Below, one piece after another: positions 1 to 64,000 of a DNA stretch of 64,000 bases. Both the position numbers and the translations under genes were made by a program. Position 1 is the first letter of the stretch, and each line of letters opens with the position of its first letter. The DNA is from Ignavibacteria bacterium (lineage in GTDB: Bacteria; Bacteroidota; Ignavibacteria; Ch128b): the NCBI GenBank assembly GCA_013177855.1, contig JABLYA010000001.1, positions 124,001 through 188,000 of the forward strand, written 5' to 3'. The notes under the pieces were generated by a model. The model was not told where the DNA came from. It did no database searches and saw nothing but the letters and a program-made list of their open reading frames with translations.

Positions 1-1163
1 ATGCGCTCATTGAAGAACAAACTCATCGCCTTGAAAAGATTGCAGGACTCACTCAAGATGAAGCTAAGAAAATGTTGGTTGAAAATTTAATTAATGAAGC
101 CAAAACTGAAGCTGCTCAAATGATCAAGCAAATTCGTGATGAAGCAAAAGCAGAAGCGAAGAAAGAAGCTCGAAATATTATTGTTCAAGCAATTCAAAGA
201 TCTGCTGCTGATCATTCTGTTGAGACAACTGTTAGCGTCATTCAGATTCAAAATGAAGAGATGAAGGGTAGAATAATAGGCAAGGAAGGAAGAAACATCA
301 GAGCATTTGAAGCCGCAACTGGTGTAGATGTGATAGTTGATGACACACCTGAAGCAGTCATCTTATCAGCATTTGATCCATTTAGAAGAGAAGTTGCGAA
401 AGTAGCTCTTGAAAGATTAATTGCCGATGGAAGAATTCATCCAGCAAGAATTGAAGAAGTTGTTGAAAAAGTGAAAATAGATCTCGAAGATCAGATTATC
501 GAAGATGGTGAAAATACATTAATCGAACTTGGGATTCATGGGATGCATCCTGAACTCGTTCGTTTAATTGGTAAAATGAAATATCGTCAAAGCTATGGAC
601 AGAATCTTTTGGTGCATAGTAAAGAAACAGCAATACTGGCTGGAATTATGGCAGCAGAACTTGGTTTAGATCCAGTATTAGCAAAGCGTGGTGCAATACT
701 TCATGACATTGGAAAAGTTTTGGATAGAAACACCGAAGGTCCTCATGCGCTTATTGGTGCCGAAATTGCAAAAAAATATAATGAACATCCAATTGTTGTA
801 AACGCTATTGCATCTCACCATGAGGATGTTGAAATGGAACATCCAATTGCAGCTATTGTCCAGGCTGCAGATGCAATAAGTGGAGCAAGACCAGGTGCCA
901 GAAGAGAACCGCTTGAAACTTATATAAAGAGACTAGAAAAATTAGAAGCACTTGCAAAGTCTTTCGAAGGTGTTGCTAAAACTTACGCAATTCAAGCTGG
1001 ACGAGAGGTTAGAGTTGTTGTTGAACATGAAAAAATTGATGATTTAAATGCTGAAAAATTAGCGCAAGAAATTGCTGCAAGAATTCAGGAAGAAATGGAA
1101 TTTCCAGGACAAATCAAAGTTGTAGTTATTCGAGAAGTTCGCAAAATTGCATTTGCGAAATAA
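1..1163 (+). CDS. rny: Ribonuclease Y, 5'-truncated by the window edge
   Basis: This is the membrane-anchored endoribonuclease that starts mRNA turnover. The frame is already open at base 3 ([12 protein letters not shown]...), so the gene begins upstream. About 386 residues remain of a family length near 520, and the N-terminal membrane helix is outside the window. A charged, Ala/Glu/Lys-rich coiled-coil stretch comes first. A KH RNA-binding domain follows with [15 protein letters not shown] at about bases 267-311. Next is an HD phosphohydrolase domain with ILHDIGK (about 697-717) and SHHEDVE. The stop is TAA at 1161-1163, and coaE begins 12 nt later, so the two are probably co-transcribed. 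An ATG at base 72 is internal to the coiled coil and is not the real start. Confidence 0.96.
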
Positions 1164-1175
1164 CATTTTGATTTA

Positions 1176-1805
1176 ATGCCGAAAAATAAATTTTTGATTG
1201 CTATAACTGGCGGACTTGGAACAGGTAAATCACTCTTTGCTAAATACCTGTTAGATAAAAATGAAGTCGTCATTAATTCTGATGCAATTGCAAAAAAATT
1301 AATGACGACTAAACCTTTAATTATTGATCAAATCAAAAAACTTCTTGGGAACGAAGCCTACCTTTCTGAAAATGAGCTGAATACTAAATTTATTGCCAAT
1401 CAAATTTTCTCAAATCCTGATTTACACAAAAAGCTTACTAAGATAGTTCATCCACCAACAATTGTTGAAATTCAGAGGCTGGCTCAAAAAGAGTTTAATA
1501 AAAGAAATCGTAAAAGAGTTTTTGTTGAATCTGCACTTGTTTTTGAAGCAGGTATTGAAAAGAAATTTGATTACATAGTTTTGATTAAATCGGATTTGAA
1601 TTTACGTCTCCAAAGAACAATCGAAAGAGATAAAATAACTCCTGATGAATTTTTTCAGAGGATTCAATACCAAATTGATCCCGATGAAGCAGAAGAACAT
1701 TCTCATTTTGTAATTTATAATAATGGTTCGCTTGAAGAACTTTACTCAAAATTTGATTTCGTCTACAATTTGATAAAAACACTTACAGAACCAAAAAAGA
1801 AATAA
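1176..1805 (+). CDS. coaE: Dephospho-CoA kinase
   Basis: Catalyses the last step of coenzyme A synthesis, phosphorylation of the ribose 3'-hydroxyl of dephospho-CoA with ATP. The 209-residue length is normal for the family. The Walker A loop is GGLGTGKS at residues 12-19. The family's substrate-binding stretch is seen as NSDAIAKKL, and the conserved His-Pro as KIVHPPTIVEI. The C-terminal part keeps the EADEHSHF-like region (DPDEAEEHSHFVIYNNG) that closes the lid domain. It lies 12 nt after rny and 14 nt before the proline dehydrogenase gene in one plus-strand run. The cytosolic kinase assignment is firm. Confidence 0.95.
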   Translation: MPKNKFLIAITGGLGTGKSLFAKYLLDKNEVVINSDAIAKKLMTTKPLIIDQIKKLLGNEAYLSENELNTKFIANQIFSNPDLHKKLTKIVHPPTIVEIQRLAQKEFNKRNRKRVFVESALVFEAGIEKKFDYIVLIKSDLNLRLQRTIERDKITPDEFFQRIQYQIDPDEAEEHSHFVIYNNGSLEELYSKFDFVYNLIKTLTEPKKK

Positions 1806-1819
1806 GTTGGAGAGAACTT

Positions 1820-2728
1820 GTGAGATTTCTAAATTCAGCAATCATTAAATTAGTTGAGCTCTTCCCAAAATCTTTTATTTATCTTTTCGCATCTCGATAC
1901 ATTGCTGGTGAGCGCCTCGAAGATGCAGTAAAGTTAGTTCGAGAATTAAACTCTAAAAATATTTTAGCCACAATGGATGTGCTTGGTGAAGATACGACAA
2001 ATGTGGAAGAAGCAAATGCAGCAGTTGAGGAAGCAATTAAAGTATTGGAAACGATTAATAAGGAAAAATTAAACTCAACTCTTTCCATAAAATTAACTCA
2101 AATTGGTTTGAAGTTAGATTATAATTTGTGTCTTGAGAATATGAAAAGAATTTTGACAAAAGCAAGAGAGCTGAATAATTATATAGAAATTGATATGGAA
2201 GATTCATCGTGTACAGTTGATACAATTAATCTTTTCAAACAACTTCGAAAAGAATTTTCGAATTGCGGTATGGTTATGCAGGCTTATTTGAGAAAAGGCG
2301 AAGAATATTTGAAAGATACAATCGATTATTTAAGAGGCAGCAGCGTCAGGCTTTGCAAAGGAATTTATAATGAACCTCCTGAAATTGCTTTTAAAGGAAA
2401 ACAAGAAATTAGAGATAATTATCTGAAACTACTTGATTACCTTTTCAAAGAAAACATTTATGTTGGAATTGCTACTCACGATATAAAATTAATAAATGGT
2501 GCAAAAGAACTAATTAAAAAATACAACAAAACCAATAATGATTTTGAATTTCAAATGCTTCTGGGTGTAAAAGTAGATTTACGAGATAAATTAGCTCAAG
2601 AAGGATTTAAAGTTAGAGTTTATGTTCCTTACGGAACTCATTGGTATCGATATTCAATTCGAAGAATGAAAGAAAATCCGGAATTACCAATCGCAATAAT
2701 TAAAAATATTTTTGCAAAAAGAGGATGA
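1820..2728 (+). CDS. Proline dehydrogenase, monofunctional
   Basis: FAD-dependent oxidation of L-proline to pyrroline-5-carboxylate, the first step of proline use. The 302 residues fit the short monofunctional class rather than the large PutA fusion. Visible motifs are EIDMEDSS in the barrel, EFQMLLGV, and the C-terminal YVPYGTHWYRYSIRR followed by ENP, which form the flavin and proline site of the family. The start is GTG at 1820, with a good ribosome site GGAGAG at 1809-1814. The stop overlaps the tsaD start by four bases (ATGA). No pyrroline-5-carboxylate dehydrogenase is adjacent. The aldehyde dehydrogenase at 23253-24779 is a possible but unproven partner. Confidence 0.9.
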   Translation: MRFLNSAIIKLVELFPKSFIYLFASRYIAGERLEDAVKLVRELNSKNILATMDVLGEDTTNVEEANAAVEEAIKVLETINKEKLNSTLSIKLTQIGLKLDYNLCLENMKRILTKARELNNYIEIDMEDSSCTVDTINLFKQLRKEFSNCGMVMQAYLRKGEEYLKDTIDYLRGSSVRLCKGIYNEPPEIAFKGKQEIRDNYLKLLDYLFKENIYVGIATHDIKLINGAKELIKKYNKTNNDFEFQMLLGVKVDLRDKLAQEGFKVRVYVPYGTHWYRYSIRRMKENPELPIAIIKNIFAKRG

Positions 2729-3711
2729 TAGTTTTAGGAATTGAGACCTCGTGCGATGAAACTTCAATTGGGATAATTCAAGACAACAGGATCATCACCA
2801 ATGAAATTTATTCACAAAAAATTCATTCTGAGTTTGGTGGTGTTGTTCCAGAAATTGCGAGCAGAGCTCATCTTCAAAAAATTCTACCACTATTAAAGGA
2901 TGCATTAAAATCAGCATCTATAGATTTAAATGATATTGATTTAATTGCTGCTACAGCAGGTCCAGGTTTAATTGGTGCATTGATCGTTGGTTATTGCTTT
3001 GCAAATGGTTTGAGTCTTTCATTAAATATTCCTTTTGTGCCGGTTAATCACATTGATGGACATCTGTATTCAGTCTTTTTAGAAAATCCCGATATCAATT
3101 TTCCATACATTGCATTGCTTGTTTCGGGTGGAAATACAGCTTTATATTTGATTGAAGATTTTTATCAAGTAAAACTTTTAGGAAACACAATTGATGATGC
3201 AGCCGGTGAAGCTTTTGATAAAGTTGGTAAACTTCTTGGACTGAAATACCCAGCAGGTGCAGATATCGAAAAACTGGCAAATGAAGGGGATGAAAATTTT
3301 CACAATTTTCCAATTGCTGAACTAAATGGTAAATATGATTTTAGTTTTAGTGGTTTGAAAACATCGGTGTTGAGATTTATCGAAAAAAATTATCCTGGTG
3401 GAATAGGTGAAGTTTCAAAGAAAAATATCGCTGCATCTTTTCAAAAAGCAGTCATTGAAGCATTGGTGAAAAAAACAATCGCTGCAGTAGAAGAATTTAA
3501 TGTTAAGAATGTTGCAGTTGTTGGAGGAGTTGCATCAAATAAATACCTTCAAAAACAATTAAGTGAAAAATTACCATCAGGTACAAATTTATTTGTGCCT
3601 TCGCCAAAACTTTGTACAGATAATGGTGCAATGATTGCATTTGCCGGCTTGAAGTCGTACCAGACCAATTATTATCTCCAGTCAAAAATTACTCAACCTT
3701 TTCCTAATTGA
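2725..3711 (+). CDS. tsaD: tRNA N6-adenosine threonylcarbamoyltransferase TsaD
   Basis: Transfers the threonylcarbamoyl group to A37 of ANN-decoding tRNAs. TsaD is the catalytic subunit that acts with TsaB and TsaE, neither of which is in the window. The start MIVLGIETSCDET is the family signature. The metal-binding histidines lie in NHIDGH at about residues 109 and 113. The Kae1/ASKHA core appears as LLVSGGNTALYLIED and VAVVGGVASNKYL. The 328-residue length is normal. The ATG overlaps the proline dehydrogenase stop by 4 nt, and the stop overlaps or abuts the mltG start, which points to translational coupling. Confidence 0.97.
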   Translation: MIVLGIETSCDETSIGIIQDNRIITNEIYSQKIHSEFGGVVPEIASRAHLQKILPLLKDALKSASIDLNDIDLIAATAGPGLIGALIVGYCFANGLSLSLNIPFVPVNHIDGHLYSVFLENPDINFPYIALLVSGGNTALYLIEDFYQVKLLGNTIDDAAGEAFDKVGKLLGLKYPAGADIEKLANEGDENFHNFPIAELNGKYDFSFSGLKTSVLRFIEKNYPGGIGEVSKKNIAASFQKAVIEALVKKTIAAVEEFNVKNVAVVGGVASNKYLQKQLSEKLPSGTNLFVPSPKLCTDNGAMIAFAGLKSYQTNYYLQSKITQPFPN

Positions 3712-3716
3712 TTAAT

Positions 3717-4742
3717 ATGCAAAAAGTTAAACTTATCAAAGTTCTTACCACAGAAGATTGGTTAATTGTTTTAGCTACATTCATATTAGTATTAATGTTT
3801 GGATTAAATTGGTTCTTTAACAACAATGATCTTGTTCAAAATGAACCAATTAAAATCTACATTAAGAAGGGGATGAATTTTTCACAGATTGCTGACACTT
3901 TGAAGAAGTATAAGATTATCAATTCTAAAATGGCTTTTATTGCGACTGGTAAATTTCTTGGTGCTGAAACAAAAATTAAAAGTGGTTACCATTTATTGAA
4001 ATATGGACTATCTAATTATGATTATTTGAATTTACTGGTGACTGGTAAAAATTTGGTGAATGTTCGAGTAACTATTCCGGAAGGATTAACTCTGAAAGAA
4101 ATTGCCCGAATATTTGAACAGACCTTTGATTTTAGTTCCGATGATTTTTTAAAAATTGCATCAAATCAAGAATTACTTAAAAGATACGAAGTTGAGCATA
4201 CTTCATTCGAAGGGTATTTAATGCCTGATACTTATGAATTTGCTGAACTGGATAATCCCGAAATAGTATTAACAAGGTTAGCAGACGAATTCAAAAAATT
4301 TTATGATGAGAAGATTAAACCAAAAGAACGGGATGTTGGTTTATCTAAAAATCAAATTGTAACCTTGGCTTCTATTATTGAAGGAGAAACTAATTTTGTT
4401 GATGAGATGCCTCGTATTGCTGGGGTATATTTAAATCGATTGAAAAGAAATATGAAATTACAAGCTGATCCGACTGTAGCCTATGCCAGCGGAGATAAAC
4501 CAAATAGAATTACTTATAATCATTTGAAGAATAATTCACCTTACAACACATATATTGTTTATGGGCTTCCTCCAGGTCCAATTAATTGTCCAGGTAAAGA
4601 TGCATTGATTGCAGCTGTCAATCCTGAGAAGCATAACTTTTTATATTTTGTTGCATCAGGTGATGGTAAAAGTCATATTTTTGCCAGAACCTACTCAGAA
4701 CATTTGAAAAATGTATCTAGATACAGAAGGTTGATGAGATGA
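3717..4742 (+). CDS. mltG: Endolytic transglycosylase MltG
   Basis: Inner-membrane lytic transglycosylase that cleaves nascent peptidoglycan strands and sets glycan length. One N-terminal membrane helix (about residues 13-33) is followed by a LysM-like region and the YceG catalytic domain. The catalytic Glu lies in ASIIEGET, followed by LNRLKRNMKLQADPTVAYA and GLPPGPI, all typical. I chose ATG at 3717. A TTG at 3708 in the same frame would add three residues and overlap the tsaD stop, and neither start has a clear Shine-Dalgarno. The 3' end overlaps the next gene by 4 nt. Confidence 0.94.
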   Translation: MQKVKLIKVLTTEDWLIVLATFILVLMFGLNWFFNNNDLVQNEPIKIYIKKGMNFSQIADTLKKYKIINSKMAFIATGKFLGAETKIKSGYHLLKYGLSNYDYLNLLVTGKNLVNVRVTIPEGLTLKEIARIFEQTFDFSSDDFLKIASNQELLKRYEVEHTSFEGYLMPDTYEFAELDNPEIVLTRLADEFKKFYDEKIKPKERDVGLSKNQIVTLASIIEGETNFVDEMPRIAGVYLNRLKRNMKLQADPTVAYASGDKPNRITYNHLKNNSPYNTYIVYGLPPGPINCPGKDALIAAVNPEKHNFLYFVASGDGKSHIFARTYSEHLKNVSRYRRLMR

Positions 4743-6391
4743 GAAAATTGATCTTATTGTGCAGCACAGTTCTTTTAATATTTTCTGGTTGTGCAAATCA
4801 ATTACCGCCGGGTGGTGGACCTGTTGATAGAGAAAGTCCAGAGGTTATTCGCACCTTCCCTGAAAATGGAACAATTAATTTTAATAAAAACTATGTTGAG
4901 TTTGAGTTTAGCGAATACATAAATAAAAGAAGTTTGATGAATTCTATTTTTATCTCACCTTACCTTAGCGATGAAGTTGAACAAAAATGGTCTGGCAGAA
5001 AATTAAGATTAATCTTCCCTGAAAAACTAAAAGAGAACCAAACTTATGTAATTTCTCTTGGCACTGATATAACAGATTTAAGGGGGAATAAACTAAATGA
5101 AACTTTTACTTTAACTTTTTCAACCGGCTTAAAGATTGATCAGGGGATTATTTCAGGGAGAGTCTACGACAAAAAACCCGACGGAATTATGATTTATTTT
5201 TATTTAATCGATACTTTGAAACAATTTGTGGACTATACTCAGAAAAAACCCGATTTTATTTGTCAAACTTCAAAAGATGGCAGCTTTATTCTCTCAGGAT
5301 TGCCGAACGGTTTATATCGAATAATTGCTGTAAGAGAACAAATGAAAAATCTTATTTATGATATTAATGAAGATGAAATTGGATTACCTTATAAAGATTT
5401 TGAATTAAATGATACTTCAAGAATTATTCGAAATGTTCAATTTGAAATGATAAAGATTGATACTATTAAACCAACACTCAATTCAGTTCGCTTTATAGAT
5501 TTAAATCATTTGTTATTAAATTTTAGTGAGCCTATTGATACTTCTTCATTTAATATTGAAAATTGTTTTATTTACGATTCACTGGAAAATGAAAAGTTTA
5601 ATCCGCTTGGCTTTTTCTTAAGTGATAAAAATTCAATTATGTTAGTTACGCCAAAAATGAAGAGTAATTATGATTATGTCTTAAGTCTGAAAGGATTAAA
5701 AGATTTATCTGGCAATGAATTGGATTCGATCCAAAGTACTTTTTATTCAGAAATGATTTCTGACACAATACCTGTAACAATCAAATCAATACAAGGTAAT
5801 TTTTCATCATCATCTTTGGAATTTTTTAATCCAGAAATTTCAATCAATTTTAATGATTTAGTTTATTATGACAATTTTTTAGAAGCCTTATTGATTTCGG
5901 ATACAGCAGGTAATAAAATCAGATTTGAATTAACCCGTCAGGACAGCGCAAACTTTAAAATTAAATTAGAACCTCAGAAGCAAAAAGAGAGAGTTTTAAT
6001 TAGAATCAATTTAAGCTTCTTAGAAGATTTCTCAGGCAAGAAGCTGGATTCAATTTACACTAAAATATTTGAGACAAATAGTGAAGCAGATTATGGTACT
6101 ATTTCTGGACGTTTGGAAAACAGAAAAGAGCCTGATAGAAATCTACTAGTCGAAGCAAAATCAATAAATGACACTAAAATTTATTCAATTGAAACAAGAG
6201 AGGATAAATATCAAATAAAAAACATCCTACCAGGAAATTATTTTGTTAAAATTTCAATTCCATTTACCAAATCAAATCTCAGTTATAAAAGTTTTTCAAA
6301 TCCATTCATTTATTATCCGGATACAATTAAAGTGAAATCGAGATGGCCCACTACAGATGTTGATTTTGATCTGGAAGAATTATTCAGGTGA
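4739..6391 (+). CDS. Lipoprotein with bacterial Ig-like (Big_5) domains
   Basis: Predicted cell-surface or periplasmic lipoprotein of 550 residues. The signal peptide ends in a lipobox (IFSGC, Cys about residue 18) followed by ANQLPPGGGPVD. Residues about 30-130 form a Big_5/SbsA-type Ig-like domain (ESPEVIRTFPENG, then LTFSTG). A similar domain recurs around residues 240-350 (IKPTLNSVRFIDLNHLLLNF). A carboxypeptidase-regulatory-like beta-sandwich is likely at about 150-200 and again at the C-terminus (GTISGRLENRK, then YQIKNILPGNYFVKI). This layout is common in Bacteroidota. Substrate and partner are unknown. The gene overlaps mltG by 4 nt and converges with the minus-strand gene below by 12 nt. 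Confidence 0.8.
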   Translation: MRKLILLCSTVLLIFSGCANQLPPGGGPVDRESPEVIRTFPENGTINFNKNYVEFEFSEYINKRSLMNSIFISPYLSDEVEQKWSGRKLRLIFPEKLKENQTYVISLGTDITDLRGNKLNETFTLTFSTGLKIDQGIISGRVYDKKPDGIMIYFYLIDTLKQFVDYTQKKPDFICQTSKDGSFILSGLPNGLYRIIAVREQMKNLIYDINEDEIGLPYKDFELNDTSRIIRNVQFEMIKIDTIKPTLNSVRFIDLNHLLLNFSEPIDTSSFNIENCFIYDSLENEKFNPLGFFLSDKNSIMLVTPKMKSNYDYVLSLKGLKDLSGNELDSIQSTFYSEMISDTIPVTIKSIQGNFSSSSLEFFNPEISINFNDLVYYDNFLEALLISDTAGNKIRFELTRQDSANFKIKLEPQKQKERVLIRINLSFLEDFSGKKLDSIYTKIFETNSEADYGTISGRLENRKEPDRNLLVEAKSINDTKIYSIETREDKYQIKNILPGNYFVKISIPFTKSNLSYKSFSNPFIYYPDTIKVKSRWPTTDVDFDLEELFR

Positions 6392-7348
6392 GAGCTCAAT
6401 TCTTCGAAGTTTATAACCTTTTTTTATTGGTTCCTTTTGCTCTTTGATGATTGCAAGTGAGAACCGATCCCCACGAATTTCAATAATCTCAATTTCACCA
6501 ATTTTCTTATCTGTTATCCCTATAACTTCACCTGTACTTTCATCTTTAAGAGTATCTCCTGGTGCAAAAACAGGAAGTATAGAACCAGTTTCTAAATTAT
6601 CTTTCCTACCAAGATTAATAAAAACTTCTTTTGTTTCTTCATCGACAAAGAGTATTTCACCAATAATAACTTTGCGTTTGAATTTTGATTTTAAACTAAT
6701 TGAATCTTTCGTTGTGCTTACGGTATAAGTAGTGAGGTTTAGAATTGGTTCAATTTTGCTGGAAAATTTATCGCAAAGTTTAATTAAGTTTTTTCCAACA
6801 AGTGTTTTTAAAAATTCATTTGATCCAAATTCAATTTGATTTAATTGGCTGAATTCTTTTTTTGTGTCTGTTTCTCTTCCAAAAATTGTAACGCCAACGC
6901 TAAGATCGGAGCTTTTCTGTTCGATTTTTTCACTGAAGACTATTTTATTTGATTTGATATCTGTAATCGTGAAATCAATTACAATTTCATTTGAGTAAGT
7001 TTCATATTGAGCAACTTTAGGTTCGCCTGCGATTAACCGATTTATTGAAAAAGTCTGTATAACTCCTGTTACTATATATGATACATTCTTTGAAAGTAAA
7101 ATTTCTGATTGTGAAAGTTCAGGATTTTCATTTAAGATATTTTGAGTAATTAAAGGTGCAAAAACATTTATTCCATATTTTTCTCTTAAGTAATCGGCAA
7201 TAAAATCAGGTATATCTCGAGATAAATTCCAATTACCTTCATAAGTAGATTTATCAGTGAAGTTTAAGAAAGCAATCTGGCCAAAAGTTAAAGAATGAAA
7301 TAACAGACTAATAAATAAAATATTTCCGAGCTTTTGTCTTAAACTCAT
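6380..7348 (-). CDS. Secreted CsgG/FlgT-like protein
   Basis: The predicted start ATG at 7348 gives a clean signal peptide (MSLRQKLGNILFISLLFHSL, then TFGQ). A longer frame begins at 7435 but would place 29 charged residues before the signal, so it is rejected. The N-terminal half (IAFLNFTDKSTYEGNWNLS, a DYLREKYG helix, and a SYIVTGVIQTF strand) resembles the CsgG/LpoB fold of outer-membrane assembly proteins. The C-terminal third (EVFINLGRKDNLETGSILPV, then IGEIEIIEIRGDRFSLAII) resembles the FlgT C-terminal domain. About 322 residues. It overlaps the 3' end of namZ by 41 nt, so it is probably the last gene of that operon. The role is inferred from fold only. Confidence 0.7.
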   Translation of the reverse strand: MSLRQKLGNILFISLLFHSLTFGQIAFLNFTDKSTYEGNWNLSRDIPDFIADYLREKYGINVFAPLITQNILNENPELSQSEILLSKNVSYIVTGVIQTFSINRLIAGEPKVAQYETYSNEIVIDFTITDIKSNKIVFSEKIEQKSSDLSVGVTIFGRETDTKKEFSQLNQIEFGSNEFLKTLVGKNLIKLCDKFSSKIEPILNLTTYTVSTTKDSISLKSKFKRKVIIGEILFVDEETKEVFINLGRKDNLETGSILPVFAPGDTLKDESTGEVIGITDKKIGEIEIIEIRGDRFSLAIIKEQKEPIKKGYKLRRIELSPE

Positions 7349-8537
7349 CTGCTTCTTTTTCCCAAAATTCTTTAATTGAATTGTAATTAAAATTCTGACT
7401 GAAAATTTTTCTGATATTATCCCATCCAGTTGCAAGATCGAACATTCTGATTCTTTCTGGTTTCGCTAACTCGAAAACATCTTTGTCGGGATAAAGTTTT
7501 TTCAATTCTTGCAAAAAATAAAATTGAATTGATGTTAAATTACATTTTTGAAAATCTGTTATGTGAACTTGAACACCATGCAATACTTTCCCCTGAAAGT
7601 TGCCATAAAATGGACGCCAGACAACAGGTCTGAAAGTTACGCCATCTAATTTAAGATTGTTCAAATTTTTTGAAATCTCATTTTCATCAATCCATTCAGC
7701 ACCAAGCAATTGAAATGGGAGAGTATAACCAACACCTTCGGAAATTACGCCGAGTTCTCCTAAAATTCCTGTTGCTGCATAAAATTGAGCTGAATAGTAA
7801 TGTGGAATATGTGGTGAAGTCGGAACCCATTGTAATCCTGTATCTTCCCATCTCATTGATCTATTCCATCCTTGCATTTTTACAATTTTCAGATCACATT
7901 TCATTTTATTCGATAACCAACCCTCTTCATTAATCATAGTTGCAAGCTCGCCGCAAGTTAAACCATAAATGTATGGAATTGGAAATTGACCGATGAAAGA
8001 AATGAAATCTTCTCTGACTATTGAACCTTCAAACTTTTCACCAGACAGTGGGTTTGGTCTATCGAGAACGACGAATTGAATATTGTTCTCTGCAGCTGCT
8101 TCCATTGCCAATCCCATTGTGCTAATGTAGGTATATGATCTAACCCCGATATCTTGAATGTCATAGACTAAAACATCAATTCCTTTCAACATTTCTTTTG
8201 TTGGTTTTCTTGTCTTTCCGTAAAGCGAATAAAAAGGTAATCCAGTTTTGGAATCCACATAGCTTTCAATTTTTTCACCGGCTGATATATCTCCACGAAC
8301 TCCATGTTCTGGACCAAATAGAGCAACTAATTTTACTCCGGGTAGATTGTAAATTATATCGATGGTTGAATTTAATTTTGAGTCAACACCAGTTGAATTA
8401 GTGATTAAACCAACTCTTTTGCCGACTAAAAACTTGTAATCTTCTTTTAGAACATCAATGCCCAATTTTACTTTCGGCTGGGAAAAACAAATTAATGGAA
8501 AAATCAAAATCAGGGATAAAATAACTTTATTTTTCAT
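7308..8537 (-). CDS. namZ: Exo-beta-N-acetylmuramidase NamZ-like (DUF1343)
   Basis: Member of the DUF1343 family, whose characterised member NamZ removes terminal N-acetylmuramic acid from peptidoglycan fragments. A signal peptide (about residues 1-19, ending CFSQ) implies export. Family motifs are GLITNSTGVD, ALFGPEHGVRGD, YDIQDIGVRSYTYISTM, LDRPNPL and WVPTSPHIP. The length of 409 residues is normal. It overlaps the cyclodeaminase gene by 4 nt and the next gene by 41 nt. The setting inside a histidine-degradation run is unusual for a cell-wall recycling enzyme. Family assignment is firm; exact substrate is inferred from the family. Confidence 0.88.
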   Translation of the reverse strand: MKNKVILSLILIFPLICFSQPKVKLGIDVLKEDYKFLVGKRVGLITNSTGVDSKLNSTIDIIYNLPGVKLVALFGPEHGVRGDISAGEKIESYVDSKTGLPFYSLYGKTRKPTKEMLKGIDVLVYDIQDIGVRSYTYISTMGLAMEAAAENNIQFVVLDRPNPLSGEKFEGSIVREDFISFIGQFPIPYIYGLTCGELATMINEEGWLSNKMKCDLKIVKMQGWNRSMRWEDTGLQWVPTSPHIPHYYSAQFYAATGILGELGVISEGVGYTLPFQLLGAEWIDENEISKNLNNLKLDGVTFRPVVWRPFYGNFQGKVLHGVQVHITDFQKCNLTSIQFYFLQELKKLYPDKDVFELAKPERIRMFDLATGWDNIRKIFSQNFNYNSIKEFWEKEADEFKTKARKYFIY

Positions 8538-9163
8538 AGTTCTAATTTTTTCTTAATGTTTTTTAATGCTTCATCTATTTTAGTTTCTAATTCAGTTAAT
8601 TTCTGTGCGGCTGAAAGAACGAGATTCATAGCTCTATCCCGATCATTGAGTGATTTGGTATTGATCATTACATTTAACATTGCTCCTTCTGCACTCGATT
8701 TAATTAAAATCAATGCGACACCTGCATCGCTCAACGAGTTTTGATTCCCAATTTCACAAAGACGAATTAAATCATTTGTTACTTCGGAGCAAGCTTGAAT
8801 TACATTAATTGGAATTTCGGTCGCATAAACTGTTGCATCTTCAATTGCATGAGTTCTTTTTATTTTGTCTTCTTCACTTTCCTTTGGAAGTTTTATGGCT
8901 TCCATAACTTTGTCAAATGCTTTTGAATCTTCATCATAAAGTTCAAGGAATTTTTCCCTGAAGTTTTGTAAACGATTCTTGATTTCTAAAACTTCTGCTT
9001 CAACGCTTTCATATTTTTTCTTGCCGATAGTCAGATTGCAAACCATCAAACCAAGTGATGTTCCTAATACTCCGTTGAAAGCCGATACACTTCCACCACC
9101 AGGAGTAGGAGAAGATGATGAAATTTCTTCGATAAAATTTTCAAGTGATTTCTTTAAATCCAT
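8534..9163 (-). CDS. fchA: Formimidoyltetrahydrofolate cyclodeaminase
   Basis: Converts 5-formimidoyl-THF to 5,10-methenyl-THF with release of ammonia, recovering the one-carbon unit from histidine breakdown. The family start is seen as SSSSPTPGGGSVSAFNGVLG (about residues 15-34), with the all-helical fold implied by the rest. The C-terminus has the AGVALILIKSSAEGAMLNV helix. The 209 residues match the stand-alone FTCD_C/FchA class; in mammals this domain is fused to the transferase. It starts 2 nt after the ftcD stop, so the pair works in sequence. Confidence 0.93.
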   Translation of the reverse strand: MDLKKSLENFIEEISSSSPTPGGGSVSAFNGVLGTSLGLMVCNLTIGKKKYESVEAEVLEIKNRLQNFREKFLELYDEDSKAFDKVMEAIKLPKESEEDKIKRTHAIEDATVYATEIPINVIQACSEVTNDLIRLCEIGNQNSLSDAGVALILIKSSAEGAMLNVMINTKSLNDRDRAMNLVLSAAQKLTELETKIDEALKNIKKKLEL

Positions 9164-9165
9164 TT

Positions 9166-10188
9166 TTACTCCTCTATTAAATATTCAATAATTTTTTCTT
9201 TTGGATTGAATGGTGCAAGGTTACTCAATCCAAGTTTTTCAATAGCAGTTTGGATTAAATCTTCTTCATTATTAAGAGATGGATTATAAAATTTACCGCT
9301 CTCAAGGATCGCTTCTAAAGGAACAAGTCCGACAATTTCACTTCCCCAAACTTCAACTCCAAATTTTTGAGCTTCTTCCTTAACAGCTTCAAAAACTTGG
9401 TGCATATTTGTTATTTTGTAATTTACAAGATTAATCGAAACCTGTGTAATTCCAAATTTTTCGAGGGAGACACCCATAGCTTTTACTGCTTTGAATTTTC
9501 CAGGCACTCGAACGGTTTTTCCATCTTTTTTTACGACGTTCCCGTTCTCATCTCTTAATGGTTTCCCTGATTCCCTGATTATTCCAGCTATTTCATCAGC
9601 CACTTTCACATCCTGGGTTTTTAGATTTACATTATAAGCTATAAGAAAGAATCTACATCCAGTTACTGTTGCACCAAGCTTAGGATTAAATTCCGCTTTA
9701 CCAAAATCCGGATACCATTCAGGATCTTTTAATTTTTCTGGTAATCCTTCGTATTCGCCCTTCCTTATATCAGATAAGTTTTTTCTTTCAGGCTTTGTTG
9801 CTGAGTATTCATATAAATAAACTGGAATGTTTAACTTTTCTGAAATAATTTTCCCATACTCTTTTGAAATTTCAACGCAATCGTCAATTGAAACATTGCG
9901 TATTGGAATAAACGGAACAACATCAATTGCACCAATTCGTGGATGCTCACCTTTATGTTTTGTCATATCAATTTTTTCTGCAGCAGCTAAGGATGCATTA
10001 ATTGCACCTTCTAGAACTCCTCTTTTTGTTCCAACAAAAGTTACAACCACACGATTGTAATCACGGTCTGGTTCAACATTTAATAATTTGCATTCCTTTG
10101 TATTTCTGACCGCTTCAGCAATCGCATTGATCGTTTCTTCGTTTTTGCCTTCACTGAAATTTGGAACGCATTCAATTATTTCTTTCAT
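9166..10188 (-). CDS. ftcD: Glutamate formimidoyltransferase
   Basis: Transfers the formimino group from N-formimino-L-glutamate to tetrahydrofolate. The start region KEIIECVPNFSEGKNEE is diagnostic. Other family blocks are LLNVEPDRDYNRVVVTFVG, HPRIGAIDVVPFIPI, and the C-terminal WGSEIVGLVPLEAI. About 340 residues, the usual length without the fused cyclodeaminase. I chose ATG at 10188; a TTG at 10194 adds only two residues. The start lies inside the last codons of hutI (which ends at 10172), an overlap that suggests coupled translation. The reaction product feeds the cyclodeaminase encoded next. Confidence 0.95.
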   Translation of the reverse strand: MKEIIECVPNFSEGKNEETINAIAEAVRNTKECKLLNVEPDRDYNRVVVTFVGTKRGVLEGAINASLAAAEKIDMTKHKGEHPRIGAIDVVPFIPIRNVSIDDCVEISKEYGKIISEKLNIPVYLYEYSATKPERKNLSDIRKGEYEGLPEKLKDPEWYPDFGKAEFNPKLGATVTGCRFFLIAYNVNLKTQDVKVADEIAGIIRESGKPLRDENGNVVKKDGKTVRVPGKFKAVKAMGVSLEKFGITQVSINLVNYKITNMHQVFEAVKEEAQKFGVEVWGSEIVGLVPLEAILESGKFYNPSLNNEEDLIQTAIEKLGLSNLAPFNPKEKIIEYLIEE

Positions 10189-11419
10189 AAACAACTTTCC
10201 CTTTTTTGATTACAGTTTTTACAAAATTTTTACCAAAGTAATAAACAAGATTTTTATAATCATCGGTGTCCAGAATTAAAATGTCTGCTTGCTTGCCAAC
10301 TTCAAGGCTTCCAACTTTATCTTCTATTCCTAAAGAATAAGCAGCATTAATAGTCACTGCATTAATGGTTTCGTTTAGTTTCATTCCATTATATAGAGCT
10401 GCCATATTCATCATTAAAGGAAGATTCTGGGAGGTACAAGAGCCTGGATTGAAATCGGTCGCAATTGAAACAATGCAGCCTTCATCAATCATCTTCCTTG
10501 CTGGAGAAAATGGAATTTTTAGGAAATAAGAAACTCCTGGTAAGATGGTTGCAACAATATCAGTTTGTGATAAACTTTTTAAATCCTGATCAGTAATCAT
10601 TTCAAGATGATCTATGCTCTTTGCACCAAATTCTATTCCCAATCCAACTCCACCCATTGAATTAAATTGATCACAGTGAAGCTTAAGATCAAAATTGTAT
10701 TGCTTTGCTTTTTCAAAGATTGTTCTTGTTTCATCTAAAGTAAACGCACTCTTTTCAAGAAACACATCACAGAATTTTGCAAGGTTTCTTTGTGAAATTT
10801 CTGGAAGAAGTCTGTTAATAATCAAATCAATATAAGCCGAACGATTATTTATATATTCTTTTGGTACGGTGTGAGCACCTAAAAAAGTAGAAGTAATTTC
10901 AACAGGTTGAAGTTTTTGAAGTTCATTCGCACATTCAAGAATTTTTATTTCAGTGTCGTAATCCAAGCCGTAACCACTTTTTATCTCGGTGGTTGTAATT
11001 CCCCGAGAAAGAGTCTCCGCAAGTCTCTTTAATGATAGCTCGATTAAGTGTTCTTTTGAAGAATTACGAGTAGCTTGAACTGTTCGAATAATTCCTCCGC
11101 CTTTTTCTGCAATTTCCTCATAGGTTTTTCCGGCGACTCGCATTTCGAATTCATCACTTCTTGAACCTGCGAAAATTAAGTGTGTATGTGAGTCAATTAA
11201 ACCTGGCATTACTACCTTATTTCTACAATCCAGAACAAGATCAAATTTAGTGAAATCAAATTCATTTGTTAGACTAATATCTGCAATTTTATCATCTTGG
11301 ATAGTTAATGAAGCGTTTTCAAGAATATCAATTTCGTTTAATTCACTCTTACGTTTGTATTTTCTATTTGCGGGTTTGCAGGTAAGAAGTTGCTTAGCTC
11401 GATAAAGAAGAATTTTCAT
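10172..11419 (-). CDS. hutI: Imidazolonepropionase
   Basis: Metal-dependent amidohydrolase that opens imidazolone-5-propionate to N-formimino-L-glutamate, step three of histidine degradation. The signature is VMPGLIDSHTHLIFAGSR at the first metal site, then GGGIIRTVQATR, LKLHCDQFNSMGG, SIDHLEMI and ATDFNPGSC. The 415-residue length is normal. It precedes ftcD (overlap about 17 nt) and follows the SPOR lipoprotein gene by one base. Histidine ammonia-lyase (hutH) and urocanase (hutU) are not in the window, so the first two steps must be encoded elsewhere, or the enzyme is fed from outside the usual route. Confidence 0.96.
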   Translation of the reverse strand: MKILLYRAKQLLTCKPANRKYKRKSELNEIDILENASLTIQDDKIADISLTNEFDFTKFDLVLDCRNKVVMPGLIDSHTHLIFAGSRSDEFEMRVAGKTYEEIAEKGGGIIRTVQATRNSSKEHLIELSLKRLAETLSRGITTTEIKSGYGLDYDTEIKILECANELQKLQPVEITSTFLGAHTVPKEYINNRSAYIDLIINRLLPEISQRNLAKFCDVFLEKSAFTLDETRTIFEKAKQYNFDLKLHCDQFNSMGGVGLGIEFGAKSIDHLEMITDQDLKSLSQTDIVATILPGVSYFLKIPFSPARKMIDEGCIVSIATDFNPGSCTSQNLPLMMNMAALYNGMKLNETINAVTINAAYSLGIEDKVGSLEVGKQADILILDTDDYKNLVYYFGKNFVKTVIKKGKVVYERNN

Positions 11420-11420
11420 T

Positions 11421-11897
11421 TCATTTTGGATTTTCGGTTCGAATTCTCAGAGACGGAAAATTTTTTCTTTCTAATATACTAAAAATTTCATTTGCCTCTG
11501 AGCGAGATGCATAAGGTCCAATTTTGAGTCTGTAAAACGGAGTATCGTATTCAATTGAAATTTTTTCATCAGGTAAAAGGTTTGTAATCTGTGATCTCAG
11601 GTTTACAATTTCATCATACACATCAGTTAATCCAACATGAACATAATAAAGTAAATTTAATTGATTATTCTTTTTAAGCAGAAGATTGGAATTTTGTTTA
11701 GAGTTGTCCACTTCAAATTCAATAAAAGTCTCAAAAAGATTTAAACTATCCTCTTTTAAAATAAATTGAGCAAGTGGAGAAAACTTTACAATATCCACTT
11801 GCTCTTTAGAAATTACACCTTGCTTTTTCTCAACTTTGGTTGAGCAGCCAAAACAAAAAATTATAAAAAATAAAAAATAAAATAATCTTCTGAACAC
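11421..11897 (-). CDS. Small SPOR-domain lipoprotein
   Basis: 158-residue predicted lipoprotein. The signal sequence is very Phe-rich and ends in a lipobox (CFGC, Cys about residue 18). The last ~45 residues (YRLKIGPYASRSEANEIFSI, then LERKNFPSLRI) are a SPOR-like repeat, the fold that binds denuded glycan strands of peptidoglycan. The middle part is not recognised. It lies 1 nt after a second SPOR lipoprotein gene and 1 nt before hutI, so the three are likely one transcript. The domain match is moderate because the first SPOR strand is less regular than in the neighbour. Confidence 0.72.
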   Translation of the reverse strand: MFRRLFYFLFFIIFCFGCSTKVEKKQGVISKEQVDIVKFSPLAQFILKEDSLNLFETFIEFEVDNSKQNSNLLLKKNNQLNLLYYVHVGLTDVYDEIVNLRSQITNLLPDEKISIEYDTPFYRLKIGPYASRSEANEIFSILERKNFPSLRIRTENPK

Positions 11898-11898
11898 T

Positions 11899-12459
11899 TT
11901 ACTGTTTAACTTCAGTTACTATAAAACTATCAGTGTACCCTAAATTATATAAAGCATCTTTTATTCCTTTTGCGTGTTCCCACTTTGAATATATTCCAAG
12001 CCTGACTTTGTATAGGTTATCTTGGAACTCTACATAAACTTTTTGATCAGGCATTCTTTTTCTGATTTTTTGTGCTTCAGATTCTGCATTAAGTCTACTC
12101 TTAAAAGCGAAAACCTGAACTTTGTATAAATACTGTGGTGAAGTTTCAACTGGCTTGCTTTCGATAGTTGGTTGTTCTTTAGGACTTTCTGAACTCAGAT
12201 TAACCTTTAGAGGCGGAGGTGGTGGTGTTGGTGGTCCCTGTGGAATATATTCAGGTTGAGTTGTCGGCGTTACTTCTGTAGCGGTCGGCTGAGGAGTGGC
12301 TGTTTCTGTTTGTTGTGTTTGAGCTGGTTTTTCAGTCTGATACACAACATCTTTTTGGCCGCCTTCATATTCTTCAGTTACTTCAGAAGCTGAACAACCA
12401 AAAAATACAAATGCCAGAGCAGCGAAGAGAACGATGGATTTTTTTAATTGATTTTTCAT
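11899..12459 (-). CDS. Proline-rich SPOR-domain lipoprotein
   Basis: 186 residues. A signal peptide with lipobox (VFFGC, Cys about residue 22) is followed by a Thr/Gln/Pro-rich linker (about residues 45-95, including GPPTPPPPPLKV) of the kind that spans the periplasm. The C-terminal SPOR domain follows (YLYKVQVFAFKSRLNAESEA, then LYKVRLGIYSKWEHAKG). SPOR domains bind glycan strands at division sites. The ATG has a good ribosome site (GAGG about 7 nt upstream). It is the first gene of the minus-strand run 12459-6380, divergent from glgA, so a promoter is expected in 12460-12650. Confidence 0.82.
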   Translation of the reverse strand: MKNQLKKSIVLFAALAFVFFGCSASEVTEEYEGGQKDVVYQTEKPAQTQQTETATPQPTATEVTPTTQPEYIPQGPPTPPPPPLKVNLSSESPKEQPTIESKPVETSPQYLYKVQVFAFKSRLNAESEAQKIRKRMPDQKVYVEFQDNLYKVRLGIYSKWEHAKGIKDALYNLGYTDSFIVTEVKQ

Positions 12460-12625
12460 AATAACCTCGTTTTTATAGTGTAATAATAATTTTTTTGTAT
12501 GATAATATCAAGTAGTACAATAAATTATAAATTTCTTTTAAAGTATAATACTAAATCAATATTAAAAATTTATTTACTTATTAAAAGTATGTGTTTTGCT
12601 GATTTCTAATATAAAAATAAAGTAA

Positions 12626-12656
12626 TTGTAAATACTTTAGAAATTCTTTAATTTTG
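12626..12656 (+). promoter_or_regulatory. Bacteroidota-type promoter for glgA
   Basis: TTG at 12626-12628, 20 nt spacer, and TAATTTTG at 12649-12656. This is an exact fit to the TTG / TAnnTTTG pattern of Bacteroidota primary sigma factors. Transcription would start near 12661, about 17 nt before the ATG at 12678. That excludes the in-frame TTG at 12654 as a start codon. Confidence 0.5.
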
Positions 12657-12677
12657 TGGAAAATTTTTTTGAATAAG

Positions 12678-14174
12678 ATGAAGAATAAAAACCTTAAAAT
12701 ACTTTTCATTACCTCAGAAGCTTCACCATTTGTAAAAACTGGTGGTCTGGCTGATGTTTCCTCTGCATTGCCTCAAACTTTAATGGAACTTGGAAATGAA
12801 GTTAGATTAGTACTTCCTAAATATGGGGCAGTGGATGAGAGAAAATTTAAAATCCACGAAATTGTAAGATTGAAGGAAATACCAATTCATCTCGGCAATG
12901 AGATAGAGTTGGTTAGTATGCGTTCTTGTTTCCTGGTTGGCTCAAAAGTTAAAGTCCAGATCTATTTCTTCGACAACCAAAAATATTTTGGGTCAAGAAA
13001 AGGTCTTTATCAGGATATAAATACAAAAAAGGATTATCCTGATAATCACGAGCGTTTTATTCTTTATGCTAAAGGCATCATGGAGATGCTCAAAAAATTA
13101 GGCTGGACACCAGATATAATTCATTGTAATGATTGGCAAACTGGTTTAATTCCCGCATATCTTAAAACTGTTTATGCAGATCTGGATATCTTAAAAGATA
13201 CGAAAGTTGTTTTCACTATCCATAATGTTGACTTCCCTGGTGTATTTCCGAAAGAAGTATTTAAATTAACCGGGCTTCCAGATTCAGTCTTAAATGAAAT
13301 AACAGTTGAAGACGGAAGTAAAATCAGTTTTCTAAAAGCTGGGGTTGTTTATGCAGATGCAGTAACAACAGTTAGTGAGAAATATGCTGATGAACTTTGT
13401 ACAATCGATGAACTTGGTGGAATAATTAAAAACACACTTAAGAAAAGAAAAAATGACTTCTATGGTATAATTAATGGAGTAGACTATTCGGTCTGGAATC
13501 CAGAAACGGATAAGTATATTCCAGCAAAATATAATATTAAAGACCTTTCAGGAAAACTTGATAATAAAAAAGCTTTGCTAGAATACCTCAAGCTTCCAGT
13601 TGAATTAGAAGTTCCAGTAATTGGCACTATTTCTCGTTTCGCAGAACAGAAAGGTATCGATTTAATTCAAGATGCGATTGAAGAAATTTTGAAACTTGAT
13701 GTTAAATATGTACTTCTTGGCCAGGGTGATAAAAAGTATCAACAATTTTTTGAAAAAGTTCAGAAAAAATATCCAAAGAAATTTGGTTTCTTTGCAGGTT
13801 TTAATGAGGAATTAGCTCATTTGATTGAAGCTGGCGCAGATATGTATTTAATGCCTTCCAAATACGAGCCTTGTGGACTAACACAATTATATGCTTTGAA
13901 GTATGGAACAATTCCAATTGTCAGATATACAGGTGGTCTTGCAGACACTATTGTAAGATTGAATGGAAACTTTGATGAAGGAACAGGCTTTGTCTTTAAA
14001 AAGTATGAAGTCGAAGATATGATGAAAGAAATTAAAAGAGCATTGAAATTATATCAGGACAAAGAAAGCTGGGTTAAACTAATGAAGAATGCGATGTCTC
14101 AAGATTTTAGCTGGCATGCATCTGCAAAGAAATATGTTGAATTGTATAAAAAATTATTGAAGGACACTAAGTAA
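12678..14174 (+). CDS. glgA: Glycogen synthase, GT5 family
   Basis: Adds glucose from ADP-glucose (or UDP-glucose) to alpha-1,4-glucan. The N-terminal signature is SEASPFVKTGGLADVSSALP, with the KTGGL loop that binds the nucleotide sugar. The Rossmann C-domain has ISRFAEQKGIDLI, LGQGDKKYQ, and the catalytic YEPCGLTQLYALKYGTIPIV followed by TGGLADTI. About 498 residues. I set the start at ATG 12678 because a likely promoter ends at 12656. A longer version from TTG 12654 would add eight residues. It leads a plus-strand run that continues with envelope genes; no other glycogen genes are nearby. Confidence 0.93.
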   Translation: MKNKNLKILFITSEASPFVKTGGLADVSSALPQTLMELGNEVRLVLPKYGAVDERKFKIHEIVRLKEIPIHLGNEIELVSMRSCFLVGSKVKVQIYFFDNQKYFGSRKGLYQDINTKKDYPDNHERFILYAKGIMEMLKKLGWTPDIIHCNDWQTGLIPAYLKTVYADLDILKDTKVVFTIHNVDFPGVFPKEVFKLTGLPDSVLNEITVEDGSKISFLKAGVVYADAVTTVSEKYADELCTIDELGGIIKNTLKKRKNDFYGIINGVDYSVWNPETDKYIPAKYNIKDLSGKLDNKKALLEYLKLPVELEVPVIGTISRFAEQKGIDLIQDAIEEILKLDVKYVLLGQGDKKYQQFFEKVQKKYPKKFGFFAGFNEELAHLIEAGADMYLMPSKYEPCGLTQLYALKYGTIPIVRYTGGLADTIVRLNGNFDEGTGFVFKKYEVEDMMKEIKRALKLYQDKESWVKLMKNAMSQDFSWHASAKKYVELYKKLLKDTK

Positions 14175-14176
14175 AA

Positions 14177-15382
14177 TTGAAAAGACTGATCATCAATTTC
14201 CTTAAATTAAATCTTATCGGCATCATCATCTTTTCTCTTTCATCCTGTTCTGAAAATCCCTCAATCACAGGATACAATTTGCTTAATCCGATTGATTCGC
14301 TCCTAGTTAAACGTTTTGACTCTACGAGTGACTCCGCATTTTCGTATCACAAGGAACTTATTCAACCTGATATTTTAGGTGGAACTAGAAGAATTCTTGT
14401 CGGGAAATATGATGACTTAAAAGCTTATTCATTAATTAGATTCATAATCGGTCTTTCTTCTGAAATGAAAGATGCAGTTAAAAATTCTAATATCGTTATT
14501 AATTCTGCTCGCATTAAAATGAATCCTGTTTATAAATTCGGAGATACAACTTCGAATGTGTTTAATTTTCAGGTGAAAGAAATTTTTACTTTTTTCGATG
14601 AATATAAATTTAATATTGATAGTTTGAAAAGCGGCAGATATGAGATTGAGAGTGAAAATATTGTAATCAGGAATATAGACGATGATACGCTTTATTACTC
14701 TGAATTAAATCCAGAAAAAGTGTTGAACTGGTTTAAGTTAATTGCAGCGGATTCATCGAGAAAACTTCAAGGAATTTTACTCGAACCTGATCCATCAACA
14801 ACTTATATCAGAGGATTTGCTTCATCAAATGCTTATTACCTGGGTGATCCAATTGTGCTTGAAGTGGTTGCAACTTACAACAATAAAACAGATTCTTTAA
14901 AATATTTTGTAGATGCTGATCTGCATGTTGTAGAAAAAACTTCACCAATTAATTTTGATGAGACAAAGTTAGTACTTCAATCAGGATTAAAACAAAAATC
15001 ATTTATTTTTTTCGATATCAGTTTGGTTCCGAAGTCAGCGATTGTTAATTCGGCTTATTTGAGACTTTATCCTGATACACTTCAGTCAAAATTTGGAACG
15101 AGTTATCAAGATTCATTGTTTGTCCAATACATTACAGATTCTTCAAATATTTCAATTGATAGTGCAGTAACTTTTGTGCTTACGAAGAAAAATCAAGGTT
15201 ATTACGAAGGACAAATAAATTATTTTGTTCAGAAGTGGATTGATAATAATTCAAACAGAGGATTGTTACTGAGTACAAGAGACCCCGATGGTGGAGTTGA
15301 ACAATTTGTCTTTTATGGACCAAAATCAGCAATTATTTCGAAAAGACCCCAATTAATTATTAATTATACATTTAAGAAATGA
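14177..15382 (+). CDS. Lipoprotein of the DNRLRE type
   Basis: 401 residues, predicted lipoprotein. The N-terminus is a signal peptide with lipobox (LSSC, Cys about residue 24). The start must be TTG at 14177, since no ATG precedes the signal. The C-terminal half has features of the DNRLRE beta-sandwich found in secreted proteins (IFFDISLVPKSAIVNSAYLR, then FVQKWIDNNSNRGLLLSTRD and PQLIINYTF). The N-terminal half is unassigned. It begins 2 nt after glgA and overlaps the next gene by 4 nt, so it is translated as part of one operon with an outer-membrane protein. Function unknown. Confidence 0.7.
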   Translation: MKRLIINFLKLNLIGIIIFSLSSCSENPSITGYNLLNPIDSLLVKRFDSTSDSAFSYHKELIQPDILGGTRRILVGKYDDLKAYSLIRFIIGLSSEMKDAVKNSNIVINSARIKMNPVYKFGDTTSNVFNFQVKEIFTFFDEYKFNIDSLKSGRYEIESENIVIRNIDDDTLYYSELNPEKVLNWFKLIAADSSRKLQGILLEPDPSTTYIRGFASSNAYYLGDPIVLEVVATYNNKTDSLKYFVDADLHVVEKTSPINFDETKLVLQSGLKQKSFIFFDISLVPKSAIVNSAYLRLYPDTLQSKFGTSYQDSLFVQYITDSSNISIDSAVTFVLTKKNQGYYEGQINYFVQKWIDNNSNRGLLLSTRDPDGGVEQFVFYGPKSAIISKRPQLIINYTFKK

Positions 15383-16602
15383 AGAAAATTATATTCTTTA
15401 CTTTTGCATTGGTAAATTTGGTATTAGGACAGGCAGCCTCCGTTTATTCGAATTTTGGAGTTGGAGAATTAAATATTAATCCTTCAGCGAGAAGAAGCGG
15501 TTTAGGACTCTCAATTGCAGGGAATGAAAATTTCGATCTCAACCCTTTTAATCCAGCGAGTACAACTAAAATCCGTTTTGTGAAATTTTTGGCAGCTTTC
15601 AATTATTCATCTAATAATTACAAAGATTTTAGTTCAAGCAATCGATACACATCGGGGTCATTTGAAAATTTATTATTTGCTGTTCCTATACAAAGAGATT
15701 ATGGGATTGTTTTATCAGGCGGGATTTTACCATTCACTCGCTTGAATTATAAAGTTCTCTCTCCGAACAATTTGTTTGATTCTATTCCTTATCAGGTCAA
15801 ATATGAAGGTTTGGGCGGTTTAACAAATTATTTTGTTGGTCTTTCTTATTATCAAAAGAATATTGGTTCGTTCGGAATTTCGTCAAATTTTTTAATTGGA
15901 ACTATTAACAGAAAACTTTCAACAGAATTCTTAAATCAAGATTATGTTAAGCCTGAATTTACAAGTCAAATAAAATTCAAAGGTGCAGCTTTTCGAATTG
16001 GTTTTATTTCTGAAAACATAAAAACTTATTTCTCAGAATTTCCTCTAAATGATTTGAGAATTGGAATTTCTTATCTTAGCTCCGCAAGTTTAAAGACTGA
16101 ATTAATCGATCTTAAACAAGGGATTTTTATTGATACAATCAGTATGTCTGATTTTTCTTCAAAAATTCCTTCGCAGCTTGCAATTGGATTATCTTCAAGA
16201 CTTACACAAAGATTAACGGCAAGTGTAGATTTTTTGAATCAGAACTGGACAAATTTAAATACAAATACATTCTCAAATTTTTCTCCGGTAAATCAAAATG
16301 TGTTCTCTGTTGGTTTTGAATACCTTCCACTTGAAAGGCCAGAAAAATTTATTGATGCATTAACATTTAGAGTTGGATTTTTTGTAAAAGATGTAGGCGT
16401 AAAAATAAATAATGAAAAAATAATAGAATACGGAATTAAAGTCGGAAGCTCATTCCCGATTGATCAGTTAAATCTAATAGATATTGGTTTTCAATACTCA
16501 GTGCGCGGTAAAAGTTCAAATAATCTGGTTAAAGAATCTATCTTAAACTTTTGGTGTGGAATAAATCTTGCTGAAATCTGGTTTGTAAGAAACGAGGAAT
16601 AA
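15379..16602 (+). CDS. Outer-membrane beta-barrel protein
   Basis: 407 residues. A signal peptide (about residues 1-18, ending LGQA) is followed by alternating amphipathic strands with many aromatic and Asn/Ser residues, for example LLFAVPIQRDYGIVLSGGI and SVGFEYLPLERPEKF. Such a pattern is typical of Bacteroidota outer-membrane barrels of the FadL/PorV kind. SARRSGLGLSIAG near the N-terminus and NPASTTKIRF are also usual in that group. I cannot name a substrate. It overlaps the upstream lipoprotein gene by 4 nt and precedes a TPR protein by 14 nt. The three may form an envelope unit. Confidence 0.68.
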   Translation: MKKIIFFTFALVNLVLGQAASVYSNFGVGELNINPSARRSGLGLSIAGNENFDLNPFNPASTTKIRFVKFLAAFNYSSNNYKDFSSSNRYTSGSFENLLFAVPIQRDYGIVLSGGILPFTRLNYKVLSPNNLFDSIPYQVKYEGLGGLTNYFVGLSYYQKNIGSFGISSNFLIGTINRKLSTEFLNQDYVKPEFTSQIKFKGAAFRIGFISENIKTYFSEFPLNDLRIGISYLSSASLKTELIDLKQGIFIDTISMSDFSSKIPSQLAIGLSSRLTQRLTASVDFLNQNWTNLNTNTFSNFSPVNQNVFSVGFEYLPLERPEKFIDALTFRVGFFVKDVGVKINNEKIIEYGIKVGSSFPIDQLNLIDIGFQYSVRGKSSNNLVKESILNFWCGINLAEIWFVRNEE

Positions 16603-16616
16603 AAAAGAGGTTCAAA

Positions 16617-17873
16617 ATGAAAACAAGATTTTTAATTTTTGTTAGTTTAATCTTCGTTGTCAGTTTTACTGAAATTTATTCACAACCTTCACCCCAGCCT
16701 GATACTTTAAAAATTTACAGGAAGTGGAGTTTGTTTTCTGAATATCATAAAAACGGTGATTATGAAACAGCTCTGCCTTATGGCTTTGAAATCTTAGAAA
16801 TTAATCCTGGTAAATTCAAAACTATCTTTCTTAAGCTTGAAGATTGTTTAATTTATTTACATGATTCGACCAATGTTGATGAAGCTACAAAGAAAATGTA
16901 TGCTGATACTTTGATGTATGTCTATGACCTTGCCATAAAGACACAACCAGAAAATGCAGCCTATTATTATAAAAAGATGGGTTACTATCTTGAAACCTGG
17001 TATTCAGGAAAAGAAGAGGAAGCAATTAAAGCTTACGAAAAAGCATATGAATTAGATAAAGATTTGGATTTTTATTATGTGGACAGATTAGGTTTACTCT
17101 ATGTTAAAATGGCAAACGATGAGAATAATTACAGACTAAAAGCTTTTGAAATTTATCAAGAAGCGTCGAGTAAAGATCCAAATAATCCAATTCCACTTGA
17201 AAGAATGAAATCTCTTGCAGAGAACATAGAACAATTAATTGAAATCACCTATAATGCCTGGAAACTTGATCCAGAAAATTTACAAAAAGCTTGGCAATAT
17301 GCTTCTATAACTTATCAAACTGGAGAATACGAAAAAGCTATCGAGCCACTCGAATTTTTAGTTAAGAAAGATCCAAGTTCAGAAACTTATTGGTCAAGAC
17401 TTGCAACCTGTTATCAAAAAACAGAAAAATTTTCCAAAGCAATCGATGCTTATAAAAAAGCTATGGAAATAAATAAGCAGGTCAGAGAGTATCCTTTGAA
17501 TATGGGAATCTGCTATAAAGAACTTGGTCAGTTTGCCACAGCAAGAAATTATTTCTATAGAGCTGCTGAGATTGATAAGAATTGGGGATTGCCTTATATC
17601 TATGAGGCGACACTTTACCAAGCTGCAGTACAGAAATGTGGTTCATTTGAATTTATGGATAAAGTAGTTTTACAACTGGCAGTGGATACATATCGAAAAG
17701 CTAAATCAGTTGATCCTAGTGTTGCAAATATTGCTGATGATGCAATTAAGTCACTCGCAAATTCAGTTCCAACTAAAGAAGAATATTTCTTTAGAAGATT
17801 AAAATCTGGTACTGTTATTAAAATTGAAGGACCTTGCTATAACTGGATTGGAAAAAGTATAACCGTTCCATAA
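16617..17873 (+). CDS. Secreted tetratricopeptide-repeat protein
   Basis: 418 residues with a signal peptide (about residues 1-22, ending IYSQ). TPR helices fill most of the rest. Clear units include EEAIKAYEKAYELDKDLDFY (about 140-160), EKAIEPLEFLVKKDPSSETY, SKAIDAYKKAMEINKQVREY and ATARNYFYRAAEIDKNWGLP. TPR arrays mediate protein contacts, so this is probably a periplasmic scaffold. A ribosome site (AAGAGG) lies 7 nt before the ATG. It follows the outer-membrane protein by 14 nt and precedes rpiB by 5 nt. The partner is unknown. Confidence 0.85.
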   Translation: MKTRFLIFVSLIFVVSFTEIYSQPSPQPDTLKIYRKWSLFSEYHKNGDYETALPYGFEILEINPGKFKTIFLKLEDCLIYLHDSTNVDEATKKMYADTLMYVYDLAIKTQPENAAYYYKKMGYYLETWYSGKEEEAIKAYEKAYELDKDLDFYYVDRLGLLYVKMANDENNYRLKAFEIYQEASSKDPNNPIPLERMKSLAENIEQLIEITYNAWKLDPENLQKAWQYASITYQTGEYEKAIEPLEFLVKKDPSSETYWSRLATCYQKTEKFSKAIDAYKKAMEINKQVREYPLNMGICYKELGQFATARNYFYRAAEIDKNWGLPYIYEATLYQAAVQKCGSFEFMDKVVLQLAVDTYRKAKSVDPSVANIADDAIKSLANSVPTKEEYFFRRLKSGTVIKIEGPCYNWIGKSITVP

Positions 17874-17878
17874 TTATT

Positions 17879-18328
17879 ATGAAAGTCGCAATTGGTTCTG
17901 ACCACGCAGGTTTTAAATTAAAAGAGCAACTCAAAGCCTTTCTAATTCAGAAAGGCTTTGAAGTTTTAGATAAAGGATGTTTCTCCGAAGAAAGCACAGA
18001 TTATCCTGATTATGGTGAAGCTGTTGCTGTTGAAGTAAAAAATCAGAACTGTGATTTTGGCTGTATAATTTGTGGAACTGGAATCGGAATTTCCATTGCT
18101 GCAAACAAAGTTCCGGGAATTAGAGCAGCATTGTGCACTTCAAAAGAAATGGCTCATTTTGCGAAAGCACATAATGATGCAAACATTATTGCAATTGGTG
18201 CAAGAATTAAACTTCAAGATCCTCCAGAAGAAATACTTGACGCTTTCATAAATTCAAAATTTGAAGGTGGTCGTCACGAAAAAAGAATTAACAAAATCAA
18301 AAATATTGAAGAGAGATACAAATGCTAA
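17879..18328 (+). CDS. rpiB: Ribose-5-phosphate isomerase B
   Basis: Interconverts ribose 5-phosphate and ribulose 5-phosphate in the pentose phosphate pathway. The start [17 protein letters not shown] is the family signature. The catalytic Cys is residue 65 in [13 protein letters not shown], and the phosphate-binding stretch is NIIAIGAR. The 149-residue length is typical. The stop overlaps the glyA start by 7 nt, a neighbourhood (rpiB-glyA) seen in many bacteria. It lies 5 nt after the TPR gene, so it is transcribed with the upstream run. Confidence 0.96.
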
Positions 18329-19629
18329 ACATCAAAATTAATGACGTCGAAGCACATGAAATCTTAATTAAAGAAATTCTCCGTCAGGAAGAAGGACTTG
18401 AACTTATTGCATCTGAGAATTATGTCAGTCTTGATGTTTTGAATGCTCTCGGATCAGTTTTAACCAATAAATATGCCGAAGGTTACCCTGGTAAGAGATA
18501 TTACGGCGGTTGTGAATTTGTTGATATGGCTGAAGACCTTGCAAGAGAACGCGTAAAGAAATTATTTGGTTGTGAATATGTAAATGTTCAGCCTCATTCA
18601 GGCTCACAAGCAAATATGGCTGTCTATTTCTCGATCTTAAAGCCCGGCGATAAAATAATGGGTTTAAATTTAGCTCACGGTGGACATTTAACGCATGGAT
18701 CACCTGTAAATTTCAGTGGAAAATTTTTTGAAGTCATTTCTTATAATGTTCGAGAAGACAATCAACTAATAGATTTTGATCAAGTTGAAACTCTGGCTAA
18801 ACAGCATAAACCAAAAGCAATTGTTATTGGTGCAAGTGCTTATCCAAGAGACTGGGATTATAAAAAATTTAGAGAGATTGCTGACTCTATTAATGCATAT
18901 TTAATTGCAGATATTGCACATCCTGCAGGTTTGATTGCATCAAAATTATTAAGTGATCCAATGCCATATTGTGATTTTGTAACTACAACAACGCACAAAA
19001 CTTTGCGTGGTCCTCGCGGTGGTATGATAATGATTGGTAAAGATTTTGAAAATAGAGAAGGAATTCGTGCTCCTAAAAGTGGTCGACTTAAAATGATGTC
19101 TGAGATCGTTGATTCTAACGTGATGCCTGGTATTCAAGGTGGACCCTTAATGCATGTAATACTGGCAAAAGCTGTTGCTTTCGGTGAAGCACTTCAACCT
19201 CAGTTTGTGGAATATTCAAAACAAGTAATTAAAAATGCAAAAAGATTAGCTCAAAGATTTTTAGAGAAAGGATATAAAGTTACAACAGGAGGGACAGACA
19301 ATCATTTAATTTTAATTGATTTAAGATCAAAGGGAATTACAGGTAAACAAGCTGAAGATGCACTTGGAATTGCCGGCATTACCGTTAACAAGAATATGGT
19401 ACCGTTCGATACCCAAAGTCCAATGATTACTAGTGGAATTAGAATCGGTACACCTGCCGTCACAAGTCGCGGAATGAAAGAAGAAGAAATGGATACAATC
19501 TTTGATTTTATTGACAGGGCTTTATCTAATTTTAATGATGAGAATTATCTTAAATCAATTCGAGAAGAAGTAAGACAATTTTGCTCAAAATTTCCTATTT
19601 ATAAAGAACTCCTCAACTCACTAAAATAA
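18322..19629 (+). CDS. glyA: Serine hydroxymethyltransferase
   Basis: PLP enzyme that interconverts serine plus tetrahydrofolate with glycine plus methylene-THF, the main one-carbon source of the cell. Family blocks are [43 protein letters not shown], and the Schiff-base lysine K226 in [13 protein letters not shown]. The 435-residue length is normal. It overlaps rpiB by 7 nt, and its last base is shared with the tatC ATG, so the three are translated in series. The one-carbon link to ftcD and the cyclodeaminase is functional only; they lie in a different operon. Confidence 0.97.
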
Positions 19630-20393
19630 TGTCTCGGAAAGAAGTTATAGACAAAGAAGAAACCACTGAAGAATTCAAGGAGATGACCTTCCTTGAACAT
19701 CTTGAAGAATTAAGATGGACTATTATTAAGTCCTTAATAGGTATTGTTATTGCATCAATCATCTCGTGGATTTTTATAGAACAGATTATAAATGATGTTC
19801 TTCTTTATCCAGCAATTAAAAGTGGAATTAAGCTTCAAAACTTAAAGCCATTTGGACAATTATTTTTATACTTTCAAGTAGCAATGATGAGTGGTGTAAT
19901 TCTGAGTTTGCCCTGGATAGTCTATCAAATCTGGAAGTTTATTGAGCCGGCATTGCATAAGCATGAAAAAAAATATGTTTCATTAATCGTCATATTTACT
20001 TCTTTGTCTTTTATTGTTGGTGTTCTGTTTGCCTATTTTGTAATGTTACCTTATTCATTGAATTTTGCCTTTACATTTGGAACCTCAGAAATTGAGAACA
20101 GGTTTGCAATTGATGAATATCTTTCAATTGTTATCAGTATGATAATTTTATCCGGCATTGTATTCGAATTACCAATGCTTTCGTTCTTTTTGACTAAAAT
20201 AGGTTTATTGAATCCAACTATCTTAAGAAAATACTGGCGATTTGCAGTGGTGATAATTTTGATCGTTGCTGCGATCATTACACCAACAGTTGATCCAGTT
20301 AGTCAATCTTTATTGGCAATTCCGTTATTTCTTTTGTATGAAATAAGTATTTGGGTTTCAAAAATTTCAATGAGAAAGAAAAGTGAAGGATAA
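19629..20393 (+). CDS. tatC: Sec-independent protein translocase TatC
   Basis: Receptor subunit of the twin-arginine translocase, which exports folded proteins with RR signal peptides. 254 residues, with six predicted membrane helices. The N-terminal cytosolic motif is MTFLEHLEELRWTIIKSLIG, the region that binds the signal peptide. PWIVYQIWKFIEPALHKHEK and FAYFVMLPYSLNF are standard TatC blocks. TatA/B is not in the window. The ATG overlaps the glyA stop by one base, and the 3' end overlaps the next gene by 11 nt. Confidence 0.96.
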   Translation: MSRKEVIDKEETTEEFKEMTFLEHLEELRWTIIKSLIGIVIASIISWIFIEQIINDVLLYPAIKSGIKLQNLKPFGQLFLYFQVAMMSGVILSLPWIVYQIWKFIEPALHKHEKKYVSLIVIFTSLSFIVGVLFAYFVMLPYSLNFAFTFGTSEIENRFAIDEYLSIVISMIILSGIVFELPMLSFFLTKIGLLNPTILRKYWRFAVVIILIVAAIITPTVDPVSQSLLAIPLFLLYEISIWVSKISMRKKSEG

Positions 20394-21363
20394 AGATTTA
20401 AAGAATTTTACAGAACCAATTAAAGAAGAGCTTCAACAGTTTCAATCTTTTTTTTCGAACCAAATGCGTTCGAAGGTGGGATTAGTTGAACTTATTGTAC
20501 GATACATTTTAAGACAAAAGGGGAAAAGAATCAGGCCTACGCTTGTTCTTCTTTCAGCTAAAACTTTAGGTGATGTGAATGAGCACACTTATCGAGGAGC
20601 TGTTCTCGTTGAATTATTACACACAGCTACACTAGTTCATGATGATGTTGTTGATAATTCCGATACAAGAAGGGGATTGCCATCAATTAATGCAATCTGG
20701 AAAAATCGAATAGCTGTTTTAATGGGCGATTATCTTCTAGCTCGGGGACTTCAAATAGCAGTCGATAATGATGAATTTAGTTTTCTCAAAGTTATTACAA
20801 ATACAGTTAAGCGAATGAGTGAAGGGGAATTACTTCAAATTCAAAAAATCAGAAAATTAAACAATGATGAGGAAACCTATTACAGAATTATCTCTGACAA
20901 AACGGCTTCTCTGTTTTCAACCTGTACAACAATCGGTGCAATGAGCATTACAGATGATCAAAGCGTAATTAATGATTTTAAGCAGTTCGGTGAATTACTG
21001 GGGATCGCATTTCAAATTAAAGATGATATTTTAGATTTTGAAGGTAGTTCAAGTATTTTGGGTAAACCAACAGGCAATGATCTGAGAGATAAAAAATTAA
21101 CTCTTCCTATTATTTATGCGCTTGCTCAAGCTGAGAAATATGAAGTAAAAAACATTAAAAATTTAATTAAAGGAAAGCTAACCACTAAAGACATAAACTC
21201 AATCTTTGAGTTTGTTGAGAAATATGATGGGCTTGGTTACGCAAGGAAAAAAGCTCGAGAGTTTGCTGACAACGCGATTGGAATTATAAACAAATATCCT
21301 GATTCACAGAGTCGACAAGCGTTGATTGATCTTGTTAATTTTATCCTTGAAAGAAAAAATTAA
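20383..21363 (+). CDS. Polyprenyl diphosphate synthase
   Basis: Trans-prenyltransferase that builds a long isoprenoid diphosphate by adding IPP units, most likely the side chain of the respiratory quinone. The first Asp-rich motif is DDVVDNSDTRRG (D87-D91) and the second is IKDDILDFEG (about residue 214). KGKRIRPTLVLLSA is the IPP-binding block, and GKPTGNDLRDKKLTLPI is the usual downstream stretch. 326 residues, starting at GTG 20383 within the end of tatC. Chain length cannot be read from sequence by eye. It converges with the universal stress gene, overlapping by four bases. Confidence 0.92.
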   Translation: MKDKDLKNFTEPIKEELQQFQSFFSNQMRSKVGLVELIVRYILRQKGKRIRPTLVLLSAKTLGDVNEHTYRGAVLVELLHTATLVHDDVVDNSDTRRGLPSINAIWKNRIAVLMGDYLLARGLQIAVDNDEFSFLKVITNTVKRMSEGELLQIQKIRKLNNDEETYYRIISDKTASLFSTCTTIGAMSITDDQSVINDFKQFGELLGIAFQIKDDILDFEGSSSILGKPTGNDLRDKKLTLPIIYALAQAEKYEVKNIKNLIKGKLTTKDINSIFEFVEKYDGLGYARKKAREFADNAIGIINKYPDSQSRQALIDLVNFILERKN

Positions 21364-21818
21364 TCTTTTTTCTTCTTCTCCCTTACAGTTAAAACAGATA
21401 TAGGTGATTTTCGCACAACTTTTTCGGCTGTACTTCCGAAAAGAATATGCTCAATTCCAGTATGACCGTGAGAGGCAATGATGATTAAATCACAATTGCA
21501 TTCCTTAGCAGTGTTTATAATTTCTAAGAAAGGTTTTCCAGTTTTAACTACATACGAAGCTTTAATCTCTGACGGGACTTTTTCTTCAATTAATTTTTTT
21601 AATTCTTCCTCAGCTCTTGATTGAATTTCAAAATCAACCTGATTAATTGGAATCTGACCAAGTCCAAAATCACTTGGATAAACGATCGGTTCGATTACAT
21701 AAATTAGGGTTAACTCTGAATTAAATTTTTTGGCGAACTGAACCGCATAATCAAGAGCCATTTTTGAATATTCAGAGAAATCGATTGGGATTAAAATCTT
21801 AGAGATTGTCAGTTCCAT
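21360..21818 (-). CDS. Universal stress protein (UspA family)
   Basis: A single UspA domain of about 152 residues. The start ATG at 21818 has a strong ribosome site (GAGGT at 21827-21823) and gives MELTISKILIPIDFSEYSK, a normal Usp N-terminus. A longer frame to 21848 is rejected. The ATP-binding signature is CDLIIIASHGHTGIEHILFG, then STAEKVVRKSPISVL. Usp proteins respond to starvation and redox stress; the precise role varies. It lies just after, and nearly overlaps, a cyclic-nucleotide-binding protein gene (stop at 21826), which suggests a shared signal response. Confidence 0.93.
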   Translation of the reverse strand: MELTISKILIPIDFSEYSKMALDYAVQFAKKFNSELTLIYVIEPIVYPSDFGLGQIPINQVDFEIQSRAEEELKKLIEEKVPSEIKASYVVKTGKPFLEIINTAKECNCDLIIIASHGHTGIEHILFGSTAEKVVRKSPISVLTVREKKKKD

Positions 21819-21825
21819 AGTTACC

Positions 21826-22380
21826 TCACTTTTCAATTTGTTTTTCAATATTTAAAAGTTCGTAAAGGTTAAGATAGTCTCGATTTAAATTTCTAAGTTT
21901 CTCAACAAAAATTTTTGAGAAGCCGAGCAGAATTTTAACTCCAAGAGAAGGTTCTTTATGAATTAATTCAAGTAAATCAGGTCTAAAGATTATAAGTAGC
22001 CTTGTATTCGTTAAAGCAGTAGCAGTTGCTGTTCTGTAACCTTCAACAATTGCGCTAAACTCTCCCATAAAATCACCAGCAAAAAGCAGAGCAAGTTCTT
22101 GTTTAATACCCGATTTAAAGGTGTGAGAAATCTCTACTTTACCGCTTTCAATTATAAACATTGAAACACCTGGATCACCCTCAAAAAAAATAATCTCATT
22201 AGGTAAATACTCTCTTACATGAACAAGTTTTCTAATCATTTTTAATTCCCGCTTTTTGAGATCTGAGAAGGCAGGAAATTTTTTTAGCAAATCCAAGATT
22301 TTTTGTTCATCGCTTTCTGCTTTGAAAATATTTGACCAGAGACTACTGCGAACCTGGATATTTTCGTTTTCTTCTTTCAT
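21826..22380 (-). CDS. Cyclic-nucleotide-binding domain protein without DNA-binding domain
   Basis: About 184 residues. A cNMP-binding (Crp-type) beta-roll occupies roughly residues 30-150. Visible blocks are LPNEIIFFEGDPGVSMFIIE, SGKVEISHT, LLFAGDFMGEFSAIVEGYRT and ATATALTNTRLLII. No helix-turn-helix follows; the protein ends after a helix rich in charged residues. It is therefore not a normal Crp/Fnr regulator and may sense a nucleotide for a partner protein. I chose ATG at 22380; a TTG at 22392 would overlap the hisA stop. The next gene is a universal stress protein. Confidence 0.82.
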   Translation of the reverse strand: MKEENENIQVRSSLWSNIFKAESDEQKILDLLKKFPAFSDLKKRELKMIRKLVHVREYLPNEIIFFEGDPGVSMFIIESGKVEISHTFKSGIKQELALLFAGDFMGEFSAIVEGYRTATATALTNTRLLIIFRPDLLELIHKEPSLGVKILLGFSKIFVEKLRNLNRDYLNLYELLNIEKQIEK

Positions 22381-22388
22381 AGCTTTTC

Positions 22389-23159
22389 TCAAATTATTGA
22401 TCCATATTCTGCAATACGCCAGAGTTCCTGGCAGGGGAATTTATTTTCATAAAGAGCTCTTCCAATAATTACCGAATCAACACCAATCGGAGTTAACTCA
22501 AGAAGAGAGATTAAATCTTTATAACCTGAAATTCCACCAGAAGCGGTAATTTTTAAACCAACTTTTTCAGCCATTAATTTTAATAAATCTAAATTTGGAC
22601 CGAGCAATAAACCGTTTCTCTCAACATCAGTGACAATCAATCTTTTCACTCCAAGTGTCTTCATATTTAATCCAAGACTAACAGGGTTTAAAGCTGATGT
22701 TTCTTTTCTTCCGTAAATCATCACAGAATTTTGAATTACATCAAGTGAAACAATTATTTTCTCGGGACCAAATTCGTCAAGAGCTTGTTGAAGTATTTCA
22801 GGATTTGTAACCGCAATTGTACCGAGAACAACTCGTGATGCACCGATTTTAAAAGCTTCGCGTATCTTTTCAATTGTTCTCAAACCACCGCCGACTTGAA
22901 CAGGAATAACAACTGATTGGATTAATTTTTCAATCACAGGTAAATTTTTATTTGAACCATACCAGGCACCATCGAAGTCGACAACATGAAGACATTTTGC
23001 ATTTTCAGCTCTCCAGATTTTTGCCATTTCGATTGGGTCATCCGGATATACCGATGGGACAACCTCAGGTATTCCCTGAACTATTCTTACAAGTTTACCA
23101 TCTTTTATGTCGATTGAAGGAATAACAAGCAATGGAGATTGAAATACTTTTTGAGCCAT
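22389..23159 (-). CDS. hisA: Phosphoribosylformimino-AICAR-phosphate isomerase HisA
   Basis: The (beta-alpha)8-barrel enzyme of histidine synthesis that isomerises ProFAR to PRFAR. The catalytic Asp at the end of strand 1 is D17 in SIDIKDGKLVRIVQG, and the second acid lies in IIVSLDVIQ. Phosphate-binding loops are VGGGLRTIEKIREA and the C-terminal ITASGGISGYKDL. The 256-residue length includes an N-terminal extension of about nine residues. No other his gene is in the window, so it stands apart from the pathway operon. It is followed by a cNMP-binding and a universal stress gene on the same strand. Confidence 0.92.
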   Translation of the reverse strand: MAQKVFQSPLLVIPSIDIKDGKLVRIVQGIPEVVPSVYPDDPIEMAKIWRAENAKCLHVVDFDGAWYGSNKNLPVIEKLIQSVVIPVQVGGGLRTIEKIREAFKIGASRVVLGTIAVTNPEILQQALDEFGPEKIIVSLDVIQNSVMIYGRKETSALNPVSLGLNMKTLGVKRLIVTDVERNGLLLGPNLDLLKLMAEKVGLKITASGGISGYKDLISLLELTPIGVDSVIIGRALYENKFPCQELWRIAEYGSII

Positions 23160-23252
23160 TTTTGATCTCTTAATTCATAAGTAAATTAAAAAAAATTTTA
23201 GTGTGTAAAAAGAAGAGAAAAACTTTTTTAAAATTAAGTGAAAAAACTTTGA

Positions 23253-24779
23253 TTAATGTTTTTTGAAAAGTGCGGGTAAAACTTTGAGTCCTGAAAGCAT
23301 TCTCCTTAGTAAATTATCTCCAAATAAAAATTCTGTTGCGGCTTTAATCTTTTCGGTAGAATGTTTATCGTACTTAAACCACCACATTTTTTTCTGCCAG
23401 GTAAGTTTATCATAGTTGTAATATTTTTCATAGACCATTTCCATCAATCCACTTTTGCTATGGACTCTTCCAGTTCCGCTCATTTTGATACCGCCGATAA
23501 CAGCTTCACCGGCTCCAAAGTGACTTATGCAGTCATTAATCAAAACAGAACCTGCCTGAATTTTCTTTGCAATCGATTTTCCAAGAGAAATATTTTTAGT
23601 CCAAATTGAAGCAGAAAGTCCATAGTCTGAATCATTTGCAAGTTCGATTGCTTCATCGATTGTTTTGAATTTCATAATTGGAATGACAGGACCGAATGTT
23701 TCTTCTCTCATAACTTTCATTGAGTGATTAACTTCAATCAAAATCGTTGGTTGAACAAAATTATTTTCAATTTTCCCTCCGTAAAGAATTTTTGCTCCTT
23801 TTGAAAGTGCATCTTCAATATGCTCTTTTATTATCTCAACTTGCTTGGTGAGTTTGATGTTTGAATAATCGTAGAATTCGGAATTTGAGTAAGGAGTTAA
23901 TTTTTTTATTTCATCAATAAGTCTTGAAAGAAAATTGTCATAAATTTTTTCATCGACATAAACTCTTTCAATTGAAACACAAGTTTGACCTGCGTTCATT
24001 AAACTTCCCCAAAGAATTCCATAAACTGCTCTATCAAGATCTGCATCGGCAAGAACTATCGCCGGATCTTTTCCACCAAGTTCAAGTGAAACAGGAAGTA
24101 ATTTTTCTGAAGCAGCTTTGGAAATGATCTTTCCAACTTTTGTGCTTCCGGTGAAAAATAGTTTATCGATTGAACTTTCGACAAGTGCCTTACCAATTTC
24201 AGCCTCACCAAAAATTATATTAAAAACATTTTCAGGAAGACCAGCTTCATCAAAAATTTCTTTGATTTTCTGTCCAACTAATGGTGTCCACTCGGATGGT
24301 TTAAATACAACAGAATTTCCTGCAATCAGTGCTGGAATAATCTGACCCATTGGAAGAAGCAATGGATAATTCCAGGGACTAATTATGCCAACAACTCCAA
24401 AGGGAACATATTCAATCCAGCTTTTCTTGTGTATCATCACTGGCAGCTTAATTCTTTCATAATGCGGTCTTAAGAATTTCTTTGAATTTTTAATGTAGTA
24501 ATCAAATAGACTTAGTGTCGGGATAATTTCAGTTGAGTAACTTTCAAAAATTGGTTTTCCATTTTCTTCGGTGATAAGCTTCGCAATTTTTTCTCGGTTA
24601 CGATAAAGAATTGATTTAGCCTTTTTCAAAAAATCAATTCGTTTGTCAATTGTAAGTGAATTCCATTTCAAATGAGCTTGCCTTGCTTTCTGTACAATCT
24701 CTTCAACTCTTGAAGGATCAGTCTTTTCAAATTCACCAATTTTTTGCTTCGAGTTTGGATTGTAAGATTCGATTTTCAC
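23253..24779 (-). CDS. NAD(P)-dependent aldehyde dehydrogenase
   Basis: 508-residue aldehyde dehydrogenase superfamily member that oxidises an aldehyde to its acid. The general base Glu is E233 in LELGGKDPAIVLAD, and the nucleophile is C267 in NAGQTCVSIERVYV. FTGSTKVGKII and REETFGPVIPIM complete the family blocks. The C-terminus extends about 40 residues beyond the core (WQKKMWWFKYDKHS, then LRRMLSGLKVLPALF), which may hold the enzyme to the membrane. The substrate is not evident. The start lies immediately after the end of the DnaQ-UvrC gene. Confidence 0.9.
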   Translation of the reverse strand: MKIESYNPNSKQKIGEFEKTDPSRVEEIVQKARQAHLKWNSLTIDKRIDFLKKAKSILYRNREKIAKLITEENGKPIFESYSTEIIPTLSLFDYYIKNSKKFLRPHYERIKLPVMIHKKSWIEYVPFGVVGIISPWNYPLLLPMGQIIPALIAGNSVVFKPSEWTPLVGQKIKEIFDEAGLPENVFNIIFGEAEIGKALVESSIDKLFFTGSTKVGKIISKAASEKLLPVSLELGGKDPAIVLADADLDRAVYGILWGSLMNAGQTCVSIERVYVDEKIYDNFLSRLIDEIKKLTPYSNSEFYDYSNIKLTKQVEIIKEHIEDALSKGAKILYGGKIENNFVQPTILIEVNHSMKVMREETFGPVIPIMKFKTIDEAIELANDSDYGLSASIWTKNISLGKSIAKKIQAGSVLINDCISHFGAGEAVIGGIKMSGTGRVHSKSGLMEMVYEKYYNYDKLTWQKKMWWFKYDKHSTEKIKAATEFLFGDNLLRRMLSGLKVLPALFKKH

Positions 24780-26420
24780 TTAGTCCTCCAACAATAGTAA
24801 TCGAAGTTTTTCAGGTAGTGTTTCTTTATCCAGTGAAGATGTGTAAAGTATTTTATACTTCGCTTTTTGATTTACAAGAAAATTAGCAATGATCTTAATT
24901 TTTTCTATGTTGATTGCCAGATCGAATTCCATATTGATATGATTAAAATATTCTTCAGCCACATTAATTAAAAATTCAGGTTCATCCTCAAACTTTTTGA
25001 TAAAAATTAGAATCCCATTTCGAAGACCGATTAATTCAATTGGTTTTTGTTTATCATAAATTATGATAATTGCATTTATTGTATTGATTGGTTCTTTCAA
25101 TACCTTTATCCTACCAATATTATTCACAATCATTTGAATCGAGTCACGGATTTTTGCCGCATCCTCAAATTTCTCGCGAGCAGAATACTCTTTCATCTTT
25201 TCAATTAATCGATTTAGAATTAGTAGATTATCTCCAGTCAAAAATGATTTTACAAATTCAAGCTCTTTTTGATATTCTTCAAATAGATTTGCGTTAACAC
25301 ACGGTCCAAGACATCTATTAATTTCAAGTAAATAACAAGGGCGATTTTTTTCAAGCGTTTTATCATCGCATTCTCGCAATAAGGTTGATTTTGAGATAAT
25401 ATCAAGAACCTGTTCAGCCGTTTCTCGTCGTTGGAATGGTCCAAAGAAATGAGCTCCATTGGATGAAATTTTTGATGTAACTTCTAATCTTGGAAATGGA
25501 TGATCATTCTGAAGTGCAATGAAGGAATATCTTCTAATAATCTTTAAAGCTTTATTATGCTGTGGCTTATATTTCTTGATTAACTCTGACTCAAGCAGAA
25601 AAGCTGAAAGTTCACTTGATGTTTCTATAAAATCTAAATAATGAGACGAACGAACAATTTTTCTAACTCTAGCATCATCATTTCTAAAGTAACTTAGAAC
25701 TCGGTTTCTCAAATTCTTTGCTTTGCCGACATAAACAATATTATTTTTTTTGTTCTTAAAAATGTAAACACCTGGTTTTTGTGGAAGTTTGGAGAGTTGT
25801 TCGGCAATTGTTTCTCTTACATTTATCTCTAAAATATTTTTGACAGGTTGAAATTGAAGTGATAAAAGACTGTCGATATCAGAAAACAGATATTGTTTTG
25901 AACCTTCAGAAAGCAATTGCAAAAGCAGATGTGTGGTTGCTAATGCATCACCATAAGCTCTATGTGCATTTAGATTTTGAATTTTGAAATATCTTGTCAG
26001 TGAGCTTAATCCATAACTTTCAAGTCCTGTCACAACCCTTCTTGCTAATAGTTTTGTACAAAGAACTGGATTTTCAGGTGGGTAAATATTCTCTCTTAAA
26101 AAACTATGAAGTAAGAATTTGTGATCAAAAGAGGCATTATGCGCGACAAAAATTGCATCTTTTAAAAAGTCTCTGACTCTCAAAACTATGTCAGAAAATT
26201 TTGGTGCATCGAAAACATCTTCGTTTCTAATTCCAGTCAGCCTTGTGATGAAAGGAGGAATAAAAATTTCAGGATTGACAAGAGTAGAGAACTTATCAAC
26301 AATTTTAAGATTTTCAATTTTAACAAGAGCAATTTCAATGATACGATCAGTGACTGGATTTAAACCAGTTGTTTCCACATCACATACAACAAATTTTGCA
26401 TTATCAATTGGTTGACTCAT
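24780..26420 (-). CDS. DnaQ-like exonuclease fused to UvrC-type GIY-YIG nuclease
   Basis: 546-residue fusion. Residues about 9-170 are a DEDDh 3'-5' exonuclease like the DNA polymerase III epsilon subunit, with D14/E16 in CDVETTGLNP, HNASFDHKFL, and the distal pair in HRAYGDALATT. Residues about 215-300 are a GIY-YIG endonuclease (PGVYIFKNKKNNIVYVGKAK, then the catalytic Glu in SAFLLESELIKKYKP). A Cys-containing segment (RPCYLLEINRCLGPCV) and a UVR-like helix pair (SAREKFEDAAKIRDSI) follow. The RNase H-like C-terminal nuclease of true UvrC is missing, so this resembles Cho-type incision proteins joined to an exonuclease. A repair role is inferred. Confidence 0.9.
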   Translation of the reverse strand: MSQPIDNAKFVVCDVETTGLNPVTDRIIEIALVKIENLKIVDKFSTLVNPEIFIPPFITRLTGIRNEDVFDAPKFSDIVLRVRDFLKDAIFVAHNASFDHKFLLHSFLRENIYPPENPVLCTKLLARRVVTGLESYGLSSLTRYFKIQNLNAHRAYGDALATTHLLLQLLSEGSKQYLFSDIDSLLSLQFQPVKNILEINVRETIAEQLSKLPQKPGVYIFKNKKNNIVYVGKAKNLRNRVLSYFRNDDARVRKIVRSSHYLDFIETSSELSAFLLESELIKKYKPQHNKALKIIRRYSFIALQNDHPFPRLEVTSKISSNGAHFFGPFQRRETAEQVLDIISKSTLLRECDDKTLEKNRPCYLLEINRCLGPCVNANLFEEYQKELEFVKSFLTGDNLLILNRLIEKMKEYSAREKFEDAAKIRDSIQMIVNNIGRIKVLKEPINTINAIIIIYDKQKPIELIGLRNGILIFIKKFEDEPEFLINVAEEYFNHINMEFDLAINIEKIKIIANFLVNQKAKYKILYTSSLDKETLPEKLRLLLLED

Positions 26421-26513
26421 ATTTCAAATTATAATTTCTAAAGTTATTAATCAAAGTCGCTGTAAAATCTTTTGTTTCTTTGAAAAATGTTTTCAGTGTT
26501 TAAAATACTTTCC

Positions 26514-26544
26514 TTGTTTAAAACTCATCATCTCAATAACTTTG
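26514..26544 (+). promoter_or_regulatory. Bacteroidota-type promoter for the acyl-CoA dehydrogenase gene
   Basis: TTG at 26514-26516, a 20-nt spacer, then TAACTTTG at 26537-26544, an exact TAnnTTTG match. The predicted transcript would start near 26550. A strong ribosome site (AAAGGAG) follows before the ATG at 26567. Confidence 0.5.
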
Positions 26545-26566
26545 TAAAAATTAAAGGAGCAATTCA

Positions 26567-27733
26567 ATGAAGTTCGAAGGAGTAGATTACTATCACATTG
26601 ATGATCTTCTAACTGAAGAGGAAAAACTAATTCGTTCTACAATCAGAGAGTTTGTAGAAGATAAAGTCATACCAATAATCGAAAAGCATTATCGCGAAGG
26701 AACTTTTCCAATGCATTTGATTCCCGAGATGGCAGAACTCGGAATCTTTGGTGCGACTCTTCCCGAAAAATATGGCTGTGCAAATCTAAATAATGTAGCT
26801 TATGGATTGATGATGCAGGAACTTGAAAGGGGCGATAGCGGAATTAGAAGTTTTGCATCAGTTCAAAGTGCATTGGTAATGTATCCGATTTATACTTTTG
26901 GGAGTGAAGAGCAAAGAGATTACTGGCTTCCAAAACTTGCAAGGGGTGAGAAAATTGGATGCTTTGGTTTAACTGAGCCAGATTTCGGTTCAAATCCTGG
27001 TGGGATGTTAACTCGTGCAGAAAAAGTTGATGGTGGTTTTATTTTGAATGGAACCAAAATGTGGATTACAAACGGAACAATTGCAGATGTTGCTGTTGTG
27101 TGGGCAAAATGGGATGGTGTTGTTCATGGATTTTTAGTCGAGAAAGATTTTAAAGGATTTTCTGCACCTGAAATGAAAAACAAGCATTCACTGCGTGCAT
27201 CAGTTACTTCAGAACTTGTACTTGATAATGTCTTTGTTCCAGAAAGTCACTGGCTTCCAAATACACAGGGTTTGAAATCAGCTTTAATGTGTCTGAGTCA
27301 AGCACGATATGGAATAGCATGGGGAGTTATTGGCTCAATGATGGTTGCTTATACAACCGCTCTTGAATATGCAAAATCAAGAGTTCAATTTTCAAAGCCT
27401 ATTGCGGCATACCAGCTTACTCAAGCTAAACTTGTCTGGATGTTAACAGAAATAACTAAAGCACAATTGTTAGTCCTTCAACTTGGCAGATTAAAGGATC
27501 AAGGCAAAGCTCGATTTACACACATTTCATTAGCTAAAAGAAATAATTGTGAAGTCGCTTTGGATATCTGTCGTGTGGCCAGAGAAATTTTAGGAGCAAA
27601 CGGAATATTGGATGAATACCCGATTATGCGTCATATGAATAATCTTGAATCAGTTAAGACATATGAAGGGACTCATGAAATGCACACTTTAATTGTTGGT
27701 GAAGATATAACTGGTTATCCAGCATTTGACTAA
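26567..27733 (+). CDS. Acyl-CoA dehydrogenase, glutaryl-CoA dehydrogenase-like
   Basis: FAD enzyme of the acyl-CoA dehydrogenase superfamily, 388 residues. FAD-binding stretches are CFGLTEPDFGSNPGGM and KMWITNGTIADVAVVWAKW. The catalytic Glu is E367 in TYEGTHEMHTLIVGEDITG, the arrangement and wording typical of glutaryl-CoA dehydrogenases. The PxxMxTRAE block (here NPGGMLTRAE) also favours that subgroup, which oxidises and decarboxylates glutaryl-CoA in lysine and tryptophan breakdown. A different short acyl-CoA remains possible. It has its own promoter and ribosome site and is 126 nt upstream of guaB, so it is probably a separate unit. Confidence 0.88.
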   Translation: MKFEGVDYYHIDDLLTEEEKLIRSTIREFVEDKVIPIIEKHYREGTFPMHLIPEMAELGIFGATLPEKYGCANLNNVAYGLMMQELERGDSGIRSFASVQSALVMYPIYTFGSEEQRDYWLPKLARGEKIGCFGLTEPDFGSNPGGMLTRAEKVDGGFILNGTKMWITNGTIADVAVVWAKWDGVVHGFLVEKDFKGFSAPEMKNKHSLRASVTSELVLDNVFVPESHWLPNTQGLKSALMCLSQARYGIAWGVIGSMMVAYTTALEYAKSRVQFSKPIAAYQLTQAKLVWMLTEITKAQLLVLQLGRLKDQGKARFTHISLAKRNNCEVALDICRVAREILGANGILDEYPIMRHMNNLESVKTYEGTHEMHTLIVGEDITGYPAFD

Positions 27734-27853
27734 TTATATTTTATGTGTTTGAACTTGGAAGTTATGGCTCATATTAAATTTATAAACTAAGATTTAGGTT
27801 TAATCAAGTCAGGTTTATAGATAGATAATAAATTTTACTCAAACAAATTTTGA

Positions 27854-29332
<1,479 letters not shown>

Positions 29333-29338
29333 AATTTT

Positions 29339-30415
29339 ATGGGCAATCATTTCTTAGATCGAATTAACCGCCTTAGAGAAACACTTGCGCTCAAAAAGTC
29401 GGAATGTTTCTTCACTTTGAAAACTGAAGATGTCAGATATCTTACAGGTTTTAATTCTTCAAATGGAAATCTTTTTGTTACTTCAGATAGAGTTAAAATT
29501 CTTACTGATCGAAGATACACTCATGAAGTAAAAAAACTTCCTGATTTTGTTGAGTTTGAATTTATTGAACCGAATTTTTTTGAAACATATAAAAGAAACA
29601 TTACAGAATTAAAAATAAAGAAGTTCTATTACGAACATTCAAAACTAACTCTTGCTCAAGGACTCGAACTGAGAAGAGTACAAGGATTATTCTGGACAGG
29701 ATTAAAAGATCAACTCAGTTATTTTTATGCCTTTCAGGATGAAGATGCAATTCAAAAATCAAAGAAAGCAGTGAAACTAACTGAGAAAATTTTTAATGAG
29801 CTGCTCAATGAAATAAAAGAAGGAATTTCTGAGATTGACCTCCGTGCTGAGTTAATTTATAAACTTTCAAAAGTTGTTGATGGAAAAATGTCTTTTGAAC
29901 CAATTGTCCTGTTTGGAAAAAATTCTGCCTATCCTCATGGAGTTTCATCTACTTCCAAATTAAAGAAAAATTCTACTGTCTTGATTGACTTCGGCTTAAG
30001 TATTGATGGGTTTACTTCGGATTTTACACGGACACTTTACTTTGGAAAACCAAATCAAGAGTTTTTGAATTTCTATTCGATAGTTAAAGATGCTCTTCAT
30101 CTTGCAATTGAAAAATTACAATTGAATACCAAAGCAAAAAATTTGTATCAAGTCGTAATAGATCATTTCGCAAAGTATAATGTGGAAAAGTTTTTTACTC
30201 ACGGACTTGGACATGGAATTGGAATTTATCTTCATAATTATCCACACATTTCTAAAGAGTCAAAGGATGTGATAAAAGAAAATCTAGTTTTAGCCCTCGA
30301 GCCCGCACTTTATTTTGAAAATAAGTTTGGAATTAGGATTGAGCAGAATGTTTTAATTACAAAAGACAAAAAAGAAGTTCTAAACAAATTCACGGATGAA
30401 TTGATAATTCTATGA
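29339..30415 (+). CDS. M24-family Xaa-Pro aminopeptidase
   Basis: 358-residue metallopeptidase of the pita-bread fold, probably releasing N-terminal residues ahead of proline. An N-terminal creatinase-like domain (about residues 10-130, RYLTGFNSSNGNLFV) precedes the catalytic domain. Metal ligands appear in order: VLIDFGLSIDGFTSDFTRT (two Asp), FTHGLGHGIGIYLHNYP (His), LALEPALYF (Glu) and IRIEQNVLIT (Glu). All five expected ligands are visible. The start is ATG 29339, 6 nt after guaB, and the stop overlaps the following glycosyltransferase by 4 nt. Confidence 0.92.
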   Translation: MGNHFLDRINRLRETLALKKSECFFTLKTEDVRYLTGFNSSNGNLFVTSDRVKILTDRRYTHEVKKLPDFVEFEFIEPNFFETYKRNITELKIKKFYYEHSKLTLAQGLELRRVQGLFWTGLKDQLSYFYAFQDEDAIQKSKKAVKLTEKIFNELLNEIKEGISEIDLRAELIYKLSKVVDGKMSFEPIVLFGKNSAYPHGVSSTSKLKKNSTVLIDFGLSIDGFTSDFTRTLYFGKPNQEFLNFYSIVKDALHLAIEKLQLNTKAKNLYQVVIDHFAKYNVEKFFTHGLGHGIGIYLHNYPHISKESKDVIKENLVLALEPALYFENKFGIRIEQNVLITKDKKEVLNKFTDELIIL

Positions 30416-31695
30416 AGAGAAAAGTTTTAGTGATCGCTTATTATTTCCCGCCGATGGGATTTAGTGGAGTTCAACGAACAGCCAAGTTTGTTAAGTATCT
30501 TGTTGATTTTAATTGGGAACCAACAGTTCTAACAATTAAACCAAAATATTATTACGCATTTGATGATGTTTTATTAAAGGAAATTGAAGAAAGGGGAATA
30601 AGGATAATTCGGACAGGTTCAAAAGATCCTACTCAGAAAGTTTTCAATCAGAAAAAAATAAAAAGTGACTTTTTGCGAAAAGTTTTAAATAGAATTAGTC
30701 AAACATTTTTTCTTCCAGATAATAAAAGAAGCTGGACTAAACCTGCACTGAAAGAAGCTCGAAAACTTCTTTCTTCAGAATCATTTGACATTATCTTTGC
30801 AACTGCTCCACCTTATACTGATTTTTTAATCGGTGCAAAGCTTAAAAAAGAATTTAATATCCCTTTAATTCTAGATTATCGCGATGCCTGGCTTGATGAT
30901 GGACTCTCTTTTTATCCAACACCGGTTCACAGATGGATTGTTAAAGGAATGGAAAGAAAGGTTCTTAATCTCAGTGATAAAATCATTGCTTATACGAGGC
31001 AGATAAAAGAACATATTCTAAAAAATTATCCATTCATTAAACCAGATGAGATTTCAATAATTCCCCACGGATACGATGAAGAAGATTTTGATTTAAATTT
31101 TGTCCCGTCTAAATCTCCAAATAAAATGAGAATTACTTATAGCGGTGCTTTTTACGATGAACGTACACCAAAATTTTTCTTAAAAGCCGTTGAAAAATTA
31201 TTTGTAGAACGACCCGATTTAGAAAGTCAAATTGAATTTTATTTCGTTGGAAACTTACCTAAAAAATATTACAGAAAAATTCAGAAGAGTAAATATAAAA
31301 GCAATTTCCACTTTACAGGTTATGTTGATCACAAAACGAATATTCAGTATCTGCTAAATTCAGATGTTTTGTGGCTAATGATTCGTCATTCAAAAAATCC
31401 TCATCTCTATGCAACAAGCAAACTATTTGAGTATATCGGAACAGGGAAACCAATTTTAGCATGTGTCCCTCGAAATGGTGCAGCTGCTATGATATTGAAA
31501 GATTACGAAGCTTCATTCATAATTGAACCAGATGATGTTGATGGAATAAAAAATTATTTAATAGAATTATTTGACTTGTTTAAGAAAAATCAATTGCCGG
31601 TTGGTGATAAAAAATTCATTCAGCAATTTGAAAGAAAAAAACTAACACAAGAATTAGTTAAAATATTTCAATTTACAATGAAAGATGAAGCTTAG
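30412..31695 (+). CDS. GT4-like glycosyltransferase
   Basis: 427 residues with a GT-B fold. The N-terminal VLVIAYYFPPMGFSGVQRT, then AKFVKYL is the donor-side glycine loop region of GT4 enzymes. LILDYRDAWLDDGLSFYP is a motif common in this subgroup. The C-terminal Rossmann domain has RITYSGAFYDERTPKFFLKA, FHFTGYVDHK, and the sugar-nucleotide site YATSKLFEYIGTGKPILACV. It probably adds a sugar in envelope polysaccharide or lipopolysaccharide synthesis. The substrate cannot be told. It overlaps the M24 peptidase gene by 4 nt and purD by 11 nt. Confidence 0.83.
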   Translation: MKRKVLVIAYYFPPMGFSGVQRTAKFVKYLVDFNWEPTVLTIKPKYYYAFDDVLLKEIEERGIRIIRTGSKDPTQKVFNQKKIKSDFLRKVLNRISQTFFLPDNKRSWTKPALKEARKLLSSESFDIIFATAPPYTDFLIGAKLKKEFNIPLILDYRDAWLDDGLSFYPTPVHRWIVKGMERKVLNLSDKIIAYTRQIKEHILKNYPFIKPDEISIIPHGYDEEDFDLNFVPSKSPNKMRITYSGAFYDERTPKFFLKAVEKLFVERPDLESQIEFYFVGNLPKKYYRKIQKSKYKSNFHFTGYVDHKTNIQYLLNSDVLWLMIRHSKNPHLYATSKLFEYIGTGKPILACVPRNGAAAMILKDYEASFIIEPDDVDGIKNYLIELFDLFKKNQLPVGDKKFIQQFERKKLTQELVKIFQFTMKDEA

Positions 31696-32980
31696 AGTTC
31701 TAGTAATTGGTTCAGGTGGTCGAGAAGACGCACTTTGTCATAAAATTTCTCAAAGCACCTTACTGGAAAAATTATATTGTATTCCAGGTAATCCAGGTAC
31801 AGCAAGATGGGCTGAAAATATTTCTATTAAAATTTCAGACTTTTCATTGATCAAAAATTTCTGCGTTGAAAAGAAAATCGATTTAGTAGTTGTAGGACCA
31901 GAAGCTCCTCTCGTAGATGGAATTGTGGATTATCTCTCCGATGCTGGAATCAAAGTTTTTGGTCCCGATAAATTCGCAGCTCAGATTGAGGGGAGTAAAT
32001 CATTTGCAAAAGATTTGATGAAAAAGAAAAATGTGCCCACAGCATCATTCCGAAAATTTTCAATTGTTCAAAAAGAAGAAGTTCTGAAATATCTGCAACA
32101 TCTAAAGTATCCAGTAGTTATTAAAGTTGATGGACTTGCTGCAGGGAAAGGAGTAACCATTTGTTATAGATTTAATTCTGCTGAAAAGACAATTAAAGAA
32201 ATTTTTGATGAGAAAAAATTTGGTGATGCTGGAAATACAATCATTGTGGAAGAATTTCTTGAAGGGGAAGAGTTTTCTGTCTTCGCATTAACAGATGGAA
32301 AAAATTATAAGGTTTTAACTCCTGCACAGGATTATAAAAGAGTTGGTGATAACGATACAGGAAAAAATACAGGTGGAATGGGTTCATATAGTTTCAGTGA
32401 GCTTCTGACTAATGATGAAATTGATGTAATTAAAAAAAGTATAATTGAACCAATTCTTGAGAGTTTAAGAGAACTTAATCATCCTTATAAAGGTTGTCTT
32501 TATTGTGGTTTGATTAAAACAAATGATGGAATTAAAGTAATCGAGTTTAATTGTCGTTTTGGTGATCCAGAAACTCAAGCAGTTCTACAAACAATAAAAT
32601 CAGATTTTCTTGAGCTGTTGTGGCTGGCTGTAAATAATGATTTAAGTAATTACGAATTAAAAACTGAAGGCAAAGCTGTCTGTCTTGTCCTTGCTTCAAA
32701 TGGTTATCCTGAAAAATTTAAAGTTGGATTTGAAATATCTGGACTGGATGAAATTGATGACGATGAATTAATCATCTACCATGCAGGCACAAAATACTTT
32801 GACAATAAAATCATAACGAATGGTGGCAGAGTATTAAACATTGTTGCACATTCATCAAAAACAACATTTTATGATCTGATTAAAAAAGTCTATTCAGCTG
32901 CCAGTAAAATTGATTTTGAAAACAAATATTTCCGTAAAGACATTGGATTAAGAGGACTTAAAAAACTGAGAATTGAATAA
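31685..32980 (+). CDS. purD: Phosphoribosylamine--glycine ligase (GARS)
   Basis: ATP-grasp enzyme that joins glycine to phosphoribosylamine, step two of purine synthesis. 431 residues. The N-terminus VLVIGSGGREDALCHKISQS is the family signature. KVDGLAAGKGVTICY is the ATP-binding loop; QDYKRVGDNDTGKNTGGMGS and IEFNCRFGDPETQAVL complete the active site. It overlaps the glycosyltransferase by 11 nt, and its stop is 13 nt from the convergent glycosyltransferase gene. It shares purine biosynthesis with guaB, three genes upstream in the same run. Confidence 0.97.
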   Translation: MKLRVLVIGSGGREDALCHKISQSTLLEKLYCIPGNPGTARWAENISIKISDFSLIKNFCVEKKIDLVVVGPEAPLVDGIVDYLSDAGIKVFGPDKFAAQIEGSKSFAKDLMKKKNVPTASFRKFSIVQKEEVLKYLQHLKYPVVIKVDGLAAGKGVTICYRFNSAEKTIKEIFDEKKFGDAGNTIIVEEFLEGEEFSVFALTDGKNYKVLTPAQDYKRVGDNDTGKNTGGMGSYSFSELLTNDEIDVIKKSIIEPILESLRELNHPYKGCLYCGLIKTNDGIKVIEFNCRFGDPETQAVLQTIKSDFLELLWLAVNNDLSNYELKTEGKAVCLVLASNGYPEKFKVGFEISGLDEIDDDELIIYHAGTKYFDNKIITNGGRVLNIVAHSSKTTFYDLIKKVYSAASKIDFENKYFRKDIGLRGLKKLRIE

Positions 32981-32993
32981 AGAATTTCTGAAA

Positions 32994-34013
32994 TTAACTT
33001 TCCAAAAATCTTTTTACTTCTTCAAAGATTTTTTCTGCATTTATTTTTTGACTTCCAACATATTGACATTTCTTTGGATCAATTGGACATTTTGTTTGGC
33101 AGTATTTTTCTTCGGGCATTAAGATTAAAGATTTGTTCCCAAGCGGACCCCACAATTTTGGTGAACAAGCTGGCAGAGGACAAAACAAAGAAATTGTTGG
33201 AACTTTCAGTGCTGCACAAATGTGCATCGGTCCAGTACTTGACGAAATCAAAACATCGAGGGCTGAGAATTTTATAATTGATTCCCGCAAGGTGTTGTTA
33301 GTCATTGGATAAAATACATTTTCAATATTTTGAATTTCATCAGGTGGATTGAGGTCGGTAACTATAACTCTGAAATTTTCCGCCTTAGAAAGTTTTTGAA
33401 TGAGCTTTTTATATTCATTGAGGGAAAGATTGGGGGATGAGTTTCCGCTTGTTGTGTTTACACCAATTAATTTCTCTCCATTTGGAGTATAGAAGTTTTT
33501 AAAACTTGACGCAATTTTTTTCTCTTCATCAGTCAAATAAATTTCAGGTTCGATTGATTCTGGATCAATTCCGATTTTTCTTAACATATCAAGGCAATAA
33601 TCAGCTTCGTGACGCAAAGGAATATACTTTTTACGATCAACATATTTTGTAAAGGTGAGGAATTGAAAAAGTTTGTGACCAACTCCTATTCTTGTTTTTA
33701 TTCCAGCAAGAAATAAAATGTAATTCAACCTTTCATCTGGTAAAAGCATAAATGCATAATTAAACTTGAAAGAGCGAATCATTCTGAGATTTCCGAAAAA
33801 AGCTTTCCAGGTTTTTTCTTCATTATAAATTAATAACTCATCAACAAATGGATTATTGAGATAAATGTCTCTGGTGTATTTCCTGACAAGGACTGCTACA
33901 AAACTATCTGGGTATTTCTTTTTTATTTCTCTCGGAAGAGGAGTTGATAAAACAACATCGCCAATTCTATCTATTCGACAAATTAAAAATCTTTTCTGAC
34001 TATCTTTCTTCAT
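32994..34013 (-). CDS. GT9-family (heptosyltransferase-like) glycosyltransferase
   Basis: 339 residues. The N-terminus FLICRIDRIGDVVLSTPLPR is the GT9 signature. The C-terminal block SSTGPMHICAALKVPTISLF is the conserved donor site of ADP-heptose:LPS heptosyltransferases. A late Cys-rich tail (YCQTKCPIDPKKCQYVG) resembles that in some family members. It likely adds heptose or a related sugar to the lipopolysaccharide core on the inner face of the cytoplasmic membrane. It overlaps the upstream GT2 gene by 14 nt, and the two are probably one transcript. Confidence 0.88.
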   Translation of the reverse strand: MKKDSQKRFLICRIDRIGDVVLSTPLPREIKKKYPDSFVAVLVRKYTRDIYLNNPFVDELLIYNEEKTWKAFFGNLRMIRSFKFNYAFMLLPDERLNYILFLAGIKTRIGVGHKLFQFLTFTKYVDRKKYIPLRHEADYCLDMLRKIGIDPESIEPEIYLTDEEKKIASSFKNFYTPNGEKLIGVNTTSGNSSPNLSLNEYKKLIQKLSKAENFRVIVTDLNPPDEIQNIENVFYPMTNNTLRESIIKFSALDVLISSSTGPMHICAALKVPTISLFCPLPACSPKLWGPLGNKSLILMPEEKYCQTKCPIDPKKCQYVGSQKINAEKIFEEVKRFLES

Positions 34014-34770
34014 AAGTTTTGTGTTGAAGTTCCCAGATTTTTATCTGCACAAGCATTTTTGTCCATGCATGAAGCAATGAAACAAAGAAACCATAAATGC
34101 CATCTATAAATCCATAACGAAAAATAAAATGCTGAGTGAAATAAAGAATTGGATAAAAAATTATGGTAAATAAATTGGATTTGTGTTTAGTGCTTTTTTC
34201 AAGAGCCTCGAGAGTTGAGTAGTGATTGATTTTATCAATCGCATCTTTGAAGCTTTTATAACTGAGATGAATTATTGGCTCTTTAATAATTCCAATGCTT
34301 CCAGAGACTTCAAAACCTTCATGAACAAGCCGATTTGTTAATTTTGTGTGAGATTTTTTAAAAAGCCTTATTTGATAATCTTTATTCCAGCCGCAGCTAT
34401 TCATTTTATGCCCGAGAAAATAATTATCTCTTTTGATTTTATAACCAGAAAATTTCTGGATTTCACTTAAATCAGAAAGCAAATTCAATAATTTTGATTT
34501 TAATGATTCAGAAACTCTTTCATCAGCATCTAAGCTTAATATCCATTCATTTGAAGCAAGATTTAGAGCATAACTTTTTTGATCAGCAAAGCCTATCCAT
34601 TCTTTTTGAAAAACTTTTTCGGTGTATTTCTTAGCAATTTCTATTGTTCTATCGGTGCTGAAAGCATCAACTACAATAATTTCATCTGCCCAATTAACTG
34701 ATTCTAAACAATCAGTAAGATTTTTCTCTTCATTCTTTGTTATTATAATAACGCTCAGCTTTTCTCTCAT
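34000..34770 (-). CDS. GT2-family glycosyltransferase, WaaE/KdtX-like
   Basis: 256 residues. The GT-A fold begins LSVIIITKNEEKNLTDCLES and continues VNWADEIIVVDAFSTDRT. The DXD-like metal site is SLDADERVS. FADQKSYALNLASNEWI and the late FLGHKMNSCGWNKDYQIRLF match the WaaE-type lipopolysaccharide core glucosyltransferases. A hydrophobic C-terminal segment (IIFYPILYFTQHFIF) suggests membrane contact. It overlaps the GT9 gene by 14 nt, supporting a shared lipopolysaccharide core role. The sugar is not known. Confidence 0.85.
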   Translation of the reverse strand: MREKLSVIIITKNEEKNLTDCLESVNWADEIIVVDAFSTDRTIEIAKKYTEKVFQKEWIGFADQKSYALNLASNEWILSLDADERVSESLKSKLLNLLSDLSEIQKFSGYKIKRDNYFLGHKMNSCGWNKDYQIRLFKKSHTKLTNRLVHEGFEVSGSIGIIKEPIIHLSYKSFKDAIDKINHYSTLEALEKSTKHKSNLFTIIFYPILYFTQHFIFRYGFIDGIYGFFVSLLHAWTKMLVQIKIWELQHKTYEER

Positions 34771-34961
34771 TTCACAAAAATTTTTTTTGAATTTAAATAA
34801 TTTGAAAGTAAGAAATTGTATTGTAGAAATTTTGAAGTCGAATTGAAAATCAAAGGCAAACTTGATGTAGCCTTCTTAAGCTTAAGACTAAAAATAAAAT
34901 TGATTTTCGATAAAATATTAGAGCTGGTTGTTTGATCATTGTTTAATTTTGTATTAAGAAG

Positions 34962-36140
34962 ATGGATAATTGGAAAAGTAACTTATACATAATCTGGTTG
35001 GGTCAATTTATTGCAATGCTTGGAATGAGCATGGTTGTTCCTTTCCTTCCACTTTACATTCGTGAACTTGGATTAACTGATAATCAGGAAATTGCAAAAT
35101 GGAGCGGATTTGTTTTCTCTGGACCATTTTTGTTTTCTTTTCTGCTTGTTCCATTATGGGGATTTTTAGGAGATAAGTACGGCAGAAAATTGATGGTTAT
35201 TCGTGCTTTGTTCGGGCTTGCTATTGCACAAATTTTTATTGGGTTTTCTCAAAATGTTTATCATTTATTGATTGGCAGATTAATCCAAGGAATGGTGAGC
35301 GGTTTTGTCCCAGCAGCGATGGCTCTTGTCGCTTCAACTACTCCAAAAGAAAAAACTGGATATGCGCTTGGATTATTGCAGACGGCAACTTCAGGAGGAA
35401 CCGTTCTTGGTCCTTTTGTTGGAGGACTTTTAGCTGATCACATTGGAATTAGACCAATATTTTTTATTACTGCATCATTATGCTTTCTAAGTGCTTTGCT
35501 TGTTATTATTAGAGTTAAGGAAGACAGAAGTAAAACCACATCAAGTGATGGAAGCCTTAAAAATAATTACATTTTCGTTTTTCGATCTTCTCAGCTCAGA
35601 TTAATCATTTTAATGATTGTCTTTGTACAGATTTCAATTGCATTTAATCAACCGCTTTTTACACTTTATGCAGAAACTCTACACATCGACAAAAGATTTA
35701 TCGCATCAATCGCTGGACTGCTTTATGGTATAATGGGAGTATTCACAATGATTGGTTCACCATTTTGGGGAAAGTATAATGAAAAGCATCTTGTGAACAA
35801 ATCATTTGCAATTGCATCATTTGCAGCGGCATTCAGTTATAGTTTACACTATTTTATTTACAATCCATTTTTACTTGGATTTGTGAGATCAATCCTTGGA
35901 ATTGCGCTTGGTGGATTGCTTCCAGTTCTTTACACACTTGTGAGTTTAAATTCTCCCATACAGAGACGAGGCGGTATTATGGGAATTGCAAGCAGTGCGC
36001 AAGTTTTAGGGAATCTTTTGGGTCCAACTTTGAGCGGGATGATTGCATCTCAAATTGGAATTCGTCCTGTTTTTTTAGTTTCTGCGTTTATACTCTTTTG
36101 TGTAGGAGCAGTTGGAAATAGAAAAATAGTAGTTGATTAA
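34962..36140 (+). CDS. MFS transporter, drug-efflux type
   Basis: 392 residues with 12 predicted membrane helices. The cytoplasmic loop 2-3 motif is GDKYGRKLMVIRALFG, the classic MFS motif A. QTATSGGTVLGPFVGGLLAD is the motif C found in antiporters that export drugs. The second half repeats related elements (SSAQVLGNLLGPTLSGMIA). It stands alone, divergent from the glycosyltransferases and convergent with the phosphatase operon. A TAnnTTTG match (34944-34951) lies upstream, but I see no well-placed TTG, so the promoter is uncertain. The substrate is unknown. Confidence 0.88.
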   Translation: MDNWKSNLYIIWLGQFIAMLGMSMVVPFLPLYIRELGLTDNQEIAKWSGFVFSGPFLFSFLLVPLWGFLGDKYGRKLMVIRALFGLAIAQIFIGFSQNVYHLLIGRLIQGMVSGFVPAAMALVASTTPKEKTGYALGLLQTATSGGTVLGPFVGGLLADHIGIRPIFFITASLCFLSALLVIIRVKEDRSKTTSSDGSLKNNYIFVFRSSQLRLIILMIVFVQISIAFNQPLFTLYAETLHIDKRFIASIAGLLYGIMGVFTMIGSPFWGKYNEKHLVNKSFAIASFAAAFSYSLHYFIYNPFLLGFVRSILGIALGGLLPVLYTLVSLNSPIQRRGGIMGIASSAQVLGNLLGPTLSGMIASQIGIRPVFLVSAFILFCVGAVGNRKIVVD

Positions 36141-36247
36141 AAGATAACTTCGTTAGATTTAGATTTTATATACAATCTGTTTCATCCATTTTGAGTATTG
36201 TCTACCTTTCACTCATTAAAAATATCCAATGAAAAATTGAAATGTTT

Positions 36248-37933
36248 TTATTTAACCTTAATGAGGAGAATGGTTAAGTCATCAAGTTCGCTTTTGTTGG
36301 AAGAAAAAGTGAGGACATCGTCAATTAATTTGTTTGTAATAATTTCGGGAGGGTAATTGTTATATTTAATCAAACTTTCGATGAACCGTTCTTCTGAAAA
36401 TTCATTTTCATTTTGATCGGTTGCCTCAATAAATCCATCAGTGTAAAGACAAATCAAATCTCCAGTCTGTAGTTTGACGATTTCACTTTCGTATGGTGAA
36501 AGGGCTTCTAATATTCCTAAGATTATTCCTCCTTTATCAAGTTTTTTAATATGATTTTGTCTGATTAGAAATGGAGGATTATGTCCTGCGTTTACATACT
36601 CAAGTGTTCTCTTTTGTTCATCCAAAATTCCCCAGAAGAAAGTGATGAAGTTTCCAGTGGTCAAATTTTTTTTCATTAAGTTGTTTATATCTTGTGTGGC
36701 TTCTTTGATTTCAAAATTTTTACTCGCTATAGTTTTTATCATTGCTTGAAGATTTGACATTATAAGAGAAGCAGGAATTCCTTTTCCAACCACATCAGAA
36801 ATCAGAATTAATAATTTATCATCACTGATTCTGAAACAATCAAAGTAATCGCCCCCAACTTTTTTTGAAGGCAAATTCATTCCAAACAATTCAAAAGCAT
36901 TTGATTGAGGAAATGATTTTGGAAAAAGGTTTTTCTGGATTTCACGAGCAATTCTTATGTCTTCTTCTATTTTTTGTTTTTCAATCATTTCCCTGAAAAG
37001 TTTAATGTTTTCAAGTGAAATTGCGGCTATACTGCCTAAGGATTGTAAAAACTCAATTTCATCTTCTGTAAAAGGAGTTTTTGTAAGTCGGTCACCGCAG
37101 ATCATCAAGCCGGTTATTTTATTCTTTATTTCAAGCGGGATAATCAATGAAATACCTAACTCTTGAGTTGAGTCTATTAATTGAGTGTTTTCTTTCGTTA
37201 TGATCAGACTAATAGCTTCGTAACTTAATTTCTCAATCAAGTTTAATAATTTTTCGTTTTCAAAATTCGAACCTATTATTTCTTTTTTGTTTCCATCAAT
37301 ACCAATTAAAGCAAAACGAGTAATCATAAAGTTGCCCATAACCGTGTAGCTCAAAAACTTATAGACATCACTTTCATTCAAAAGCAATGAAAATTCTTTG
37401 CTCAATTCGAACAGAGATCTAGTTTGAGAAATTTTTTGCTGAAGTTTTCGATTCGCAGCATCTAATCTGTTAATCATCATCACATTTTCAATTACAACAG
37501 CAGTTAGCGAGATAATGCTTTCAAAAAGATCAGATTCCTCTTTAGTTAAGTTTGATTTAGAATTATGAAATTGGTAGAAAATAATTCCCAGAAGTTTTTC
37601 ATTAAGTCTTAATTCTTTGATGTGTTTGAGATTATAGAGTTCTAATAGTTCTAAGACTTTCGGATTATCTGAAATTCCCTTTTCGTTAATTTCAATTTTA
37701 GAAAATTCACTGTCAACTATAATTCCTTTGCTCTTTACGAGAGAAAATTCATTTTCGTTAACAATAAACAAAGCTATTCTTGAGATAAGAAACTTCCCCA
37801 TCAAAGTTAAAAGAAGATGGTTTGCAATGTGATCGATGTCTTTGAATGAGTTTATCGTAAGAGTGTAATCGATTAAAGTCTCAAGGTTGTGTTTGTAGAT
37901 TGATGAATTTTGATTAGTAAGATTTTCAGGCAT
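36248..37933 (-). CDS. Cytosolic GAF-SpoIIE protein phosphatase (RsbU type)
   Basis: 561 residues. Residues about 15-160 and 175-315 look like two GAF sensor domains separated by a short coil (LDAANRKLQQKISQTRSLFE). The PP2C-like SpoIIE phosphatase occupies about 325-560, with metal-binding motifs VGGDYFDCF, LISDVVGKGIPASL, YTDGFIEATDQ and ELDDLTILLIKV. It begins with the usual RsbU linker (IAREIQKNLFP). It is last in a five-gene overlapping run and probably dephosphorylates the STAS antagonist encoded at 38359-38715. It overlaps the kinase gene by 8 nt. What the GAF domains sense is unknown. Confidence 0.9.
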   Translation of the reverse strand: MPENLTNQNSSIYKHNLETLIDYTLTINSFKDIDHIANHLLLTLMGKFLISRIALFIVNENEFSLVKSKGIIVDSEFSKIEINEKGISDNPKVLELLELYNLKHIKELRLNEKLLGIIFYQFHNSKSNLTKEESDLFESIISLTAVVIENVMMINRLDAANRKLQQKISQTRSLFELSKEFSLLLNESDVYKFLSYTVMGNFMITRFALIGIDGNKKEIIGSNFENEKLLNLIEKLSYEAISLIITKENTQLIDSTQELGISLIIPLEIKNKITGLMICGDRLTKTPFTEDEIEFLQSLGSIAAISLENIKLFREMIEKQKIEEDIRIAREIQKNLFPKSFPQSNAFELFGMNLPSKKVGGDYFDCFRISDDKLLILISDVVGKGIPASLIMSNLQAMIKTIASKNFEIKEATQDINNLMKKNLTTGNFITFFWGILDEQKRTLEYVNAGHNPPFLIRQNHIKKLDKGGIILGILEALSPYESEIVKLQTGDLICLYTDGFIEATDQNENEFSEERFIESLIKYNNYPPEIITNKLIDDVLTFSSNKSELDDLTILLIKVK

Positions 37934-38369
37934 TGGAGGATTTAAGTTTTTTAGTTAGAATGATCTTGTTTTCGCCGTTGGGATTGAATTCATAATCAAC
38001 ACTATCCATTAATTGACGCATTAGGAATATTCCGTATCCGCCAGATTTTTTGTTGATATAATTTTCTTTCAAGTTTGGAACTGGTATTTCTCCCGGATTA
38101 AATGGTAAGCCAAAGTCAGAAATTTCTGCAATGAATTTATCATCAATAAATTTCAATTTTAGTATTATGTCCTGGGTTTCGTCGAATTTATATGCGTGTT
38201 TAATTTTATTCGTGCAAGCTTCATCAATTGCAAGAATGATTTTCTCCATATCTTCTTTTGATACATTATTTGAAGACAAAAAGTCCATTACAAATTCTCG
38301 AATGAGAATTAAATTTTTTGTCTGGCTTTTAAATGTTTTGGTTTTGGCGTTTACCAATTTATTTCTCAC
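37926..38369 (-). CDS. RsbW-like ATP-binding serine kinase / anti-sigma factor
   Basis: 147 residues with a GHKL ATPase fold. The N-box is LAIDEACTNKIKHAY, the G1-box ISDFGLPFN, and the G2 region GGYGIFLMRQLMDSV. Such kinases phosphorylate a STAS antagonist and hold a target (often a sigma factor) inactive. The start is GTG 38369, overlapping the STAS gene by 11 nt. The gene also overlaps the downstream phosphatase by 8 nt. No sigma factor lies in the operon, so the target is elsewhere or is not a sigma factor. Confidence 0.92.
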   Translation of the reverse strand: MRNKLVNAKTKTFKSQTKNLILIREFVMDFLSSNNVSKEDMEKIILAIDEACTNKIKHAYKFDETQDIILKLKFIDDKFIAEISDFGLPFNPGEIPVPNLKENYINKKSGGYGIFLMRQLMDSVDYEFNPNGENKIILTKKLKSSNA

Positions 38370-38715
38370 TTAAAGCAAATTTTTGAATAGCTTCTTCATC
38401 TGTTTTATGAAATTCATAAATCTTAGTAAATCCAATCAAGTCGAATATGTTGTAAATTTTTTCATTCATAGAAGAAAATTTTATGTCTCCACCTTTACTT
38501 CTAATTGTTTCAATGTACGCCATAAAAACACCGAGTCCCGCACTGCTTATGTAATCGAGATTAGAAAAGTTTACGATTATTTTATAGCGATTGTTATTTA
38601 CAAGATTTGAGATTGCTTCTTCAAGTTTTGGAGCTGTATGTGCATCTAAATAACCCTTGAGTTCAATAATGTTGACATCTTCAAAACTTCGGTGAATTAA
38701 ATCAAATTCGTTCAT
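38359..38715 (-). CDS. STAS-domain anti-anti-sigma factor (RsbV type)
   Basis: 118 residues, a single STAS domain. The phosphorylation loop is DYISSAGLGVFMAY, with S58 in the position of the regulatory serine of SpoIIAA/RsbV. I placed the start at ATG 38715 because a GGAG ribosome site lies about 7 nt upstream. A TTG at 38727 would add four residues and consume that site. It overlaps the membrane phosphatase gene by 14 nt and the kinase by 11 nt. The expected cycle is that the kinase phosphorylates S58 and a SpoIIE phosphatase removes the phosphate. Confidence 0.93.
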   Translation of the reverse strand: MNEFDLIHRSFEDVNIIELKGYLDAHTAPKLEEAISNLVNNNRYKIIVNFSNLDYISSAGLGVFMAYIETIRSKGGDIKFSSMNEKIYNIFDLIGFTKIYEFHKTDEEAIQKFALSEK

Positions 38716-40783
38716 TTTTATCTCCAAGATATTTTATTGCTAATAAGGTTATATCGTCGTGTTGCGGATAATCTTTTGAGAATATTGTTAATTTTTCAAT
38801 GATTTTTTGAATGACCATATAACTTGTTTCGTTAACTGATTGACTAACAATTAGGTTTAATTGTTCAGTTCCAAACTCTTCTAATCGATTATTTCGTGCC
38901 TCAGTCACTCCGTCAGTATAAAAAAGTAAAAGATCATTTTTTTGAAGCTGAAAAGAAATTTCTTCAAGATAATTTTCATATAAGTTTCCAACATCAAGTC
39001 CGATTGCAATTCCTGAAGGTTTTAACTCAATTAATTTTGAATTGTTTAAAAACAAAATTGGGCAATGTCCAGCTCTCGCAATCTTTACTAAACCAGATTT
39101 TGAATTAATTGTAGCGTAAACTGCGCTTACAAAACTTTTTTTGTCCAGACTTTTACTTAAAATTTTATTGGCTTGAATTAAAATGTCTTTCGGGTTGATT
39201 AAGATTTTCGAAAGTGATTCAAAAATCCCTTTAACTTCTGCCATATAAAAAGCAGCAGAAATTCCTTTACCACTTACATCTGCAACGATAAACCCAAAAT
39301 TATCTTCGTCAAGCTTAAAATAATCAATGTAATCACCACCGACTTCGAATGCAGGAATAAAAGCAAATGAGACATCCAGAGATTCAATTAATGGCGTTTT
39401 TTCTGGTATTAACTTTTTTTGAACTTCTCGAGCAACTTCGAGTTCTCGTTCGAGTCTTTCTTTCTCAATTGATTTTTGAAGAAGTCTGTAATTTTGAATT
39501 GCCACAACTGAATACTCGCCAATGCTTTTTAGCGTGTTCAAGTCATCTTCATCTAAAATTGAGTTTTTATCTTTACCAATTAAAATGTAACCCAGCGTAT
39601 CTTGATTATAAACCAGAGGAATGCTTATAAGTTTATCAATCTTGGGATTAAATTCAGTAAAGAAATCAGTCACATCAATCTCAAGACTCCTCTTTGTGAC
39701 CTGGCTCTGGATCAATGAAAAAACTTTATTTTTCAAAATATCTATTAGGTCTTTACTATTTTGATCGGCTGTATAAAAATTACAATCATTCTTTGAGTCC
39801 ATTAAACAAATATAAACATCCCTTGACCCTGTGATTTTTTCTATGGTTTGAATAATAAAAGCAATTAATTCATCGATATCCAGAACTTTTGAAATCATTT
39901 GCGATAAATTTTGGAGTGATTCGATTTCAGATGTTTTCTTTTCCAAGACTTCAGTTGCAGGTAGCTGAAAGATTGTAAGTATAAGAAGTATTATTGAATA
40001 AACTAACGCCATTGCAAAAATCATATTGTATGCGGTTACTGTTGCATTAGAAAAAATTACAATCAGATCATTAATTTGATTATCTTTTTCAGATATGATA
40101 AGAGAAAAGATTACAATAAAAAGCAGGGCAATACAAAGACCAATGACTTTTAGTTTATCTTGCTTATTGAGATAGATTACCCATTTATTCTGGTAGGACA
40201 TCCAGATAAAAAAGATTACAGTTAATGTAATCAGAGTGTATTTTATAAAATCTAAGTTATAATACTTTTCAAGATTACTGCTGAGTGCTGATAGAATGAA
40301 AAAGATGATCGTTATCCTGTAATTTCTATCAATATTTTTTCTTCGTTTGGTGAAAAAAAGAATTGTTATAATGGCGAGAATTATAGAAACAAAAATAAGA
40401 TACAGAATTGTGTAAGCTCCTGAAATTAACCCGATGAATATTGTTGGTTTTATGATAATATTTTTGAGGTCTTTCAGGATTGGGCTTAAAATGTAAAGAG
40501 ATGTTTCTGAGATGAGAATAAAAAGGATTTCAAAAATTATAAAACCAAATAAGATTTGTATCTGAGAAAAATTTTTTTTCTCCTGAAACTTTAAAAGATA
40601 CTTTACAAGAGAATAGACCAATGGAATTAAAATTAAGTCACTGAGAAATGAAATCAAGAAATTTTCTTTGAATAAGAAAAATGATCTTAAAAGAATGTAA
40701 AGGATAAATAATACGATTAATATGGTATAAGAATACCTGCTGACGAAAAATAAATTTTTTATTCTACTTGTAAGTAGTCTCAT
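38702..40783 (-). CDS. Membrane-bound GAF-SpoIIE protein phosphatase
   Basis: 693 residues. Residues 1 to about 290 hold roughly eight hydrophobic helices. A coil (TEVLEKKTSEIESLQNLSQM) leads into a GAF domain (about 300-440, SRDVYICLMDSKND). The SpoIIE phosphatase (about 455-690) has VGGDYIDYF, IVADVSGKGISAAFYMAEVK, FYTDGVTEARN and QHDDITLLAI. It is probably the membrane input of the partner-switching module, acting on the STAS protein encoded next. The start overlaps the MATE gene end by 20 nt. The operon thus pairs one membrane and one soluble phosphatase. Confidence 0.9.
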   Translation of the reverse strand: MRLLTSRIKNLFFVSRYSYTILIVLFILYILLRSFFLFKENFLISFLSDLILIPLVYSLVKYLLKFQEKKNFSQIQILFGFIIFEILFILISETSLYILSPILKDLKNIIIKPTIFIGLISGAYTILYLIFVSIILAIITILFFTKRRKNIDRNYRITIIFFILSALSSNLEKYYNLDFIKYTLITLTVIFFIWMSYQNKWVIYLNKQDKLKVIGLCIALLFIVIFSLIISEKDNQINDLIVIFSNATVTAYNMIFAMALVYSIILLILTIFQLPATEVLEKKTSEIESLQNLSQMISKVLDIDELIAFIIQTIEKITGSRDVYICLMDSKNDCNFYTADQNSKDLIDILKNKVFSLIQSQVTKRSLEIDVTDFFTEFNPKIDKLISIPLVYNQDTLGYILIGKDKNSILDEDDLNTLKSIGEYSVVAIQNYRLLQKSIEKERLERELEVAREVQKKLIPEKTPLIESLDVSFAFIPAFEVGGDYIDYFKLDEDNFGFIVADVSGKGISAAFYMAEVKGIFESLSKILINPKDILIQANKILSKSLDKKSFVSAVYATINSKSGLVKIARAGHCPILFLNNSKLIELKPSGIAIGLDVGNLYENYLEEISFQLQKNDLLLFYTDGVTEARNNRLEEFGTEQLNLIVSQSVNETSYMVIQKIIEKLTIFSKDYPQHDDITLLAIKYLGDKNERI

Positions 40784-42131
40784 AAATTAACCTGGTCTTC
40801 CAGCTTCCGTTTCGAAATTTATAATACAGGATCAAAGTGTAAATAAAGATATATATTGGTAAGCTTAACCATGTAATGATAAAATTGAGTTTAAAAACTA
40901 CAGCAGATAAGTAAGCAAGAGGGAGAAAGATAAACCAATTAGTTAAGACTTCGGCTTTCATCACAAAAAATGATTGATTGGCAGCTTGCAAAACATAGGC
41001 AAGGACAATTGCAATTCCATAAAATATTTGTGAAATGCCTGCAATTTTCAAAATAGGTGAAGCTGTTTGAATTATTAATCTGTCATTTGTAATGATAAGC
41101 AAAACAGTTTCAGGTATAAATATATAAATTAATGCAAGTGAATAAGTAAAAATTGTCAGTAATTTAATCGATTCTTTCCCGTAAATCTCCGCTAATTTAA
41201 ATTTATTTATTCCAAGACTATTCCCAACCAGAGTTTGTGCTGCAATACCAAATGCAAAGCAAGGAAGCAACGACAAAAAAACCATTGAAATAACTGCTTG
41301 CGTTGCTGCTTGTTGTAGTGTACCATAAAATCCAATCAAAGCAATGAAAACTAAAAATCCAACTAAAATAAAAATATTTTGGAAAGACACTGGTAAAGAT
41401 AATTTAATTATTGATTTCACAATTTCTTTATCGAGCTCAAAGAATTTTTTTGTTCGATACCTTTTTCGATAGTAATTCAAAGTTGTTACAAAAAGATAGA
41501 AGAAAAAATCGACAACCGTTGAGATTGAGGAAGCTAAAGCAGCACCTTTCAATCCAAGCTTAGGTGCACCAAGATTTCCAAAAATCAGGACCCAATTAAA
41601 AAAGATGTTAACAACATTCAGAATAATTCCGGATATCATGAAAATTTTAGTATGTCCAATTCCAAAAAAGAATCCACGAAAAGCAACAATCATTAAAAAG
41701 AACGGTAATCCCAAAAATCTAAAGCCTATGTAATCGCTTGTTAATTTTTCTACAACTGGATCTTTAGCAATTAAATAAGAAAAATGAGGAGCTATCAAAA
41801 AAATTAATGATCCAAAAACCAGCCCTGTGAAAAATCCAAGAATTAATGAATTATTTAATATTCTTTTACAGGTTGAATAATCATGTTCACCTTCTTTTTT
41901 TGCGACCAGAATGTGTGTTCCTGTACTGAAACTTGAAAAAAAGCTTACAATTGCCCAGGTTGCAAGAACACCTAACCCCATAGCAGCAAGATTTTCTTTT
42001 GCATTTTCAAGTCGCCCTACCATCGCTGTATCGACAAGCGAGATAAGTATATGACTAGAAAGTCCAGCTAATGCGGGTAAAGCAATCTCTAAAATTTTAT
42101 TTGCAAAAAATTTTTTTGGCAAAAGACTCAT
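40764..42131 (-). CDS. MATE-family multidrug/metabolite exporter
   Basis: About 455 residues, with twelve predicted membrane helices in two pseudo-repeats. The first begins ILEIALPALAGLSSHILISL, then VDTAMVGRL, a family signature. The second begins VKSIIKLSLPVSFQNIFILV. I chose ATG at 42131; a TTG at 42185 would add a hydrophobic run before the usual N-terminus. It overlaps the membrane phosphatase gene by 20 nt, so it is the first gene of the regulatory operon. It is DinF/NorM-like; the substrate is unknown. It is divergent from the T9SS gene at 42316. Confidence 0.9.
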   Translation of the reverse strand: MSLLPKKFFANKILEIALPALAGLSSHILISLVDTAMVGRLENAKENLAAMGLGVLATWAIVSFFSSFSTGTHILVAKKEGEHDYSTCKRILNNSLILGFFTGLVFGSLIFLIAPHFSYLIAKDPVVEKLTSDYIGFRFLGLPFFLMIVAFRGFFFGIGHTKIFMISGIILNVVNIFFNWVLIFGNLGAPKLGLKGAALASSISTVVDFFFYLFVTTLNYYRKRYRTKKFFELDKEIVKSIIKLSLPVSFQNIFILVGFLVFIALIGFYGTLQQAATQAVISMVFLSLLPCFAFGIAAQTLVGNSLGINKFKLAEIYGKESIKLLTIFTYSLALIYIFIPETVLLIITNDRLIIQTASPILKIAGISQIFYGIAIVLAYVLQAANQSFFVMKAEVLTNWFIFLPLAYLSAVVFKLNFIITWLSLPIYIFIYTLILYYKFRNGSWKTRLIYETTYK

Positions 42132-42315
42132 TATCAGAACTAAGTTAATTAGCGAGATGATGAAACTCAATAATAAAACAATCAAATAATAGCAAAATCA
42201 ACTTTAGAAAGTAAAAATAAAATTAGATTGATTTTTTGTGAGAATTATGTAATTTAAAATTAAGAATGAATAAGAATTCATTACATACAAATCAAAGTAA
42301 TAAGAGAGGGGCACT

Positions 42316-43785
42316 ATGAAAAAATTTTTACTACTTTATTCAATTCTTCTATTAATTAGTTTTAACTTGAAAGCACAGGTAGTCTGGGATTCATCCTGGT
42401 ATTGTGCTTACGCAACCTGGGACCATCCAGATGCTAATGCGACGGGTTATAATACAGCCAGTGTTGCAGTTTTTGCACCTAATACTTTTGTCGCTGTTAT
42501 AAACAGACCTTCAAACAATACAGCATATCTGGTAGGATATAGAAATGCCGATTCTTCCAATGGACGTTTAGGAACATATGGTTATGGAACAACAGGTGTT
42601 GGTGGTTTTCGAATGCAATGGATTAGTGGATTTGATGTTGTAGAAATGTTGCGTCCATGGGATATTGCTGGAAAATGGGGCGACACTTTGATTTATGTTG
42701 CTAATAATGATACAGTTGAAAGAAATATTTTGGTTTTCTCGCTTGGGCAGGATTCGGTTTATTCAACTGATTTTAGAATGGCAACATTAGACAACAAACC
42801 AATTTTTGGAATTGATGTAGATGCAGCTGGAAGAGTATATGTAACTAAAGAAGGAAATGAAACAAATGAATATGGCAGAGTTTTAATTTATAATTCGATT
42901 CAAGATGATCCAGGCTGGAGTGGATTGCACTATTCTCAACCGCTTCAAATTATTACGGTTCCAGAATTGGGCTACATCCGTGGTGTTGCGGTTTCACCAG
43001 ATGGCAAGTTGATTTATGTCTCCAATTACTCACAAAGAAAAGTTTATTGTTATGTTGGAAGTCCAACTCAAGGATATACACTTTACAACGGATTTAATTT
43101 TACAATTACCGATACCATTCCAAATGCTGCTGGTAAAAGACCTGGTCCACTTAATCTTAAATTTATGCCTGAGAAAAATATTTTGCTTGTAGCTGTTGAT
43201 TCATTATTAGGAGGAAGCAGCTCATATCCTTATGGAAGAGTTTATTTCGTTAATCCAAATACGGGTGAAGTAATTGATACCATAGATGCTGCAGCCTGGA
43301 ATTTCTACATAACAGGTGCTTATAATAATCGTGGTGCTGATGGTAAACAAGGAAATGTATCAGGTTATACTTCTCTTTATGGTGTCGATTGTGATAATGA
43401 ATTTAATGTTTATACAGTTTCTTATTATGGTTGGACAGTTGATAAATGGATTCATACATTCGATTTACCAACAATTCCAATCACAATTTTGAATGTCGAA
43501 AAAACAGATGTTATTCCAGAGAACTTTGACCTAAAACAGAATTATCCAAATCCATTCAATCCACAAACTACTATTGAATTTTCACTGGTTGAAAGATCAA
43601 AGGTCTCTTTAGTCGTTTATAATGCTATTGGAGAAGTTGTTGCAGAATTAATTTCAAATTCTGAATTCGATGCAGGCACTTACAAATTTACCTTTGATGC
43701 ATCTAAACTTTCTTCAGGCACTTATTTCTATTCATTGATTAATGGGTCTAATAAGATCACAAAGAAAATGACTTTAATCAAATAA
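42316..43785 (+). CDS. T9SS-sorted beta-propeller-like protein
   Basis: 489 residues. A signal peptide (about 1-20, ending LKAQ) is followed by a body of repeated strands, with propeller-like units such as KPIFGIDVDAAGRVYVTKEG and IRGVAVSPDGKLIYVSNYSQ. The last ~85 residues are a type IX sorting domain: LKQNYPNPFNPQTTIEFSLV, then a YNAIGEVVAEL block and a final KITKKMTLIK. Such proteins are exported through the outer membrane and the tail is removed. The ribosome site is GAGAGGGG. It is first of three T9SS cargo genes in this region. The ligand is unknown. Confidence 0.82.
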   Translation: MKKFLLLYSILLLISFNLKAQVVWDSSWYCAYATWDHPDANATGYNTASVAVFAPNTFVAVINRPSNNTAYLVGYRNADSSNGRLGTYGYGTTGVGGFRMQWISGFDVVEMLRPWDIAGKWGDTLIYVANNDTVERNILVFSLGQDSVYSTDFRMATLDNKPIFGIDVDAAGRVYVTKEGNETNEYGRVLIYNSIQDDPGWSGLHYSQPLQIITVPELGYIRGVAVSPDGKLIYVSNYSQRKVYCYVGSPTQGYTLYNGFNFTITDTIPNAAGKRPGPLNLKFMPEKNILLVAVDSLLGGSSSYPYGRVYFVNPNTGEVIDTIDAAAWNFYITGAYNNRGADGKQGNVSGYTSLYGVDCDNEFNVYTVSYYGWTVDKWIHTFDLPTIPITILNVEKTDVIPENFDLKQNYPNPFNPQTTIEFSLVERSKVSLVVYNAIGEVVAELISNSEFDAGTYKFTFDASKLSSGTYFYSLINGSNKITKKMTLIK

Positions 43786-43810
43786 TAAAAACAAAATAAA
43801 GGAGAGCTCT

Positions 43811-46501
43811 ATGCGTAAAATAACAACACTTTTCTTATCGATTTTTCTTGTAATTGCGGTTAATTTACTTTTTGCGCAGCAAGAAAAATTTGTTCGTCAA
43901 ACAACCATTGCTGTTCCAGCAATAGAAGTAGCAGGATTTGGTAATGCTGTTTCAGGAGTAGATCTTGATGGTGATCAAAAAGTAGAGATTTACGCTGTTA
44001 ATAATAACTGGGATAATTCAGGTCCCGGCGAATTAGTTCCAAGAATTTATAAATTCGAATTTGATGGAACTAAATGGGATACAGTATGGCGTGCCCAATT
44101 GAATATTCCACTTCAAAATACCTGGCCCACACTTGCTATCGGTGATCTGGATGGTGATGGAAAAAAAGAAGTAATTTGGGGACCTGTTAATTTCACAGAT
44201 GCAACCCAGAATCCAAATCCACCAAGAATTGTCGTATTTGAAGTAAAAGGCGATGGCAGTGATGTTCTTGGTGTTCCAGATGGTTCTGGAAATTATCTTC
44301 CAAATGCAAAATGGAATATGGGTGTTGCTGACAATTACAACTTGAGACCTTTCAGGTGGTATGTGCAAGATATTGATAATGATGGTAAGCAAGAAGTTAT
44401 TTTTGCTAGCCGTGTTGCGGGTGAAAGATTTGGTGTAATTTCTGTTAGTGATGTTCCAGACCTGGGTGGTGGAACAGAAACATGGGTGTGGGAAGGTCAC
44501 GGTTTAGGACAAAATATTAACTCATCAACACTTTATGATTTATTTATTCTTGATGGAAATATTTATTTAATTCATCAAAATGGTACAGTTACACCAGTAC
44601 TTTATCAGGGTGGTCAATGGCTTGCAAAAACTGGTCAGGCTAATGTTGTTCCTGGTGGTTCCTGGAAATCTGCCTGTGTAGTTGATTTAGATAATAATGG
44701 AACAAAAGAAGTAGTAGTCGCCGGTTGGTCGGTTGGACAGGCAAAAGCATTTCTTTTGCAAAAAACTTCAGATACTACATTTTCTACTACAATGATTGCT
44801 GATTTTACTCCACTTATTGGTGCAAATGGTAGACTTTACGGTGGTGATTTCGGTGATTTGGATAATGATGGTTATCTAGATTTTGTATTTGGAACTCGCG
44901 ATGCAATTCCCGATGGAGCCATCTTAAGATTGAAATATAAAGGCGGTGCAATTGATAATCCAGCTAATTATGAAACTTCAATAATTGATAGTCAAATTGA
45001 TCCAACACAAATAGGTTTGAGATACGACATCATTAATATCGCTGATGTTGACAAAGATGGAAAGAAAGAAGTTGTTTATTCAAATGGAATTGGTGGTAGA
45101 ATACCATTAGTTATTCTTGATAGGGTAATGTATTATACAATTGCTCAAGCAAGAGTCGATGCAAACAATGATGGAATTCCAGATTTGAAAGTCTCAGGTG
45201 ATACTGTAACTGTTACTGGTGTAGTTACAACTCCAAATTATATTTTAAGTGCAACTACACCTGGAACATCTTATTACATTCAAGACCAAACAGGTGGTAT
45301 AAATCTTTATAAAGCCGCAGTTGTTGTAAATTTAGATTTAGGTGATTCAGTTATCGTTACAGGAAAACTTGATCAATTTAGAGGATTAACTGAACTTGTT
45401 CCTTTAACTGTCAATTTACCTGATTTAAGAGTTATTAAGAAGAATGCATGGTTACCCGAACCTGAAGTTGTAACAGCTGCTCAGTTGAATTCTAATGGTG
45501 AGCAATACGAAGGCAAACTCATCAAAATGCTCAACCTTACCAAGTCACCATATTCAGTGAATTGGCCAGCAGCAAATCAAGATGCAAATATGACCATGTA
45601 TCAAGATGCTGACTCTGTCACGATGAGAATTGATAGAGATACAGATATTGACGGTCAACCTGAACCAACTTATCCAGTAAATGTGATCGGTGTTGCTACA
45701 CAATATTCATCAGGTTCTACAGTTTATTTTGGCGGATATCAGTTACAACCAAGATATTATTCAACAGATTTTCAATCATCTCAAGCTCAGGTTACATTCA
45801 ATATCAACATGCGTGTAGCAATTCTGAAAGGTAAATTCACTCCATCGAGTGATTTGGTTGTAATTCGCGGCAGTTTCAACGGATGGGGTGGAAATGCTGA
45901 TCAATTAAGCGATCCAGATGGTGACTCAGTCTACTCAATTACAAAGACATTCAATGTTGGTGATAATCTTGAATTCAAGTTTGTCATTGTAAGAGGTGGA
46001 CAGGATTTCTGGGAAGATCAAATTCCAAACAGAACTTACACAGTTCAGGCAGGAACAAATGTTTATGATGGCGGCTACTTCAATAATGACAGTGTGTATG
46101 TTCCACAATTTCCAATTCAGTTTACCTTCTCCTGCAATATGGAATTAGAGCGATTAAGCGGAAGATTTAATCCAGCCACAGACACAGTTTCCGTAAATGG
46201 AACATTCAATGGCTGGACATCGAAGGCATGGATACTTACACCAAATCCATTAAATCCAGATTTGTATGAAGGAACCTGGACAATTAATGCAGGAGTAGGT
46301 GAGAGCATTGAATTTAAGTTCTGGTATACACCGAATAACTGGGAAAGCCGACCAAACAGAGTATATACATTTACACAGGATGATATCAATGCAGGAGCGG
46401 TGTTTTACAGTGGTTCATTTAACGATGCAAGCTTGGCGACTGTATTAAATCAGCCTGCAACGATAAGTTTACAGTTAATACCAATGGAGCGATATCGATA
46501 A
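43811..46501 (+). CDS. T9SS FG-GAP/CBM-like protein, 5' part of a frameshifted gene
   Basis: 896 residues before an early stop. Signal peptide (about 1-22, ending LFAQ). About residues 45-450 carry FG-GAP/VCBS-like Ca-binding units (IGDLDGDGKKEVIWG, DIDNDGKQEVIFAS, DLDNDGYLDFVFGT, DVDKDGKKEVVYS). An OB-fold-like domain follows (YIQDQTGGINLYKAAVVVNL). Then come repeated starch-binding-like sandwiches (RGSFNGWGGNADQLSDPDGD and NGTFNGWTSKAWILTPN). The frame is lost at TTT 46468-46470. Adding one T there restores ATISFTVNTNGAI and joins the 3' fragment, giving about 1121 residues. The ribosome site AAAGGAGAGCTC is shared with the gene at 58079. Confidence 0.75.
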   Translation: MRKITTLFLSIFLVIAVNLLFAQQEKFVRQTTIAVPAIEVAGFGNAVSGVDLDGDQKVEIYAVNNNWDNSGPGELVPRIYKFEFDGTKWDTVWRAQLNIPLQNTWPTLAIGDLDGDGKKEVIWGPVNFTDATQNPNPPRIVVFEVKGDGSDVLGVPDGSGNYLPNAKWNMGVADNYNLRPFRWYVQDIDNDGKQEVIFASRVAGERFGVISVSDVPDLGGGTETWVWEGHGLGQNINSSTLYDLFILDGNIYLIHQNGTVTPVLYQGGQWLAKTGQANVVPGGSWKSACVVDLDNNGTKEVVVAGWSVGQAKAFLLQKTSDTTFSTTMIADFTPLIGANGRLYGGDFGDLDNDGYLDFVFGTRDAIPDGAILRLKYKGGAIDNPANYETSIIDSQIDPTQIGLRYDIINIADVDKDGKKEVVYSNGIGGRIPLVILDRVMYYTIAQARVDANNDGIPDLKVSGDTVTVTGVVTTPNYILSATTPGTSYYIQDQTGGINLYKAAVVVNLDLGDSVIVTGKLDQFRGLTELVPLTVNLPDLRVIKKNAWLPEPEVVTAAQLNSNGEQYEGKLIKMLNLTKSPYSVNWPAANQDANMTMYQDADSVTMRIDRDTDIDGQPEPTYPVNVIGVATQYSSGSTVYFGGYQLQPRYYSTDFQSSQAQVTFNINMRVAILKGKFTPSSDLVVIRGSFNGWGGNADQLSDPDGDSVYSITKTFNVGDNLEFKFVIVRGGQDFWEDQIPNRTYTVQAGTNVYDGGYFNNDSVYVPQFPIQFTFSCNMELERLSGRFNPATDTVSVNGTFNGWTSKAWILTPNPLNPDLYEGTWTINAGVGESIEFKFWYTPNNWESRPNRVYTFTQDDINAGAVFYSGSFNDASLATVLNQPATISLQLIPMERYR

Positions 46502-46554
46502 TCAATGGACAGCCATTCCCAGTAGTTAATACAGTACACATAGCAGGAAGTGCA

Positions 46555-47175
46555 TTGCCATTGCAATGGCCACAGGGTGGATGGCCCAATGGTGATTCGA
46601 CTGTAGTTATAAGATTGTATGATGATGGGACAAATGGAGATTTGGTAGCAGGCGATAAGATATTCTCAAGAGATATTACATTCCCGCAGTACACAGTATT
46701 GAGAGTTGAGTACAAATATTCAATCAACTGGGGAGATGCTGTAAATAATGGTGGAGGAAATGATAATGAAGCTGGCTTTGCCCAGAATCACATTTTGAAT
46801 ATGACGAGATTTATGACAGGAGCGACAACGGTTGATACATTTGGAAGGATGGGGGATTCATATTTGACAAACATTACAGGAGTTAATGATCAGTCAGTAA
46901 CAAAGCCGACGACATATTCATTATCACAGAACTATCCAAATCCATTCAACCCATCGACAAGGATTAAATTCACACTTCCAGAGATGACAAGAGTTACATT
47001 GAAAGTTTACAATGTTCTTGGTCAGGAAGTAGCGACAATACTTGAGAACAAGGAGTTGCCGGCAGGATATTATGATTATGAATTTAATGCTGGTAATTTG
47101 ACAAGTGGAACCTATATTTATCGAATAGTTGCTGGCAATTTTGTTCAGACTAAGAAGATGATTTTGATGAAGTAA
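46555..47175 (+). CDS. T9SS sorting tail, 3' fragment of the frameshifted gene
   Basis: 206 residues in the +2 frame relative to the upstream part. It has no signal peptide or ribosome site of its own, so the ATG at 46555 is a convenience only. The frame is open from before 46471. It continues the last sandwich domain (LQWPQGGWPNGDSTVVIRLY) and ends in a type IX sorting domain (QNYPNPFNPSTRIKFTLPE, YNVLGQEVATILENKELPAG, then QTKKMILMK). A single-base loss at 46468-46470 separates it from its 5' part. A real mutation and a homopolymer sequencing error are both possible. The tail is nearly identical to that of the gene at 48978. Confidence 0.72.
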   Translation: MPLQWPQGGWPNGDSTVVIRLYDDGTNGDLVAGDKIFSRDITFPQYTVLRVEYKYSINWGDAVNNGGGNDNEAGFAQNHILNMTRFMTGATTVDTFGRMGDSYLTNITGVNDQSVTKPTTYSLSQNYPNPFNPSTRIKFTLPEMTRVTLKVYNVLGQEVATILENKELPAGYYDYEFNAGNLTSGTYIYRIVAGNFVQTKKMILMK

Positions 47176-47236
47176 AGTGATTTGATGAACAACGAAAAAG
47201 CCCTCTGATTTTCAGAGGGCTTTTTTGTTTTAAATG
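46954..47236 (+). repeat. 283-bp direct repeat, copy A (sorting tail plus terminator)
   Basis: Aligned without gaps to 50025-50307, with about 14 mismatches by hand count. Twelve are in the first 120 bp and only two in the last ~165 bp. It covers the end of the sorting domain, the stop codon, and the hairpin terminator. Confidence 0.9.
47196..47230 (+). terminator. Rho-independent terminator
   Basis: Stem of 13 bp, AAAAGCCCTCTGA (47196-47208) with its complement 47212-47224, loop TTT, followed by a T-rich run (47221-47230). It closes the T9SS gene cluster. Confidence 0.88.
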
Positions 47237-47382
47237 TATTATTGCTTTACAGATTTAATAATTAGAAGATTTTCAAATTTTTGTTTTAATTTTTAAATAA
47301 ATTTTCAACAACTGCATAAAGCTATTCATTATTATTTCCTTCATTAAATTCTTTTAATTCAATTTTATCATTAAGATTACCA

Positions 47383-47390
47383 GCATCAGT
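47383..47390. repeat. Left target-site duplication of the IS256-family element
   Basis: GCATCAGT, repeated exactly at 48753-48760. Eight-base duplications are characteristic of the IS256 family. Confidence 0.88.
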
Positions 47391-48752
47391 GAGCTATATT
47401 CAAAATTAGTTGAACTTTAAGAGAGAAGAGTTTCCTTTCATTGATTAAATTGAAATAAAAGGAAACAAAGATGAAAGGAAACTCCAATGAAAGATGAAAA
47501 ACAATATTTAACTATTTCAAATATAGAAGAAATGCTTGAAAAATTTTACAAGAATAGAGATCAACTTTTATTAGAGTTTATGTTTTTTCCATTTTTTGAA
47601 GCTTTGAAAAAAGAGATCGAAGAGAAAGCTGGTAAGAAATACAAACATGATGGTCAATACTATAGATGGAGTAGTAATCCTGGTAGTATATCAGTAAACG
47701 GGGAGAAAGTAAGAGTAAAAGTTCCGCGAATAAAGGATAAGCAGAGTGGTAAAGTAGAAACGCCGGAGATATATAACAGAGTAAAAAAGAATATTCATAT
47801 AAGTGAGAGGATAATGAAGAAATTATTGGCAGGAATAAGTCAAAAGAGATATAAGGAAACTGCACAGGAATTAGCTAATAGTTTTGGATTAAGCCAGAGT
47901 AGTGTAAGCAGGATATTTACAGAGGAAGCAGAGAAATACTTAAAAGAGTTTGAGGGTCGGAAGTTAAATAACTACGATATATTGGCAATAATCATAGATG
48001 GGAAGTATTTAAAGAAAGATCAGATAGTATATGCAATAGGATTAACAAATACAGGATATAAGATAATATTAGGTTTTATACAGACAAATACAGAGAATAC
48101 AGAAGCAATCAAAGGATTGCTTAAGGATTTAATAAACCGAGGATTAAAGTATGAGAGAGGGATATTATTTGTAACAGATGGTTCAAAAGGGATAATCAAA
48201 GCGATAGGAGAAGTATTTGGGAAATATGCTGCAATACAACGATGTCAATGGCATAAAAGAGAGAATGTAGTAAGTTACCTGACAGAGGAATTAAAAGAAA
48301 AGTATAGGAATAAACTTCAGAGAGCTTATCTTGAACCTGAATATGTGATTGCAAAATCCAGATTATTAGAAATCCACAAAGAGCTTCAGATGATAAATAG
48401 GACTGCATCAAATTCATTACTTGAGGGTTTAGAGGAGACATTGACGATACACAAGCTTGGAGTAAGGGACGAGCTTGGAAGGAGTTTAGGTACGACAAAC
48501 ATAATTGAGAGTACAAATTCACAACTTGCAAGTAGGTTAAGAAGAATAAAGTTCTGGAAGAGTTCGCAAATGATAGCCAACTGGATAGCAATAAATTTAT
48601 TGGATATAGAAAAGAGGATGAAACGTATACATAATTATCAAAGGCTCAAATTATTAGAGCTTGCTTTAATTGATTATGTTAGTTCAAACAAACATATGGT
48701 AGCGTAGCAATGAAGGAAACTCTTCAACTTCAACTAAACTTGAATAATTCCC
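47391..48752 (+). mobile_element. Complete IS256-family insertion sequence, 1362 bp
   Basis: The element is bounded by an 8-bp direct repeat (GCATCAGT). Its imperfect terminal inverted repeats align at about 23 of 31 positions. The left begins GAGCTATATTCAAAATTAGT and the right, in reverse complement, GGGAATTATTCAAGTTTAGT. A single intact transposase gene fills it. The insertion lies between a terminator and the next T9SS gene, so it disrupts no gene. The 5' flank (47231-47382) is A+T-rich and holds nothing I recognise. Confidence 0.9.
47487..48707 (+). CDS. IS256-family (Mutator-type) transposase
   Basis: 406 residues, intact. The DDE catalytic residues are visible as IIIDGKYLK (Asp), FVTDGSKGI (Asp) and NIIESTNSQLASRLRRIKFW (Glu). 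The Mutator-type block IQRCQWHKRENV lies between the second Asp and the Glu. The N-terminal region includes VRVKVPRIKDKQSGKVETPE and a helix-turn-helix-like QELANSFGLSQSSVSRIF, suited to binding the terminal repeats. The frame has no stops or shifts, so the copy is probably functional or recent. Confidence 0.95.
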   Translation: MKDEKQYLTISNIEEMLEKFYKNRDQLLLEFMFFPFFEALKKEIEEKAGKKYKHDGQYYRWSSNPGSISVNGEKVRVKVPRIKDKQSGKVETPEIYNRVKKNIHISERIMKKLLAGISQKRYKETAQELANSFGLSQSSVSRIFTEEAEKYLKEFEGRKLNNYDILAIIIDGKYLKKDQIVYAIGLTNTGYKIILGFIQTNTENTEAIKGLLKDLINRGLKYERGILFVTDGSKGIIKAIGEVFGKYAAIQRCQWHKRENVVSYLTEELKEKYRNKLQRAYLEPEYVIAKSRLLEIHKELQMINRTASNSLLEGLEETLTIHKLGVRDELGRSLGTTNIIESTNSQLASRLRRIKFWKSSQMIANWIAINLLDIEKRMKRIHNYQRLKLLELALIDYVSSNKHMVA

Positions 48753-48760
48753 GCATCAGT
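48753..48760. repeat. Right target-site duplication of the IS256-family element
   Basis: GCATCAGT, exact copy of 47383-47390, directly after the right end of the element. The 217 bp from here to the next start codon are A+T-rich, with no feature I can support except a ribosome site at 48968-48973. Confidence 0.88.
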
Positions 48761-48977
48761 TTTTGTCAAGAAGAATTTATAATTATTTTTTTATAACTAT
48801 TAATTCTCTTTAATATCCTTCACAAATAAATCTTAATGGTTTAATGAAACTTCCACAAATTTAGAGTTTTGTCTATGATTAAGGATTTAAAAATCAATTT
48901 TTAATTATTATTATCATCATTTGAAATTTATTGATGAAAATATTAAAGTTGCAATAAGAATTTTAATGGGAGGCAGT

Positions 48978-50246
48978 ATGAAAACTAAATTATTTGCATT
49001 CTTTTTTTTGTTTAGTAATATCTTAATAAGTCAAAATTTTGACAATCTCCTAATTAACGACTTAATACTTGATAATGAAAAAATTTTTGTTGTAGGAAAA
49101 AATTACGACAACTCTCTTCAAGTTGTTAGAACTCAAATAAACGATACAAGTCAACAAACGATTTTTAAAAAAAGTTATCTTTTCCCTGATACAGTTGTTG
49201 TTGTAGCAACTAAACCTCTATTATTGGGTGATACTTTAATAGTCCCTTATATACTTAATACAAACACACAAGAAAATTTTATATTGCATTTACATAAAGA
49301 TGGTACCGTTATCAAAAATAACCGAATGCCATTTCCAATTATGTTGTTTAAATACTTGAATAAACCAATTTTAATCACCTATAATACCGCCTTGAAAATA
49401 TATAGTTATCCCGAATTAACTCTTTTAAAAAGCCCTGATATAAATGTAGATATAACTACCCTAGATCCTGCTTCTGACATTGAAAAAATAGTAATATACG
49501 ACGATGGTAAAATAAATTCAAGAATTATTGTGATAAATAATCTTAATGATTCTTTAAAAATTTTTAAATTTAGCAACAAAGATTTTAGATTAAGAGGCTA
49601 TTATGAAAATGGAAAAATATTTGTAGCTTCTTCAATACTTGGAAATGATGCTGTTTATGTAAATTTATATCTAATTGATTCTACTTTTTCCATATTGAAA
49701 AAGAAAGAAAAAATTATGATAGGATTTGTTAGAGCTGTATTAAAGATTAATAATTTATATTACGTTTTAGTAGATGATCCTGTTGTGACTAATTTTAGTT
49801 ATATTTTAACTCTTAATGAAAATCTCGAAGAAGTAAATAACAGGATTAAAATCGCGGGGGCTGGATATACAATGATTAATGATAATTCATATATTTTTGT
49901 TGCGGTGAACGTACCACCAAGTCATTCATTTATTCAAAAAATTCCTTTTTTTACCAATGTAGAAGAAAAAATTGAAAAGATAACTTTCCAACTTTATCAA
50001 AATTATCCTAATCCTTTTAACTTATCGACAAGGATTAAATTCACCCTGCCAGAAATGACAAAAGTTACCTTAAAAGTTTATAATATTCTTGGTCAGGAAG
50101 TAGCGACAATACTTGAAAATAAAGAATTGCCGGCAGGATATTATGATTATGAATTTAATGCTGGTAATTTGACAAGTGGAACCTATATTTATCGATTAGT
50201 TGCTGGCAATTTTGTTCAGACTAAGAAGATGATTTTGATGAAGTAA
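48978..50246 (+). CDS. T9SS-sorted secreted protein of unknown function
   Basis: About 422 residues. The start is ATG 48978, with ribosome site GGGAGG at 48968-48973. It gives a signal peptide (KTKLFAFFFLFSNILISQ). The earlier ATG at 48921 would place 19 residues before the signal and is rejected. The body (about 20-330) is rich in strands, Asn and Ile, with no domain I recognise; a propeller of beta-strands is possible. The C-terminal type IX sorting domain (YQNYPNPFNLSTRIKF, ILGQEVATILENKELPAGYY, QTKKMILMK) is nearly identical in DNA to that of the frameshifted gene upstream. NLST replaces the usual NPST. Confidence 0.78.
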   Translation: MKTKLFAFFFLFSNILISQNFDNLLINDLILDNEKIFVVGKNYDNSLQVVRTQINDTSQQTIFKKSYLFPDTVVVVATKPLLLGDTLIVPYILNTNTQENFILHLHKDGTVIKNNRMPFPIMLFKYLNKPILITYNTALKIYSYPELTLLKSPDINVDITTLDPASDIEKIVIYDDGKINSRIIVINNLNDSLKIFKFSNKDFRLRGYYENGKIFVASSILGNDAVYVNLYLIDSTFSILKKKEKIMIGFVRAVLKINNLYYVLVDDPVVTNFSYILTLNENLEEVNNRIKIAGAGYTMINDNSYIFVAVNVPPSHSFIQKIPFFTNVEEKIEKITFQLYQNYPNPFNLSTRIKFTLPEMTKVTLKVYNILGQEVATILENKELPAGYYDYEFNAGNLTSGTYIYRLVAGNFVQTKKMILMK

Positions 50247-50307
50247 AGTGATTTGATGAACAACGAAAAAGCCCTCTGATTTTCAGTGGGCTTTTTTGTT
50301 TTAAATG
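50025..50307 (+). repeat. 283-bp direct repeat, copy B (sorting tail plus terminator)
   Basis: Partner of 46954-47236. It has equal length, no gaps, and about 14 differences by hand count, concentrated in the 5' part. It includes the stop codon and terminator. Confidence 0.9.
50267..50301 (+). terminator. Rho-independent terminator, copy with one stem mismatch
   Basis: Same hairpin as at 47196, with CAGTGGG instead of CAGAGGG in the 3' arm, so one base pair is lost. The T-rich tail is kept. It is probably still active but weaker. Confidence 0.75.
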
Positions 50308-50517
50308 GTAATGCAAAATAAACTTGAAGAAGTATTAATTGAATAACAATGAATTCCATTTGAAAAAAGAAAAAGAAAAAAAGAAACCTGTAATGGCTCA
50401 ATGTGATTAATATACAATTACATTGGGGTAAGGGTAAATTTTTAACAATCCTAAAAATGTCTGAAACGAATAACCAATGAACTCACCAATGGATGTGAAT
50501 AATAAATTAAAAAATAA

Positions 50518-50884
50518 AAACCCCGCAGGGGTTTAATGTGAATAGCCCCCAATCGCATTGGGGGTAAATGAGAACCGCAAAACAAAGAACCCCAAAGGGG
50601 TTCAATTATAAAAGAAATTGTTTTAAACGATTAAAAATATTCCATTATATCATTCATCAAAAAATAAATTCTCACATTCAACCCCTTCAGGGTTGAAAAT
50701 TTCTTTTGATAATATTCCTTGAGTGCAACTCGGGGTTAATCATATTCAACTCCTTCGGAGTTGTTGAAAAACATCCGACACAAAACATTGATTTAATTTG
50801 CGCTAATTGAAAATTAAATCCAGAATGGATTATATTATTATAGAAAAAACAATCTCTCAAAAAAAACAAAAATCCTGCAGGGAT
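50518..50884. repeat. Cluster of seven short inverted repeats
   Basis: Stems with 2- to 5-nt G+C-rich or TTC loops: AAACCCC-GCA-GGGGTTT (50518-50534), CCCCCAAT-CGC-ATTGGGGG (50546-50564), GAACCCC-AAA-GGGGTTC (50587-50603), TTCAACCC-CTTCA-GGGTTGAA (50677-50697), CAACTCC-TTC-GGAGTTG (50747-50763), AATCC-AGAAT-GGATT (50817-50831) and ATCC-TGCAG-GGAT (50872-50884). Arm sequences differ but the plan is the same. They resemble REP-like intergenic elements; no mobilising gene is nearby. Confidence 0.8.
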
Positions 50885-50973
50885 AACATTATCATAAAAA
50901 CATAAAAATTCATAAAATCTTTGAACTGGGAATACTAAAACCATAGAGTATCAATCCAAATATACAATTAAGT

Positions 50974-50990
50974 ATTGTCAGATTGACAAT
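50974..50990. repeat. Short palindrome, ATTGTCA-GAT-TGACAAT
   Basis: A perfect 7-bp inverted repeat with a 3-nt centre, followed 16 nt later by a lone CTGACA. It could be an operator-like site, but no gene start is nearby, so function is unknown. Confidence 0.5.
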
Positions 50991-51035
50991 TAGTCGACAT
51001 TCTGACATATTTATTTATTGAATTTATGATACCCC

Positions 51036-51085
51036 ACACCTATACAGGTGGGGGTACCCACCTATATAGGTACCCCCTCCCACCT
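51036..51085. repeat. GGTACC-containing inverted repeat
   Basis: CACCTATACAGGTG (51037-51050) runs into GGGGTACC, then CACCTATATAGGTACCCC. The arms AGGTGGGGGTACC and GGTACCCCCTCCCACCT are complementary apart from three extra bases, giving a strong possible hairpin next to the tandem repeat. Confidence 0.6.
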
Positions 51086-51316
51086 CAAAGTTGAACTAAT
51101 TCAAGTTAAAGTTGAACTAATTCACCTATGAATTGAACTAATTCAGGTCAAAGATGAACTAATTCAGGTCAGAGATGAACTAATTTAGGTTAAAGGTGAA
51201 CTTGTTTACCTTAAAGATGAACTAATATACTTCAAAGGTGAACTAATTCAGGTCAAAGTTGAACTTGTTAAGATCAAAGGTGAACTTGTTCATATCAGAG
51301 GTGAATTAATTTATGT
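51086..51316. repeat. 21-bp tandem repeat, 11 units
   Basis: Eleven consecutive 21-bp units with consensus near CAAAGNTGAACTAATTCAGGT and no length change between units. Each unit carries the near-palindrome TGAA-CTAA-TTCA. Read in the frame of base 51087 the units encode a heptad (K-x-E-L-I/V-x-V), but stops occur at 51129 (TGA) and 51186 (TAG) and no start codon is seen. Mutations are mostly at the unit junctions and positions 6 and 17-20. Confidence 0.93.
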
Positions 51317-51408
51317 AAGAGGAGGGACTATTCTTATATTTTATATTTAGGTAAAAATTTTTAATAGATCGCCTCTGTGGAGCTTTGATATTTTTTATTT
51401 CTTGTCTT

Positions 51409-51673
51409 TTCTACAAATAGATTGCTTCTAACGAATCTTTTTCGAGTTAAAAAAAACTAAAAATTACCTACAGACACTTTAAATGAAATCGCATAGCGAA
51501 AACCTGTTCGAAGCACAAAATAATTAATTATAAAAATGTGAAGTTGCTTAGCAACGAACTATTTGTAAATGGAAAGTTGAACGGATAAAAATTGAAGTCG
51601 CGTAGCGACAACTATTTGTAGAATTTAAAAACCCCAGAGTTCAAGTAGCATAGCCATGACTTATTTGTAAAAT
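51409..51673. repeat. Dispersed TAGCGA hairpin/ATTTGTA element, four copies plus one inverted
   Basis: Copies at 51485-51512, 51539-51570, 51593-51624 and 51641-51673. The core is a 5-bp stem such as GTCGC-GTA-GCGAC (51597-51609) or GTTGC-TTA-GCAAC (51543-51555), followed in three copies by ACTATTTGTA or a near match. A partial copy in the opposite direction (TTCTACAAATAG...) lies at 51409-51435. The stem differs by a compensating pair between copies 2 and 3. Confidence 0.72.
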
Positions 51674-51700
51674 CTATAAATCAAAACATTCGTTCAAAAT

Positions 51701-51732
51701 TTTGTTAAGAGAGATTAATCTTATTAAATTTG
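51701..51732 (+). promoter_or_regulatory. Bacteroidota-type promoter for tRNA-Val
   Basis: TTTG at 51701-51704, a 20-nt spacer, then TAAATTTG at 51725-51732. This is the fullest match in the window to TTTG-N20-TAnnTTTG. The predicted start is about 22 nt before the tRNA 5' end. Confidence 0.6.
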
Positions 51733-51760
51733 CATCGGAATTTTGAAATTTTGTTTTGAC

Positions 51761-51835
51761 GGGCGCTTAGCTCAGTTGGTCCAGAGCGCCGCCCTTACAA
51801 GGCGGAGGTCAAAGGTTCGAGTCCTTTAGCGCCCA
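51761..51835 (+). tRNA. tRNA-Val (anticodon UAC)
   Basis: 75 nt with a complete cloverleaf. The acceptor GGGCGCT (51761-51767) pairs with AGCGCCC (51828-51834), and the discriminator is A. The D-arm is GCTCAGTTGGTCCAGAGC. The anticodon stem CCGCC/GGCGG frames the loop CTTACAA with TAC at 51796-51798. The T-loop is GGTTCGAGTCC. The 3' CCA is not encoded. Confidence 0.97.
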
Positions 51836-51905
51836 CAATTCAATTTAGAGAAGACATAAAAATTGCCGCACAAAATCCATTCATTTAGGCAAAGGAGCCC
51901 ATTAA

Positions 51906-53027
51906 ATGACCCAACCATCTCAATCCAATCGCTTAATCTCACTTGATGTTTTTCGTGGTCTCACTATCGCAGGAATGATATTAGTTAATAACCCAGGAAC
52001 TTGGTCTTCAATTTATCCTGCATTAAAACATGCAGAGTGGCATGGATGGACACCAACTGATTTTATTTTTCCATTTTTTCTTTTCATAGTTGGTGTTGCA
52101 ATGACTTTATCTTTTAGAAAAAGATTAGAAAGAGGCGATGATAAGAATAAGCTTTTCCTTCATGTTTTAAAAAGATCTGCAATAATTTTCGTACTCGGTT
52201 TATTTCTTCATCTTTTTCCATACTTTAACTTTTCTACTGTTAGAATTCCTGGAGTATTGCAGAGAATTGCAATTGTCTATTTAATTGCAGGCATAATTTA
52301 CCTTTACACAGGATTTAGGTTACAAGTTATAATTTCTATTGCTATTTTAATTTTCTACTGGCTTGCGATGACTTTAATTCCAGTTCCAGGTTATGGTGCT
52401 GGTAATCTCTCTCCCGAAGGTAATCTTGCTGCTTATATTGATAATGCATTGCTAAAAGGCCATATGTGGAGACCTAATTGGGATCCAGAAGGAATTCTCT
52501 CAACATTTCCGGCAGTTGTGACAACTATGATTGGAATTTTTACAGGTATGTGGCTACAGAAATCAAAAGATAAATTTGAAACGACTTCAGGAATGTTTGT
52601 CTCAGGTTATGTATTAATTGTTCTTGGAGTTATCTGGGATATGTGGTTTCCGATCAATAAATATATCTGGACGAGTTCCTATGTTCTTTTTATGGGTGGA
52701 ATGGCTCTTACATTTCTTGCATTTTGTTATTATGTAATTGAGATTAAAAATATTCGATGGTGGACCCAACCATTTTTAGTTTTTGGGATGAATGCAATTG
52801 CTTCGTTCTTTTTGTCATCGCTTGTTGCAAAAACAATGAACATTATAAAAGTTACAACTGATACTGGTGAAGCAATTCCATTAAAAGCTTATATATTCAA
52901 TAATTATTTTGCACCTCTTTTTTCCCAAACTATAAACGCTTCACTTGCATTTGCAATTTGTTATGTGATTTTCTGGTATTTGATAATGCTTATACTTTAT
53001 AAGAAAAGAATTTTTATCAAGGTTTGA
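51906..53027 (+). CDS. HGSNAT-like membrane acyltransferase (DUF5009 family)
   Basis: 373 residues with about ten membrane helices. The N-terminus (RLISLDVFRGLTIAGMILVN) followed by DFIFPFFLFIVGVAMTLSFR is typical of the heparan-alpha-glucosaminide N-acetyltransferase-like family (COG4299). Eukaryotic members pass an acetyl group across a membrane to a sugar amine. Bacterial substrates are mostly unknown, so a role in modifying envelope or imported sugars is inference. The ribosome site is AAAGGAG. It lies 71 nt after tRNA-Val and upstream of panD; a second, shorter related protein is encoded at 53463. Confidence 0.85.
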   Translation: MTQPSQSNRLISLDVFRGLTIAGMILVNNPGTWSSIYPALKHAEWHGWTPTDFIFPFFLFIVGVAMTLSFRKRLERGDDKNKLFLHVLKRSAIIFVLGLFLHLFPYFNFSTVRIPGVLQRIAIVYLIAGIIYLYTGFRLQVIISIAILIFYWLAMTLIPVPGYGAGNLSPEGNLAAYIDNALLKGHMWRPNWDPEGILSTFPAVVTTMIGIFTGMWLQKSKDKFETTSGMFVSGYVLIVLGVIWDMWFPINKYIWTSSYVLFMGGMALTFLAFCYYVIEIKNIRWWTQPFLVFGMNAIASFFLSSLVAKTMNIIKVTTDTGEAIPLKAYIFNNYFAPLFSQTINASLAFAICYVIFWYLIMLILYKKRIFIKV

Positions 53028-53115
53028 TTTAGAATTAATTTCAAATTTGTTTTAAGATTTTTGATAATTAATCCATTGAATTATTCATAAATTTGTCAAA
53101 AAGGAAAGTCAGAAG

Positions 53116-53457
53116 ATGCGTTGGTTTCTAAGATCAAAAATTCATAAAGCAAGAGTAACAGAAGCAAATGTTGATTACATTGGAAGCATCACCATAGACG
53201 AAGAACTAATTGAGAAAGCAGGATTACTTCCCGGCGAGAAGGTTTTAGTGGTAAGCAACACAAGCGGAGAAAGATTAGAAACTTATGTAATTCCCGGTGA
53301 AAGAGGCTCGGGAATGATCTGTATGAATGGCGCAGCTGCTCATGTGATTAAAAAGGGTGAAGAAATTATCATTATGGGTTTTGAACTTTCTGATAAACCC
53401 ATTGAAGCAAAAAACATTTTAGTCGATGAACAAAATAAATTTGTTCGTTACTTATAA
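53116..53457 (+). CDS. panD: Aspartate 1-decarboxylase (proenzyme)
   Basis: Makes beta-alanine from aspartate for pantothenate and so for coenzyme A. The 113-residue proenzyme self-cleaves between G23 and S24 in DYIGSITID, producing the pyruvoyl group on the new serine end. The N-terminal LRSKIHKARVTEANVDYIGS and later GERGSGMICMNGAAAHVIKK are diagnostic. A ribosome site (AAGGAAAG) precedes the ATG. The gene lies 5 nt before a membrane acyltransferase-like gene. It is functionally linked to coaE at the start of the window. Confidence 0.97.
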   Translation: MRWFLRSKIHKARVTEANVDYIGSITIDEELIEKAGLLPGEKVLVVSNTSGERLETYVIPGERGSGMICMNGAAAHVIKKGEEIIIMGFELSDKPIEAKNILVDEQNKFVRYL

Positions 53458-53462
53458 AAATT

Positions 53463-54494
53463 ATGCTAGATAAAATTCATCATTTATTTTTTGATACAAA
53501 GAGAGAGATCTTTCCCGACTTTTTACGTGGTTTAGCAGTTCTTTTTATGATACAGATTCATATTATAGAAAATTTATTAATCCAAGATCCAACTTATTAT
53601 ATTTTTGAGAAATGGTCCTATTTTCTTGGTGGAATTCCAGCGGCTCCTATTTTTATGCTGTTAATGGGTTATTATCAGGCAAAATCAAAATCGAGTTTAG
53701 TAAATGAAATTAAGCGGGGGATTAATCTTTTTCTTCTGGGTTTAATATTAAACATCCTTCTAAATTTTTCTCTGATTTATAAATATCTGAATAATCAAAT
53801 CGATGTGGATATTTACTCTTATATTTTGGGCGTTGATATTTTATTTTTAGCTGGATTAAGTTTTATTGCTATTGCGTTTATTAAACGCCTCATTTTAAAA
53901 GATTATCAAATATTAATTATAGTTTTGATTGTTCATTTGCTTAATTATTTCTTTTTAGAGATAAATATCGAATCCATTTATTTGAAATATTTCCTATCTT
54001 TCTTTATCCGTGTTTCCGATTGGTCCTACTTCCCTTTAATCAGCTGGATTTCCTTCCCTTTATTTGGAGTTTATTTGAGTAGAACGGATTTGCTCGAAAA
54101 AATCTTAAATAAAAAATTTTCCAATCTTTTCTGGTTACTATACTTGATAATATTTTTTGCATCACTTGATTACGGCATAAAGAATTCATATGATCTCAAT
54201 GTTTATTACTCGATGAGATTAGAATTTTTCATTTATTCATTGTTCATCATCTTTGGGTGGATTAAAATTTTGAAAGTGATTTATGATAAATTTAATGATG
54301 GTTTAATTACTGGTTATCTTGCATGGATAGGGAGAAACGTAACAATTGTATATTTCTTACAATGGGTTATAATTGGTAATGTTACTACTTATCTTTATAA
54401 GTCAGTTTCACTTAACTCTTGTTTAATAATTTTTGGAATAGTGCTCTTTTCGGTTTCAATTTGTACTTATTTATATAACCTCAGTCGGTCTTAG
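53463..54494 (+). CDS. DUF1624/HGSNAT-like polytopic membrane protein
   Basis: 343 residues with about ten hydrophobic helices, rich in Ile, Leu and Phe. The N-terminus (KREIFPDFLRGLAVLFMIQI, then HIIENLLIQ) has the D-x-x-R-G and following His seen in HGSNAT-like and DUF1624 proteins; here PDFLRG and IHIIE. AGLSFIAIAFIKRL and WIGRNVTIVYFLQWVIIG are later membrane blocks. It may transfer acyl groups to a surface sugar, but no substrate is visible. It begins 5 nt after panD and converges with the minus-strand gene with a 14-nt overlap. The family match is weaker than for 51906. Confidence 0.68.
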   Translation: MLDKIHHLFFDTKREIFPDFLRGLAVLFMIQIHIIENLLIQDPTYYIFEKWSYFLGGIPAAPIFMLLMGYYQAKSKSSLVNEIKRGINLFLLGLILNILLNFSLIYKYLNNQIDVDIYSYILGVDILFLAGLSFIAIAFIKRLILKDYQILIIVLIVHLLNYFFLEINIESIYLKYFLSFFIRVSDWSYFPLISWISFPLFGVYLSRTDLLEKILNKKFSNLFWLLYLIIFFASLDYGIKNSYDLNVYYSMRLEFFIYSLFIIFGWIKILKVIYDKFNDGLITGYLAWIGRNVTIVYFLQWVIIGNVTTYLYKSVSLNSCLIIFGIVLFSVSICTYLYNLSRS

Positions 54495-57400
54495 ATTTTG
54501 CTGCCTGTCTTTTATCTTCTTTTACTTTCCATTCAATTCTTTTGCTGAGATATTTTTTCATTGGATAGTTTTGATTGTAATTTATCAATTGCAAAAAATA
54601 CTCTATAACTTTTTCATAATTATCTAAATAAAGAGCGCTAGTAGCAAATGTGTAAAAGAATTCTGATAAATCTACTTGATTGATTAATTCTGGATTATTT
54701 TTCAAAATGTTTTCGACTTTAAAACAATAATCAATCGCTTTTTGCGGATTACTATTTTTTAAGAAAACCGATGCAAGACTACTATAAAATTTTACATCAG
54801 ACAGCTTATCACTTTTGTGATTTACCAAAAACATCTTTTCGATTTCAGTTAAATCGCTTATCATCAAAAAATTACTCGAATTTAGTTTTTCAGTAAGAAG
54901 CTGATTAGCAAGCATATTTGAAAGTTTAGATGAAGAATTATTTTTTGATGATAATTGTAATAGATCGTTAGTGTTGTATTTTATAATCCTCAATTTTTCC
55001 TCTGCTTGAAATTTAAGTTCGGCAATATCAGAATTAGAATTACCTCTGCTTAAAAGATAATTAGCTAAACCATAAGCCAATCTGTAGTTCAAAGATTTAT
55101 TATAATGATATTGAATTGCATTAATAATATCTTTTTCAGTTATTTTATTTTGAGAGGTAAATTTTTTTACGAGCAGCTCTGATGTTAATGTATCAAACTT
55201 TTCATCGTTTTGATAAACAACAATAGATGTGCTTCCTTTAAAGAAAGCAACCGGAGCAAGAAATTCTAAAATTGGTTTTCGTTCATAATTAATATGATTA
55301 TCATTGGTTAAGATGAAAGTACCTTCAGGAGAAAGTATCTGGGTGCTTAAGAAGGTTAATGTATTATCAATTCCAATTGGGTTAAGATTATTTTTTATTT
55401 CAGATTTTTCCATTCTTCTTAAAATTTCTGAAAAGTCTGGTTTGATTTTGTTTTCAGATCCGATCAAAATCAAATCACCGTATGTTCCGCCCCAGATTTG
55501 AACGTAAGGGAATACAGAATTGAAGGTTGAAAGAACAAGACTTAACACATCATCATCCATTTCGTAAATATGAAACCACTGGCACATAATTCCATCTTGA
55601 TTGAGTTTTGATTTACATCTTTCGAAATATTCCTTGGAGAATAAATTTCCAATTCCAGCAATCCAGGGATTTGATGGTTCAGATACAATTACATCAAATT
55701 TTTTGTTTATGAGTTTCAAATAAGATTGAGCGTCTTCGTTAATGATTTTTAATCTTTTATCATTAAGACAATTCTCATTTACATCTGAAAAGTTTTTTGA
55801 AGCTTCTATAACTTCTTTTGATATTTCTGAGCAAATCACTTCATCTGGATTATGTTTAAGAATTGCATTAACGGTTGAACCACTTCCAAATCCAATAACA
55901 AAAACATTCTTCGGATTTTTGTGTAATAGCATTGGTATATGCCCGAGCAAAAGTTGAGTCGGCATATCTGTGAAGGTACTAGCATCTGGCTTACTATTAA
56001 TCAATAAGATTCTTTGAGGAATTGAATCCTTCGTTTGAACGACAGCAACATTACCACTCAATCCATCTTTATAATAGATAATTTCTCTGGTTTCAAAAAT
56101 CTTTTTGAAATCTCTGTATGATGGTGGCGGAGGTGTATCAAGTCTTCTGAAAACGCTTGTCAACATTAAATTCTGATTCCAGTCAGGTAAGATGATCATT
56201 CCAATTATAATTGCCGAGATTACCGCAGCTGAAGGTAAAATTTTTCTTAAAGTGAATCTGAATTTGTTTGTGATAATCAGTAACAATGAGGAAAGAAGAT
56301 TAATAGCGATTCCAAGCAAGAAAGAATTTTTAATTCCAATCAGCGGGATGAAAATTAGACCTGCCGAAAATGAGCCTAAAACATTTCCAAATGTATTGAT
56401 AGAAAATACTTTTCCTACCGAATAGCCAACAAGCTTCAGATGTTTACCAACAATTTCAACAATTAAAGGAAGAGTCATTCCCATAAAAATTGTCGGGATA
56501 AACATCAGGAGAAAACAAATAAAAAATTCTATGCTTAAGAAAATTGGGAATGTTGTTTCAGAACGATTAAAGAGGGAAGTGATTTTCCAGAATTGGTAAG
56601 GCAAATACGGCAACAGGTAGAGTGACAATAATATAGTTAATGCAATCATTATTTGAGAGATGATTACAAGATTAATTCTATCGTATTTAGAAATGAAGTT
56701 TGAAGAGACAATAAAACTTCCAATAGTTATTCCGCTTATGAAAGCGAGTAACATTATTGAGAAAGAGTAAGTTGACGATCCAAAAATGGTAATTAAGACT
56801 CTTGTCCATAATACTTCATACATCAATGATGCAAATCCACTTGAGCCAGCAATTAAGGTGATAATTAGTATTAAAGTTTTTGACAGCTGTAAATTCTCTT
56901 CAATTTGAGTTGAAATAGGTAAATTATTGTTCCCATTTTTTTCAGAAGCTAAATCTGAATTTAAATTCTTATTTTCTTTATTGATTGAAGCTAAGAAAAT
57001 ACTGATTGAACCAATTAAGATATTAATAAAACCACCAATTCGAATTGTTACATCAAGACCGAAAATTTTGATAAGAACAAAACCGGCAAAGAAAACACCA
57101 ACAACTGCACCGAAAGAATTTAAGAAATAAAGACTTGCATTTTCTTTTCTGATATTTTCAATTTTTTCGGTAAAGTATTTTGTCAGGATCGGAAGTGTTC
57201 CACCCATCAGAATAGTTGGAATAAGTAGAGATAAAATTGAAATCACAAATTTGATCGAAATATAAAAGGCTGGTGAATTATCTAATGTTGTTTCATCAAC
57301 TAAAAATAGAAATATTTTTTCGTAAAAGTTCGAAAGCAATGGGAAGAAGAGACAATAAATACCTATTAAAAGCTCTATTAGACCATAAATAATTAAATGA

Positions 57401-57609
57401 TTAATAAGCTTCTCTGATTTTTTACCAAAAAGATAATTACCAATTGCAAGTCCACCCAAAAAAGTTGAGAGTACGATCACTTGTGCATAAGTAGTATTTC
57501 CGAGAAAGAGAGAAAGATATTTGAACCAGGTAATTTGAAAAATTAATCCCGTCATACCTGAAAGAACGAAGAAAAGATAAATTGTACTTTTCAGATTTTC
57601 CTTTTTCAT
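54481..57609 (-). CDS. Fused MFS-like / spermidine-synthase-like protein with C-terminal helical repeats
   Basis: 1042 residues. Two membrane blocks (about 5-215 and 240-450) each begin alike, with FVLSGMTGLIFQITWFKYLS and AGSSGFASLMYEVLWTRVLI. A spermidine-synthase-type Rossmann domain occupies about 510-720: VFVIGFGSGSTVNAI (glycine loop), CSEISKEVIEAS, and DVIVSEPSNPWIAGIGNLFS. The catalytic polyamine-site residues are not obvious, so it may not make spermidine. The last ~200 residues are helical and include a TPR-like unit (NPQKAIDYCFKVENILKNNP). Fused proteins of this kind are known in many bacteria; their reaction is mostly unsettled. It stands alone. Confidence 0.85.
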   Translation of the reverse strand: MKKENLKSTIYLFFVLSGMTGLIFQITWFKYLSLFLGNTTYAQVIVLSTFLGGLAIGNYLFGKKSEKLINHLIIYGLIELLIGIYCLFFPLLSNFYEKIFLFLVDETTLDNSPAFYISIKFVISILSLLIPTILMGGTLPILTKYFTEKIENIRKENASLYFLNSFGAVVGVFFAGFVLIKIFGLDVTIRIGGFINILIGSISIFLASINKENKNLNSDLASEKNGNNNLPISTQIEENLQLSKTLILIITLIAGSSGFASLMYEVLWTRVLITIFGSSTYSFSIMLLAFISGITIGSFIVSSNFISKYDRINLVIISQIMIALTILLSLYLLPYLPYQFWKITSLFNRSETTFPIFLSIEFFICFLLMFIPTIFMGMTLPLIVEIVGKHLKLVGYSVGKVFSINTFGNVLGSFSAGLIFIPLIGIKNSFLLGIAINLLSSLLLIITNKFRFTLRKILPSAAVISAIIIGMIILPDWNQNLMLTSVFRRLDTPPPPSYRDFKKIFETREIIYYKDGLSGNVAVVQTKDSIPQRILLINSKPDASTFTDMPTQLLLGHIPMLLHKNPKNVFVIGFGSGSTVNAILKHNPDEVICSEISKEVIEASKNFSDVNENCLNDKRLKIINEDAQSYLKLINKKFDVIVSEPSNPWIAGIGNLFSKEYFERCKSKLNQDGIMCQWFHIYEMDDDVLSLVLSTFNSVFPYVQIWGGTYGDLILIGSENKIKPDFSEILRRMEKSEIKNNLNPIGIDNTLTFLSTQILSPEGTFILTNDNHINYERKPILEFLAPVAFFKGSTSIVVYQNDEKFDTLTSELLVKKFTSQNKITEKDIINAIQYHYNKSLNYRLAYGLANYLLSRGNSNSDIAELKFQAEEKLRIIKYNTNDLLQLSSKNNSSSKLSNMLANQLLTEKLNSSNFLMISDLTEIEKMFLVNHKSDKLSDVKFYSSLASVFLKNSNPQKAIDYCFKVENILKNNPELINQVDLSEFFYTFATSALYLDNYEKVIEYFLQLINYNQNYPMKKYLSKRIEWKVKEDKRQAAKSKTD

Positions 57610-57700
57610 ATTGTCTACCAGAATTGGTTATGAAATTCAAAGATAATTTTTATAAATTAATAAAGGAGTCATCCAAAAATAAAAATTGAAAGGCTAATAT

Positions 57701-57904
57701 ATGGAAAAAACAAATTACGATATCTTAGTCCGTAAGGATGGAGAAAACAAATATGCTGCATTTTGTCCTCAATTAAATATATTAGTTAGGGGCACTTCTC
57801 ACGAAGAGGTCGAAATGGAAGTAAGAAAAAAAATCAAAGAATATTTAGACCGGAAAGAAAAAGAGCAAGCAGTCACGGATGGAAATAATAATTTTAGAGC
57901 TTAA
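57701..57904 (+). CDS. HicB-like small protein without HicA partner
   Basis: 67 residues. The fold pattern (YDILVRKDGENKYAAFCPQL, then HEEVEMEVRKKIKEYLDRKE) matches the partial RNase H-like domain of HicB antitoxins. In a toxin-antitoxin pair HicB binds the small RNA-cutting toxin HicA. No HicA-type frame (about 60 residues with a G-S-H dsRNA-binding core) lies on either side. The C-terminus after the domain is short and lacks an Arc or HTH DNA-binding module. It may be an orphan antitoxin or a regulator of another target. The next 174 bp (57905-58078) hold no feature except the ribosome site of the following gene. Confidence 0.7.
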   Translation: MEKTNYDILVRKDGENKYAAFCPQLNILVRGTSHEEVEMEVRKKIKEYLDRKEKEQAVTDGNNNFRA

Positions 57905-58078
57905 TTGATTTTCTCCTTAGCTTGATTCTTTCAGAGAAAAATCTTAAATAACAATAGAAAAAAATTCGATTCGGTGAGAGAGAATTTGAGTTTATCAGGG
58001 CATCGTTAAGATTAGACTTCTAAGTTATAACAAAACAAATAGAATTAGGAGTCACAAAAAAACAAAGGAGAGCTCGTT

Positions 58079-61000
58079 ATGAAAAAAATTTTCAATTTTA
58101 AACTCACCAATTTTCTAACAACATTCCTTTTACTAATCCTGGCAACGGCAATGGTTAATGCCCAGGTCACAACTCTTTGGGAAAAATCCAAAGCAAGTGG
58201 AAATCTGCCAGGTTACATTAATCCTACAGGGAACAGTGAAAGAGGTTTTGCTTATGGTTATGTGGGAGGTAATCATAGATTATATGTTGTTAAAAATAGT
58301 CCAGTGACTGTAATTGTTTTAAATGCATTAACAGGCGATTCAGTGGGGACATTAAATGTCTCTGGAATTTCTGGTGGTACATTCGCCTTAAATGATATTG
58401 AAGTCTCCAATGATGGAATTATTTTTGGTTGCAATTTGACTACCAGTGCAACATCTACAGCATTTAAAGTTTATAGATGGGATAATGAAAGTTCGACCCC
58501 TGTTCAAGTCATTAATTACACTGGTGCTGCATACCGTTTGGGGGATTTATTTACAGTCGTTGGTTCAGCTTCAGATAATTCGTTAACTATTTATGCTGCT
58601 CAATCAGGTGGAGCAAATATTGTCAAATTTACCACAACTGATGGTGGAAATACTTTTACACCAAGTGTAATTACTGTTAGTGGATTTACAAGTTTAGGAA
58701 CATTACCAAAAGTTTATCCATCAGCCAGTGGTTTTTGGACAAATGGAAATGGTCAAAATTTAAGACAATTAGATAATACTGGTGCTTTGGTTGGTGCGGT
58801 TGATCTAAATATTGTCCCTTCTAACAGTAACTCAGTTGCCTACTTTTCTACAGGTTCTAAAGAATATGTTATACAATATCTTTATGGACCAGCTACTTCG
58901 GCAACTTCAACCAGTGCTTTCTTCGAAAGAGCTTTCATTCTGGATGTAACTGGAGGATATAATCAAGTTTTAAATGTTGGATATACTTCATTCCTTGGGG
59001 ATAATTCAAATACAAACGGTACTGGCGATGTTGCTTTTAGAAACAATGGTGATGGAACATTCACAGTTTATGTTTTATCAACAAATAATGGAATAGGTGC
59101 TTATACAGTAAATCCATCAGGATTAACTGGAATACTAACACCGCCATCACTCGAAACATTTGCATCTTTCTGGCCTCCCGCAAACTGGATGAGATATTCA
59201 GGATTTTTGAATAATTCACCAGTTTTAACTACCACAACCTCAGGCTGGACTCCTGATGACTTTGGTAATGTTACAACACCAGTAAATCGTTCAGCGAAAT
59301 TAAACATCTATGGTACAACAATTCAAAGATGGTTGGTTTCACCTACAATTGATCTTGGCTCAGGAACCACTTCTTATCAACTGGAATATGACTTAGCTTT
59401 AACTAAATTTGGGGCAACGACACAGGATACTTTAGGTGTTGACGACACATTAGCAGTTGTCATTTCAACTGATAATGGTGTGACCTGGTCAACAAGTAAT
59501 ATTTTAAGAGTTTATACATATCAGAATTTTATCCCACCAAATGGAATGCACGAAATAATCAGCTTACAAGGGTATACAGGACAAGTTAAAATTGCTTTCT
59601 ATGGTTCTTCAACCGTATCAAACAAAGACAATGATGTTTTCATTGATAATTTTGCAATTAATCAATTAGTTACACAACCACAACTTACTGTTAATCCTTC
59701 AAACAAGGATTTTGGCGAGGTACAAATAAACACAACATCAGCACCACAAACATTTACTCTGCTTAATTCGGGTGCTGGTACTTTAATTATCAATTCTGTT
59801 TCCTTAACTGGAGTCGATGCATCACAATTTGTTTTAACTGATAATAATACATACCCTGTTTCCTTAAATCAGGGTCAATCGATTACAGTTCAAGTTGCTT
59901 TTGCACCTACATCAGTATCTACGAAGAATGCTAATTTAACAATTACACATAATGCCGCTGGTTCACCAACGGATGTACCATTAACAGGAACAGGTGTAGA
60001 TTTTACTATCACATCTTTCCCATATGTTCAGGATTGGGAAGCTACAACATTTCCTCCCGGTGGTTGGTTGAATGTTCAGGTTTTTGGAAGTGGTTTATTT
60101 GATCGGGTGACTTCAGGAACAAATCCAACAGTCACACCGAAATCGGGCAGTGCAATGGTCAGATATAATAGTTATAATATTTCATCTGGAAATTCAGCAG
60201 CTTTAATATCACCCCCAATTAATTTCCCGCATGCTAATTTTAGACTCAAATTCTGGATGTATAGAGATAATGGCTATTCTTCGAATGCTGATCGAATCTT
60301 GATTTACTTTAACGACCAGCCAAATTTAACAAACGCAGTTCTAATCGACTCAATTAATCGTTCTCGTTCATTGTATCCACAGGTAACTTCTGATGGCTGG
60401 TATCAGTACTCATTTATGATACCAGAAAATGGAGCTGGAAACGGTAAGTATATTATTTTGAGAGCTATTTCAGCTTATGGTAATAACATGTTCTTAGATA
60501 GTCTGGCAATTGAGGCTCTACCAGATATTGGTTGGTGCAACTTGCAATGGCCTCCAAACGCTACAATTACTATAGGTGATTCTACCTGGGTATTTGGTCA
60601 AGTCTGGATTGATGGCGTTACCCAAGATAGTGGTGCAACACCTGGTCTGCAAGCCTGGGTTGGTATAAGTAATCAAAATACAAATCCTGCAACATGGACA
60701 AATTGGATCCCGGCGTATTTCAATGTTCAAGCTGGAAATAATGATGAGTTTATGGCATATATTGGACAAGGTTTAGCTCCTGGTACTTATTATTATGCAT
60801 TTAGATATAAATATCTGCAGGGAGAATATAAATATGGTGGTTATAGTTCAGGTGGTGGTGGTTTCTGGGATGGAACTAACTATGTTTCAGGAGTACTAAC
60901 TGTTAATCCAGCAACTGGTCCACTTTCAGGTGATTACTACATTCCACAAGGTTCACATCTGAAAGGGTTCCCGACTTTAGTAGATGCATTCAAAGCCTTA

Positions 61001-63484
61001 GATACTTTGGGTGCTTCTGGTAATGTTCGTTTCTTAATCGATGCTGATTTATCTGAAGTTGGTGCTAATCTGGTTCTAAATCGTTCTGACTTAACTCAAA
61101 GCACAAGTCTGACTATTAAACCTGCACCTGGCAAAACACCAACCATTACTATTTCTGGTTGTGCAACGGCATCAGGCGCAAATCAATATACCGGACTTAC
61201 ATTAAATAATGCCAGCTATGTAACTATTGATGGTTCGAATACTGAAAATGGAACCACAAGAGATTTAACAATTGCAATGAACGACAGCTTAAACGGTCGA
61301 ATTGCAATTCAGCTATTTGGAAATACAGATTATGTAACGATTAAAAATACCGTTATTAAATATTTAACCATGAATCCTGCACTTACAACCACAAGAGGTA
61401 TTTATATAAATGGTCAAGCAAGTGGTGTTGCTTCATTTTTTAGCGTAGATAATTGTAAAATAGGAGATGATATTTATCAACCAGCCTATGCAGTTTCGGT
61501 CACGGGTTATAGTACCGGTAACGCATATGCAGATAATATTTACATAAGCAATAATGAGTTATATGGACATATGAGAACAGTTTACTTCTTCTATGGCGGT
61601 GGCTTCGTTGAGATTATGAATAATGAGATTAAAGGTACCATTCCTCCACCAAGTGGAAATGTTAGATGGGGAATTTTATTTAATAACTATAATGGAATTA
61701 TTGAAATTCTCAATAATAAGATTCAAACTCTAAGAATGGCTTCGGCGTCTACAAATGGAATTTATGGAATTGGAACTTTAACCGGCCAACCAGGAACACA
61801 GATGATAATCGCAAATAATTTCCTTGGTGGTGATTATACTCATACTGGTACTGGTGTCCCTGCAAGCGTTGATGTAATATCGTTCCAGGATAACATCCCA
61901 TTAGCTAAAGTTTATCATAATACCATTGTATTGAATGACATTGGTAAGCTCGCTTCCGGTAGAATGACAGCAATCCGTTACGGCGGGACTGCATCAGTTG
62001 AAATCAAAAACAATATAATTGTCAATTTAATTAATGCAAGTGTTGCTTATGGAATTTATCATTCAGGTGGAACTGTAACATCAAATAATAATGCTTTCTA
62101 TATACCGGGTACTAATGCAAACTTTGCATATTATAATGGTAACATTGCATCACTTCAAGTCTGGCAAGATTCAACTGGACAGGATGGAAATTCATTTGTT
62201 GAAGCTCCACCATTCGTTGGTGGTTTAGATTTCCACATTGTTCCAGGTTCTATTACTAATCTCGAATCTGGTGGAGTTCCGGTTGGTGTCGGTGCTGATA
62301 TTGATGGTCAACCAAGAAATCCATCAACACCTGATATTGGTGCAGATGAATTCGAAGGAATTAAACCAGGTGCAGTCCCCGATACAGTAAATGTAGCTTT
62401 CAGAAAATACTGGAACATTGTTTCTGTTCCTCTTGAAGCAGCTGATATGACAAAAGGTGGCCTATTCCCAATGGCAACATCCAATGCGTTCTGGTTCGAT
62501 GGTCAAGAATATGTCGTTAAAGATACCTTAGAAGTAGGTAAAGGATACTGGCTGAAATTTGCAGCTGATAGTTCAATAACTGTAATTGGTCCAAAACGAG
62601 ACTCACTTGTAATTCCAGTTGTCAATGGATGGAATTTAATCGGAACTCTCAGCGTTGATATACCTACTACGAATGTCTATACTGATCCAGCTGGAATTCT
62701 TGCTTCGAATTTCTTCGGATTTATGAATAGATATTATCCAACTAATACACTCAAGAAAGGTGAAGGCTACTGGATCAAAACAAATGCTTCAGGTAGTCTC
62801 ATATTAAAGAAATCAGCTCTTGCCAAAGGTGGTGATGAAGAATTGTATGTTGAAAATATTGAATCGGTGTGGAGAAGGATTGTTATCACAGATGCCCAAG
62901 GAATTTCACAAGAATTGTATCTTGCTGATAAATTTGATGAGGCTAAATACTCATTACCGCCACTTCCACCTTCTTCAATTTTTGATGTAAGATTTAAGAC
63001 TGATAGATATGTTGAACTTGATAACTATCCACATCAAATTGAATTGCAAGGTGTGAAATATCCAGTAACTCTTACAATAACGAATGCTGAAAAAGGTTAC
63101 TACAGAGTGAAAGACGGTATCAATGGAACATTGTTGAATGTTGTTTTGAAAAATGGTCAACCGATTACAATTTCTGATCCGAGCATAAATTCAATTATCA
63201 TTGAAGGTGCAACCATTCCAACAGCATTCGAATTGATGCAGAACTATCCTAACCCATTCAATCCGTCTACAACAATTCGTTATGCTATTGCAGAACCGGT
63301 GAGAGTGAAACTTGTTGTTTACAATGCTGTTGGTCAAAAAGTAAAAGAGCTTGTGAATGCTGATCAAGAAGCTGGTTATTATGCAGTAGACTTCAATGCT
63401 TCTAACCTTGCAAGTGGTATGTATCTGATTAGACTTGAAACTCCAAAATATACAAAGACAATTAAAGCTCTCTTGATCAAATAA
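58079..63484 (+). CDS. Giant T9SS surface protein with Hydin-like and beta-helix domains
   Basis: 1801 residues. Signal peptide (about 1-29, ending VNAQ). About 30-355 is DUF4623-like. About 360-535 is a choice-of-anchor J-type sandwich (SFWPPANWMRYSG). About 535-640 is an ASPM-SPD2-Hydin domain (VNPSNKDFGEVQINTTSAPQ). About 645-810 is a second anchor-J sandwich. About 950-1430 is a right-handed parallel beta-helix with repeated turns (INGQASGVASFFSVDNCKIG, VEIMNNEIKG, IEILNNKIQ). A sandwich region and a type IX sorting tail (QNYPNPFNPSTTIRY, final KTIKALLIK) finish it. It is likely a cell-surface or released carbohydrate-binding protein. The ribosome site AAAGGAGAGCTC matches that at 43811. 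Confidence 0.85.
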   Translation: MKKIFNFKLTNFLTTFLLLILATAMVNAQVTTLWEKSKASGNLPGYINPTGNSERGFAYGYVGGNHRLYVVKNSPVTVIVLNALTGDSVGTLNVSGISGGTFALNDIEVSNDGIIFGCNLTTSATSTAFKVYRWDNESSTPVQVINYTGAAYRLGDLFTVVGSASDNSLTIYAAQSGGANIVKFTTTDGGNTFTPSVITVSGFTSLGTLPKVYPSASGFWTNGNGQNLRQLDNTGALVGAVDLNIVPSNSNSVAYFSTGSKEYVIQYLYGPATSATSTSAFFERAFILDVTGGYNQVLNVGYTSFLGDNSNTNGTGDVAFRNNGDGTFTVYVLSTNNGIGAYTVNPSGLTGILTPPSLETFASFWPPANWMRYSGFLNNSPVLTTTTSGWTPDDFGNVTTPVNRSAKLNIYGTTIQRWLVSPTIDLGSGTTSYQLEYDLALTKFGATTQDTLGVDDTLAVVISTDNGVTWSTSNILRVYTYQNFIPPNGMHEIISLQGYTGQVKIAFYGSSTVSNKDNDVFIDNFAINQLVTQPQLTVNPSNKDFGEVQINTTSAPQTFTLLNSGAGTLIINSVSLTGVDASQFVLTDNNTYPVSLNQGQSITVQVAFAPTSVSTKNANLTITHNAAGSPTDVPLTGTGVDFTITSFPYVQDWEATTFPPGGWLNVQVFGSGLFDRVTSGTNPTVTPKSGSAMVRYNSYNISSGNSAALISPPINFPHANFRLKFWMYRDNGYSSNADRILIYFNDQPNLTNAVLIDSINRSRSLYPQVTSDGWYQYSFMIPENGAGNGKYIILRAISAYGNNMFLDSLAIEALPDIGWCNLQWPPNATITIGDSTWVFGQVWIDGVTQDSGATPGLQAWVGISNQNTNPATWTNWIPAYFNVQAGNNDEFMAYIGQGLAPGTYYYAFRYKYLQGEYKYGGYSSGGGGFWDGTNYVSGVLTVNPATGPLSGDYYIPQGSHLKGFPTLVDAFKALDTLGASGNVRFLIDADLSEVGANLVLNRSDLTQSTSLTIKPAPGKTPTITISGCATASGANQYTGLTLNNASYVTIDGSNTENGTTRDLTIAMNDSLNGRIAIQLFGNTDYVTIKNTVIKYLTMNPALTTTRGIYINGQASGVASFFSVDNCKIGDDIYQPAYAVSVTGYSTGNAYADNIYISNNELYGHMRTVYFFYGGGFVEIMNNEIKGTIPPPSGNVRWGILFNNYNGIIEILNNKIQTLRMASASTNGIYGIGTLTGQPGTQMIIANNFLGGDYTHTGTGVPASVDVISFQDNIPLAKVYHNTIVLNDIGKLASGRMTAIRYGGTASVEIKNNIIVNLINASVAYGIYHSGGTVTSNNNAFYIPGTNANFAYYNGNIASLQVWQDSTGQDGNSFVEAPPFVGGLDFHIVPGSITNLESGGVPVGVGADIDGQPRNPSTPDIGADEFEGIKPGAVPDTVNVAFRKYWNIVSVPLEAADMTKGGLFPMATSNAFWFDGQEYVVKDTLEVGKGYWLKFAADSSITVIGPKRDSLVIPVVNGWNLIGTLSVDIPTTNVYTDPAGILASNFFGFMNRYYPTNTLKKGEGYWIKTNASGSLILKKSALAKGGDEELYVENIESVWRRIVITDAQGISQELYLADKFDEAKYSLPPLPPSSIFDVRFKTDRYVELDNYPHQIELQGVKYPVTLTITNAEKGYYRVKDGINGTLLNVVLKNGQPITISDPSINSIIIEGATIPTAFELMQNYPNPFNPSTTIRYAIAEPVRVKLVVYNAVGQKVKELVNADQEAGYYAVDFNASNLASGMYLIRLETPKYTKTIKALLIK

Positions 63485-63503
63485 GATTATGATAATGACA
63501 AAA

Positions 63504-63537
63504 GAAAAGGCTGTCATTTGACAGCCTTTTCTTTTTT
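63504..63537. terminator. Bidirectional Rho-independent terminator
   Basis: GAAAAGGCTGTC (63504-63515) pairs with GACAGCCTTTTC (63520-63531), with a 4-nt loop. T-rich DNA follows on the plus strand, and an A-rich stretch precedes it, so it can stop the T9SS gene and the convergent tyrA. Confidence 0.85.
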
Positions 63538-63570
63538 AAATATTATCAAATTAACAGATGATTTTCCTGA

Positions 63571-64000
63571 TCAATTCTTGAATCGATTAGAAATTATCCT
63601 ATCAATTTTAGAAAATTCTTGAATTACTTCTTTCCTCATTTTTTCGGAGTGAGGATTAAATTTATTCATATCAATGAAAAGTTGAAATGTATCGTTGTTT
63701 GTCCTCTTAACGATATCAAGTAAATCGAAATAACCCTTTGTTCCGATTGATTTATCCGGTAATTTTATGTTTCCGAGAGCCCTTCCAATAAATTGTGTTA
63801 AGCAAAGAGTATAAGCCATTAATTTATCATGTTCGTTTGAGGTCATTTGAATTAATTTAAGACCTTTGTTTGTGAGTATATTGATTAGATAGGACAATTT
63901 TTCAGATTTGATTGAGTTATCAACAATAATAATCTGATGACCATTCAATGAATTTTTAACTGAATCAGGTCCAAACAACGGATGAATTCCAACTATTTTA
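63571..64000 (-). CDS. tyrA: Prephenate dehydrogenase, 3' end (5' part outside the window)
   Basis: Oxidative decarboxylation of prephenate in tyrosine synthesis. The frame is open to base 64000 and reads KIVGIHPLFGPDSVKNSLNG at the edge, where HPLFGP is the substrate-side signature of TyrA. EHDKLMAYTLCLTQFIGRAL and IGTKGYFDLLDIVKRTNND match the helical dimerisation domain. About 143 residues are visible of an expected 280 or so; the N-terminal NAD domain lies beyond the edge. The TTG that reads as Leu in HPLFGP is not a start. It converges with the T9SS gene across the terminator at 63504. Confidence 0.82.
   Translation of the reverse strand, partial: KIVGIHPLFGPDSVKNSLNGHQIIIVDNSIKSEKLSYLINILTNKGLKLIQMTSNEHDKLMAYTLCLTQFIGRALGNIKLPDKSIGTKGYFDLLDIVKRTNNDTFQLFIDMNKFNPHSEKMRKEVIQEFSKIDRIISNRFKN

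Follow-up and report, generated by a model that had tools for sequence, protein, structure and literature searches.

A REPIN-like palindromic element in an Ignavibacteria genome shares its hairpin grammar with the surroundings of TnpA_Y1 subclass 1.2 genes

REP repeats are among the commonest repeats of bacteria and, to our knowledge, their multiplication is still poorly understood. As described for E. coli, Pseudomonas and Stenotrophomonas in two studies, REPs and REPINs are abundant short extragenic palindromes that occur together with TnpA_REP (RAYT) transposases: a low-copy Y1 gene lies between inverted palindromes, inverted pairs form units, and the type of hairpin is linked to the protein (PMC2817692, PMC6006769). 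Y1 enzymes, among them those of IS608 and ISDra2 as well as E. coli TnpA_REP, bind a folded hairpin on one strand and use a tyrosine to cut nearby single-stranded DNA (PMC8266576, PMC2817692). RayT transposase genes have also been named in Chryseobacterium (PMC11194056), and a text search of that article found no mention of palindromes. A related group of enzymes, TnpA_Y1 subclass 1.2, has been described as ∼148 aa long with DH[VI]H, WQ and Y---Q--HH motifs (Quentin et al. 2018; PMC6006769). In that study, subclass 1.2 has the table entry 'no' for REP, a described trait and not a defining motif, and is generally without terminal IS200 structures. Searches confined to the main texts of an open-access collection found no link between subclass 1.2 and REPs.

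We analyzed a 64-kb stretch of an Ignavibacteria genome (hereafter the window; C1:124001-188000 in a host genome of 3.66 Mb and 10 contigs), in which an initial annotation had described seven stem-loops at 50518-50884 sharing one plan with different arm sequences. The hairpins proved real and their number too low, since we counted eight units with perfect stems of 4–8 bp (A to H), of which A, B, C, G and H lie on the plus strand and D, E and F are inverted. Five to six hairpins in this interval compared with 0.1–0.4 expected, and none of 500 shuffles had as many. For stems of ≥6 bp with ≥3 GC, we found five versus a mean of 0.14, a count that none of 500 dinucleotide-preserving shuffles and just one of the 354 tiles of the window, the tile with 50518-50884, reached. 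The region 50512-50770 also folded as single-stranded DNA with a z-score of −7.1 (200 shuffles, none of which folded as well). Together, the shuffle counts and the folding exclude chance hairpins in A+T-rich DNA. The initial annotation had named a shuffled control giving as many stem-loops as its own refutation; because the shuffles fell far below the observed count, the signal survives.

Hairpin A (50518-50534, +) has a 7-bp stem, a GCA loop and the 3′ tail AATGTGAATAG. Right after the ATAG that ends this tail starts hairpin B (50546-50564, +; 8 bp), followed by hairpin C (50587-50603, +; 7 bp, AAA loop). The inverted counterparts of C, B and A are hairpins D (50677-50697, −; 8 bp), E (50717-50735, −) and F (50747-50763, −; 7 bp, GAA loop), respectively; the 8-bp stem of E is imperfect, with six of eight pairs remaining in the window copy, and the perfect 4-bp stem at 50721-50731 is its inner portion. 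Hairpin G (50817-50831, +; 6 bp, tail ending in TTATTATAG) belongs to the family of arrays around the host Y1 gene (locus L032), which hairpin H (50872-50884, +), decayed to 4 bp in the window copy, matches with two mismatches (C1:174872-174892). Further downstream follow an imperfect unit of GCTCC stem type (51362-51384, −) and four units of a second family, starting at 51487, 51542, 51596 and 51644 (51487-51666, +), with a stem, an RTA loop and a tail of the type GACCTATTTGTAG. The initial limits of the cluster are somewhat short, as related units reach ∼51666. By eye in part, we also noted an apparent extra decayed A-B arm at 50376-50440, upstream of the cluster, and, directly ahead of a 21-nt tandem repeat, G+C-rich nested palindromes at 51029-51085 (CACCTATACAGGTG, GGTACCCACCTATATAGGTACC; by eye). 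The tandem repeat itself (51085-51311, 10.8 copies) is interrupted by stops that make the window copy non-coding, and a similar 7-aa repeat is encoded by an ORF that precedes the core copy at C1:1310100.

BLAST of 50300-50950 against the host genome identified 75 places, including 16 long copies (∼290–650 bp, 76–100% identity, window copy counted). These copies and their inverted symmetry define a core palindromic element at 50516-50763, in which A-B-C faces D-E-F. The consensus of the 16 copies over the 253-nt core aligned with its own reverse complement over ∼110 nt per arm, pairing A with F, B with E and C with D, at a score of 71; the best of 2000 Markov controls scored 38, and the forward alignment gave 23. 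The inverted right arm was present in all 16 long copies, and both arms, ∼205 nt apart, in 15 of them. Many host copies are decayed. When we searched for hairpin 1, linker and hairpin 2 as one pattern, the host had 48 matches and its reversed control one, compared with ≤2 matches in each of 60 relatives; any match was present in 20 of 61 genomes. Matches to the whole element occurred in six of 61 genomes including the host, and those in the five of 60 relatives (genus to class) spanned only 24–64 bp. Decayed REP-like units had been among the initial suggestions. This comes close, but rather than standing in a loose row, six hairpins make up a single palindromic composite with 16 genome copies, joined to G/H units and then to units of the second family.

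Stem pairing was compared across 31 arms (26 distinct), the left arm of C1:943688 being excluded from the count as it lies outside the pattern. In this set, 95.6% of cells pair, versus 86.5% after shuffling and ≤54.4% when the arms were slid. Compensatory stem changes were present in 44 cells, and neither this number nor the covariation score was reached by any of 500 shuffles. On the same arms, two of five covariation measures, pairs changed on both sides (4 of 15) and further pair types, were not above shuffles. Most of the double changes separate left from right arms and may represent few events; among the 16 paralogues of a single arm, inspection by eye did not bear out stem covariation. 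Both the arm comparison and the matrix built from foreign units described below agree with one recurring design in which the arms covary.

According to a simple ORF caller, 14 of the 15 cores with both neighbors known follow the 3′ end of a co-oriented gene, with eight between convergent, six between tandem and one between divergent genes. None of the 16 cores lies inside an ORF of >106 aa, and four are overlapped by ORFs of 94–106 aa. This position 3′ of genes fits that of REPs. The window copy and C1:1983860 are parts of one segmental duplication (2.1 kb at 90%, which takes in the upstream gene), so that there are ∼15 core sites, two of them adjacent; copies 340858 and 341690 have an upstream gene in common. 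The other upstream ORFs, among those obtained for 14 of the 16 copies, resembled one another solely in short C-terminal segments of the secretion-signal type. The cluster is preceded, still within the duplication, by an inverted repeat (50262-50300, +) that resembles an intrinsic terminator of the gene upstream. We further observed, at 46555-50246, a Mutator-family transposase gene between two Por_Secre_tail genes with nearly identical C-termini; the second of these and the hairpin cluster have their duplicate at C1:1982-1984 kb.

The G/H hairpin family (ATCCYGAARGGATGAMATTAT, ≤2 mismatches) had 87 matches in the host (control 0) and any match in 10 of 61 genomes, and the second family 52 host matches (control 0), the one at 51543 among them. 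With the 48 matches of the core pattern and the 75 BLAST places, the genome-wide count of similar units proposed initially thus revealed dispersed families of REP-like abundance. Arrays of the G/H family are present on both sides of a 153-aa Y1_Tnp (HUH) gene at C1:694.5 kb, the host's only match at E ≤ 1e-8, which is interrupted by one in-frame TAA. Its protein matched Pfam PF01797 (3.8e-25) and passed the NCBIfam IS200 model NF033573 (70.5 bits, cut-off 55), as did 18 of 18 aligned relatives, and it stayed below the cut-off of the REP-transposase model NF047646 (28.3 versus 80 bits). Judged by its motifs (DHVH, WQ and YILKQEEHH), the host transposase is assigned to TnpA_Y1 subclass 1.2; a class 2 RAYT is excluded by YILKQEEHH, which is not Y---NP, and by the NF047646 score. 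Copy numbers of the Y1 gene in relatives are low and the copies divergent.

Other Y1-related sequences in the host were inspected separately. A candidate decayed second Y1 near C1:314495 was dismissed, because the DNA around it differs in composition and, by eye, it appears unrelated. Beside an array at C1:310500-318500 (L034), the G+C content is higher at positions ∼4000-5600, where a phosphatase-like reading and the remains of a broken Y1 were noted by eye; this segment, unlike the rest of the genome, could be foreign DNA or assembly contamination. At C1:371500-375500 (L033; 2-3823, −), a Y1_Tnp domain lies in frame within an Eco57I-type restriction-modification protein, and the peptide repeats before this domain resemble a translated hairpin array. 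In-frame REP insertions have been described for subclass 2.4 tnpA genes, whereas here a whole Y1 domain is inside another gene. At C1:278500-284500 (L035; 1887-3262, −), two tandem Y1-like ORFs directly follow another Eco57I-type gene, one of them with in-frame peptide repeats of the SDQRVNPDN type.

To relate the hairpins to the protein outside the host, an alignment of 18 proteins was used to scan genomes, and we took the best 80 loci of at least 584 confirmed relatives, mostly from Bacteroidota. Among these best matches, which are not a random sample, a hairpin was present within 150 nt upstream of the Y1 gene at 53 loci, downstream at 67 and on both sides at 46, compared with 60 (14%) and 75 (18%) of 423 control ORFs of the same loci upstream and downstream, respectively; these association tests ignore shared ancestry. 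No hairpin was called upstream of 27 and downstream of 13 of the 80 genes. Median distances to the gene ends were 28 and 17 nt. Restricting the nearest units to those with a 5-bp stem and a 3-nt loop left 108, of which 85 had the tail toward the gene, eight had it away from the gene and 15 were unreadable. The consensus of the 85 inward units was A-[RCYCC]-[GWA]-[GGRGY]-GRMATRTTT; since unit direction was read from the loop, the loop in this consensus is itself selected and the tail is not. On the 5′ side, the A at position −1 alone is conserved, and a GT[AG]G foot was not found. The hairpins in the window and those flanking subclass 1.2 genes thus follow the same grammar, namely a stem of 5–8 bp, a loop of usually 3 nt and a one-sided A/T-rich 3′ tail, which at the genes points toward the coding sequence.

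A pattern without forced pairing had 119 matches in 18 of 29 genomes (control 1), 112 of which pair at all three variable stem positions, for which we estimate a chance of ∼1/8, and comprised six stem types. Across 61 class relatives, the unit pattern had 271 matches versus 12 for the reversed control. The 38 genomes with a Y1 gene averaged 6.7 units and the 23 without it 0.8 (P = 2.5e-4), and the 19 genomes with a close Y1 gene 11.0 versus 1.5 in the 42 others (P = 3.5e-6; 8e-6 without the host), all three P-values ignoring shared ancestry. Stem type follows the Y1 protein tree: among 81 proteins, the A-initial or G-initial stem type needed 9–11 changes, compared with 24–26 after shuffling (none of 500 shuffles as low). 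The host protein belongs to a supported group of 30 (100/95) with 23 A-type and four G-type members and three without a called unit. An 11-row clade had no unit by the 5-bp/3-nt definition, and several of its members have GACYC or CGACCCC stems. In one genome (G047), each of two Y1 genes has its own hairpin type, ACCCC/ACCGC at L065 and GCTCC at L138. The Y..xQ..HH motif was present in 75 of 81 tree rows and the strict subclass 1.2 pattern in 21 of 25 parsed class relatives (five of 30 loci were not parsed).

We then scanned the 64-kb window with a matrix built from the 85 foreign units, none of which came from the host. The six best matches all lie inside 50519-51564: hairpin C (25.9), hairpin F (23.7), the unit at 51362 on the minus strand (22.6), hairpin A (22.4), hairpin D (18.0) and the second-family unit at 51542 (17.3). 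As ten Markov-simulated windows scored 18.0 at best, four of these matches exceed every control, D is about equal and 51542 is below. Matches were obtained for the second-family units in general, with a high score only at 51542, and G and H scored low (7.3 and 9.7). The tails of the core units differ from the foreign consensus at the first base, which is T for G. An early suggestion that the hairpins are sites of a structure-guided enzyme fits these results, as flanks, tree and matrix all link the hairpin design to a Y1/HUH transposase.

How does the locus compare with the described systems? Like REPs, its units are abundant and one of their families surrounds a Y1 gene in the host, in line with the predominantly inward units elsewhere. 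As in REPINs, the core has two inverted arms around a spacer, which would move as one unit. RAYTs, however, are class 2 enzymes (Y---NP), whereas the Y1 protein here is class 1 (Y---Q--HH), and REPs carry GT[AG]G at the 5′ foot, whereas hairpin 1 here lacks a foot and has a conserved 3′ tail instead; in the core, ATAG or ATTAG stands before hairpin B, and this likewise departs from that consensus. We therefore call the units REP-like and not canonical REPs. They also differ in the perfect 5-bp stems of the units and in the three hairpins per arm of the core. BIMEs are similar in their modular arrays with units in both orientations, but here several hairpin families are mixed and the order of the core modules is fixed. 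Subclass 1.2 as published agrees with our proteins in length, the DH[VI]H, WQ and Y---Q--HH motifs and the range in Bacteroidota, but is listed without REPs, whereas hairpins flank most members that we examined.

The resemblance to IS200/IS605 elements (IS608, ISDra2) and their MITE/PATE derivatives lies in the related transposase and the terminal hairpins. It raises the alternative of an ordinary insertion sequence with subterminal hairpins whose dispersed units are miniature derivatives and not REPs, for which the passed IS200 model, in the host as in all aligned relatives, and the short distances of the hairpins from both gene ends speak. We nevertheless consider this explanation unlikely, because the host holds one interrupted gene and not several near-identical complete copies, relatives hold few and divergent ones, and the hairpin units, by contrast, come in dozens and far outnumber the gene. 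Moreover, the Y1 gene stands within arrays of such units, and subclass 1.2 is described as lacking IS features (PMC6006769).

Nearly all cores lie downstream of a co-oriented gene, and most have convergent or tandem neighbors, which could also mean that the cluster, in line with the multi-hairpin RNA suggested initially, acts mainly as RNA, as a 3′-end multi-hairpin structure for termination or mRNA protection under host selection, and paired changes that preserve the stems, as well as five terminator-like stems versus 0.9 expected, would suit such a role. Against this very improbable reading, the element is species-limited and dispersed with many decayed copies, the grammar tracks a transposase clade in other genomes, and Rfam returned nothing above its thresholds for 49800-52000 except a tRNA at 51761-51835. 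A later RNA role would in any case not exclude a mobile origin. Slimmer still is the chance that the copies spread by segmental duplication and recombination between repeats alone, without a transposase: this accounts for the 2.1 kb shared by the window copy and C1:1983860 and for the common upstream gene of 340858 and 341690, but beyond these pairs upstream ORFs match in nothing more than secretion-signal C-termini, and protein and hairpin types vary together, which calls for a recognizer.

The cluster is best read as REP/REPIN-like repeats that belong to a lineage of transposases for which the open-access literature searched gives no REP link. We regard it as quite probable that 50516-50763 is a non-autonomous REPIN-like palindromic element sharing the subclass 1.2 hairpin grammar, with movement by a Y1 enzyme as the presumed mode of spread. 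By analogy with the enzymes introduced above, a subclass 1.2 Y1 enzyme would recognize the hairpin that folds in single-stranded DNA, such as that of the lagging-strand template, and its tyrosine would cut in or near the 3′ tail, thereby copying or moving hairpin units. The constant loop and 3′ tail may be the parts for recognition and cutting, and the inverted arms could form a unit that can be taken whole. As the enzyme gene is interrupted and the copies are 76–89% like that of the window, the host set looks old; the cluster in this host is probably inactive and the window copy a fossil. None of the Y1 genes was found to have the core's own A-B hairpin type at its flanks, and the core may therefore belong to another, lost enzyme. 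Nor did the array at L034 or three relatives (G001, G002 and G003) yield an exact empty site. At L034, where a transposase gene appeared cut by the array, other copies of the gene end elsewhere, which left the exact site unreadable. For the gene that follows the tRNA, G003 has a close ortholog and G001 and G002 have only distant matches, and since the tRNA-Val of G003 is on the other strand relative to this gene, its intergenic DNA is not comparable as an empty site.

More broadly, it seems reasonably probable that subclass 1.2, a clade found widely in Bacteroidota and catalogued without REPs, forms a distinct lineage of REP makers whose hairpins obey a grammar of their own, a short RCYCC-GWA-GGRGY stem-loop with a 3′ tail replacing the 5′ GTAG guide, and that it builds palindromic multi-hairpin elements such as the one in the window. 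If subclass 1.2 enzymes do make REPs, this trait would extend past the subclasses now credited with it, and not every REP would be marked by a 5′ GTAG guide. Dozens of genomes, each with its own protein, carry stems that covary while loop and tail stay constant, and these would offer ready pairs of enzyme and hairpin for testing how HUH enzymes choose their hairpins. The grammar would also permit the annotation of many unexplained intergenic palindromes in Bacteroidota.
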